Origin: Mycobacteriales bacterium
GTDB taxonomy: Bacteria; Actinomycetota; Actinomycetes; Mycobacteriales; CADCTP01
Reading direction: 5' to 3'
Length of the DNA: 32,291 nt
Assembly (NCBI GenBank): GCA_035995165.1
Contig: DASYKU010000004.1
Coordinates: 1-32,291 of the forward strand
Shown: positions 1-32,291 of the stretch, piece after piece
How positions within the stretch are numbered: the stretch's first letter is position 1
Layout of the letters: every line of letters begins with the position of its first letter
Made by a program: the position numbers and the translations under genes
Notes under the pieces: model-generated
What the model was told of the DNA's origin: nothing
Seen by the model: only the letters and a program-made list of their open reading frames with translations
Database searches by the model: none

Positions 1-169
1 CGCGACCGGCTGGTCCGCGGTCTGGCTGGACTCCGGCGGGCGGCTGTCCGGGCTGCTCGCGGTGGACCGGCCGCGGGACGCGACCCAGGCCCGCAAGGGG
101 ATCGACGCCGGCGCGGTCCCCGATCCCGCCCGCCTCGCCGATCCCGGCATCCCCCTCCGCACCACCTGA
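1..169 (+). CDS. FAD-dependent pyridine nucleotide-disulfide oxidoreductase, C-terminal fragment
   Basis: The open frame enters from the left edge (first full codon at base 2) and stops at TGA 167-169, giving 55 residues. It contains WLDSGGRLSGLLAVDRP followed by DPARLADPGIPL. This resembles the C-terminal reductase domain of ferredoxin/rubredoxin reductase-type flavoproteins, which typically end in a DPxxLADPxxPL pattern. The FAD and NAD domains would lie upstream, outside the window. The match rests only on this tail, so the electron partner and substrate cannot be named. Confidence 0.65.
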   Translation, partial: ATGWSAVWLDSGGRLSGLLAVDRPRDATQARKGIDAGAVPDPARLADPGIPLRTT

Positions 170-180
170 CCCCGGCTCCG

Positions 181-560
181 CCCGGGCCTGCCCGGGTCCG
201 TCCGGTGGTGGTGGGGCCTGCCCGGGTCCGTCCGGTGGTGGTGGGGCCTGCCCGGGCCCGTCCGGTGGTGGTGGGGCCTGCCCGGGCCCGTCCGGGGGTG
301 GTGGGGCCTGCCCGGGCCTGCCGGGCGGTGGTGGGGCCTGCCCGGCCTGCCGGGCGGTGGTGGGGCCTGCCGGCCTGTCGGGGGGTGGCGGGGCCTGCCT
401 GGGTCCGCCCGGGCGGTGGCGGGCCTGCCGGCCTGTCGGGGGGTGGCGGGCCTGCCCGGCTGTCGGACGTGGCGGGGGCTTGCCGGGCGGTGGCGGGGCC
501 TTGCCCGGGCGGTGGGGCGTGGTCGGGCGGTGGCGGGCCTGCTCGGCGGTGGCGGGACTC
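181..560. repeat. GC-rich tandem repeat tract, about 30-bp unit
   Basis: The first four or five copies are 30 bp with the core CCCGGGTCCGTCCGGTGGTG followed by GTGGGGCCTG. Later copies degenerate into 25-30 bp variants ending near 560. Because 30 is a multiple of three, repeated open frames run through the tract, but their low-complexity Gly/Pro/Ala/Arg products and lack of a ribosome binding site argue against coding. The region 170-630 between the flavoprotein tail and the hairpin at 632 holds nothing else I can recognise. Confidence 0.85.
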
Positions 561-631
561 GGGTGTGTGCCGGCGGTTGAGGCGGCCGCGCCTGGGGGCC
601 GGAGCCGGTCGCGCGGGGTGCCCTGAGGAAT

Positions 632-662
632 GGCTCCGACGGGACGGTGTCCCGTCGGAGCC
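632..662. terminator. Perfect 14-bp hairpin
   Basis: GGCTCCGACGGGAC (632-645) and its exact reverse complement (649-662) flank a 3-base loop. There is no T-tract, as is usual for GC-rich actinobacteria. It could terminate transcription from the left, or form the 5' end of a transcript reading into the palindromes at 664-699. Confidence 0.6.
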
Positions 663-663
663 G

Positions 664-699
664 TACCACTCCCAGAGGTAACTACCACTCTGAGTGGTA
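664..699. promoter_or_regulatory. Two tandem 17-bp palindromes, putative operator pair
   Basis: TACCACTCTGAGTGGTA at 683-699 is an exact palindrome with a single central base. TACCACTCCCAGAGGTA at 664-680 has the same left arm and a partly matching right arm. They are 2 bp apart (centres 19 bp apart), which suits two repressor dimers bound side by side. This AT-richer stretch stands out from its surroundings. The nearest downstream gene is the TPM protein at 948. The binding regulator is unknown. Confidence 0.6.
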
Positions 700-947
700 T
701 CGCTTCCGATGGACACCATCGGGCCGCACCACCGGCTCGACGACGGTAGGCCGGAGGGCTGGCCCAGGAGTGGCCCCCGAGCGGTCCGGCGGCGGGTCCG
801 CGGTGCCCCTCACCCGGGCCGCGGCGGGGGTGGGCGGGATGGCCGATGGCGGACAGGGGTGGGTCAATGTGGGTACGAACCGGAGACGACCCGCTACCGT
901 CGCAGTGCCCGGACCGTCCGATTCGTCGCTTGTCCCCGGAGGACGCC

Positions 948-1895
948 GTGCGCCGCACGATCACCGCGCTCGCCGCCGCAGCCGCCGTCATCCTGCTCGG
1001 GCCGGCCGCGGCCCTGGCCGCGCCGACGCCGGCAACGACGGCCCTGGCCGCGCCGACGCCGGCCACGACGGCCCTGGCCGCGCCGACGCCGGCCGCGACC
1101 GCTCCGCCCGGAGCCACGGCGTACCCGGCCCCTGCGGTCTGTGTCGACACCACCTCGACGCTGCCGGCCGCGACCTGCGCCCGGATCACCTCGGTCCTGG
1201 ACGCCGACGAGAAGGCCAGCCCGGAGAAGGACCAGACAGCGGTCGCGCTGGTGCCGACCACCGGCGACGCCTCGATCGAGGACTGGTCGACCGGGCTGTT
1301 CAACGCCTGGGGCGTCGGCCAGAAGACCGAGAACAACGGCGTGCTGCTGGTGATCGCGCTGGACGACCACCGGCTGCGCATCGCGACCGGCGACGGCCTG
1401 CGCAGCCGGCTGCCGGACGGGCAGGCCAGCGAGATCATCGGCGGCACGATCACCCCGCTGCTCAAGCAGGGCCGGACCGAGGACGCCGTGCTGGCCGGGC
1501 TGGACGGGATCCGGACCGCGCTCGGGCACGACGTGCTCACCACCCCGCTGGCCGCGCCCGGGACCACCGACGGGCTGGACGCCGACCCGTTGTTCGGCGA
1601 CCAGACCACGGAGGCCGTCGACGGCGACGGCGGCTCCGGCAATGCCGCCTGGCTCTGGATCCTGCTGCTGGTCGGGATCGCGGTGGTCGGCTGGGTGATG
1701 TCGCTGGCCCGCAGGTCCGGCCACACCGACGGCACCGACGACGACTCCTATCGGCGGCGGCGCTCGTACCGGTCCTTCGGCTCGTTCGGGTCGTCGAGCT
1801 CGTCCTCGCACCACAGCTCGTCCTCCTCACACCACTCCTCGGGCAGCTTCGGCGGCGGCCACTCCTCCGGCGGCGGCTCCTCCAGCAGCTGGTAA
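948..1895 (+). CDS. Secreted, membrane-anchored TPM-domain protein
   Basis: The 315-residue product begins with a signal-peptide-like segment (residues 1-25, VRRT then a hydrophobic Ala/Leu run). Three copies of a decapeptide ALAAPTPATT follow. A TPM (YgcG/Psb32-type) domain spans about 65-195, including NGVLLVIALDDHRLRIATGDG. A membrane helix lies at about 234-253, and the tail (274-315) is rich in Ser, His and Gly. TPM proteins are exported or membrane-tethered, with poorly defined roles in cell-envelope or photosystem maintenance. GTG 948 was chosen because GGAGG lies 5 bases upstream (938-942); upstream in-frame starts lack this and would bury the signal peptide. Two Cys residues (65 and 77) could form a disulfide outside the cell. 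Confidence 0.82.
   Translation: MRRTITALAAAAAVILLGPAAALAAPTPATTALAAPTPATTALAAPTPAATAPPGATAYPAPAVCVDTTSTLPAATCARITSVLDADEKASPEKDQTAVALVPTTGDASIEDWSTGLFNAWGVGQKTENNGVLLVIALDDHRLRIATGDGLRSRLPDGQASEIIGGTITPLLKQGRTEDAVLAGLDGIRTALGHDVLTTPLAAPGTTDGLDADPLFGDQTTEAVDGDGGSGNAAWLWILLLVGIAVVGWVMSLARRSGHTDGTDDDSYRRRRSYRSFGSFGSSSSSSHHSSSSSHHSSGSFGGGHSSGGGSSSSW
1011..1100 (+). repeat. Three in-frame 30-bp repeats inside the TPM gene
   Basis: Three almost identical 30-bp copies (1011-1040, 1041-1070, 1071-1100) encode an Ala/Pro/Thr-rich decapeptide right after the predicted signal peptide. The copies differ by only a few bases, pointing to recent slippage expansion of a linker. Confidence 0.9.
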
Positions 1896-2293
1896 CCCCG
1901 CCGCCGATCGCCCCCGAATTCACCGACCCGCCCGAGCGTCGGCGCCCCACCCGCCTCCGCCGCCCCGCCGCCCCCGCCCGTGTCCGGTGGTCCGGTGGTC
2001 CGGCTGTGGTCCGGTGGCTCGGTGGTCCGGCTGTGGTCCGGTGGCCCGAGCCACCGGCCGTGTCCGGTGGCTCGGTGGCTCGGCCGGGTCCGGCGGCCTG
2101 GCCGCCCGGCCGTGTCCGGCGGCCCGGTGGCCGCGTGGCGTCGGGTCCCGGCCCTGCTGACCGACCGGCGGTCAGCGCCCGGCTGCGTGGCAGAGGCCCC
2201 GCGGCCCCGACCGCGCGGGTCCCGGCCGCGGGTGCGGCCGGCCTGCGGTGGGTGGGGCCGCGGCGCCGGAGGCGGCATGGCACGCTGGACGGC
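1896..2293. repeat. Non-coding gap with 27-bp repeats
   Basis: This roughly 400-bp gap separates the TPM gene from the Rv2175c-like gene. Two adjacent 27-bp copies (1994-2020 and 2021-2047, core GGTGGTCCGGCTGTGGTCC) are flanked by degenerate GGTGGTCCGG-type copies over about 1980-2130. I see no convincing coding frame; the promoter for the 2294 gene probably lies in its last 150 bases. Confidence 0.7.
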
Positions 2294-2629
2294 GTGAGTA
2301 CGGAGTTCGAGTGGTTGACCGTCCCGGACGTGGCCGAGCGGCTCGGGGTCTCGGTGACGAAGGTGCATCAGTTCTTGCGGGAGGGCGGCCTGGCCGGGCA
2401 GCGGCGCGACGGCGTGCTGCGGATCCCGGCCAAGTTCGTGGCCGGCGACACGGTGGTCAAGGGCCTGACCGGCGTGCTGACCCTGCTGCACGACGGCGGG
2501 TACGACGACGAGGCCGCGATCCGCTGGCTGCACACCCCGGACGACTCGCTGCCCGGGACGCCGGTGGACGCGCTGCAGGCCGACCGCAGCCGCGAGGTCA
2601 AACGGCGGGCCCAGGCATTGGCCTTGTGA
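2294..2629 (+). CDS. Rv2175c-like HTH DNA-binding protein
   Basis: The 111-residue protein opens with VSTEFEWLTVPDVAERLGV, a winged helix-turn-helix of the excisionase/MerR type (VPDVAERLGVSVTKVHQFL, residues about 9-27). A conserved C-terminal half follows (GVLTLLHDGGYDDEAAIRWL and TPVDALQ). This is the family of M. tuberculosis Rv2175c, a DNA-binding protein known as a substrate of the Ser/Thr kinase PknL. The GTG start is set by homology; no strong Shine-Dalgarno is present. Its stop overlaps the thiS start (TGATG), so it heads the 2294-4181 run and may regulate it. That last point is inference. Confidence 0.8.
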   Translation: MSTEFEWLTVPDVAERLGVSVTKVHQFLREGGLAGQRRDGVLRIPAKFVAGDTVVKGLTGVLTLLHDGGYDDEAAIRWLHTPDDSLPGTPVDALQADRSREVKRRAQALAL

Positions 2630-2829
2630 TGCGGGTGACCGTGAACGGCGACGACCGCGACCTGCCCGAGGGCCTCGGCCTGGTCGCGCTGATCGAGCAG
2701 CTCGGCCTGCGGCCGGGGTCGATCGTGGTCGAGCGCAACGGCGACGCCCTGGTCCGCTCGGAGATGGACGCCGTCGTGCTGGCCGACGGCGACCGCCTGG
2801 AGCTGGTCCGCGCGGTCGCCGGTGGATAG
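2629..2829 (+). CDS. thiS: Sulfur carrier protein ThiS
   Basis: The 66-residue protein has the MoaD/ThiS beta-grasp pattern: [15 protein letters not shown] at the N-terminus, [14 protein letters not shown] in the middle, and [16 protein letters not shown] ending in the diagnostic Gly-Gly. That terminus is adenylylated and thiocarboxylated to donate sulfur for the thiazole ring of thiamine. The ATG overlaps the previous stop by one base, and the gene overlaps thiE by 8 bases. The usual thiG and thiO partners are not in the window, so thiazole synthase must be encoded elsewhere. Confidence 0.9.
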
Positions 2830-3451
2830 CCGGGAGCGGCTGGCCGGCGCGAAGCTCTACCTCTGCACGGATTCCCGGCGCGCGCAGGGCGACCTGGCCG
2901 AGTTCCTGGACGCGGCCCTGCGCGGCGGCGTCGACATCGTGCAGCTGCGGGAGAAGGGGCTGGAGGCGCGCGCGGAGCTGGCCCTGCTGGAGGTGTTCGC
3001 CGACGCCGCCCGCCGGCACGGCGCGCTCTGGGCCGTCAACGACCGCGCCGACCTCGCGGCCGTCTCACACACGGACGTGCTGCACCTCGGCCAGGACGAC
3101 CTCCCTGTCCCGGCCGCGCGCCGGATCATCGGCGCCGGCCCGCTCGTCGGCCGCTCGACCCACGACCGGGACCAGGTCGACGCGGCCGAGAAGGAGCCGG
3201 ACGTCGACTACTTCTGCGTCGGCCCGACCTGGCCGACCCCGACCAAGCCCGGCCGCCCCGCCCCGGGCCTGGACCTGACCCGGTACGCGGCCCACGTCGC
3301 CACCCGTCCCTGGTTCGCCATCGGCGGGATCGACGAGGCCCGGCTCGACGCGGTGATCGAGGCCGGCGCCCGGCGGGTCGTGGTGGTCCGGGCGATCACC
3401 GCGGCCGCCGACCCGGAGGCCGCGGCCCGGGCGCTGCGGGCCCGGCTGTGA
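2822..3451 (+). CDS. thiE: Thiamine phosphate synthase
   Basis: The 209-residue protein has the TIM-barrel signatures of Thi[61 protein letters not shown] and FAIGGID. It joins hydroxymethylpyrimidine diphosphate to the thiazole phosphate carboxylate to give thiamine phosphate. The GTG at 2822 lies inside the end of thiS, giving translational coupling, and its stop overlaps the crtYc start (GTGA). The length is normal for the family. Confidence 0.93.
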
Positions 3452-3777
3452 GCCATCTCGCCTACGTCGCGGTCCTGGCCGGTTGCCTGCTCGGCACCGC
3501 CCCGCTGGAGATCGTGCTGCGGACCCGGGTCTACGCCCGCTGGCGGCGCTGGCTGCTCTCCCTGCTGCCCACCCTGGTCGTCTTCAGCGCCTGGGACCTG
3601 TACGCGATCCACGCCGGCCACTGGACGTACGACCTGCACCGGATGACCGGGCTGCTGCTGCCGGGCCGGCTGCCGCTGGACGAGGTGCTGTTCTTCCTGG
3701 TCACCCCGACCTGCGCGATCCTCGCCTTCGAGGCGGTGCGTGCGGTCCGCAGGTGGCCGGTCGGGGACGAGGGGTGA
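3448..3777 (+). CDS. crtYc: Lycopene cyclase subunit, CrtYc type
   Basis: The 109-residue integral membrane protein has three hydrophobic helices and the motifs of heterodimeric actinobacterial lycopene cyclases: [13 protein letters not shown] near the N-terminus, [17 protein letters not shown], and [14 protein letters not shown]. This subunit pairs with the CrtYd-type subunit encoded next to it to close ionone rings on lycopene. The GTG start overlaps the thiE stop by 4 bases, and the stop overlaps crtYd by 4 bases. Whether it cyclises one or both ends, and to beta or another ring type, cannot be read from the sequence. Confidence 0.85.
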
Positions 3778-4181
3778 CCTACACCCAGCTCGCGCTGATC
3801 GGCGTGGCCGGGGCGCTGCTGGTCGACACCGTCGTGCTGCGGACCTGGCTGATCCGGCGCCGGACGTACTGGACCGCGTACACGATCGTGGTGTTCTTCC
3901 AGCTGGTCACCAACGGGATCCTCACCGGCTTCGACATCGTCCGCTACGCCCCGGCCGCGATCCTGGGCTGGCGGATCGCGTACGCGCCGGTGGAGGACCT
4001 GCTGTTCGGGTACGCGATGGTGACGCTGACGCTCTCGACCTGGGTCTGGCTGGGCCGCCGCGGCGTCAGCCGGTCAGCAGGTCGGCCAGCTCGCCCGGCC
4101 GGGCGAGGAACGGCGAGTGGTCGCCGGGGAGCTCGACCACCTCGGCCGGCGCCGCCGACCGGGCCCAGTCCGCGTCGATGA
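3774..4181 (+). CDS. crtYd: Lycopene cyclase subunit, CrtYd type
   Basis: The first 97 or so residues are typical of CrtYd: RRRTYWTAYTIVVFFQLVTNGILTG-type helices, then GWRIAYAPVEDLLFGYAMVTLTLSTW, with the conserved P-x-E-D/E-x-x-F signature of the cyclase fold. It is the partner of CrtYc. After WLGRRGVS (about base 4063) the frame continues for some 38 Arg/Pro/Ala-rich residues that look unlike any cyclase and overlap the oppositely oriented hydrolase gene by 116 bases. Either the tail is a read-through into antisense sequence or an ancestral stop was lost. GTG 3774 is supported by the 4-base overlap. Confidence 0.8.
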   Translation: MTYTQLALIGVAGALLVDTVVLRTWLIRRRTYWTAYTIVVFFQLVTNGILTGFDIVRYAPAAILGWRIAYAPVEDLLFGYAMVTLTLSTWVWLGRRGVSRSAGRPARPAGRGTASGRRGARPPRPAPPTGPSPRR

Positions 4182-4722
4182 TCCTGTCGTCCCGGCAGAG
4201 CAGGTAGGTTCCGGACGGCCGCTCGGCCACCGGGCCGGGTTCGGCCGTGATCCGCCAGTGCTGCGGGCGCAACGCTCCGGCGGCCGCCCGGGCGACCGCC
4301 GGGGGAGAGTCCGGGTAGAGCCACTCGACGGCGGCGTCCGGGAGCCACTGCGTCGAGCCGTCCGGGTTGGCGGTCTGGCCGCGCCCGATCCCGCGGCGGG
4401 TCATCCGTTCGCCGGCCTTCGCGCGCTCGTCCACGCTGCGGCCGGGCTCGGGCAGCATCGCGGCCAGGTAGACGACCCGGCGCACCGGCCGGACGAGCGG
4501 CGCGACCAGGCCGGCCAGCGAGTGCGCGACCAGCACCACGTCGGTCTCGCCGGCCAGCGCGTCGTCGATCACCGCGGCGTACTCGGCCGCGCCGGCCTCC
4601 GGGTCGCCGATCGGCAGGTCCGGCGCGACGCAGCGGTGCCCGCGAGCATTCAGCTCGGCCGCGACCGCATCCCAGCACCAGCCGCCGTGCCAGGCCCCGT
4701 GCACCAGCGCGAAAGTCGCCAT
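4066..4722 (-). CDS. Alpha/beta hydrolase (esterase-like)
   Basis: The 218-residue product begins MATFALVHGAWHGGWCWDAV, the oxyanion HGxxH-type motif of the small alpha/beta hydrolases related to plant methyl esterases and hydroxynitrile lyases. The nucleophile Ser sits in VAHSLAG, the acid is probably the Asp pair in CRDDRIID, and the catalytic His is in GDHSPFLARP near the C-terminus. The triad is complete, so the enzyme should be active; the substrate is unknown. An ATG four codons upstream (4734) is an alternative start. It lies tail-to-tail with crtYd, and the two frames overlap by 116 bases. Confidence 0.82.
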   Translation of the reverse strand: MATFALVHGAWHGGWCWDAVAAELNARGHRCVAPDLPIGDPEAGAAEYAAVIDDALAGETDVVLVAHSLAGLVAPLVRPVRRVVYLAAMLPEPGRSVDERAKAGERMTRRGIGRGQTANPDGSTQWLPDAAVEWLYPDSPPAVARAAAGALRPQHWRITAEPGPVAERPSGTYLLCRDDRIIDADWARSAAPAEVVELPGDHSPFLARPGELADLLTG

Positions 4723-4734
4723 CCCAGCCAGCAT

Positions 4735-5056
4735 CCCACCCGTCAGCGCCCGGGCTGCCGGCGTCGCTCAGCGCCGGCGGCGCGCACCCGCAGGGCCCCG
4801 CTCAGCGGAGGCGCGGCACCCGGCGAGGGCACGCGCTCAGCGCGGGGCACGCACCCGCGGGGCCCGCTCGGCCGGGGCGCGCACCCGGCGGGGCGGAGGA
4901 CTGCGGAGCCCGCGCTCCCGCGGGGGCCCGCTCAGCGGGGCCGCGCACCCGGCCGGGGCGGGGACTGCGGAGCCCGCGCTCCCGCGGGGCGCCGCCCCCG
5001 GGAGCCCGCTCAGCGGGGGCGCACCCGATGGGGCGCGCACCGGCGGGAACCCCCGC
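4735..5056. repeat. Intergenic repeats with six copies of a 9-bp palindrome
   Basis: CGCTCAGCG occurs at 4765, 4799, 4834, 4929, 5007 and 5054; several copies extend to CCGCTCAGCGG. The last copy carries the crtB stop codon. A longer direct repeat (core GGACTGCGGAGCCCGCGCTC) occurs at 4898 and again at 4962. Open frames here are GC-rich artefacts. The hairpins could terminate crtB transcription or act as protein-binding sites. Confidence 0.8.
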
Positions 5057-5971
5057 TCAGCGACGGGCTGCGTACGCGCGCGCCAGACCCGGCACCGCGA
5101 CCCGGATCCGCTGCGCCGGCCCGACCGACACCCGCCGGTCCAGTACCTGGTAGTCGGCCCGCTCGACCTCGTCCAGGATCCCGCCGTAGAGCCGGACGGC
5201 GGTCCGGATGCAGTCCCGGCTGGTCGGGTCGAGCAGCCGGACGCCGGGCGCCGCGGCCCGGTAGAGCTCCCGCGTCCGCGCGATCTCGTACGCCAGCAGC
5301 CGCCGGACCGGCCCGTCCACCACCCCCCGGGCCAACCGCTCCCGGTCGACCCCGAACAGCGCGAGGTCCTCGCCCGGCAGATAGACCCGCCCCCGGCGCA
5401 GGTCCTCGCCGACGTCCCGGATGAAGTTCGACAGCTGGAAGGCGATCCCGAGATCGGCCGCGTACGGCTCGGCGATCTCCCGCGGCACCGTCGGCTCCAG
5501 CACCGGGACCATCTGCAGCCCGATCGCCGCCGCCGACCCCCAGACGTAGGTCAGCAGGTCCTCGTACGTCTCGTAGCCGGAGACCGTGAGGTCCATCCGC
5601 ATCGAGGCGAGGAAGTCCTCGAACAGCCCGAGCGGGATGTCCCAGCGCCGGACGGTGTCCACCACCGCGCGGCTGACCGGGTGGTCGGAGGAGCCGGTCC
5701 GGACCGCCTCCAGGAACCGGCCGCCCCAGTCCCGCAGCCACTCCGCCTTCTCCGCCGGGGTCAGCGTGGAGGCGAGGTCGTCGACGATCTCGTCCGCGTA
5801 CCGGGCGAAGCCGTAGAGCGCGTGCACGTACGGCCGCTTGGACGCGGGCAGCAGCAGCGTGGCCAGGTAGTAGGTCCGCCCGTGGGTCGCGTTCAGGCGC
5901 CGGCAGCGCTCGTACGACTCCCGCAGCGCCGGGTCGGTGATCCCGGCGGCGTCCAGCTCCCGGGCGCTCAC
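5057..5971 (-). CDS. crtB: Phytoene synthase
   Basis: The 304-residue product has the squalene/phytoene synthase fold: NATHGRTYYLATLLLP, the first Asp-rich motif DEIVD (residues 60-64), and the second Asp-rich motif in NFIRDVGEDLRRGRVYLP (DVGED 186-190). It condenses two geranylgeranyl diphosphates to phytoene. The GTG start overlaps the upstream mannosyltransferase stop (TAGTG), so crtB is the last gene of the run crtE, crtI, two glycosyltransferases, crtB. Length and motifs are complete. Confidence 0.95.
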   Translation of the reverse strand: MSARELDAAGITDPALRESYERCRRLNATHGRTYYLATLLLPASKRPYVHALYGFARYADEIVDDLASTLTPAEKAEWLRDWGGRFLEAVRTGSSDHPVSRAVVDTVRRWDIPLGLFEDFLASMRMDLTVSGYETYEDLLTYVWGSAAAIGLQMVPVLEPTVPREIAEPYAADLGIAFQLSNFIRDVGEDLRRGRVYLPGEDLALFGVDRERLARGVVDGPVRRLLAYEIARTRELYRAAAPGVRLLDPTSRDCIRTAVRLYGGILDEVERADYQVLDRRVSVGPAQRIRVAVPGLARAYAARR

Positions 5972-7578
5972 TACACGGAGGCTACCGGCTTCCCGAGATC
6001 GCGCCCGTTGACCGTGATCGGAGGGACGACCTGCGGGTTCACGGTCTCCACGACCCGCTCGGGCGGGCCGTCGGAAGGTTCGCCCGCAGTGCGCCCCAGC
6101 ACCGCGAAGGTGGCGACCGCGGCCGCCGTCGCCATCGCCAGCACCGGCGGGACCTCGAGGAAGAGGTTGGAGCCCTGCGGCGCGATCATCATCGACAGCC
6201 AGAAGCAGGCCCCGGCCGCGACCAGCCCGACCCGGCGGTCCAGCTTCGTCGCGCCGAGCAGCGTCAGCCCCCACAGCACGTACCAGGGCTGCACGACCGG
6301 GCCGAGGACCACGACGACCAGCAGCGCCAGCGCGGCGGCCCGGACCCAGCCGATCCGCCCGGCCTTGAGCCAGAGCCAGAGCAGGATCCCGGCGGTGGCG
6401 ACCTGCCCGATCAGCCGCGCGGCCGAGATCACCGGGTCCTGGTACGTGACGAAGTTGGGGATGCCCCGCAGCACCTCGACGAGCATGCCGATCCCGGTCG
6501 GGATCGACGTCCAGGCCACGACCTGGCCGGAGGCGTTGAGCTGGTTGATCCAGCCGAAGCCGAGCCCGGTCACCCCGGTCAGCAGCGCGATCGTCGCCGC
6601 TGCCACCGCCCCGGTCCGGACGCTGGCCCGCACCAGCACCCAGCGGCCGGTCAGCTGCCGGGCCCAGACCCAGGCCAGGAACGCGACCGCCACCGCGGCC
6701 GGCGCCTTGACCAGCACCGCGGCCGAGCAGAGCACGACCCCGAGCGCGACCCACCGTTCCTCGGTCGCCTCGATCGCGATCGTCAGCCCGGCTACGACCA
6801 GCCCGACCATCAGCGCGTCGTTGTGGCCGCCGGCGATGAAGTGCGCCAGCACCAGCGGGTTGGCGATGCCCAGCCAGATCGCGACCCTGGGGTCGCCGCC
6901 GGCCGCGCGGGCCAGCCGCGGCAGGTACTTCGCGGTCAGCAGCACGCCGGCCACCGCGAGCAGCCGCATGGCGAAGACCGTGGTCACCACCCGGTCGCCG
7001 GTCACCGTGGCCACGGCCCGCCCCAGCCCCAGGAACAGCGGCCCGTACGGCGCGGGGGTGTCGACCCACATCCCGGAGATCTCGTCCAGGAACGGACCCG
7101 GCAATGACACCGGTCCCACGCTGTACGGATCGAGCCCGGCGTGCGCGATCTGGGCCTGGGCGGCGTACGCGTACAGGTCCCGGCTGAAGAGCGGGACGCA
7201 GACCACGAGCGGGGCGGCCCAGAGCCCGGCGATCTTCAGCAGCCGGCCGGGGTCGGTGCCCTCCTCGCGGCGCAGCAGCGCGCGGCCGAGGTAGAGCCAG
7301 GCCATGCCGAGCACGGCCAGGCCGACGTAGACGAACGCGAGCGCGGCCTTCTCGCCGACGCCGTCGCGCAGCACCGCGATCACCGGGGTGCGCTTGACCG
7401 GGTCGTAGACGGGGGGAGCGCCGGCCCCTAGGGAGCCGAGCGCCAGCAGCGCCGAGCCGGCGAAGCCGACCAGCACGACCGTGCGGAGGTGCGCGGTGCC
7501 CCAGCCCGTCCACCGGGTCGTGGCGGCCCGGGCGAGGCGGGTCTCGCGGAGGGCGGCGACGGCCGCCGGGGCCGTCAC
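5971..7578 (-). CDS. Polyprenol-phosphomannose-dependent alpha-1,6-mannosyltransferase (MptA/MptB-like)
   Basis: The 535-residue polytopic membrane protein has about a dozen hydrophobic segments. The signature loop after the first helices reads FSRDLYAYAAQAQIAHAGLDPY, with the acidic residues typical of GT-C mannosyltransferases. Further family motifs are TPAPYGPLFLGLGR, NPLVLAHFIAGGHNDALMVG and VVQPWYVLWGL. Such enzymes extend the mannan core of lipomannan/lipoglycans outside the membrane using polyprenyl-phosphate mannose. GTG 7578 overlaps the preceding stop (GTGA). A possible alternative role, glycosylating another lipid such as the carotenoid, cannot be excluded given the location between crtI and crtB, but the family supports mannan synthesis. 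Confidence 0.85.
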   Translation of the reverse strand: MTAPAAVAALRETRLARAATTRWTGWGTAHLRTVVLVGFAGSALLALGSLGAGAPPVYDPVKRTPVIAVLRDGVGEKAALAFVYVGLAVLGMAWLYLGRALLRREEGTDPGRLLKIAGLWAAPLVVCVPLFSRDLYAYAAQAQIAHAGLDPYSVGPVSLPGPFLDEISGMWVDTPAPYGPLFLGLGRAVATVTGDRVVTTVFAMRLLAVAGVLLTAKYLPRLARAAGGDPRVAIWLGIANPLVLAHFIAGGHNDALMVGLVVAGLTIAIEATEERWVALGVVLCSAAVLVKAPAAVAVAFLAWVWARQLTGRWVLVRASVRTGAVAAATIALLTGVTGLGFGWINQLNASGQVVAWTSIPTGIGMLVEVLRGIPNFVTYQDPVISAARLIGQVATAGILLWLWLKAGRIGWVRAAALALLVVVVLGPVVQPWYVLWGLTLLGATKLDRRVGLVAAGACFWLSMMIAPQGSNLFLEVPPVLAMATAAAVATFAVLGRTAGEPSDGPPERVVETVNPQVVPPITVNGRDLGKPVASV

Positions 7579-9233
7579 GGCTCGCGCACCGCCCCCGGTC
7601 CGGACGCCGCCGCGCCGACCGTGCGCAGCCCGCCGCCGGAGTGGTCGGAGCCGTCGGGGCCGACCGAGCCGTCGGAGCCGTCGGAGCCGTCGGGGCCGAC
7701 CGAGCCGTCGGACCCGTCCGCGGGCCGGCGGGGCCCGCCCAGCACCGGTCCGCCGGAGCTCAGCGTCCGCCCCGGCAGCAGCTCGAACAGGGCCGCCGCG
7801 CCGGCCACCGCGGCCGCGCAGAGGACCGCCTGGATGATCGCGCTCACGTCGACCGTCCCGCCCTTCGGCATCACCACGACCGCGAGTGCGGCTGATGCCG
7901 TGATCACGGCCGTACGGGACCGGAGGTTCGACGTGCCGCAGGCGATGAGCACGAAACCCCAGAGCAGGTACCAGGGCTGGACCACCGGGCTGAGCGCGAC
8001 GACCGCGACGAACCCGAGGCCGAGCGAGGCGATGAACCCGCGCCGGTCCATCCGGGCCAGCAGCACCAGCACGATCACGACCGCGGCCAGCCCGCCGGCG
8101 CCGCGGAAGACCGCGATCGCCTTGTCCATGACGAACTGGTCGTCGCCGACGCCGAAGTAGTGCGCGATGACGCCGACCAGCTCACCCATCAACGTGGTGC
8201 CGGACAGCCAGTTGCGGACCGTGCCGGGCGTGTTGAGCGCGCCGATCCAGCCGTAGCCGAGTCCGGTGCCCCAGGACACCAGCGCGATCACGGCGCCGGA
8301 GATCGCGCCGACCCCGGCCGCGGCCCGGACCAGCCGCCACCGGCCGGTCAGGTGCTGGGCCCAGAACGGCACGATGAACACCAGCGCGAGCGCGGCCGGC
8401 GCCTTGACCAGCAGCGCCAGCGAGACCAGCACGATGCCGAGGATCGACCGGCGGTCCATCACCAGCACCAGGCCGGCGACCATGAGGCCCATCAGCAGCG
8501 CGTCGTTGTGGGCGCCGCTGACGAAGTGGAAGAGCACCAGCGGGTTGAGCACGGCCAGCCAGAGCGCGCGGTCGGCCGGGACGCCGCAGTGCCGGGCCAG
8601 CCGCGGCACGTACCGGACCAGCAGCAGGACGCCGACCAGCGCGAGCAGCCGCATCCCGAGCACGGTCGGCACGGTCCGGTCACCGCTGACGTCGACGACC
8701 CAGCGGGCCAGCTGCAGGAAGGCCGGCCCGTACGGCGTCGGGGTGTGGGTCCAGAGGTCGGGCACGTCGGCCAGGTACGGATTGTCGGGGATCGCCCCGG
8801 GCCCCCAGAAGTACGGGCTGGCGCCGTCGTGCACCATCCAGCCGACCGCCCCGTAGCTGTAGACGTCCCGGCTGAACATCGGCGGGGCCAGGCAGAGCGG
8901 GGCCGACCAGAGCGCGAGCGTGGCCAGCAGCGACCGGCGGCCGGGGCCTTCCGGGGTGCCGACGCGGCGGCCGAGGAACAGCCAGGCGACGACGAGCAGG
9001 GCCAGCCCGGCGTACCCGACGGCGAGCGCGAGCGGCTCGCTGGCCTGCAGCCAGTCGACGATCCGGAACCGGGCGAACGGATCGTCGCGGGGCAGCGCGC
9101 CGGCGCCGATACCGCCGACGGCGAGCGCGAGCGCCCCGGCGAAGCCCAGCATCCGATAGCGGTCGAGGAGCCGTAGCTCCCCGATCGCCCGGAACCGGGA
9201 GAGCCGGGTCGGAAGCGGTGCCAGCACGGCCAT
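7575..9233 (-). CDS. Second MptA/MptB-like mannosyltransferase
   Basis: This paralogue of the following gene has FSRDVYSYGAVGWMVHDGASPY, TPTPYGPAFLQLARW, NPLVLFHFVSGAHNDALLMG and VVQPWYLLWGF at equivalent places. It has similar topology and about 552 residues from ATG 9233. Starts further upstream (ATG 9266 or GTG 9347, the latter inside the crtI end) are possible; 9233 leaves a short cytoplasmic segment before helix 1. The C-terminus carries a repetitive Gly/Ser/Asp/Pro tail. The tandem pair suggests gene duplication, with the two enzymes perhaps initiating and extending one mannan. Confidence 0.82.
   Translation of the reverse strand: MAVLAPLPTRLSRFRAIGELRLLDRYRMLGFAGALALAVGGIGAGALPRDDPFARFRIVDWLQASEPLALAVGYAGLALLVVAWLFLGRRVGTPEGPGRRSLLATLALWSAPLCLAPPMFSRDVYSYGAVGWMVHDGASPYFWGPGAIPDNPYLADVPDLWTHTPTPYGPAFLQLARWVVDVSGDRTVPTVLGMRLLALVGVLLLVRYVPRLARHCGVPADRALWLAVLNPLVLFHFVSGAHNDALLMGLMVAGLVLVMDRRSILGIVLVSLALLVKAPAALALVFIVPFWAQHLTGRWRLVRAAAGVGAISGAVIALVSWGTGLGYGWIGALNTPGTVRNWLSGTTLMGELVGVIAHYFGVGDDQFVMDKAIAVFRGAGGLAAVVIVLVLLARMDRRGFIASLGLGFVAVVALSPVVQPWYLLWGFVLIACGTSNLRSRTAVITASAALAVVVMPKGGTVDVSAIIQAVLCAAAVAGAAALFELLPGRTLSSGGPVLGGPRRPADGSDGSVGPDGSDGSDGSVGPDGSDHSGGGLRTVGAAASGPGAVREP
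7640..7730 (-). repeat. In-frame 9-bp repeats encoding a DGS-type tail
   Basis: Units of GTCGGAGCC/GTCGGGGCC/GACCGAGCC type (as read on the plus strand) encode repeated Asp-Gly-Ser and Val-Gly-Pro units at the C-terminus of the upstream mannosyltransferase, beyond the last membrane helix. Two longer copies (Asp-Gly-Ser-Val-Gly-Pro blocks) show internal duplication. Confidence 0.8.
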
Positions 9234-9312
9234 CAAGATTACCGGGTTCGCCGGAAACAACCGCATCCGAAAGGGCAGTGTTGACGGATTCTGCGGAGTG
9301 TCTTCAGTCTCG

Positions 9313-10824
9313 TCACAGCCAGGCGCGGGACCGGTACGTCCGGTCACGTCCGGTCACCCGCTCCGCGGCCAGCCGGCCGGACAGCAGCACCATCGGCACG
9401 CCGACGCCCGGTTGCGTCCCGGAACCGGTGAACACGACGTTGTCCAGGCCCCGCGGCAGCGTCGGCGGCCGGAACGGCCCGGTCTGCCCGACGGTGTGCG
9501 CGGCCGCGAACGGCGCCCCCGCGGCCAGCCCGGACGCGGCCCAGTCGGCCGGCGTGACGAGCCGTTCGACCTCGATGCCGGCCCCGAAGCCGGTGTACCC
9601 GCGGGCCTCCAGCGTGGCCACGATCTCGTCCCGGTAGCGCGGGCCGGTGCTGGCCCAGTCGATGCCGGCGGTGAGGTTCGGGGTCGGCGCCAGCACGTAG
9701 TAGGACTGCTTGCCGGCCGGCGCCAGGCTCGGGTCGGTGTGCGTCGGGTTCGTCACCAGCAGCGACGGGTCGGACATGAGCTGCCCGTCCCGGATGATCT
9801 CGTCGAACGTGCGCCGCCAGGCCCGGCCGAAGTGGATGTTGTGGTGCGCGATCTTCGAGTACCGCGCGCTCGACCCGATGTGCAGCAGCACGCACGAGGG
9901 GGAGTAACGCAGGCTCTTCACCCGCCGCGGCACCGAGTCCGGCGGCAGCAGGTCCCGGTACGCGACGGGCAGGTCGGGGTTGAGCACGACGACGTCGGCC
10001 TCGATCCGCTCGCCGTCGGTCGTGACCACCGCCCGGGCCCGGCCGCCGGAGACCTCGACCCGGGCCGCCTCGGTGCCGTACCGGAACCGGACGCCGTGCT
10101 TCTCGGCCGCGCCGGCCATCGCCCGCGGCACCGCGTGCATGCCGCCGCGGGGGAAGAACACGCCCGCGACCGAGTCCATGTAGGCGATCACCGCGTAGAT
10201 GGCCAGCGCGTCGTACGGGGACAGGCCGGCGTACATGGCCTGGAAGGAGAAGACGCGCTGGGTCCGGGGGTCCTTGAGGTACCGGCCGACCGCGGGGGCG
10301 AGCCGGCCGAAGCCGCGCAGCGCCAGCAGCCGGAGCAGGTCCGGGCCGAGCAGGCCGAGCGGGGAGTCGATGTTGCGGTCGATGAACGTCCGCATCTCGG
10401 CCTTGTACATCGCGCTGACGTACCCGACGAACCGCCGGTAGCCGGCCGCCTCGGCCGGGCCGCAGACCCGCTCGACCTCCGCCGCCATCGCCTCCACGCC
10501 GGAGTGCACGTCCAGCGTCGACCCGTCCGGGTAGTACGCGCGGTAGAGCGGGTCGACCGGGTCCAGCTCCAGCCAGTCCTCCAGCCGCTCGCCGACCGCG
10601 TCCAGCGCGTCCGCGATCAGCTCCGGCATCGTCAGCACGGTCGGGCCGGTGTCGAAGCCGTAGCCGTCCCGCTCCAGCCGACCGGCCCGGCCGCCCGGCA
10701 CCGGCTCCCGCTCCAGCACGGTGACCTCGCGCCCGGCCCCGGCCAGCCGCAGCGCGGCCGACAGCCCGCCGAGGCCCGCGCCGACCACGACCACCCGGTC
10801 CGTGGGCCCCGTCACCGTGCGCAC
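9313..10824 (-). CDS. crtI: Phytoene desaturase
   Basis: The 503-residue protein has the N-terminal FAD dinucleotide fold VVVVGAGLGGLSAALRLA, then GYGFDTGPTVLTMPEL, and the C-terminal CrtI signature around GSGTQPGVGVPMVLLSGRLAAE. It should introduce four double bonds into phytoene to give lycopene. It follows crtE by 90 bases. A TAGTGT box six bases before the GTG suggests the gene also has its own leaderless transcript. A second GTG four codons in is an alternative start. Confidence 0.93.
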   Translation of the reverse strand: MRTVTGPTDRVVVVGAGLGGLSAALRLAGAGREVTVLEREPVPGGRAGRLERDGYGFDTGPTVLTMPELIADALDAVGERLEDWLELDPVDPLYRAYYPDGSTLDVHSGVEAMAAEVERVCGPAEAAGYRRFVGYVSAMYKAEMRTFIDRNIDSPLGLLGPDLLRLLALRGFGRLAPAVGRYLKDPRTQRVFSFQAMYAGLSPYDALAIYAVIAYMDSVAGVFFPRGGMHAVPRAMAGAAEKHGVRFRYGTEAARVEVSGGRARAVVTTDGERIEADVVVLNPDLPVAYRDLLPPDSVPRRVKSLRYSPSCVLLHIGSSARYSKIAHHNIHFGRAWRRTFDEIIRDGQLMSDPSLLVTNPTHTDPSLAPAGKQSYYVLAPTPNLTAGIDWASTGPRYRDEIVATLEARGYTGFGAGIEVERLVTPADWAASGLAAGAPFAAAHTVGQTGPFRPPTLPRGLDNVVFTGSGTQPGVGVPMVLLSGRLAAERVTGRDRTYRSRAWL

Positions 10825-10830
10825 GCCCCG

Positions 10831-10836
10831 ACACTA
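10831..10836 (-). promoter_or_regulatory. Putative -10 box for leaderless crtI
   Basis: TAGTGT on the minus strand, six bases before the crtI GTG, fits the TANNNT -10 consensus at leaderless spacing. The same arrangement occurs before metF, the crtA-like gene, the YbaK-like gene and amn in this window. Confidence 0.45.
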
Positions 10837-10914
10837 GGGCCGGCACCCCGCTCCCGCCTGCCGAGCGGAGGCCCGGCCCGGCCGGGTCGTCCGGCTCGTC
10901 CCGGGACGGGAGGT

Positions 10915-12027
10915 TCAGACCGCCCGGGTGGTGGCCGCGGCGGCCAGCTCGCGCAGGACCAGGCCGGCGTCCGGGTCGACCGCGGACGCGTCCAGCGCCT
11001 GCACGGCCCGCTCGGTGCAGGCCGCGATCATCGCCTCGACCTCGGCCAGCGCGCCGGTCACCACGATCACCTCGCGCAGCCGCTGCACCCCCGCCGGGTC
11101 CAGGGCCGGGTCGCCCAGCAGCCGCTCCAGCAGCCGGACCTGGGCCGGGCCGCCGCGCTGGGCCGCCAGCGCGACCAGCACGGTCCGCTTGCCCTCGCGC
11201 AGGTCGTCCCCGGCCGGCTTCCCGGTCTCGGCCGGGTCGCCGAACACGCCGAGCACGTCGTCGCGCAGCTGGAACGCCTCGCCCAGCGGCAGCCCGTACG
11301 CCTCGTACGCGGAAAGCAGGGCCCGGTCGGCGCCGGCCAGCGCCGCGCCGAGCTGCAGCGGCCGCAGCACGCTGTAGCGGGCGCTCTTGTACTGGATGAC
11401 GCGCCGGGCCCGCGGCACCGAGCCGCCGCCCATCGCCTGCTCCAGCAGGTCCAGGTACTGGCCACCCATCAGCTCGGTGCGCATCTCGTCGAACAGCGGC
11501 CGGGCCCGCAGCAGCCGGTCCGGCTCCAGCCCGCTGCCGAAGAACATCTCGTCGGTCCAGCCCAGGCAGAGGTCGCCGAGCAGGATGGCCGCGCCGGTGC
11601 CGAACGAGTCCCCGTCGCCGCGCCAGCCCTCAGATGCGTGCAGCGTGCCGAAACGCCGGTGCGCCGCGGGCCGGCCCCGGCGGGTGTCGCTGCGGTCCAT
11701 CACGTCGTCGTGGATCAGCGCGCAGGCCTGGAACAGCTCGAGCGAGGCCGCCGCGGCGACCATCCGGTCGTCGTCGGGCAGGCCGGCGCCGCGCCAGGCC
11801 CAGTAGCCGAATGCCGGCCGCAGCCGCTTGCCGCCGCGCAGCAGCTCCCGGACCGCGCGCACCAGCTCGCCGGTCTCGTAGCCGACCGCGAACAGCCGGG
11901 CGTCCTGCCGGTCCAGGAACGACTCCAGCGCGCCGGCCACCCGTCCGCGCAGGTCCTCCCGCTCCAGCACCGGACCCGGACCGGGGTGCAGCGCCGGTCC
12001 GGTTCGGTCCTGCGTCGAGGTCAACAC
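10915..12027 (-). CDS. crtE: Polyprenyl diphosphate synthase (geranylgeranyl diphosphate synthase type)
   Basis: The 370-residue protein has GGKRLRP (65-71), the first Asp-rich motif DDVMD (107-111), and the second region [13 protein letters not shown] (252-264), where the final Asp of DDxxD is replaced as in actinobacterial IdsA/CrtE enzymes. It should condense isopentenyl units to C20 GGPP for CrtB. GTG 12027 was chosen because GGGAG lies just upstream; TTG 12024 is equally possible. Frames extending further upstream read antisense through the metF start region. M. tuberculosis has a related synthase (IdsA2, Rv2173) beside mptA and a metF-like gene, matching the neighbours here. Confidence 0.9.
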
Positions 12028-12126
12028 ACGCTCCCGGGTCGTGGCGGGCGGTCCGTGCGCGAAGTATCGAGGAGGTCCGGCGGTTCCGCCTGTTGGCGGC
12101 ATCAGGGCCGCACGAGCGGGGCCCGC

Positions 12127-12132
12127 TACGCT
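12127..12132 (+). promoter_or_regulatory. Putative -10 box for leaderless metF
   Basis: TACGCT, seven bases before the metF ATG, with no Shine-Dalgarno in between, fits a leaderless transcript starting at the A of ATG. The 112-bp space to the divergent crtE start would hold both promoters. Confidence 0.5.
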
Positions 12133-12139
12133 GGCCGCC

Positions 12140-13030
12140 ATGACCGGCACGGTGCGGGACCGGCTCGCCGAGAGCGGCCCGACGTTCTCCTTCGAGTTCT
12201 TCCCGCCGAAGACCGACGAGGGCGAGCGCCTGCTCTGGCAGGCCATCCGGCAGCTGGAGTCGCTGCAGCCGTCCTTCGTCTCGGTGACGTACGGCGCGGG
12301 CGGCTCGAACCGGGACCGGGTCGTCGAGATCACCGAGCGGATCGCGACCGAGACCACGCTGCTGCCGATGGCCCACCTCACCGCGGTCGGGCACTCGGTG
12401 GCGGAGCTCCGGCACGTGGTCGGCCGGCTGGCCGGCGCGGGCGTCCGCAACGTGCTGGCGCTGCGCGGCGACCCGCCGGGCGACCCGATGGCCGAGTGGA
12501 CCGCCCACCCCGAGGGCCTGTCGTACGCGGACGAGCTCGTCTCGCTGGTCAAGGCCCACGGCGACTACTGCGTCGGGGTGGCCGCGTTCCCGGAGAAGCA
12601 CCCGCGCTCGCCCGACCTGGAGTCCGACACCCGCCACTTCGTGGCCAAGTGCCGGGCCGGGGCCGACTTCGCGATCACCCAGATGTTCTTCCGGGCCGAG
12701 GACTACCTACGGATGCGGGACCGGGTCGCCGCGCTCGGCTGCGACGTGCCGATCATCGCCGGCATCATGCCGATCACGAACGTCCGCGGCATCGAGCGCT
12801 CGGCCCTGCTCTCCGGCGCGGCGTTCCCGGCCGACCTGGCCGAGGAGCTGCACGCGGTCGAGGACGACCCGGCCGCGGTCCGCCGCGTCGGCGTCGAGCA
12901 CGCCACCGCGCTCTGCGAGCGGCTGCTGGCCGAGGGCGCACCGGGCCTGCACTTCTACACGCTGAACCGGTCCACGGCGACCCGCGAGGTGTACGCCGGG
13001 CTCGGTCTCGAGCGGATGGCCTCCGCCTGA
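12140..13030 (+). CDS. metF: 5,10-methylenetetrahydrofolate reductase
   Basis: The 296-residue TIM-barrel flavoprotein has [14 protein letters not shown] (with catalytic Glu19), [36 protein letters not shown] and [10 protein letters not shown]. These are the substrate- and FAD-binding segments of MetF. It makes 5-methyl-tetrahydrofolate for methionine synthesis. The start at ATG 12140 is fixed by homology and the adjacent -10 box. The next gene begins at or just after its stop. The gene faces crtE, as the metF-like Rv2172c sits beside idsA2 in M. tuberculosis. Confidence 0.93.
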
Positions 13031-13077
13031 GCGCTGCCGGGCTGACCGCGCTGGTCCTCGCGGTCGCGGCCGTCGCG

Positions 13078-13776
13078 GTGCTCGTCCTCACGGTCGTGAC
13101 CGCGCGCCGGCCGGCCGAGCCGGTGCCGGACCTGCGCGGCTACCTGGCCCGGTGGGCGCCGCTGCACGGCGGCTACGAGCCGGCTCCGTCCAGCCTGGCC
13201 GGGCGCTGGCTGACGCTGGCGTACACGCTCGCCCGGCCGCTGGCCGCGCGCGGGGTCTCGCCGGACGTGCTCACGGCCTGGGGCGTGCTGGTCTCCGCGT
13301 TGGTCGCGGCGGTGGCCGCGCCGGGCGGACGGTGGCCGCTGGCCGCGATCGGCATCGCGGTGGCGGCCGGGCTGCTGGACAACCTCGACGGCGCGGTCGC
13401 GATCCTGTCCGGGAAGACCTCCCGCTGGGGCTACGTCCTGGACTCGCTGGCCGACCGGCTCTCGGACGCCGCGTACCTGCTGCCGCTCTGGTTCCTCGGC
13501 GCGCCCGGCCCGGCCTGCGTGATCGGCGGCTCGCTGATGGTCCTGCAGGAGTACGCCCGGGCCCGGGCCGGCAACGCGGGCATGGGCGAGGTCGGCGTCG
13601 TGACCGTCTGGGAGCGGCCGACCCGGGTCATCCTCACCGCGTTCCTGCTGCTCGGCTGCGGGCTCGTGGTCGGGCACGCCGACCTCATCGCCACGCTGGG
13701 CGCCGCCGCCTGGATCGGGCTCGGCGTGATCGGCCTGACCCAGCTCCTCGTCGTCGTCCACCGCCGCCTGACCTGA
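13078..13776 (+). CDS. CDP-alcohol phosphatidyltransferase family protein
   Basis: This membrane enzyme has the family motif D-x2-D-G-x2-A-x9-G-x3-D-x3-D, seen as DNLDGAVA, then GYVLDSLADRLSD. The usual Arg after the Ala is Ile here. It transfers a phosphoalcohol between CDP-activated and free substrates; which phospholipid is made is not evident. The frame is open from the metF stop, where a CTG overlaps the TGA at 13027. Without a usual start before GTG 13078, I give that as the start (232 residues), though the first helix would begin nearer 13027, so the true start may be earlier and non-canonical. Confidence 0.78.
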   Translation: MLVLTVVTARRPAEPVPDLRGYLARWAPLHGGYEPAPSSLAGRWLTLAYTLARPLAARGVSPDVLTAWGVLVSALVAAVAAPGGRWPLAAIGIAVAAGLLDNLDGAVAILSGKTSRWGYVLDSLADRLSDAAYLLPLWFLGAPGPACVIGGSLMVLQEYARARAGNAGMGEVGVVTVWERPTRVILTAFLLLGCGLVVGHADLIATLGAAAWIGLGVIGLTQLLVVVHRRLT

Positions 13777-13790
13777 GCCGGGTCAGGCGG
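13764..13790. terminator. Bidirectional hairpin between convergent genes
   Basis: CCGCCTGACC (13764-13773) pairs with GGTCAGGCGG (13781-13790) around a 7-base loop. It spans the stop codons of the phosphatidyltransferase (plus) and the crtD-like gene (minus), so it can end transcription both ways. Confidence 0.7.
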
Positions 13791-15270
13791 GGCCGATGAG
13801 GGTGTCGACGATGCGGGCGGAGAGGACGACCAGGGGCAGCCCGCCGCCCGGGTGGGTGGAGCCGCCGACCAGGAACAGCCCGCGGACCGGGGACCGGTTG
13901 GGCGGCCGCAGGAACGCCGCCCGGGCCCCGTTCGACGACGAGCCGTAGATCGCGCCGCCGGGGGCCCGGGTGGCCCGGGCCAGGTCGGCCGGCGTGATCA
14001 CGTGCGAGAACAGCAGCCGGTCGGTGACCGGCAGCCCGCGCCGGGCCAGCAACCCCAGCAGCCGTCCCGCGTAGGACCCGGACAGGGCGGGGGAGTCCCA
14101 GTTGAGGGCGCCCGGCCCGGTGCCGTGCCGGGGCGCGTTCACCAGCACGAACCAGGCCTCGTGCCCGTCCGGCCGGACCGCCGGGTCGTCGGGGACGCTG
14201 ACGTAGATCGTCGGGTCGGCCACCGGCGTGGCCGGATCGCCGAAGACCGCGTCGAACTCGGCGTCGTACGAGGCCGGGAACAGCACGTTGTGGTGGGCGA
14301 GGTTCGGGGTCCGGCCGCGGACGCCGAGCAGCATGACGAACCCGGACAGCGACGGGACCGCCTTGCGCAGCCGCCGGGCCAGCGCGGGCCGGGGGAGCAG
14401 GTCGCGGTAGACCAGGCCGGCGTCGGCGTTCGCGACGACCACGTCCGCGGGCAGCCGGCCGCCGTCGGCCAGCAGCACGCCGGCGGCCCGGCCGCCCTCG
14501 GTCTCGATCCGGGCCACCTCGGTGCCGGTCCGGATCCGGCCGCCGAGCGCGGTGACCCGCCGGGCCAGCTCGTCGGCCAGCGTCCGCAGCCCGCCGCCGA
14601 GGTACCAGCCGCCGAAGCGCTGCTCCAGGTACGGCACCACGCCGAGCGCGGCCGGTGCCCGCCGCGGGTCCGACCCGGTGTACGTCGCGTACCGGTCGAG
14701 CAGGACCCGCTGCCGCGGGTCGGTGAGGTAGCGCTCGCCGAGCCAGCGCAGCGTCCGTCCGGGCGCGATCGTGCGCAGGTCGCCGACCCGGACCGCCTGC
14801 CGGGCCAGGTCCCGTACGCCGTCGATCGGCGACTCCAGGAACGGCCGCCGGACCGCGGTCCAGATCTGCTCGGACCGGGCCAGCAGCCGGCGCCAGTCCG
14901 CGCCCGCCGGCGGCCCGAAGGCCGCGTCCATCCGGGCGCAGGTGGTGTCGAGGTCGCCGCTGGTGTCCAGCCGGGTCCCGTCGGCGAACCGGTGCCGGAT
15001 CAGCGGGTCGAGCGGCTGCAGGTCCAGCCCGGCCGGCCAGGGGTCGCCGGTGGCCGCGAACAGGTCGGCGAACACCTCGGGCATGGTCAGCAGCGACGGC
15101 CCGGTGTCGAACCGGAACGTGCCGGCCGCGGTGTGCCGCTCCAGCAGCCCGAGCTTGCCGCCGACCACCTCGGCCCGCTCACAGACGGTGACGTCGTGCC
15201 CGCCGGCGGCGAGCCGGGCCGCGGCGGCCAGCCCGCCGACGCCGGCGCCGATCACGACGACCCGGCTCAC
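13783..15270 (-). CDS. CrtI-family carotenoid desaturase, probable CrtD-like
   Basis: The 495-residue FAD enzyme has VVVIGAGVGGLAAAARLA at the N-terminus, FRFDTGPSLLTMPEV, and the C-terminal VGGSTHPGGGLPLVVLSARI, the hallmark of the CrtI/CrtD/CrtN family. A dedicated crtI exists elsewhere in the window. This copy lies in an operon with CruF-like, GT2 and CrtA-like genes, so a C-3',4' desaturase acting on 1-hydroxy carotenoids is the best guess. GTG 15270 overlaps the GT2 stop by 4 bases. Sequence alone does not separate CrtD from a ketolase-type paralogue. Confidence 0.82.
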   Translation of the reverse strand: MSRVVVIGAGVGGLAAAARLAAGGHDVTVCERAEVVGGKLGLLERHTAAGTFRFDTGPSLLTMPEVFADLFAATGDPWPAGLDLQPLDPLIRHRFADGTRLDTSGDLDTTCARMDAAFGPPAGADWRRLLARSEQIWTAVRRPFLESPIDGVRDLARQAVRVGDLRTIAPGRTLRWLGERYLTDPRQRVLLDRYATYTGSDPRRAPAALGVVPYLEQRFGGWYLGGGLRTLADELARRVTALGGRIRTGTEVARIETEGGRAAGVLLADGGRLPADVVVANADAGLVYRDLLPRPALARRLRKAVPSLSGFVMLLGVRGRTPNLAHHNVLFPASYDAEFDAVFGDPATPVADPTIYVSVPDDPAVRPDGHEAWFVLVNAPRHGTGPGALNWDSPALSGSYAGRLLGLLARRGLPVTDRLLFSHVITPADLARATRAPGGAIYGSSSNGARAAFLRPPNRSPVRGLFLVGGSTHPGGGLPLVVLSARIVDTLIGPA

Positions 15271-16343
15271 GGGAGCGGCCGTCCCTTCCAGCGCAGAGCG
15301 CCTGCGCGGTGACGATTTAGCGAACGCGCTGTGAGCCCCGCGAACATCGCGACGGATGCGGGGTGAGCGAGCGCGTCCGGCCAGATCCGGCCGCCGGTCC
15401 GCCGCGCGGTCACCACCCGTCCGGTCACTCCCGCAGCGTATCCGGCCAGCCCGAGCCGCGATCCGGCGAGCGCCGCCAGCGGCGGGACGAGGTAGGCCAG
15501 TGCCATCAGACCGGACACCGCGACCGCGCCGGCCGGCGGGCCGAAGGCCGACCAGAGCGACTTCGTGTAGCCCTCCCGCAGCGACGGCCAGTCCTCGTAC
15601 ATCCGGCAGTCGGCCAGCGTGGTGCCGTCGGCGACGCCGCCGCGGCCGCCGGCCCGCTTCACCGCGCGCAGCAACGCGACGTCCTCGACCACCTCGGCCC
15701 GGACGGCCGCGTGCCCACCGGCCCTGTCGTACGCGGCCCGGCGGACGGCCAGCAGCTGCCCGTTCGCGGCCGAGAGCGACTCCCGGGGCGAGCGCTCGGC
15801 CAGCCGCAGCGGCAAGAACGTGAGCCAGGACCACTGCAGCAGCGGCTGCACCAGCCGCTCGGCCGGGCTGACCGCGACCTGCCGGGGATAGGGCGAGACC
15901 AGGTCGAGCCCGCGCAGCAGGCCGGCCGTGGCGACGATCGCGCCGGGCCGCAGCCGGACGTCGGCGTCGAGGAAGACGAGCACGTCCGAGGCCGGGTCGG
16001 CGGCGTCGGCCAGCTGCTGGCACGCGTACGGCTTGCCCAGCCAGCCCGGTGGCAGCAGCCGCCCGGTCAGCACCCGGACCCCCAGCGCCCGGGCCAGCTC
16101 GCCGGTCCCGTCGGCCGACCCGTCGTCGAGCACGAGCACCTCGGCGACGCCCTCCTGGGCCAGCACCGCGGTCAGGCAGTCCCGGACGTTCGCGGCCTCG
16201 TCCCGCATCGGGATCAGCACCGAGACCCGCTCGGGCCCCGGCGCCGCGGCCGGGTCCGGTCGCCGCAGCAGCCTCGCGTTCACCGCCGCGTGCACGGCCC
16301 CGGCCGCGGCCAGCGCCGACCCGAGGGCCACCAGCCGTCTCAT
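15267..16343 (-). CDS. Family 2 glycosyltransferase, probable carotenoid glycosyltransferase
   Basis: The 358-residue protein has an N-terminal helix, a GT-A domain with VSVLIPMRDEAANVRDCL, VLDDGSADGT (73-80) and the metal-binding FLDADVR (DAD 126-128), an acidic VVEDVAL, then DWPSLREGYTKSLW and C-terminal membrane helices. This architecture matches the CruC/CrtQ-type enzymes that add sugar to a carotenoid tertiary hydroxyl. ATG 16343 overlaps the cruF stop (ATGA). Its place between the hydratase and the CrtD-like gene supports glycosylation of a 1'-hydroxyl. Other membrane glycolipids remain possible substrates. Confidence 0.82.
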   Translation of the reverse strand: MRRLVALGSALAAAGAVHAAVNARLLRRPDPAAAPGPERVSVLIPMRDEAANVRDCLTAVLAQEGVAEVLVLDDGSADGTGELARALGVRVLTGRLLPPGWLGKPYACQQLADAADPASDVLVFLDADVRLRPGAIVATAGLLRGLDLVSPYPRQVAVSPAERLVQPLLQWSWLTFLPLRLAERSPRESLSAANGQLLAVRRAAYDRAGGHAAVRAEVVEDVALLRAVKRAGGRGGVADGTTLADCRMYEDWPSLREGYTKSLWSAFGPPAGAVAVSGLMALAYLVPPLAALAGSRLGLAGYAAGVTGRVVTARRTGGRIWPDALAHPASVAMFAGLTARSLNRHRAGALRWKGRPLP

Positions 16344-17098
16344 CGCGGCAGCGGCGCCGGCCGGCGCAGCGTCGCGACCAGCGGCAGGGCGACCGCGCCC
16401 ATGCCGAGCCCGCCCCACAGGGCGCTGCCGGGCAGCCCGAAGAACGCGAGATGGGCGAACACCGAGGAGAAGTACGTCCAGAGGTAGAGCCCGTACGCGA
16501 CCGGGTCCAGGGACGACCGGACGGCCGGGACGGACGGGTGCAGCAGCGCCATGAGCAGCGTGGCGACCACGGCCCAGCCGGCGTAGTTGGTCAGCGGCAC
16601 GTCCGGGACCCACGGCAGCGCGGGGGACGGGTCGAACCAGCGCCAGTGCCCGGCGTCGACCATCTGCGGGTCCAGGAACAGGTCCCAGGAGGCCAGCGCG
16701 GCCGCCGAGACGAGCACCCGCGCCCACCGCCCGCGGGCCAGCCGGATCCCGACCAGGAACGCCGGCCAGGCCATCATCACCCAGGCCAGCGGGATCACCA
16801 GCGGGACGCCGGCGAGTTCCGGCCCGAGCGTGTCCCCGTACGCGTAGTGGCCGAACGGGACGCCGGTGGCGACGCCCACGGACTCGGCCAGGAAGCCGAG
16901 TCCGCCCGCGACGAGCAGCAGGATGCCGGCGGTGGCCGGACCGCGGGTGAGCGCCGCGTGCGCCAGCGACGCCACCGCGAACAGCAGCACGGTCGCGATC
17001 GTCAGCCCGTCCCGGGCCGACCCCACCGGCACCAGCGGGTACGCGATCTGGGCCAGCACGACGGCCCCCGCGAGGACCGCGACGGCCCGACTACGCAC
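16340..17098 (-). CDS. cruF: CruF-type carotenoid 1',2'-hydratase
   Basis: The 252-residue polytopic membrane protein shows the conserved blocks of the carotenoid biosynthesis (DUF422) family: GFLAESVGVATGVPFGHYAYGD-type, LGPELAGVPLVIPLAWVMM, WDLFLDPQMVDAGHW, and VPLTNYAGW. In Deinococcus and haloarchaea, CruF adds water to the psi end of gamma-carotene or lycopene derivatives. The GTG overlaps the GNAT stop by 8 bases. All five genes of this operon are coupled by such overlaps. Confidence 0.85.
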   Translation of the reverse strand: MRSRAVAVLAGAVVLAQIAYPLVPVGSARDGLTIATVLLFAVASLAHAALTRGPATAGILLLVAGGLGFLAESVGVATGVPFGHYAYGDTLGPELAGVPLVIPLAWVMMAWPAFLVGIRLARGRWARVLVSAAALASWDLFLDPQMVDAGHWRWFDPSPALPWVPDVPLTNYAGWAVVATLLMALLHPSVPAVRSSLDPVAYGLYLWTYFSSVFAHLAFFGLPGSALWGGLGMGAVALPLVATLRRPAPLPR

Positions 17099-17648
17099 CG
17101 GGGCCCAGCGGCATCCGCACGCCCAGCACGGCGAACGGCCGGGCGTCGCCGGGGAAGAGATGGTGCCGGAGCAGGTCGACGAACCCCATCGACCGGTAGA
17201 GCCGCCAGGCCCGGGTGTCGCCCTCGGGTGTCGACAGCAGCACCGCGTGCTGGTCCAACCCCTCCACCAGCGTGCGCAGCAGCACCCGCCCGGCCCCGTG
17301 GCCCTGGTACGCCGGCCGCACGTGCAGCTCGGAGAGCTCGAACGCGCCCCGCAGCCACCGGTCGGCCACCTGCGGCACCAGCGCGGTCCGGACCTGGTCG
17401 TGCCACCACTGGCCGGGGGCGACGGCGTACCCGTAGCCGAAGCCGAGCAGCTCGTCGGCGCGGCCGAGGCCGTCGCCCTCGCCGAGCGCGGCGACCGCGC
17501 GGAACGCCGGCCGGCGGGTGTGGGCCAGCGCGAACCCGGCCCGGTGCTGGCCGGCCTCGGGCGGGTAGCCCATCGCCTCGGCGTACACGGCCATCGCCTC
17601 GGTCATGCGCTCGCGCGCCTCCACCGGGCTCCAGCGGGTGATCTTCAT
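17091..17648 (-). CDS. GNAT family N-acetyltransferase
   Basis: The 185-residue protein has the acetyl-CoA pyrophosphate loop VRPAYQGHGAGRVLLRTL followed by the typical C-terminal RLYRSMGFVDL. The substrate is unknown. ATG 17648 overlaps the crtA-like stop (ATGA), and its stop overlaps cruF, so it is cotranslated with carotenoid genes. GNAT enzymes usually acylate amines, so a direct role in carotenoid modification is not established. Confidence 0.85.
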   Translation of the reverse strand: MKITRWSPVEARERMTEAMAVYAEAMGYPPEAGQHRAGFALAHTRRPAFRAVAALGEGDGLGRADELLGFGYGYAVAPGQWWHDQVRTALVPQVADRWLRGAFELSELHVRPAYQGHGAGRVLLRTLVEGLDQHAVLLSTPEGDTRAWRLYRSMGFVDLLRHHLFPGDARPFAVLGVRMPLGPGA

Positions 17649-18349
17649 GCCAGCGGGTCCCTGCCGTCGACCGAACCGTCAGCCGCCTCGACCGCGAAGC
17701 GGGCGAACAGCTCCTCCGCGAACCAGCCCTCGGGGCCGGTGCGGGCCACCGCCTCCCGGTGCGCGTCCCCCGCGTACGCGAACCCGCGCAGCGCCGCGGC
17801 CGACTCCCAGAGGGAGAACGTGCCCTGGAACCCGATCGGGGCCTCGCCGATGCCGAAGGCGAAGCGCAGCCCGGGCCGGCCGAGCAGGTCGGCCGACACG
17901 GCCGGCACCGCCCGCCAGAACGACCGGGCCCGGGTCGGGGCCAGCCGGGCCCGGGTCACCGCCACGACCGGACCGTCCCAGCGCCCGCCGGCCGGGGTGC
18001 CGAACGGCTGCCGCCCGGACCACCGGCCACGGGACGCCAGCGGCCGCAGCTCCACCCGCCAGGACTCCTCGGCCAGCCGCCGCCAGCGGGTCGCGACCGC
18101 GGACCGCTCGAACGCCCGCGCCGCGGCCCGGTCCGACCAGGTGGTCAGCAGACCCCACTGCCGCGGATCGGCGTCGCGGACGGTGAAGGTGCGGCCGTCC
18201 CCGGTCCCGAACAGCTTCGCGAACCGCACCCCCGGGATCACCCGTACCGGCCGCCGGTCGGCGCCCATCCGCAGCACCGCGGCCGGCACCGCGCGCCGCG
18301 GAACCCGCCACAGGTGCAGCGTCACCAGCTCCGGCACGGGCTCCCGCAT
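17645..18349 (-). CDS. CrtA-like (spheroidene monooxygenase family) protein
   Basis: The 234-residue protein resembles Rhodobacter CrtA along its length: RFAKLFGTGDGRTFT (compare FWKMFGSGTGQGF), QWGLLTTWSD, RLAEESWRVELRPL, then FWRAVPAVSADLL, FAFGIGEAPIGFQGTFSLW, and GWFAEELFARF near the end with DGRDPL as the tail. CrtA introduces a keto group at C-2 of methoxylated or hydroxylated acyclic carotenoids. It is the first gene of the crtA-GNAT-cruF-GT2-crtD operon. A TACCCT box six bases before the ATG suggests leaderless initiation. Comparison is from memory of the family, so subfamily function is inferred. Confidence 0.75.
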   Translation of the reverse strand: MREPVPELVTLHLWRVPRRAVPAAVLRMGADRRPVRVIPGVRFAKLFGTGDGRTFTVRDADPRQWGLLTTWSDRAAARAFERSAVATRWRRLAEESWRVELRPLASRGRWSGRQPFGTPAGGRWDGPVVAVTRARLAPTRARSFWRAVPAVSADLLGRPGLRFAFGIGEAPIGFQGTFSLWESAAALRGFAYAGDAHREAVARTGPEGWFAEELFARFAVEAADGSVDGRDPLA

Positions 18350-18355
18350 TCGCAG

Positions 18356-18361
18356 AGGGTA
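18356..18361 (-). promoter_or_regulatory. Putative -10 box for leaderless crtA-like operon
   Basis: TACCCT on the minus strand lies six bases before ATG 18349 and no Shine-Dalgarno intervenes. This would be the promoter of the second carotenoid operon (18349 down to 13783). Confidence 0.45.
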
Positions 18362-18382
18362 AGTCGAACGTGTCCGGCCTGC

Positions 18383-18859
18383 TCAGCCGACCTCCGCCGC
18401 GGTCCCGCCGGTGATCCGGACCAGCTCCTCGTACGTCGTGGAGAACACCGAGTGCGGCACCCCGGCCGAGGCCCAGACCACGTCGTGGTCGGCCAGCAGG
18501 ACGTCGACCAGCGTGCGCAGCGGGGCCGGGTGGCCGAGCGGGGCGACGCCGCCGATCGGCTGACCGGTCGCCGCCCGGACGAACTCCGGCGTGGCCCGGT
18601 CGAGCGCGGCGATGCCGAGCAGCGCCGCGACCTTGGCCGTGTCGACCCGGTGGGCGCCGCTGGTCAGCACCAGCAGCGGCTCGCCGGCGGCGTCGAAGAC
18701 CAGCGAGTTGGCGATCGCGCCGACCTCGACGCCGAGGGCCGCGGCGGCGAGCGCGGCCGTCCGCACCTCCGCGGTGAGCTCGACGACCTCGCCGGTCGCG
18801 CCGGCCGCGGCCAGGGCTTCGGTCACCTTCCGTACACCGGGGTGCTCCGCCTTCGTCAC
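18383..18859 (-). CDS. YbaK/EbsC-family aminoacyl-tRNA deacylase-like protein
   Basis: The 158-residue protein has IANSLVFDAAGEPLLVLTSGAHRVD and PIGGVAPLGHPAP-type motifs, characteristic of the YbaK/ProX editing domain that hydrolyses mischarged tRNA (such as Cys- or Ala-tRNA-Pro). The central GVAPLGH loop and the upstream LVLTSGAHRVD strand are intact. The start is uncertain: GTG 18859 lies seven bases after a TAGGGT -10 box, whereas GTG 18868 overlaps that box, so 18859 is preferred. It is a single-gene unit. Confidence 0.85.
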   Translation of the reverse strand: MTKAEHPGVRKVTEALAAAGATGEVVELTAEVRTAALAAAALGVEVGAIANSLVFDAAGEPLLVLTSGAHRVDTAKVAALLGIAALDRATPEFVRAATGQPIGGVAPLGHPAPLRTLVDVLLADHDVVWASAGVPHSVFSTTYEELVRITGGTAAEVG

Positions 18860-18866
18860 GCCGCTC

Positions 18867-18872
18867 ACCCTA
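18867..18872 (-). promoter_or_regulatory. Putative -10 box for the YbaK-like gene
   Basis: TAGGGT on the minus strand lies seven bases before GTG 18859, the leaderless spacing seen elsewhere in this window. It helps decide the start codon. Confidence 0.4.
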
Positions 18873-18989
18873 AGGGCGGGGCCGAGCGAGATACCTGTCC
18901 GCCTCGCGGGGGTGTGGCGCTCATCGACCCGTCACTACAGTGATACCCGGTTCGGCTGGACTGTGCGCCGACGACGAGGGGAAGTCATC

Positions 18990-19127
18990 GTGGACCTGGA
19001 CCGGCGGCAGTTCCTGGCAGGCGCGGCCACGGTCGCCGGAGCGGCGGCGGCAGGGGTGGCGGCCGGCGCCGGTCCCGCGGCCGCGCGCACCGGAGCGAAC
19101 GGTCGCCCCGGGCTCCAGCCGACCTGA
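18990..19127 (+). CDS. Orphan Tat signal peptide, small or truncated secreted protein
   Basis: The 45-residue frame is almost entirely a twin-arginine signal: VDLDRRQFLAG, an Ala/Gly-rich h-region (residues 10-33), then PAAA (a likely AxA cleavage site), leaving about 12 residues (RTGANGRPGLQPT). GAGGGGAAG lies about 6-14 bases before the GTG, and TACAGT at 18936 is a possible -10 box. It may be a remnant of a Tat-exported protein whose mature part has been lost, or a real secreted micropeptide. It is followed 18 bases later by the amn stop on the other strand. Confidence 0.6.
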   Translation: MDLDRRQFLAGAATVAGAAAAGVAAGAGPAAARTGANGRPGLQPT

Positions 19128-19145
19128 CCCCGGTCGACCTGCAGC

Positions 19146-20315
19146 TCAGTCCCGGCCGAGCAGAGGCTCGTCGGTGGAGCGGACGTCGGCGGCCGGCAGG
19201 CCGTCGGGGTGCGTCTCGCGGACCCGGTCCACCACCTCGACCGCGATCTCCAGGTGCCAGCGCTTGGTCGCGGTGTAGAACTCCTGGGCGGCCTCGGACA
19301 GCTTGGGCCGCCCGTGCAGCGGCTTGTCGCTGACCGCGAGCAGGGTCGCGGTCGGCACCCGGTAGCGGAAGCCGTTCGCGGCCACGGTCGCGGACTCCAT
19401 GTCGACCGCGACAGACCGGGACAGCCGCATGTCGTCGAGCACCGTGCCCTGCTCGAACTCCCAGTTCCGGTTCGCGGTCGTGTAGACCGTCCCCAGCCGG
19501 TACGGCACGTCGCGGCGGACGATCGCGTCCAGCAGGTAGCTGTTGAGCCGGTGGTTAGAGGCCACCGGCACGCTCGTCGGCAGCACGTGGTCGAGCACCC
19601 CGTCGGCCCGGTGGTACGTCGTGGCCAGCACCAGGTCGCCGATGTCCTGGTGGTTCCGCAGCCCGCCGCAGTGCCCGATCATCAGCATCACGTCCGGCCG
19701 GAGCACCGCGATGTGGTCGGTGATGGTCTTCGCGTTCGACGGGCCGACGCCGATGTCGACCAGCGTGATGCCGTCCCGGCCGGGACGGGTCGCGTGCCAG
19801 GCCGGCATCTGCCGTCCGGGCGCGGCCGGGCCGATCGCGTCCGGGAACGCCTCCCGGAACGCCTCGACGTGCCAGGAGTAGTTCGTGAACAGCACGTACC
19901 GCTGGAAGGCCTCGGCCGGCGTCCCGGTGTAGTGGGCGAGACGGTCCAGCGACAGCGCCATCCGCTCCGGCCGGAACAGGAACAGCTTCTTGCGGCGGAG
20001 GTCCCAGGCGTCCTCGTCCAGCGCGTCGAGCACGGCCGGGTCGAACAGGTCCAGGGCCGGACGCTTCTTCTCCGCCGACACCCGGGCCCCGGCCTCGGCG
20101 AGCTTGCCCAGCTCCCGCTCCAGGTACGGCCGGATCGCCGACGCGCAGGCGAACTCGCCCTCCAGCACCGGGTTGTGCCGGGACCACGGCCGCTCGACGG
20201 TCAGCGCGCCGTAGAACCCGGCCGCGTCGGCCGCCTCCAGGCGGTCGCACAGCTCGGCGACGCCGTCCGGGATGTCCTCGGGCTTCCTCTGGGCGAAGTC
20301 GATCGTCAGCGGCAC
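19146..20315 (-). CDS. amn: AMP nucleosidase
   Basis: The 389-residue protein contains the nucleoside phosphorylase-fold segments typical of Amn: DIGVGPSNAKTITDHIA, MIGHCGGLRNHQDIGDLVLA, PVASNHRLN, and VDMESATVAANGFRYRVP followed by LLAVSDKPLHGRPK. It cleaves AMP to adenine and ribose-5-phosphate. It is shorter than the E. coli enzyme (about 484 residues). GTG 20315 lies six bases after a TAGTCT box, again a leaderless pattern. It follows cysH by 13 bases but probably has its own promoter. Confidence 0.92.
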   Translation of the reverse strand: MPLTIDFAQRKPEDIPDGVAELCDRLEAADAAGFYGALTVERPWSRHNPVLEGEFACASAIRPYLERELGKLAEAGARVSAEKKRPALDLFDPAVLDALDEDAWDLRRKKLFLFRPERMALSLDRLAHYTGTPAEAFQRYVLFTNYSWHVEAFREAFPDAIGPAAPGRQMPAWHATRPGRDGITLVDIGVGPSNAKTITDHIAVLRPDVMLMIGHCGGLRNHQDIGDLVLATTYHRADGVLDHVLPTSVPVASNHRLNSYLLDAIVRRDVPYRLGTVYTTANRNWEFEQGTVLDDMRLSRSVAVDMESATVAANGFRYRVPTATLLAVSDKPLHGRPKLSEAAQEFYTATKRWHLEIAVEVVDRVRETHPDGLPAADVRSTDEPLLGRD

Positions 20316-20321
20316 CGGACC

Positions 20322-20327
20322 AGACTA
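20322..20327 (-). promoter_or_regulatory. Putative -10 box for leaderless amn
   Basis: TAGTCT on the minus strand lies six bases before the amn GTG at 20315, within the 13-base gap after the cysH stop. Confidence 0.45.
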
Positions 20328-20328
20328 C

Positions 20329-21033
20329 TTAGACGTGGATGCCGCACTCGGTCTTGGCCGTGCCGGCCCAGCGGCCCGAGCGCGGGTCGGCGCCGGCCTC
20401 GACCCGGGCCGTGCAGGGCTCGCAGCCGATCGACGGGTAGCCGTCGCCGACGAGCGGGTTCACCAGGACGTTCCGCTCGACGATGTACGCGTCCACGTCG
20501 TCCTGGGTCCAGCAGGCCAGCGGGTGCACCTTGACGATCGCCCGGCGCGCGTCCCACTTCACCACCGGGGTGTCGGCCCGGGACGGCGACTCGTCCCGGC
20601 GCACCCCGGAGATCCAGGCCGAGAACGGCTCCAGCGCCCGGCCCAGCGGCTCCACCTTGCGCAGCCAGCAGCAGCGGTCGGGGTCGCGCTCGTGCAGCCG
20701 CGGCAGCAGGTCCGCGTCCTGCTCGGCCACCGTCCACAGCGGCAGCACCGTACGGACGTCGACCGGCAGGGTCGCGGCGACCGCGTCCCGGGTGCCGATG
20801 GTCTCGGCGAAGTGGTAGCCGGTGTCCAGGAAGTACACCGGGATGCCGGGGCGGGCCCGGCCGGCCAGGTCGGCCAGCACCGCGTCGGTCATCGAGGAGG
20901 ACACGCAGACCTGGTCCTCGAACGTCTCCGAGGCCCAGCGCAGCACCTCCAGCGGGTGCGCGCCGTCGAGGTCGCGGGCGGCCTGTTCGGCCAGCCGCTT
21001 GAGCCGGGGCCACTGATCCTGGGGCGCGCTCAT
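20329..21033 (-). CDS. cysH: Assimilatory adenylylsulfate (APS) reductase
   Basis: The 234-residue protein has VSSSMTD, YFLDTGYHFAET, the Cys-Cys pair in CCWLRK (121-122), the second pair in GCEPCT (Cys204, Cys207), and the C-terminal ECGIHV with the catalytic Cys230. The four extra cysteines ligate a 4Fe-4S cluster and mark the APS-reducing rather than PAPS-reducing type. It produces sulfite for SirA. ATG 21033 overlaps the zinc-ribbon gene stop (ATGA). It is the last of the sirA, zinc ribbon, cysH operon. Confidence 0.93.
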   Translation of the reverse strand: MSAPQDQWPRLKRLAEQAARDLDGAHPLEVLRWASETFEDQVCVSSSMTDAVLADLAGRARPGIPVYFLDTGYHFAETIGTRDAVAATLPVDVRTVLPLWTVAEQDADLLPRLHERDPDRCCWLRKVEPLGRALEPFSAWISGVRRDESPSRADTPVVKWDARRAIVKVHPLACWTQDDVDAYIVERNVLVNPLVGDGYPSIGCEPCTARVEAGADPRSGRWAGTAKTECGIHV

Positions 21034-21206
21034 CGCGCCACCTCCACGCGCTCGGGGGCGGCCGCAGCCGTCGGCTTGACGGACCGGAGCGCGAAGGCAC
21101 GCCGGCAGGACTCGCACTGCCATTCCCCGTGCGTCTCCCCGTACGGGCGGAGCTCCTCGTCCCCGCAGTACGGGCAGAAGAAGGGCGACGACCCGTGGCC
21201 GCTCAT
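21030..21206 (-). CDS. Small zinc-ribbon protein of the sulfate-assimilation operon
   Basis: The 58-residue peptide carries two CxxC pairs, FCPYCG and WQCESCRRAF, enough for one structural Zn site. It overlaps sirA upstream and cysH downstream by ATGA, so it is made together with both. Similar short proteins sit between sulfite reductase and cysH in other actinobacteria. A role as a redox or metal accessory of sulfite or APS reduction is inference. It is too short and basic to be an enzyme. Confidence 0.8.
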   Translation of the reverse strand: MSGHGSSPFFCPYCGDEELRPYGETHGEWQCESCRRAFALRSVKPTAAAAPERVEVAR

Positions 21207-22849
21207 CGCAGCCACCCCTCGTCGGCCCGGGCCGCGTACGTGGCGAAGGTCTCGTCGGTCTCCCGGTGCTCGAGGTAGCCCCGCAGCACCCGCTCGACGT
21301 AGTCGGCGGCCTCGTCCGCCTCCACCTTCAGACCGCGGAACTTGCGACCCAGGGCCGCGTCCGCGCCCAGGTGACCGCCGAGGTGGACCTGGTAGACGTC
21401 CACGTCCTCGCCGTCCGGCCCGCGCGCCACCGAGCCCTTGAAGCCGATGTCGGCGACCTGGAAGCGGGCGCAGGAGTTCGGGCAGCCGTTGACGTTGATC
21501 GTCACCGGCTCCGGGAAGTCGGGCAGCCGCCGGTCCAGCTCCTGGTAGAGCGCCTGCGCGCGGCCCTTGGTCTCGACGATCGCCAGCTTGCAGAACTCGA
21601 TCCCGGTGCAGGCCATCGTGCCCTCGCGGAACGCGCTCGGGTGCACCGGCAGGTCCTCGGCGGCCAGCTCGGCCACCAGCGCGTCCGTACGGTCCGCGGG
21701 CACGTCGAGGATGATCAGCTGCTGCTGGGCGGTGGCCCGGACGCGGCCCTGGCCGTACTCGGCGGCGAGGCCGGCGATCCGGGCCAGCTGGGTGCCGGAG
21801 GTACGGCCGACCCGCAGCGCGAAGCCGACCGCGTAGTTGCCGTCGACCTGCTCGGTCAGGCCGAGGTGGCCGCGGGCGCCCTCGTACCGGACCGGGGCCG
21901 GGCCGTCGGGCAGCGGGGAGGTGAGGAACTCCTTCTCCAGGACCTCCCGGAACCGCTCCGTACCCCAGTCGGCCAGCAGGAACTTGATCCGGGCGTGCTG
22001 CCGGGAGCGGCGGTAGCCGTGCTCGCGGAACAGCGTGGTCACCCCGGCCCAGACCTCGGCGATCCGCTCGGGCTCGACGAACGCGCCCAGCCGCTGGCCG
22101 AACTTGGGGTTGGTGGACAGCCCGCCGCCGACCCAGAGGTCGTAGCCGGGGGTGCCGTCCGGGCCGGTGACCCCGACGAACGCGACGTCGTTGATCTCGT
22201 GGTTGGTGCAGTGCTCGGCGCAACCGGAGATCGAGGTCTTGAACTTGCGGGGCAGGTTGGAGAACTCCGGGTCGCCGATGTAGCGGTCCCGGACCTCCCG
22301 CAGCGACGGGCTCGCGTCCAGCAGCTCGTCCTTGGCCACGCCGGCCAGCGGGCAGCCGAGGATGACCCGTGGGGTGTCCCCGCACGCCTCGGTGGTGTCG
22401 AGGCCGACCGCCTCCAGCCGGCGCCAGATCTCCGGCACGTCCTCGATCCGGATCCAGTGCAGCTGGACGTTCTGGCGGTCTGTGACATCGGCCACATCGC
22501 GGCCGAACTCGGTCGCGATGTCGGCGATCGCCGACAACTGCTCGGTGTTCAACGCTCCGCCGTCGATGCGGACGCGGAGCATGAAGTAGCGGTCCTCGAG
22601 CTCCTCCGGCTCCAGCACCGCGGTGCGGCCGCCGGGGATGCCGGGGGCGCGCTGGGTGTAGAGCCCGAGCCAGCGGAACCGGTTGCGCAGGTCGGCCGGG
22701 TCGATGCTGTCGAACCCGGTGTACTGGTACCGGTCGATGATCCGCTGCTTGGCGTGCAGGCCGTCGTCGTCGCGCTTGACCCGCTCGTTCGGGTTCAGCG
22801 GCTCACGATGGCCCAGGGCCCACTGGCCCTGCCCGCGTTGGGGCGGCAT
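21203..22849 (-). CDS. sirA: Ferredoxin-dependent sulfite reductase (nitrite/sulfite reductase)
   Basis: The 548-residue protein has a duplicated ferredoxin-like fold and the siroheme/4Fe-4S ligands CTGIEFC (Cys414, Cys420) and NGCPNSC (Cys456, Cys460). It also has TDRQNVQLHW and SISGCAEHC typical of the SirA/NirA family. It reduces sulfite to sulfide by six electrons; nitrite reduction by the same fold is the alternative, but the cysH and cysG neighbours favour sulfite. ATG 22849 has GGAGGA about ten bases upstream. A leader peptide and two hairpins precede it. Confidence 0.93.
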   Translation of the reverse strand: MPPQRGQGQWALGHREPLNPNERVKRDDDGLHAKQRIIDRYQYTGFDSIDPADLRNRFRWLGLYTQRAPGIPGGRTAVLEPEELEDRYFMLRVRIDGGALNTEQLSAIADIATEFGRDVADVTDRQNVQLHWIRIEDVPEIWRRLEAVGLDTTEACGDTPRVILGCPLAGVAKDELLDASPSLREVRDRYIGDPEFSNLPRKFKTSISGCAEHCTNHEINDVAFVGVTGPDGTPGYDLWVGGGLSTNPKFGQRLGAFVEPERIAEVWAGVTTLFREHGYRRSRQHARIKFLLADWGTERFREVLEKEFLTSPLPDGPAPVRYEGARGHLGLTEQVDGNYAVGFALRVGRTSGTQLARIAGLAAEYGQGRVRATAQQQLIILDVPADRTDALVAELAAEDLPVHPSAFREGTMACTGIEFCKLAIVETKGRAQALYQELDRRLPDFPEPVTINVNGCPNSCARFQVADIGFKGSVARGPDGEDVDVYQVHLGGHLGADAALGRKFRGLKVEADEAADYVERVLRGYLEHRETDETFATYAARADEGWLR

Positions 22850-22879
22850 GAAGGTCTGATCCTCCGGCAGTCTGGCTGT

Positions 22880-22915
22880 GCGGCGCTCTCACGCCGCCGG
22901 GGCTGTGGTCAGCCC
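22880..22915 (-). promoter_or_regulatory. Two tandem hairpins of a putative sirA attenuator
   Basis: Reading the plus strand, GCGGCG/CGCCGC (22880-22885 with 22892-22897, loop CTCTCA) and GGGCTG/CAGCCC (22900-22905 with 22910-22915, loop TGGT) lie between the leader peptide Cys codon and sirA. The second hairpin includes the leader stop codon. Stalling of ribosomes at the leader could switch these structures. The mechanism is inferred from position. Confidence 0.5.
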
Positions 22916-22980
22916 TGACAGACCGCGCTGTCGACCCGCCGGAGGTCGATGTGCCGACGCGAGACGAGGTGTACCGACAC
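22909..22980 (-). CDS. Leader peptide upstream of sirA
   Basis: The 23-codon frame from GTG 22980 to TGA 22909 encodes VSVHLVSRRHIDLRRVDSAV followed by Cys-Gln-Gly. The RRHIDLxRVxSAxC core is that of the short actinobacterial putative leader peptides found before sulfur-assimilation genes. The single Cys three codons before the stop, followed by hairpins and then sirA 60 bases on, fits a cysteine-sensing attenuator. The Shine-Dalgarno is weak, so the exact start is less certain than the peptide body. Confidence 0.78.
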   Translation of the reverse strand: MSVHLVSRRHIDLRRVDSAVCQG

Positions 22981-23068
22981 CAGTCGCTCGCTCGGAGTCA
23001 CGCCCTCAACAGTCGCACATCCGCGCGCGTACGGCCACTGTCCTCGCGGGCTGGGATCATGGCCGGCG

Positions 23069-24319
23069 ATGGGCACCTATCCGCTGCTGCTGGAGCTGGC
23101 CGGCCGCCGCGTCGTCGTGGTCGGCGGCGGCGCCGTCGCGCTGCGCCGGGTGACCGGGCTGCGGGCGGCCGGAGCCTCGGTCGCCGTCGTCGCCCCGGTG
23201 GTGTCGCCGGAGATCACAGAACTGTCAGAGGTCGCTGTTTCACTCCGCGGCTATGAGGACGGAGATCTCGCCGGCGCCTGGCTGGCCCACGCCTGCACGG
23301 ACGATCCGGTGGTGAACGCGGCCGTCGCCGCGGAGGCGGCCCGGCTGCGGATCCCGTGCGTACGGGCCGACGACCCGGCCGGCGGCTCGGCCCGGACGCC
23401 CGCGGTGGCCCGGACCGGCGACCTGGTCGTCGCGGTCGGCTCGGCCGGCGACCCCGACCCGGGCCGGGTGCGCGCGGTCCGGGACGCGGTCGCGCTGCTG
23501 CTGGAGACCGGCGAGCTGCCGCTGCGGCGGCGCCGGTCCGGGCCCGGGCGGGTCGCCCTGGTCGGCGGCGGGCCGGGCGCGCCGGGGCTGATCACCGTCC
23601 GGGGCCGGCGGCTGCTGGCCGAGGCCGACGTGGTCGTGGTCGACCGGCTCGCGCCGCGGGCCCTGCTGGACCGGCTCGACCCGGACGTCGAGGTCGTCGA
23701 CGTGGGCAAGACGCCGCACGGCGCCGGCCCGACCCAGGCCGACATCTCGGCGCTGCTGGTCGAGCGGGCCGGGCGCGGGCTGCGGGTGGTGCGGCTGAAG
23801 GGCGGCGACCCGTTCGTGCTCGGGCGCGGCGGCGAGGAGGTCGCGGCCTGCGTCGCGGCCGGCGTCCCGGTCGAGGTGGTGCCGGGGGTGACCTCGGCGG
23901 TGGCCGGACCGGCGGCGGCCGGCATCCCGGTGACCCACCGGGGCGTGGCGGCCGACTTCGCCGTGGTCTCCGGGCACGTCGAGCCGGGCGCGGTGCCGGG
24001 CTCGGCGCCCGGGTCGGTGATCGACTGGCAGGCGCTGGCCGACGGGCCGGCCACGCTGGTGCTGCTGATGGCCCTGGACCGGGTCGGCGCGGCGGCCGCG
24101 GAGCTGGTCAAGCGGGGCCGGCCCGGGACGACGCCGGTGGCCGTGGTCCGGCGGGCCACGCTGCCCGATCAGCAGGTGCTGGTGGCCACTCTGGACACGG
24201 TCGGCGCGGCTGTCGCCGAGGCCGGGTTGCGGCCGCCGGCGGTCGTCGTGGTGGGCGAGGTGGTCGGTCTCCGGGACCGGCTCTGGGGCGGGTCCCCGCC
24301 TCTCTCATACCCCATCTGA
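23069..24319 (+). CDS. cysG: Siroheme synthase: precorrin-2 dehydrogenase fused to uroporphyrinogen-III C-methyltransferase
   Basis: The 416-residue protein has an N-terminal Rossmann domain (GRRVVVVGGGAVALRR, about 1-150) for NAD-dependent precorrin-2 oxidation. A C-terminal SUMT domain (about 160-416) follows, with VGGGPGAPGLIT (165-176), RLKGGDPFVLGRGGEE and PVTHRGVA. It makes siroheme from uroporphyrinogen III and so serves SirA, encoded divergently. The size is close to actinobacterial CysG and smaller than E. coli (457). The ATG lacks a clear Shine-Dalgarno. The 219-base divergent gap also holds the sirA leader. Confidence 0.92.
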   Translation: MGTYPLLLELAGRRVVVVGGGAVALRRVTGLRAAGASVAVVAPVVSPEITELSEVAVSLRGYEDGDLAGAWLAHACTDDPVVNAAVAAEAARLRIPCVRADDPAGGSARTPAVARTGDLVVAVGSAGDPDPGRVRAVRDAVALLLETGELPLRRRRSGPGRVALVGGGPGAPGLITVRGRRLLAEADVVVVDRLAPRALLDRLDPDVEVVDVGKTPHGAGPTQADISALLVERAGRGLRVVRLKGGDPFVLGRGGEEVAACVAAGVPVEVVPGVTSAVAGPAAAGIPVTHRGVAADFAVVSGHVEPGAVPGSAPGSVIDWQALADGPATLVLLMALDRVGAAAAELVKRGRPGTTPVAVVRRATLPDQQVLVATLDTVGAAVAEAGLRPPAVVVVGEVVGLRDRLWGGSPPLSYPI

Positions 24320-24326
24320 CCTGGCC

Positions 24327-24344
24327 GTTCGAAACTGTTCGAAC
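24327..24344. promoter_or_regulatory. Degenerate LexA-like inverted repeat
   Basis: GTTCGAAACTGTTCGAAC contains two CGAA/TTCG arms but a shorter gap than the consensus site at 24408. It lies just after the cysG stop and 64 bases before the main box, so it may be an auxiliary LexA site or a remnant. Confidence 0.35.
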
Positions 24345-24395
24345 ACGCCCGTGCGACACGCCGGGCAGCCGTTGCGATGCGGGTCGATCCCCGGA

Positions 24396-24427
24396 TAGTC
24401 TCTTCTTGTTCGAACACGCGTTCGAAC
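24396..24427 (+). promoter_or_regulatory. LexA (SOS) box with -10 promoter element
   Basis: GTTCGAACACGCGTTCGAAC at 24408-24427 contains a perfect TCGAAC-N4-GTTCGA, the mycobacterial-type LexA site. TAGTCT (24396-24401) is a fitting -10 box immediately upstream, so bound LexA would cover the start region and block transcription of the DUF6504, HEPN, methyltransferase, dinB operon until DNA damage. Confidence 0.85.
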
Positions 24428-24524
24428 GAACCTCCCGCCGGGCGGTGCGGCCCTCGACCCCCGCGCCGCCCGGCGGGCAGGCGGACGGCACCACCCGGCG
24501 AGCCCACACGGAGGAGATCCCCAG

Positions 24525-24878
24525 ATGCGTTCGGTCCACCCGGTCCTCGAGGAGCAGGTCGAGGTCGCGCGCTCGGGCGAGACGCCCGGGCAGTTCCTGC
24601 TGCGGGGCCGGCTCTACGTGGTGCGGGCCGTGCTGGCCCGCTGGACCGAGCCCGGCGGCTGGCGCTGGTCCGGTCCGGGCGAGTTCGTCGCCGGGCCGGT
24701 CGGGGCGTCGGTCAGTGGTGTGGCGGTGATCAACTCGGTGCCGGTCGACCTGGCCGACCGGGAGCTGTGGCGAGTCGAGGCTGCGGCGGGTATGTCCGCG
24801 GCGCTCGAGGTGTTCGACCTGTGCCGGGACACCGCGGCGGACCCGCCGCGGTGGACCGCAACGCTGGTGGAGGAGTGA
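24525..24878 (+). CDS. DUF6504-family small protein
   Basis: The 117-residue protein has QFLLRGRLYVVRAVLARW, then ELWRVEAAAGMSAALEVFDLC near the C-terminus, the pattern of DUF6504 proteins that accompany actinobacterial damage-inducible polymerase genes. Function is unknown. GGAGGAG lies 8 bases before ATG 24525. It is the first gene after the LexA box and ends 4 bases before the HEPN gene. Confidence 0.72.
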   Translation: MRSVHPVLEEQVEVARSGETPGQFLLRGRLYVVRAVLARWTEPGGWRWSGPGEFVAGPVGASVSGVAVINSVPVDLADRELWRVEAAAGMSAALEVFDLCRDTAADPPRWTATLVEE

Positions 24879-24882
24879 GGAC

Positions 24883-25344
24883 ATGACCACGACGACCCTG
24901 CGGCGACTCGGTCCCTCCCGAGTGCCCTCCCAGCTGCTGCCGTCCGCGCTGGGCCTGCTCGACCAGGCCCGTCGCGGGCTGCAGGAGGCGTCGACGCTCG
25001 CGCTGCCCTCCGAGCGCTACGCGACCGCCCACCTGGCTGCGCTGCGCGGCGCGGCCGCGGTGCTCGCGGCCAAGACCCGGCCGACCGATCCCCGGTTGCG
25101 CCGCCGCCGGCCGACCAGCGCCTGGGTGCTGCTGACCGAGGTGGCGCCGGAGCTGGGGGAGTGGGCGGCGTTCTTCGCCGCCGGCGCGACCAAGCGGGCG
25201 GCGGCCGAGGCCGGCGTGACCCGGGCGGTGAGCGGGCGTGAGGCCGACGACCTGGTGCGTGACGCCGGGACGTTCCTCGCCCTGGTCGAGACCACCCTCG
25301 GCCTGGTGCCGACGCTGCCGGTCGGCGTCCCGCGGGCCGGCTGA
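24883..25344 (+). CDS. SAV_6107-type HEPN domain protein
   Basis: The 153-residue helical protein has RYATAHLAALRGAAAVLAAK with R45 and H50 spaced as the R-x4-H of HEPN domains, many of which are RNases. WVLLTEVAPELGEWAAFFAAG is typical of the SAV_6107 subgroup next to dinB. Whether it cleaves RNA is unknown. GGAGGAG overlapping the previous stop serves as its ribosome binding site. Confidence 0.8.
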   Translation: MTTTTLRRLGPSRVPSQLLPSALGLLDQARRGLQEASTLALPSERYATAHLAALRGAAAVLAAKTRPTDPRLRRRRPTSAWVLLTEVAPELGEWAAFFAAGATKRAAAEAGVTRAVSGREADDLVRDAGTFLALVETTLGLVPTLPVGVPRAG

Positions 25345-25416
25345 CCCCGTGTCTCGGCCATGGCCGGTGCTCTCGCCTACGCTCGCCAGGCTGAGCGTCG
25401 GAAGGTGGGCCCGGAG

Positions 25417-26175
25417 ATGGGCACGGAGACAGGCAGGGCCGGATCGCGGGTCCTGGCGCGGGGTGGAGTCGTGTGGTCGGTGCTCGGGGCCGAGCTCGAG
25501 CGTCGAGCGGCGTCCGATGCCGATGGGCTGGACGTACTCGACCTGGGCGGCGGCAGTGGAGTGTCGGCGGTGCCGCTGGCCGAAATGGGACACCGAGTGA
25601 CGGTGCTGGACGTGAGCGCGGACGCGCTCGCGACCCTGCAGCGCCGGGCCGCCGATGCCGGCGTGGCCGAGCGGGTCACGCCGGTGCAGGGCGACGTGGA
25701 GCGGCTGCCCGAGGCGCTGACCCCGGGTTCGTACGATCTGGTGCTCTGCCACGGGCTGCTCGAGGTGGTGGACTCGCCGGCCGACACGCTGGGGGCGGTC
25801 GCCGGGGCGCTGCGGGACGGCGGGTGCGCGAGCGTGCTGGCCGCGGGCCGGGCCGCCGCGGTGCTGGGCCGGGCGCTGAGCGGGCGGCTGGCCGACGCGA
25901 CCCGGATCGCGACCGACCCGGCCGGCCGGTGGGGCGCGGCCGACAGCATGCTGCGCCGCTTCGACACCGACATGCTGGGCGAGCTGGTCACCGCGGCCGG
26001 CCTGCGGGTCGAGGCCGTGCACGGCGTGCGGGTGGTGGCCGACCTGGTGCCGGGCTCGGTGCTGGACGGGCAGCCCGGCGGGGCCGAGGCGCTGCGGGAG
26101 CTGGAGTTCGCGCTCGCCGCGCTCCCGCCGTACCGGGACGTGGCTGCCCAGCTGCACGTGCTGGCCCGGCGCTGA
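25417..26175 (+). CDS. Class I SAM-dependent methyltransferase
   Basis: The product of 252 residues (271 if ATG 25360 is used) contains the SAM motif VLDLGGGSGVSAVPLAEMGHRVTVLDVS, motif II-like LVLCHGLLEVV, and a C-terminal half that positions a small substrate. The substrate is not evident. It sits between HEPN and dinB in the SOS-controlled run. The region 25345-25416 also contains TACGCT (25378), which could be a second promoter for the methyltransferase and dinB. Confidence 0.8.
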   Translation: MGTETGRAGSRVLARGGVVWSVLGAELERRAASDADGLDVLDLGGGSGVSAVPLAEMGHRVTVLDVSADALATLQRRAADAGVAERVTPVQGDVERLPEALTPGSYDLVLCHGLLEVVDSPADTLGAVAGALRDGGCASVLAAGRAAAVLGRALSGRLADATRIATDPAGRWGAADSMLRRFDTDMLGELVTAAGLRVEAVHGVRVVADLVPGSVLDGQPGGAEALRELEFALAALPPYRDVAAQLHVLARR

Positions 26176-26184
26176 GGAACGGTC

Positions 26185-27492
26185 GTGGGGCGTAGCCAGG
26201 CGGTCGGCCGCAGCGGGCCGCCGGCCGGACCGCCCGCCGACGACACCGGCTGCCCGATCCTGCACGTCGACATGGACGCCTTCTACGCCAGCGTGGAGCT
26301 GCGCCGGCGTCCGGAGCTGCGGGGCCGGCCGATGATCGTCGGCGGCGGGCGGCGCGGGGTGGTGCTGTCCGCGACGTACGAGGCCCGGGACTACGGGGTG
26401 CGCAGCGCGATGCCGATGGGCCGGGCGCTCGGGCTCTGCCCCGACGCGGTCGTGGTGCACCCCGACATGCCCCGGTACGCCGAGGCCTCGGCGGGCGTGA
26501 TGGCGGTCTTCCGGTCGGTCACGCCGCTGGTGGAGCCGCTGTCGTTGGACGAGGCGTTCCTGGACGTCTCCGGGGCCCGGCGGCGGCTGGGCCGCCCGGC
26601 CTGGATCGGGGAGTGGATCCGGGCCCGGATCGCCGACGAGCAGGGCATCACCTGCTCGGTCGGGGTGGCGCCGACGAAGTTCCTGGCCAAGCTGGCCTCC
26701 TCCCGGTGCAAGCCGGACGGGCTGCTGGTGGTGCCGGCCGACGGGGTGCACGCGTTCCTGCACCCGCTGCCGGTCGCCGCACTCTGGGGCGTCGGCGAGC
26801 GCACCGACGCGCAGCTGGCCGCGCTCGGGCTGAGCACGGTCGGCGATCTGGCCGCGACGCCGCTGCCGGCGCTGGCCCGGGCGATCGGCGACGCCTCCGC
26901 CGCCCACCTGCACGCGCTGGCCCAGGGCCACGACCCGCGCCCGGTCGTCCCCGACGAGCCGGACCGGTCGATCGGGGCGGAGGAGACCTTCGGCACCGAC
27001 GTCGACGACCACGAGGTGGTCCGCCGCGAGCTGCTGCGGCTGGCCGAGAAGACCGCGGCCCGGCTGCGCGCGAGCGGGCAGCACGGCCGGACCGTGAGCA
27101 TCAAGATCCGGTTCGCCGACTTCACCACGATCACCCGGGCCCGGACGTTGCCGGCGCCGACCGACGCCGGCCGCGAGGTCTACGAGACCGCCCGGGCGCT
27201 CTATGACGGGCTGGAGCTGGACCGGGCCCGGATCCGGCTCGTCGGCGTGCGGGTCGAGGGGATCGCGCCGGCCGGGGACGCGACCCGCCAGCTGGAGCTC
27301 GGCGCCCGCGAGTTCGGCTGGCGCGACGCCGACCGGGCCGTGGATCGGGCCGTCGACCGGTTCGGGGCCGGAGTGGTGCGCCCGGCGGTGCTGGTGCCGC
27401 CCACCACCCAAAATGTGGGGGCCGGACGTCGCGACACGCCCGACGTTCGGCCCGAATCCGGGCGTGTCGAGGTCTCCCAGGACCCGCGATGA
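26185..27492 (+). CDS. dinB: DNA polymerase IV (Y-family)
   Basis: The 435-residue protein has the catalytic LHVDMDAFYASVE (Asp29) and SLDEAFLDVSG (Asp122, Glu123), the steric region RPMIVGGGRRGVV, helix-hairpin-helix GVGERTDAQLAALG, and the little-finger domain ending near VGVRVEG. It performs error-prone translesion synthesis. The GTG at 26185 follows the methyltransferase by 9 bases with GAGGA upstream. The C-terminal tail lacks an obvious beta-clamp motif by eye. The LexA box upstream suggests damage induction. Confidence 0.94.
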   Translation: MGRSQAVGRSGPPAGPPADDTGCPILHVDMDAFYASVELRRRPELRGRPMIVGGGRRGVVLSATYEARDYGVRSAMPMGRALGLCPDAVVVHPDMPRYAEASAGVMAVFRSVTPLVEPLSLDEAFLDVSGARRRLGRPAWIGEWIRARIADEQGITCSVGVAPTKFLAKLASSRCKPDGLLVVPADGVHAFLHPLPVAALWGVGERTDAQLAALGLSTVGDLAATPLPALARAIGDASAAHLHALAQGHDPRPVVPDEPDRSIGAEETFGTDVDDHEVVRRELLRLAEKTAARLRASGQHGRTVSIKIRFADFTTITRARTLPAPTDAGREVYETARALYDGLELDRARIRLVGVRVEGIAPAGDATRQLELGAREFGWRDADRAVDRAVDRFGAGVVRPAVLVPPTTQNVGAGRRDTPDVRPESGRVEVSQDPR

Positions 27493-27662
27493 CCGGCCGA
27501 GGGGGTGTCCGCGACGACATCGAGCACCAGGTGAGCGTCGTCCGCCTTTCCTCGTGTGTCATCGGCTCGTATCCTCGTAGTGGCGGCCCGCTGCGCGGTC
27601 GCCATGTTGTCCCGCGGCGGTTCCCTGCCGTCGCGGTCGCACCTGTTGTCAGGAGGGGCGCC

Positions 27663-28058
27663 GTGCCGCTCTCGGACCACGAGCAGCGCCTGCTCGAGCA
27701 GATCGAGCGTGCGTTGTACGCCGAGGACCCGAAGTTCGCCTCGACGGTCAGCTCGACCGATCTGCGCACGCATGCCCGCCGCCGCGTCCGGCGCGCGATC
27801 ATCTTGTTGATCCTGGGTCTGGGCGGGCTGCTGGCCGGCGTCATGACCAGCACGATCGCGTTGGGTGTGGCCGGGTTCTGCTTGATGCTGTTCGCTCTCG
27901 TCTACGCGGCCTCGCAGTACAAGAAGGTCGCCGGCAAGCCTGACCTTCGAGTCGCGGGCCCCGACGGGAAGCCGGCCCCGCGCCGCGGCAAGCAGCGCAA
28001 GGCGCCATTCCTCCAGCGCATGGAGGAGCGGTTCCGCCGGCGTTTCGACGATCGCTGA
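27663..28058 (+). CDS. DUF3040 membrane protein
   Basis: The 131-residue protein starts VPLSDHEQRLLEQIERALYAEDPKF, then two membrane helices (about 44-60 and 65-83), and a basic C-terminal tail. This N-terminal signature defines DUF3040, widespread in actinobacteria and often found next to mraZ and the division cluster. GTG 27663 is set by AGGAGGGG four bases upstream. TATCCT at 27570 is a possible -10 element. The longer frame from ATG 27489 would prepend 58 non-conserved residues and is unlikely. Confidence 0.88.
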   Translation: MPLSDHEQRLLEQIERALYAEDPKFASTVSSTDLRTHARRRVRRAIILLILGLGGLLAGVMTSTIALGVAGFCLMLFALVYAASQYKKVAGKPDLRVAGPDGKPAPRRGKQRKAPFLQRMEERFRRRFDDR

Positions 28059-28077
28059 TCCCTGATCTTTCTCCTGA

Positions 28078-28107
28078 CGACGCCCGGCCCTTCCAGGCCG
28101 GGCGTCG
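28078..28107. terminator. 12-bp GC-rich terminator hairpin after DUF3040
   Basis: CGACGCCCGGCC (28078-28089) pairs exactly with GGCCGGGCGTCG (28096-28107), loop CTTCCA, 20 bases after the DUF3040 stop. Confidence 0.8.
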
Positions 28108-28190
28108 CCCATTCCCCGCCCACTCCCGTCTCCCTGCGAGACACGCTGGCTGCACCGGCTTCCGCCGCCCCGGCGCCGGCCCCCCCGCCG

Positions 28191-28268
28191 TGCGGGTGCC
28201 TTGGGCCGGGTGTCGGCTGTGGTGCGGGTGCCTTGGGCCGGGCGTCGGCTGTGGTGCGGGTGCTGCAG
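28191..28268. repeat. 32-bp direct repeat
   Basis: Copies begin at 28191 and 28223 (starting TGCGGGTGCCTTGGGCCGGG), with a third partial copy at 28255. The unit length is not a multiple of three, so the frame of the overlapping minus-strand gene changes at each copy, scrambling its C-terminus. Confidence 0.85.
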
Positions 28269-28883
28269 GTCACGGTGACTGGCCAGGTCCCGGGGGTCGT
28301 GCGGGTGCCGACGAGCCGGCGCCACGCGATGGCGCCGGCGGATGACGCGGTCTTCGGGTCGAGGCCCTGGGCTGTGGATGGCCGGATTTGTAGTCGACCT
28401 CGATGGAGCAGTCTGCGCCGGATGTAGTGCGGGCGGCCGCGATGGCGACGTTCCCCTGGCCGGTTGGCGGCAGGCTGACGACCGTGACCGTGAACGGCGG
28501 CGCCGGCCGTGGAATCCGGGGACGAGGCGTCGGCGCGGGTAGCCGGGTCCGGGTCGGCTTTCTCGGGGTGGCTGTGACGGTTGGTCGCGGTGGCGGCGGT
28601 GTGGCCGTCGACGGAGGCGGCGGTACCGACGTCGGCGTTCTTGTCCTGGGGAACGGCTGTTGAGCTCGACGGAGCCGCGATCGGCGGGTCGGTTCTCGTG
28701 GGAGGGGAGTCGGAGTCGAGGACTGAGGCGGCCAGGCCGCTGCCGGCACCGAGGGGTCACCAATCCGGCCAGGACTGCGCGGACGGCCGCCGCGCGGCTG
28801 GCAAGCCGAAAGCCCGGAAGGGATCCTCGGCGGAGCCCGACCACGCCAATCCCGACGATCGTCAGTCCGGCCGCGATGAGCAC
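28262..28883 (-). pseudogene. Frameshifted membrane-anchored protein with Pro/Thr-rich linker
   Basis: On the minus strand an N-terminal membrane helix (VLIAAGLTIVGIGVVGLRR, start about 28883) is followed by a Pro/Thr/Ser-rich stretch. A C-terminal domain then reads TVTVVSLPPTGQGNVAIAAA, ADCSIEVDYKSG, and STAQGLDPKTASSAGAIAW then TRTTPGTWPVTVTC. The YKSG...TPGTWPVTVTC domain is known from secreted actinobacterial proteins, but the two halves lie in different frames. One C appears missing at about 28380, where GGCC-ATCC is found instead of an expected GGCCCATCC. Codon usage suggests one or two further shifts near 28510 and 28770. The domain is recognisable, so this is a recent pseudogene or a sequencing error. 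Confidence 0.68.
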
Positions 28884-29617
28884 CCTCCTACGGAGGAAGG
28901 CCTGCCGGAGCGCCAGTTCACCGACGTAAGGCTCAGGTCTTTCCTTCCCCTCAAGCTGAGCGACACGCCATGGACGCAGGCGACGCAGCTGTCGTCGACC
29001 GATCTCCCTCGACGGGTCCCCGTGGCCCGCGCCCAGTGCGGCATGATCGGTCGTTCGGGCGAGGCAGGGTGTACGCATGGCTCGGGTCCCTGGTGGTGCG
29101 CGTCGGGCGAGGACTCAGGGCCACTGCTGCAGCACACGAGCGGCCGCGCCCGTCGTTGCCTATGGCGTCGCGAAGGGGTCGTGCTCCGAGAGGATCTTGT
29201 CCAGACGGGCCTGTCAGCGGTCCGAATGCGTGAGTAGAACTGCTCGTCCACAGCAGACCGATGACAGTCCGGGCCCCGCCCGCTGCGCGGTGGGAGAGTG
29301 CGTTTGCGTACCCAAGTCCTACCCCGCCTCGGTCATATCGGGTCATGCACCCCGCGCGCTCGGCTTACGGCATGGTGCGCGGACGGCGTCAGGATCGAAT
29401 ATGGGACACCACACACTCCCGGCCTGGCGGGCACCCGGTGACGGGCGCCCGGACCGGTGGGCACCAGTGGGCAGCACCGGCTGAACACCGGTAGGTCCTC
29501 TCCCATCAGTTGCCCATCGGTTGCCCACAGCGGTGGGCGATGTTCTGCAGTGCCTGCCCGTTCCTGTCGGCGAGGCGTCCTGCAGAGGGGGAACCGTGAT
29601 CCGTCGGGCGAGTCGCC
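28884..29617. other. Low-coding intergenic stretch
   Basis: Somewhat lower in GC than the surrounding genes. Open frames on both strands give products rich in Arg, Ser and Cys without recognisable domains or ribosome binding sites. The only structures seen are short repeats of GTGGGC/GCCCAC, the best being GCCCAC-AGCG-GTGGGC at 29523-29538. The promoter for the 29618 gene is presumably here but I could not place it. Confidence 0.55.
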
Positions 29618-30256
29618 ATGCGTAGCGTCTTTGTCGGTACGCCGGCGTTCCTGGGCCGGATCGACGGCGAGACCCGCTGTGCGTTCTGGGCTGAGGAGCC
29701 GGTCGACCATGACTTCGACCCGCTGCTGCTCATCCCGGTCGACTTCGCACTCACCCCGTCGGCGGCGGCGGCGAAGGACATCTCCTGGGCCGACGTGCAA
29801 GTCGACGACTGCTTCACCGGGCCGAATGGTGCGGTGAGCGGTTCCACCCTCGGGCCGGGCTGGCCGGAGTTGCAGCTCGGCGGTGCGGTGTACCTGGAGT
29901 CCGGATTCCGTGAGTCGTTGCCTGCCGGGCTGCGCCCCGCCTGCCCCCCGGCCGGGATGAGCGCGCAGCCGTACGAGTGCATGTCGGTCGTCTACTGGCC
30001 GGACATCGACGATCCCCGCGCCGGCAAGCGTTATGCCGGTCACTGCGCGGAGATCCTGGAGGAGCGGGGCTCACTGGCGCACGTGGCGGTCCACCCACCC
30101 GGCAAGTCGGAGCAGCCGGACGTACGGCCGGTGACGATGTGGATCGACCTCGCATCGTCCGAGCAGTGTGACGCCGGCGTCGAGAGTCTCACCACGATAG
30201 GCACCGGGGCCGCGCCCAAGCGCGGAGCGCTCTTCTTGATCAGCGGCCAGCTGTGA
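29618..30256 (+). CDS. Hypothetical protein upstream of the small-peptide array
   Basis: The 212-residue protein starts MRSVFVGTPAFLGRIDGETR and has no signal peptide, membrane helix or family I recognise. It contains several cysteines, in VDDCFTG, RPACPPAG, YECMSVV and GHCAEIL, and an acidic N-terminal half. Codon usage is normal for this genome, so it is likely real. It ends 44 bases before the first A peptide with no terminator between, so it probably belongs to the same transcription unit. The Shine-Dalgarno is weak. Function unknown. Confidence 0.65.
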   Translation: MRSVFVGTPAFLGRIDGETRCAFWAEEPVDHDFDPLLLIPVDFALTPSAAAAKDISWADVQVDDCFTGPNGAVSGSTLGPGWPELQLGGAVYLESGFRESLPAGLRPACPPAGMSAQPYECMSVVYWPDIDDPRAGKRYAGHCAEILEERGSLAHVAVHPPGKSEQPDVRPVTMWIDLASSEQCDAGVESLTTIGTGAAPKRGALFLISGQL

Positions 30257-30300
30257 CGGGCCCGGCCCGCCAGCACAGCCCCACGGACATAAGGACCATC

Positions 30301-30588
30301 ATGGACAGCACTCCTGCGCGCCGAGCCGCCGCGGCCGACCGGCCCGGCCGGCTCCGGGCGGCCGCGCTTCTCACCGCCGTCCCGATCGCCTTCACCGTCG
30401 GCGCGGCCGTCGCAACACCGTTCGGCTCCCTCGGATCAGCCCGGCCGCTCGACAGCAGTCCACACCTGACCGCGCAGACCGGTACAGCCGCGGACTGCCA
30501 CGGAACCAGGCCACGGGCCAGGCTCGCCGCCGAGGTGACCGTCTCCACGGTCGGCGCACTGAAGTGGCCCGGATGCGCGGGCGACTAG
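30301..30588 (+). CDS. Family A small peptide, copy 1
   Basis: The 95-residue peptide has a charged N-terminus (MDSTPARRAAAADRPGRLR) and one hydrophobic segment (about 20-41, AALLTAVPIAFTVGAAVA). The exported or C-terminal part has two Cys (66 in ADCHG, 92 in WPGC), with LAAEVTVSTVGALKWP between. The pattern suggests a membrane-anchored or cleaved secreted peptide with a possible disulfide. AAGGA precedes the ATG. By hand alignment about 82 of 95 residues match copy 3. No known family recognised. Confidence 0.75.
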   Translation: MDSTPARRAAAADRPGRLRAAALLTAVPIAFTVGAAVATPFGSLGSARPLDSSPHLTAQTGTAADCHGTRPRARLAAEVTVSTVGALKWPGCAGD

Positions 30589-30686
30589 TAGCTCCTCCCG
30601 AAGCTGGCCAACCCCGTCAACAGCGGTCGTGGCGCTGCCGACTCCGGTCATCCAAGCACCCGATCCTCCGGACCGAAGGAGCCACC

Positions 30687-30866
30687 ATGGAACCCGAACT
30701 CGATCGTCCCGCCTCCGCCGATGCGCCCGACACGCCGCCGCCCCCCGAGACCCGGTCGTCACATCGGCGGCGATTCGAGAGGGCCTTCAACGCGTCGGCG
30801 TTGCTCAGCACCACCGCGGTGCTCGTCGCGATCGACCCCAAGATCCCGCCGTTCAGAGCCGACTGA
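30687..30866 (+). CDS. Family B small peptide, copy 1
   Basis: The 59-residue peptide has an acidic, Pro-rich, poorly conserved N-terminal half (residues 1-30) and a C-terminal part nearly identical to the other B copy: AFN, then ALLSTTAVLVAIDPK, ending PPFRAD. The hydrophobic stretch could insert in or lie on a membrane. The variable-leader plus conserved-tail layout recalls peptide precursors, which is inference only. GAAGGAG lies 5 bases before the ATG. No known family recognised. Confidence 0.72.
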   Translation: MEPELDRPASADAPDTPPPPETRSSHRRRFERAFNASALLSTTAVLVAIDPKIPPFRAD

Positions 30867-30898
30867 CGCCAGCACAGCCCGACCGACAAGGACCATCG

Positions 30899-31165
30899 AT
30901 GGACAGAACTCCTCCGCGGCCGAGTCGGGCCCGGGCGACCGCACTTCTCACCGCCGTCCCGGTCGCGTTCGCGGTCGGCGCGGTGGTCGCATCACCGTTC
31001 GGCGCGCACGGATCAGCCGGGCGGCTCGACGGCACTCCTCGCCTGTCGGCCCAGACCAGCATGTTCGACGACTGCCACGGAACCAGGCCACAGGCCAGGC
31101 TCGCCGCCGAGGTGACCGTCTCCACGGTCGGCGCACTGAAGTGGCCCCTCTGCGGGGGCGACTAG
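30899..31165 (+). CDS. Family A small peptide, copy 2
   Basis: The 88-residue peptide lacks about seven residues in the charged N-terminus compared with copies 1 and 3 (MDRTPPRPSRARATALLTAV). It keeps the hydrophobic segment and the C-terminal DCHGTRPQARLAAEVTVS and LKWPLCGGD with both Cys. It is the most divergent A copy, so it is not merely a very recent duplicate. Its start lies 32 bases after the B1 stop. Confidence 0.75.
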   Translation: MDRTPPRPSRARATALLTAVPVAFAVGAVVASPFGAHGSAGRLDGTPRLSAQTSMFDDCHGTRPQARLAAEVTVSTVGALKWPLCGGD

Positions 31166-31250
31166 CTCGTTCTGGCGGCGGTCGGCCGACGACCAGACCG
31201 GCGTAGCCAACCGTCCGCCGTACCCCATCTGCTCTATCGAAGGAGCCACC

Positions 31251-31430
31251 GTGGACGCCGACCTCGATCATCCCGGCCCCGCCGAGGCGTCGGACCTGCC
31301 CGCGCCGACCAGCATCCGGCCGTCGCCTCTGGTGCGTCTGAGGACGGCCTTCAACACGGCCGCGTTACTCAGCACCACCGCGGTGCTCGTCGCGATCGAC
31401 CCGAAGAACCCGCCGTTCAGAGCCGACTGA
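31251..31430 (+). CDS. Family B small peptide, copy 2
   Basis: The 59-residue peptide from GTG 31251 has a changed N-terminal half (MDADLDHPGPAEASDLPAP) but the same C-terminal AFN, ALLSTTAVLVAIDPK and PPFRAD as copy 1. The identical length and the shift of variation to the N-terminus support selection on the tail. The sequence CGAAGGAGCCACC just before the start matches that before copy 1. It is missed by simple ATG-only searches because it starts with GTG. Confidence 0.72.
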   Translation: MDADLDHPGPAEASDLPAPTSIRPSPLVRLRTAFNTAALLSTTAVLVAIDPKNPPFRAD

Positions 31431-31461
31431 CCGCCCGCACAAGCCCACGGAAAGGACCATC

Positions 31462-31749
31462 ATGGACAGCACTACGGCCCGCCGAGCCGCCGCGGCCGAC
31501 CGGCTCGGCCGGCTCCGGGCGGCCGCGCTTCTCACCGCCGTCCCGATCGCCTTCACCGTCGGCGCGGCCGTCGCAACACCATTCGGCGCGCTCGGATCAG
31601 CCCGGCCTCTCGACAGCGGCCCACACCTGACGGCCCAGACCAGCATGTTCGCGGACTGCCACGGAGCGAGGCCCCAGGCAACGCTCGCCGCCGAGGTGAC
31701 CGTCTCAGCGGTCGGCTCGCTGAAGTGGCCGGATTGTGCCGGGGACTAA
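31462..31749 (+). CDS. Family A small peptide, copy 3
   Basis: The 95-residue copy is close to copy 1, with the same hydrophobic segment, Cys66 in ADCHG and Cys92 in WPDC. Its TAA lies two bases before the ATG of the caspase-like gene, so that gene is probably translationally coupled to it. Differences from copy 1 cluster around the first Cys and in the C-terminal third. Confidence 0.75.
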   Translation: MDSTTARRAAAADRLGRLRAAALLTAVPIAFTVGAAVATPFGALGSARPLDSGPHLTAQTSMFADCHGARPQATLAAEVTVSAVGSLKWPDCAGD

Positions 31750-31751
31750 AG

Positions 31752-32291
31752 ATGATGACGGCTCCGCCATTTCGGTACGCACGGCTGGTGGACACGACGA
31801 TGTCGTCGCTCAACGTCGCCTCGCCGGACTGCGCGGAGCCGTTCTACCGCGGTCGGCTCGCGCGCTGCAGGAACCTGCAGCGCGCGGGTTCGCTCGCCGA
31901 ACTCCGGGAGATCCTCGACCGTCGCGTCGCCGACGTCGCCGACGTCGCCGACGTCGCCGCCTCGCCGGCGACGCTGGACCTCATCGGCCACTCGACCCGC
32001 GACCACCATCTGCTGCGCCTCGGCGCCACACCCATCGACATGCTCGACCGGCAGGTGGCGCGCTTCTTCTCGGCGCTGGCCGAGGACCAGCTCCTGCCGC
32101 GTCAGCAGATCGTCGCGGTGCGCCTGCTCGGCTGCGAGACCGCGGTGACGGACGGCGGTCAACGAACGCTGCGCATGCTCGCGCACACACTCAACCTGCC
32201 CGTCTACGGGACGTCCGTTCGGCTGCTCAAGAGCCATTCCAACGCCGACGGCTTCAATCCGGCTTTCTCCCACATCCTGGTCGAGGCCTCG
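31752..32291 (+). CDS. Caspase-like (clan CD / CHAT-type) peptidase-like protein, 3' end outside window
   Basis: Open from ATG 31752 (or 31755) to the window end, 180 residues. The pattern is that of CHAT/DUF4347-type caspase-like folds: a hydrophobic strand ending in His (TLDLIGHST, His80), a loop LLRLGATPID, then a strand ending in Gly-Cys (VAVRLLGCETA, Cys128), followed by LPVYGTSVRL. The His-Cys dyad spacing (48 residues) fits. The residue after His is Ser rather than the more common Gly. An in-frame VADVADVADV segment (59-69) precedes the domain. It begins two bases after the last A peptide. Peptidase activity and the peptides as substrates are inference. Confidence 0.68.
   Translation, partial: MMTAPPFRYARLVDTTMSSLNVASPDCAEPFYRGRLARCRNLQRAGSLAELREILDRRVADVADVADVAASPATLDLIGHSTRDHHLLRLGATPIDMLDRQVARFFSALAEDQLLPRQQIVAVRLLGCETAVTDGGQRTLRMLAHTLNLPVYGTSVRLLKSHSNADGFNPAFSHILVEAS
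31926..31961 (+). repeat. 9-bp in-frame repeats in the caspase-like gene
   Basis: GTCGCCGAC occurs three times in a row (31926, 31935, 31944), then a variant at 31953, encoding Val-Ala-Asp repeats before the catalytic domain. Length may vary between strains. Confidence 0.85.

Follow-up and report, generated by a model that had tools for sequence, protein, structure and literature searches.

The unit described here lies at the end of a 32,291 base contig that was analysed whole (hereafter the window), and comprises an array of five small peptide genes, A1-B1-A2-B2-A3, within the last 2 kb (30301-31749), a protease gene we call CASP, and a gene for an upstream partner, UP. UP belongs to the conserved unit, which thus starts upstream of A1, at 29618. 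All features are on the forward strand:

29618-30256, + strand: UP, 212 aa, an undescribed family, partner in every protease locus searched
30268-30300, + strand: leader with a ribosome-binding-site-like sequence before A1, with related copies at 30867-30898 and 31432-31461 (repeat family D3)
30301-30588, + strand: peptide A1, 95 aa, with basic N-terminus, hydrophobic segment, Cys pair and C-terminal tag KWPGCAGD
30687-30866, + strand: peptide B1, 59 aa, with variable acidic N-terminus, basic patch, short hydrophobic segment and tag KIPPFRAD
30899-31165, + strand: peptide A2, 88 aa, C-terminal tag KWPLCGGD
31251-31430, + strand: peptide B2, 59 aa, GTG start, C-terminal tag KNPPFRAD
31462-31749, + strand: peptide A3, 95 aa, C-terminal tag KWPDCAGD
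31752-32291 (contig end), + strand: CASP, 180 aa read, predicted clan CD cysteine protease, His80 in LDLIGHST and Cys128 in RLLGCETA

The first-pass annotation had reported an alternating peptide array on one strand with conserved ribosome-binding-site-like leaders, and the array is real at these positions; the distance it gave from the last peptide to the protease is likewise exact, with 2 bases between the A3 stop codon and the CASP ATG. It missed the upstream partner, the C-terminal tag shared by all the peptides and the kinship of A and B, and the observation is larger than first noted: the unit spans UP to CASP and recurs in other phyla. Upstream of UP, about 1.5 kb separating it from a DUF3040 gene (28060-29600) holds no obvious conserved gene.

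The A copies are 72-86% identical in pairwise comparison and the B copies 59-61%, and repeats of ~300 and ~210 bases span the A and B genes. A Shine-Dalgarno-like stretch, AAGGACCATC, is conserved before the A genes, and another, GAAGGAGCCACC, before the B genes. Codon usage compared over six frames clearly supports UP and CASP and weakly to moderately supports the peptides: the frame given above is best for every peptide, with a weak margin for A and a near tie between B1 and one antisense frame. The ratio of non-synonymous to synonymous change, which the first-pass annotation had proposed as a check, is uneven among copies (dN/dS of 0.28 for A1-A3, 0.42 for A2-A3, 0.85 for A1-A2 and 1.2 for B1-B2), and some pairs stand near or above 1. 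Because divergence within the window is insufficient by itself, we take the peptides as genes on the strength of their conservation in other phyla. A whole-genome search found no further copy of A in its own genome.

A degenerate DNA pattern around the catalytic Cys of CASP, L[LIV]GCxTAx8[LIVM]xxLx7[VI]xG, was scanned over the contigs of 85,000 genomes and returned 26 stretches, 14 of which hold 15 clear CASP homologues, while about 10 are chance matches. The closest homologue is 62% identical (E 2e-55, Paractinoplanes tereljensis), followed by those of Virgisporangium aliadipatigenens (61%), a Pyrinomonadaceae metagenome-assembled genome (MAG) and Nocardia altamirensis (both 56%), and by homologues from MAGs of Kofleriaceae and other Myxococcota/Deltaproteobacteria (41-52% in the portion that aligns). 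As a set on a single strand, UP, tagged peptides and CASP recur in unrelated bacteria from soil, namely Actinobacteria, Acidobacteriota and members of Myxococcota/Deltaproteobacteria, answering the question of homologues and co-occurrence that the first-pass annotation had set for the peptides and the protease. UP lies upstream in most loci, with the tagged peptides between it and a CASP gene that follows; the tagged peptides of the Kofleriaceae locus come before UP.

The unit is rare. UP occurs in 4 of 379 Myxococcota genomes, 3 of which were known already, and A in none of 299 relatives, the window's own genome apart. Single-protein searches found nothing real in 399 genomes of the order and 396 of the phylum: weak CASP matches (in genomes G199, G290, G374, G733 and others) are chance frames that mostly overlap ordinary genes, as is a weak A match (in G056) a chance frame. 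A genome of the same genus (G001) contains neither CASP nor A, and its dinB neighbourhood is not syntenic. Protein searches of plasmids, phages and viral contigs found none of these proteins, exact 8-mer back-translations of CASP had no match in the 85,000-genome contigs or in viral contigs, and catalytic-motif patterns derived from probe alignments with artificial variant rows found nothing in viral contigs.

Across 10 loci, every one of 26 small peptides ends K-x-P-x-x-x-[G/A/S/R]-[D/E]-COOH, with K at -8, P at -6 and an acid at -1 in 26/26 and G at -2 in 20/26. Conversely, among 3113 open reading frames of 30-150 aa in all loci retrieved (some overlapping), each one ending KxPxxx[GAS][DE] is one of these peptides. 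The final residue is uniformly D or uniformly E within a locus, never mixed (8 of 200,000 label shuffles), a regularity due in part to paralogy. In the window the code reads KWPxC[AG]GD in A and KxPPFRAD in B. The peptides also share an architecture of variable N-terminus, basic patch, single hydrophobic stretch and C-terminal octapeptide; the stretch has a mean hydropathy (18 residues) of about 1.3-2.6 in all peptides but one and is preceded by basic residues in nearly all 26, suggesting that the peptides are membrane-anchored.

Two peptide families had been recognised in the first-pass annotation, and both are real; judged by sequence, though, they are variants of a single kind of tagged peptide, because architecture and octapeptide are common to both. 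The two conserved Cys it noted in A hold within the window and are not general, being present in Paractinoplanes and absent in Virgisporangium; it is the octapeptide that is general. The window and Paractinoplanes have in common a B-A pair ahead of CASP, and Virgisporangium encodes a single peptide product that is B-like in its internal code and A-like where it ends. The A-B-A-B-A array therefore looks like tandem growth of a B-A pair. Two tagged peptides are also joined in one frame, in the manner of a small polyprotein, in Nocardia (locus L047, 1502-1813, - strand), where the first code, KLPPFTGD, is internal and followed by EMSG, and an ATG with a ribosome-binding-site-like sequence overlaps the joint.

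UP has no relative in Pfam, NCBIfam or the PDB. It was found in 13 of 13 CASP-bearing genomes searched, and the window copy is 70-73% identical to its Paractinoplanes and Pyrinomonadaceae homologues. An alignment of 15 members contains four invariant polar residues (D63, D64, E120 and R138). Between pairs of the 15 loci compared, the identity of UP is correlated with that of CASP (r = 0.76, 0 of 20,000 permutations), and this also holds within form 1, the arrangement with small peptides, taken separately (r = 0.83, 13 of 20,000 permutations).

Homologues run on for ~5-10 residues past the point where the contig end cuts CASP short. The last 300 bases have no match on another contig, and a candidate for the other half of the gene (L008, on C75) was ruled out. 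The dipeptides GH (79-80) and GC (127-128) are invariant in the 16 sequences of the family alignment. An AlphaFold2 model computed from 17 sequences reached a pLDDT of 89.4 and a pTM of 0.85 (pLDDT was only 38 from one sequence), and in this model the His and Cys motifs each follow directly on a hydrophobic strand (E73-78 and E120-126). Its best-placed PDB fold matches are nearly all clan CD enzymes: Tce1 (PDB 9qpe, Z 10.4), SAVED-CHAT (7.8) and C80 domains (7.0-7.6), then TPR-CHAT, C11, GPI8, legumain, separase and caspase-3. All but Tce1 fall below Z 8, and Foldseek gives weak E-values, 1.2e-3 at best; the assignment therefore relies on fold, motif and family consistency together, by which CASP is predicted with high confidence to be a clan CD cysteine protease of caspase fold, as the 'caspase-like' label of the first-pass annotation had anticipated. 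Unrelated folds in the match lists (aminotransferases, receiver domains) scored lower and were not taken as relatives, and a family's absence from these lists is not counted against it.

Profile comparisons place CASP outside C14, C80 and CHAT. Caspase family C14 (PF00656) has no profile match in the window's genome or for CASP, Peptidase C80 (PF11713) scores CASP at 12.1 bits, short of its 23.8-bit gathering score (E = 0.24), and CHAT (PF12770) matches 0 of 16 family members at E up to 0.1. The Pfam profile of DUF4347 (PF14252) matches 3 of the 16 (best E = 0.037), and a profile-profile alignment brings the catalytic His and the GC dipeptide of the two into register (P = 0.0012, probability 19%). 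A different fold for CASP was rejected on the basis of this DUF4347 comparison, the AlphaFold2 model and the fold matches. The invariant His/Cys pair suggests proteolytic activity, and CASP, which has no signal peptide, would be cytosolic. Small proteins with WGHGKWG and FRTCET motifs at two further Myxococcota loci (L091 and L093) score as DUF4347 and are possibly another small clan CD family.

A second form of the unit occurs in several Myxococcota/Deltaproteobacteria, in which a GAF-sigma54-activator gene, UP and CASP stand together without small peptides. Here CASP has a C-terminal extension that brings it to about 300 aa in all, against about 160-185 aa for the single small domain otherwise, and K-x-P-x-x-x-G lies within the last 30 residues of UP in 9/9. 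Three of these UP proteins carry the code at the very C-terminus (KRPPGFGE, KIPRGMGQ, KLPIGHGF); in most, further residues follow it. Of 1158 open reading frames of at least 150 aa in the loci retrieved, 30 have the pattern close to the C-terminus, these UP genes and their duplicate loci included. Two of the terminal codes belong to diverged proteins: a very diverged UP ending KIPRGMGQ, whose next gene encodes a 324-aa CASP-like protein with a code-like stretch, NPKVPRDDA, after the protease domain (the pair in L074, 1231-2990), and a UP-like protein ending GPKLPIGHGF (L075, 1333-2091, - strand). Genes resembling FGE-sulfatase adjoin two myxobacterial copies (L033, 3-938, by Pfam match; L074, 2955-3308, by eye).

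Because the code is found either on a membrane peptide or on UP, we read it as a recognition element. The three parts would form one module: small membrane-anchored peptides acting as carriers that display a fixed C-terminal code, UP as a conserved partner that bears the code itself in the myxobacterial form, and CASP, which would dock through the code on the tagged carriers, whether membrane peptides or UP, and would probably clip them, releasing a C-terminal peptide or switching UP. That the code is a CASP recognition tag, in a peptide-processing or cell-fate switch, is the simplest account of the two forms together, and we consider it to have a little under an even chance of being right. 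The fuller statement, in which a new family of caspase-fold proteases reads this C-terminal tag on membrane-anchored peptides or on UP depending on the host, we hold more tentatively. Overall the module would be a switch in peptide processing or cell fate, comparable in logic to the FxSxx-COOH/RxD modules and with a caspase-fold enzyme.

Recognition, cleavage and biological role are our suggestions from these patterns, as the secretion, toxin and cell-death roles raised in the first-pass annotation are conjectural, and some observations pull against our reading. If a peptide inserts as the positive-inside rule predicts, its tag would lie outside, away from a cytosolic CASP, and in form 2 the code ends in E, Q or F or more residues come after the tag. 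Cleavage after the acid is unlikely as a form-1 event because D/E is already terminal and a cut would release nothing; release may be possible where the code is internal, as in the Nocardia KLPPFTGD and in most form-2 UP proteins. UP, instead of CASP, could be the tag reader.

Two other explanations of the module seem to us improbable without being negligible. In the first, the locus would be a RiPP-like cluster in which UP modifies the C-terminal code as core peptide and CASP matures it, the product being a secreted signal or antimicrobial. A short conserved C-terminal code on fast-diverging, multi-copy precursors and the invariant polar residues of UP (D63, D64, E120, R138) would suit such a cluster, as would the fusion of the code to UP in form 2: borosin precursors are fused to their enzyme, and a form-2 UP with its own C-terminal code would resemble them. 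However, UP falls in no enzyme family, the scanned neighbours include no gene recognisable as a known RiPP enzyme, transporter or radical-SAM protein, a hydrophobic segment stands ahead of the code in every precursor, and a code near-invariant between phyla would be unusual for a diversifying product.

The second, which we likewise judge unlikely, casts the hydrophobic peptides as membrane toxins, or as anchors held by, or restraining, CASP, with infection or stress sensed via UP freeing protease or peptides and stopping growth (abortive infection, programmed cell death); the D/E-ended tag would sit in the active site like a product. A caspase-fold protease beside small, hydrophobic peptides is in keeping with this, and so are a rare and patchy distribution, as for conflict systems, and the multicellular habit of several hosts (actinomycetes, myxobacteria), a habit discussed for conflict systems in general (PMC7159879). 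The neighbours give a hint of conflict biology, in two loci only. Immediately downstream of the acidobacterial copy, on the opposite strand, is a TPR-CHAT gene (L056, 9-2069, + strand), so that two clan CD enzymes adjoin; the Paractinoplanes copy stands between genes for an nSTAND1 protein and for a 1169-aa protein that matches superfamily 1 helicase-type AAA (L034, 7314-8000 and 1599-5105). Against this explanation, the peptides are absent from form 2, the plasmid, phage and viral-contig searches came back empty, and no defence-system model of PADLOC-DB matches CASP, UP, A or B.

Less probable again is a role in conjugation or anchoring, with the acidic C-terminal code joined to another molecule and CASP acting as transpeptidase or deconjugase. 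Pup, with a C-terminus of -GGE or -GGQ, is conjugated through its C-terminal Glu, and GPI-anchored proteins are joined by the clan CD transamidase GPI8. Codes ending -GGD, -AGD, -VGE and -SGGE recall the Pup ending, one form-2 code ends in Q, and GPI-T and legumain are among the fold matches of CASP. Yet only 1 of the 26 peptides ends GGE, the module has neither a PafA-like gene nor a partner that resembles a ligase or uses ATP, UP falls in no known family, and clan CD transpeptidases require residues past the scissile bond, of which the small peptides have none. Finally, the notion that ordinary duplicated small open reading frames without joint function happen to lie beside an unrelated protease-like gene, for which the uneven dN/dS and the weak coding signal of A might speak, is already contradicted by the invariant C-terminal code and by peptides that recur beside UP and CASP in three phyla, and we give it almost no weight.

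What can be put forward is that three nameless families (UP, the tagged peptides and a clan CD branch) make one conserved unit in three phyla, and that the constancy of the code yields exact, testable predictions. Should the tag reading be true, bacterial peptide processing or programmed cell death would gain a caspase-fold switch guided by a tag, a bacterial tag-and-protease switch of undescribed kind, and there would be a small substrate or ligand set for studying a bacterial caspase-fold enzyme. As the first-pass annotation had supposed of the layout, searches of open-access PMC found no description of this unit, although one in a subscription journal or in different words is possible, and the system appears new.

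Compared with known systems, CASP resembles the clan CD proteases (caspases, CHAT/TPR-CHAT, C80, C11, legumain, GPI8) in predicted fold, in how the His and Cys motifs are ordered and spaced and in the strand-GH and strand-GC signatures; it differs in that no curated family model matches it above the cut-off and in having partners and peptides of its own. The strong DUF4347 matches in this analysis come from long open frames of about 700-3100 codons, whereas CASP falls below the cut-off. The closest solved fold, Tce1, aligns over 146 residues at 20% identity, and the His-Cys spacing is 48 in CASP, 54 in Tce1 and 50 in Tce2. Tce1 and Tce2, H3-T6SS effectors of Pseudomonas aeruginosa that carry a His/Cys dyad and are putatively cysteine proteases (PMC13323088), differ from CASP in being loaded onto the T6SS and in having no described UP or tagged peptide array. 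Craspase (type III-E CRISPR, TPR-CHAT) and the bacterial gasdermin-protease systems are alike in using a caspase-fold protease as output or switch of a multi-gene module, but no CRISPR effector or gasdermin match occurs in this one.

Closest in logic among described systems are the FxSxx-COOH, RxD and acidic peptide-processing modules of multicellular bacteria, which combine fast-evolving precursors that end in a conserved C-terminal motif with a peptidase (PMC7159879). What the present unit shares with the FxSxx-COOH systems is a peptidase gene next to genes for small precursors that diverge rapidly and end in a conserved motif, and its occurrence in actinobacteria of multicellular habit. The peptides do not carry the FxSxx, RxD or four-acidic motifs, save that the two window B peptides also end RxD, and the zincin peptidase and radical SAM partner are missing. 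Those systems employ a zincin metallopeptidase, often with radical SAM, beside VMAP or FtsH systems, whereas the unit described here has a caspase-fold protease, UP, the KxPxxxG[DE] code and hydrophobic segments.

What the first reader, a model, noticed from the sequence alone, without database searches (positions are those of the whole stretch)
31752..32291. Truncated-by-window caspase-like gene with His80/Cys128 dyad
GHST and LLGCETA follow hydrophobic strands with the loop and spacing of CHAT/DUF4347 peptidase-like domains. The residue after His is Ser instead of the common Gly, so it could be a divergent active subfamily or an inactive one.
Basis: partly seen in the sequence, partly recalled or inferred. 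Interest (0 to 1): 0.7.

Follow-up and report, generated by a model that had tools for sequence, protein, structure and literature searches.

The report
Caspase-like protease beside tagged mini-peptides
At the end of this contig lies a small stand-alone caspase-type protease gene, almost complete, that closes a compact gene set of five tiny peptides sharing one ending; the same set occurs in a bacterium of another phylum, which suggests an undescribed peptide-making or peptide-signalling system.

Summary
The motifs are real. Frame 31752..32291 (+) encodes GH80ST and LLGC128ETA. The contig itself ends at 32291. A relative in a Pyrinomonadaceae MAG (L035; 67% identical over the core) is complete at 163 aa, keeps both residues, and suggests that only about three residues are missing here.

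A two-sequence AlphaFold model of the relative (mean pLDDT 67, one usable model of five) matches clan CD cysteine peptidases best: T6SS Tce1, SAVED-CHAT, C80-type domains. No sequence profile places it in CHAT, DUF4347 or C80.

The main result is the neighbourhood. Both loci carry the same cassette: a 212-aa unknown protein (73% identical, gap-free), a tandem run of small peptides, then the caspase-like gene. All nine peptides (five here, four in L035) end in K-x-P-x-x-x-[G/A]-D-COOH. Genome, plasmid, phage and viral searches found no third copy.

Best reading: a rare, horizontally moved peptide-maturation or signalling cassette whose caspase-fold enzyme acts on the tagged peptides. Anatomy is well supported; enzyme-substrate pairing and function are inferred. 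Novelty: new variant of a known kind (peptidase plus C-terminally tagged small precursors).

The parts
29618..30256 (+). P5: 212-aa protein of unknown family, first gene of the cassette
   Evidence: translation; 73% identical, gap-free over 212 aa to L035:5047-5685; no Pfam/NCBIfam/PADLOC/PHROG family
30301..30588 (+). Peptide A1, 95 aa: basic N-terminus, hydrophobic segment, tail ending KWPGCAGD-COOH (tag codons 30562-30585)
30687..30866 (+). Peptide B1, 59 aa, ending KIPPFRAD-COOH (tag codons 30840-30863)
30899..31165 (+). Peptide A2, 88 aa, ending KWPLCGGD-COOH (tag codons 31139-31162)
31251..31430 (+). Peptide B2, 59 aa (GTG start), ending KNPPFRAD-COOH (tag codons 31404-31427)
31462..31749 (+). 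Peptide A3, 95 aa, ending KWPDCAGD-COOH (tag codons 31723-31746)
31752..32291 (+). Stand-alone caspase-like (clan CD-like) cysteine peptidase gene, cut by the contig end about 3 residues before its stop; alternative start 31800
31989..31991 (+). Predicted catalytic His80 (GHST)
32133..32135 (+). Predicted catalytic Cys128 (LLGCETA)

Best explanation
The finding is the last gene seen of a compact, rarely found and probably horizontally moved cassette: P5 (212 aa), then a tandem run of small leader-tail peptides, then a stand-alone caspase-fold cysteine peptidase. SHOWN: the gene order in two phyla, the conserved His/Cys motifs, the shared C-terminal tag K-x-P-x-x-x-[G/A]-D-COOH on nine of nine peptides, a hydrophobic segment in each peptide with a positively charged N-terminal part in seven of nine. 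INFERRED: the peptidase is active and the tagged peptides are its substrates; the likeliest action is cleavage at the tag (for instance after the invariant Lys, freeing a heptapeptide xPxxx[G/A]D), or recognition of the acidic carboxyl end; the peptides pass the membrane through their hydrophobic segment and the product works as an exported signal or small toxin; P5 is a partner (modifying, binding or receptor protein) of the peptides.
For: Same three-part order in window and L035. P5 73% and peptidase 67% (core) identical between the two. Of 386 open segments of at least 30 codons in the window, 5 end in [G/A]D; these are the five peptides and all have the full tag; in L035 4 of 189 segments have it. 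Tag is ungapped while A and B sequences otherwise differ. L035 P5 and peptidase genes have GC 0.651 and 0.628 against 0.577-0.578 in the flanking TPR-CHAT genes, pointing to transfer. Fold: best Z values are clan CD peptidases, 11.4 to 7.1, over 139-151 residues. A Shine-Dalgarno-like AAGGA or AGGA precedes all nine peptide starts; A3 and the peptidase are 2 nt apart. Published parallel: small, fast-diverging proteins with a conserved C-terminal peptide next to a peptidase (PMC7159879, section 24 read). Prokaryotic caspase homologues (orthocaspases) cleave after positive residues (PMC6426788, abstract in search listing).
Against: Only two loci are known, so gene order rests on n = 2. Sequence profiles do not recognise the peptidase. 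The model is of middling confidence (mean pLDDT 67.4; the other four models 33-46); Foldseek gave no match at E <= 0.001 and ranked PLP aminotransferases first, and an unrelated fold (ATP-citrate lyase, Z 7.0) follows the tenth row closely. The peptidase shows no signal peptide (best Kyte-Doolittle 17-residue mean 1.2) while the peptide tails should end up outside, so enzyme and tag would have to meet before export. No transporter, receptor or modifying enzyme of a known family is in the cassette. dN/dS of the peptides is mixed (0.28-0.84 among A copies, 1.2 for B).
Confidence: 0.45

Rival explanations
1. Peptide pheromone cassette: the small proteins are Phr/PapR-like precursors (recalled examples) whose last seven or so residues are the signal, secreted by the general pathway and trimmed by host peptidases; the caspase-like protein is a receptor, a pseudo-protease or a target rather than the processor.
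For: Hydrophobic segment and short C-terminal tail of 10-14 residues in B1, B2 and p1-p4; several copies with variable residues inside a fixed frame.
Against: A-type peptides have 57-residue tails with two cysteines; no known peptide receptor family in the cassette; His and Cys are both kept.
Confidence: 0.25
2. Defence or cell-death cassette in the manner of caspase plus membrane effector (bacterial gasdermin or EACC1-caspase systems): the peptides are membrane-active and the enzyme releases them by cutting off the charged tail.
For: Each peptide has one hydrophobic segment and a conserved tail end; EACC1-caspase systems pair a small single-helix protein with a caspase (PMC7159879 section 33 read); L035 cassette lies between two TPR-CHAT genes; patchy distribution.
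Against: No PADLOC hit; no sensor or nucleotide-binding partner among the cassette genes; N-terminal leaders look like export signals, which would put the tail outside.
Confidence: 0.2
3. The caspase-like protein is a catalytically dead scaffold or binding protein; the peptides are unrelated passengers of a horizontally moved block.
For: Ser follows the His instead of Gly; no biochemical data; only two loci.
Against: His, Cys and their surrounding blocks are identical in two phyla; peptide tag and order are kept although the peptides have diverged.
Confidence: 0.1

Closest known systems
FxSxx-COOH / RxD / acidic peptide-processing systems (Kaur et al. 2020, PMC7159879)
   Same: Small fast-diverging proteins with a conserved C-terminal peptide, encoded next to a peptidase gene, in actinobacteria
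   Different: There the peptidase is a zincin-like metallopeptidase, often with radical SAM and vWA-MoxR partners; here it is a caspase-fold protein, the tag is KxPxxx[G/A]D, the peptides are in tandem and P5 is new. B1/B2 end in RAD, which fits a loose RxD, the other seven do not
EACC1-caspase two-gene systems (PMC7159879)
   Same: 5' gene(s) for small protein(s) with one hydrophobic helix, 3' gene for a caspase-superfamily peptidase
   Different: There the caspase carries large C-terminal effector domains; here it is about 163-180 aa and stands alone, with a C-terminal peptide tag on the partners
CHAT peptidases (PF12770; SAVED-CHAT, TPR-CHAT)
   Same: His then Cys about 46-48 residues apart (48 here, 46 in the L035 TPR-CHATs), the letters CETA after the strand, fold match Z 9.1 to SAVED-CHAT
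   Different: No profile match; GHS instead of HG; no TPR or other regulatory domain
Peptidase C80-type autoprocessing domains (PF11713)
   Same: Weak Pfam hit over the His-Cys region (E 0.24) and fold matches Z 8.4-7.1
   Different: Far below the curated cut-off (12.1 against 23.8 bits); not part of a large protein; no sign of autoprocessing
Tce1 (Hcp3-Tce1 complex, PDB 9qpe)
   Same: Best structural match of the relative's model, Z 11.4, 150 residues, rmsd 3.5
   Different: A T6SS-associated protein, 15% identical; no T6SS context seen here. Its function was not looked up

Membership tests
Clan CD (caspase fold) cysteine peptidases | Alpha/beta caspase fold with His and Cys after neighbouring strands | tested here: met
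   Model of the 67%-identical relative: top ten VIA rows are Tce1, SAVED-CHAT, four RTX-type C80 entries and four clostridial C80 entries (Z 11.4-7.1); C11, procaspase-7, legumain at 6.7-6.0. Model only of middling confidence
Clan CD (caspase fold) cysteine peptidases | His and Cys close enough to act together | not testable with these tools
CHAT (PF12770) | Profile match above the curated cut-off | tested here: not met
   No CHAT row at E up to 10 for P0002 or its relative; hhalign with two L035 CHAT domains probability 0.2, E 0.39, out of register
DUF4347 (PF14252) | Profile match above the curated cut-off | tested here: not met
   No row at E up to 10; family search rang in 0 of 226 class genomes and 0 of 14 controls, which says nothing on absence
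Peptidase C80 (PF11713) | Profile match above the curated cut-off | tested here: not met
   12.1 bits against 23.8, E 0.24, for P0002 only; none for the relative
Peptidase C80 (PF11713) | Activation by inositol hexakisphosphate and self-cleavage (recalled) | not testable with these tools
   Needs biochemistry
FxSxx-COOH-type peptide-processing system | Small variable proteins with a conserved C-terminal peptide | tested here: met
   Nine of nine peptides share K-x-P-x-x-x-[G/A]-D-COOH
FxSxx-COOH-type peptide-processing system | FxSxx, RxD or acidic tag | tested here: not met
   Two of nine (B1, B2) end RAD; none has FxSxx or four acidic residues in a row at the end
FxSxx-COOH-type peptide-processing system | Adjacent zincin-like metallopeptidase (with rSAM, vWA-MoxR partners) | tested here: inconclusive
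   None among the cassette genes, but the window contig ends inside the cassette's last gene
EACC1-caspase system | EACC1 domain in the 5' gene and an effector domain behind the caspase | tested here: inconclusive
   No profile hit for the peptides; I did not establish that the libraries hold an EACC1 model; the relative's peptidase ends after the core at 163 aa

The most novel reading that the evidence does not exclude
An undescribed class of peptide system, defined by tandem micro-proteins with a K-x-P-x-x-x-[G/A]-D-COOH tag, a stand-alone caspase-fold protease that matures or ligates them, and the P5 protein, which has moved between an actinomycete-like host and Acidobacteriota as one unit.
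Probability: 0.45. Interest if true: 0.75.

Novelty: new variant of a known kind. Interest (0 to 1): 0.6.

Why it matters
Caspase-type enzymes in bacteria are mostly known inside large defence or self-processing proteins (recalled). A minimal one that travels with a battery of tiny tagged peptides comes with ready-made candidate substrates, so both its specificity and the purpose of the peptides can be tested directly. If true, it adds a caspase-based branch to the bacterial systems that release or modify C-terminally tagged peptides.

Tried and rejected
Single-sequence AlphaFold of P0002: mean pLDDT 38, discarded. Profile libraries: PHROG hit at E 0.066 and PDB sequence hit at E 0.91 to Cas11 taken as chance; P5 profile against PDB: none.

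More relatives: P0002 in 101 near genomes: own only. In 394 genomes of the class: own plus two at 2.3e-4 and 4.4e-4, rejected because I saw no protein with the GH and GC motifs among the frames there. Peptide A1 (P0007) in 246 class genomes: own copies plus 14 genomes at E 0.001-0.01, not followed one by one and taken as chance for low-complexity leader sequence. P5 profile in 396 genomes of the relative's phylum: 1 (the MAG itself); in 396 genomes of the window's phylum: 1 (own). Peptidase profile in 226 genomes of the relative's phylum: 20 genomes at E <= 0.1, one of them the MAG; of the 20 other loci I read 14, none had both the GH and the GC motif. First GTDB scan with the whole P0002: 591 pattern stretches, none confirmed; second with the core: 232 stretches, 1 confirmed, L035. 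These scans need exact 8-residue matches and would miss diverged relatives. Plasmids with P0002 and P0005, phages with P0005, viral contigs with A1 and A2: none.

Continuation of the gene: searching the genome with 31752-32291 showed no overlapping contig end. MraZ lies on contig C67; its far end holds inverted repeats, not the rest of the gene as far as I could see. Rfam: nothing. Promoter scan: nothing. Spacer RNA folds: nothing notable (z -0.75, -1.97, 1.10). CHAT relation by sequence: pairwise scores beat most shuffles for the window protein (4 and 1 of 300 as good) but in the wrong register, and not for the relative (36 and 50 of 300).

Full report
Observation. GC by codon position is 0.71/0.48/0.89, a coding pattern. 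The window is the whole of contig 4 of a 5.37-Mb draft genome, so the truncation is an assembly end. No other contig was seen to overlap the end.

Surroundings. Immediately upstream lie three copies of a 297-base and two copies of a 210-base repeat. They are genes: A1 (30301-30588), A2 (30899-31165), A3 (31462-31749) for peptides of 88-95 aa, alternating with B1 (30687-30866) and B2 (31251-31430) for peptides of 59 aa. Upstream of them is a 212-aa gene, P5 (29618-30256). The A3 stop and the first ATG of the caspase-like gene are 2 nt apart. dN and dS between A copies are 0.08/0.28, 0.17/0.20 and 0.17/0.41, and 0.26/0.22 for B. None of these proteins has a Pfam or NCBIfam family at a meaningful level, nor PADLOC or PHROG (P0002, A3 and P5 only); the best is Peptidase_C80 for the caspase-like protein at E 0.24, 12.1 bits against a cut-off of 23.8. 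The neighbours further upstream are ordinary: SAV_6107-like HEPN, methyltransferase, DNA polymerase IV type (IMS), DUF3040.

A relative in another phylum. A scan of 84,980 species genomes with the core of the protein confirmed one relative: L035, contig JAMQPH010000006.1 of a Pyrinomonadaceae MAG, 67% identical over the core. It is complete at 163 aa and ends three residues after the last residue of the window protein. Upstream of it stand four tandem small genes (5718-5885, 5912-6109, 6136-6306, 6333-6524) and a P5 homologue of exactly 212 aa, 73% identical without a gap. So the order P5, small peptides, caspase-like gene is kept between the two loci. In L035 the P5 and caspase-like genes have GC 0.651 and 0.628, against 0.577 and 0.578 in the two TPR-CHAT genes on either side, which suggests transfer from a richer donor; the peptide array itself is at 0.559 and does not share this. 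In the window the cassette has GC 0.707 against 0.75 overall, but another stretch of the window is as low (22-23 kb), so this side is weak.

The peptide tag. Aligned, all nine peptides end in the same ungapped octapeptide pattern K-x-P-x-x-x-[G/A]-D-COOH: KWPGCAGD, KWPLCGGD, KWPDCAGD, KIPPFRAD, KNPPFRAD; KRPLIGGD, KRPIVGGD, KRPIQGGD, KNPPGHGD. Of 386 open segments of 30 or more codons in the window, in all six frames, 5 end in [G/A]D and these are the five peptides, all with the full pattern; of 189 in L035, 5 end in [G/A]D and 4 have the full pattern. Each peptide has a hydrophobic segment (best 17-residue Kyte-Doolittle mean 1.7-2.3). The part before it is net positive in seven of nine and slightly negative in B1 and B2; the tail behind it is 10-14 residues in B and L035 peptides and 57 in A. 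With the last eight residues removed, B2 still resembles three of the four L035 peptides (0 or 1 of 500 shuffles as good; the fourth not, 304 of 500), A1 resembles p2 and p3 (0 and 4 of 500) but not p1 (91 of 500), and A and B do not resemble each other (116 to 385 of 500, which tried 20 chosen pairs). So the families may share a leader as well as the tag, but A and B are far apart.

Fold. A single-sequence model of P0002 failed (mean pLDDT 38). With the two sequences aligned, the relative gave one usable model of five (mean pLDDT 67.4, pTM 0.69; the others 46-33). Strand 53-58 runs into Gly-His60 and strand 100-106 into Gly-Cys108. VIA-align puts Tce1 (Z 11.4), SAVED-CHAT (9.1) and eight C80-type entries (8.4-7.1) in the first ten rows, and C11, procaspase-7 and legumain at 6.7-6.0. 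Against this, unrelated ATP-citrate lyase stands at 7.0, and Foldseek itself had no match at E <= 0.001, with PLP aminotransferases first. I take the clan CD fold as likely, not proved. By sequence the protein is not a member of CHAT, DUF4347 or C80.

Distribution. Besides the two loci, nothing was found in 101 near genomes and 394 class genomes (P0002, after rejecting two matches as chance), 396 genomes of the relative's phylum and 396 of the window's phylum (P5), 226 genomes of the relative's phylum (peptidase, 14 of 20 weak loci read), plasmids, phages (P5 only) or viral contigs. The one other genome of the genus that was searched lacks the gene. A rare and scattered cassette kept at 67-73% identity between phyla fits horizontal movement.

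How it may work. Shown: the parts, their order, the tag and the conserved His/Cys blocks. Inferred: that the enzyme is active, that the tagged peptides are its substrates, and that cleavage lies at the tag. Orthocaspases cut after positively charged residues (PMC6426788, abstract in the listing); a cut after the invariant Lys would free a heptapeptide xPxxx[G/A]D. The published analogue is the peptide-processing system in which a metallopeptidase releases a conserved C-terminal peptide from a variable small protein, thought to be a toxin or signal (PMC7159879, sections 24 and 33 read in full; passages). The chief difficulty is place: the enzyme has no export signal, while the peptide tails should end outside.

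Print. Searches for the tag, the motif block, the contig prefix and the MAG name found no paper; searches joining caspase-like or CHAT with precursor peptides, C-terminal motifs or FxSxx showed no such cassette in the listings. The library holds open-licence papers only, so this is not proof of absence.

Verdict. The more interesting finding is the conserved cassette of tagged mini-peptides, P5 and a minimal caspase-like enzyme.

Noticed in passing
L035:10-3180 (-) and L035:7113-9173 (-): The relative's cassette sits between two TPR-CHAT genes whose CHAT domains are 80% identical to each other, as if inserted between duplicated genes.
   Followed up: partly
L035:3306-3743, 4040-4348, 4491-4874 (+): Three related small, probably secreted proteins without a Pfam family stand just before the cassette in L035; I saw no counterpart in the window.
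   Followed up: partly
window 28060-29617: A stretch of about 1.5 kb between DUF3040 and P5 without a convincing gene and with lower GC (0.711); one 218-aa frame there has no Pfam family.
   Followed up: partly
L034 (G000:C67) 11950-12367: The end of the contig that carries mraZ holds nested inverted repeats, including a 16-base pair of arms, the kind of sequence at which assemblies break.
   Followed up: partly
window 30562-30585, 31139-31162, 31723-31746: A-type peptides put a cysteine inside the tag (KWPxC[A/G]GD) and a second one earlier in the tail, so a disulphide ring or a thioether is possible.
   Followed up: no
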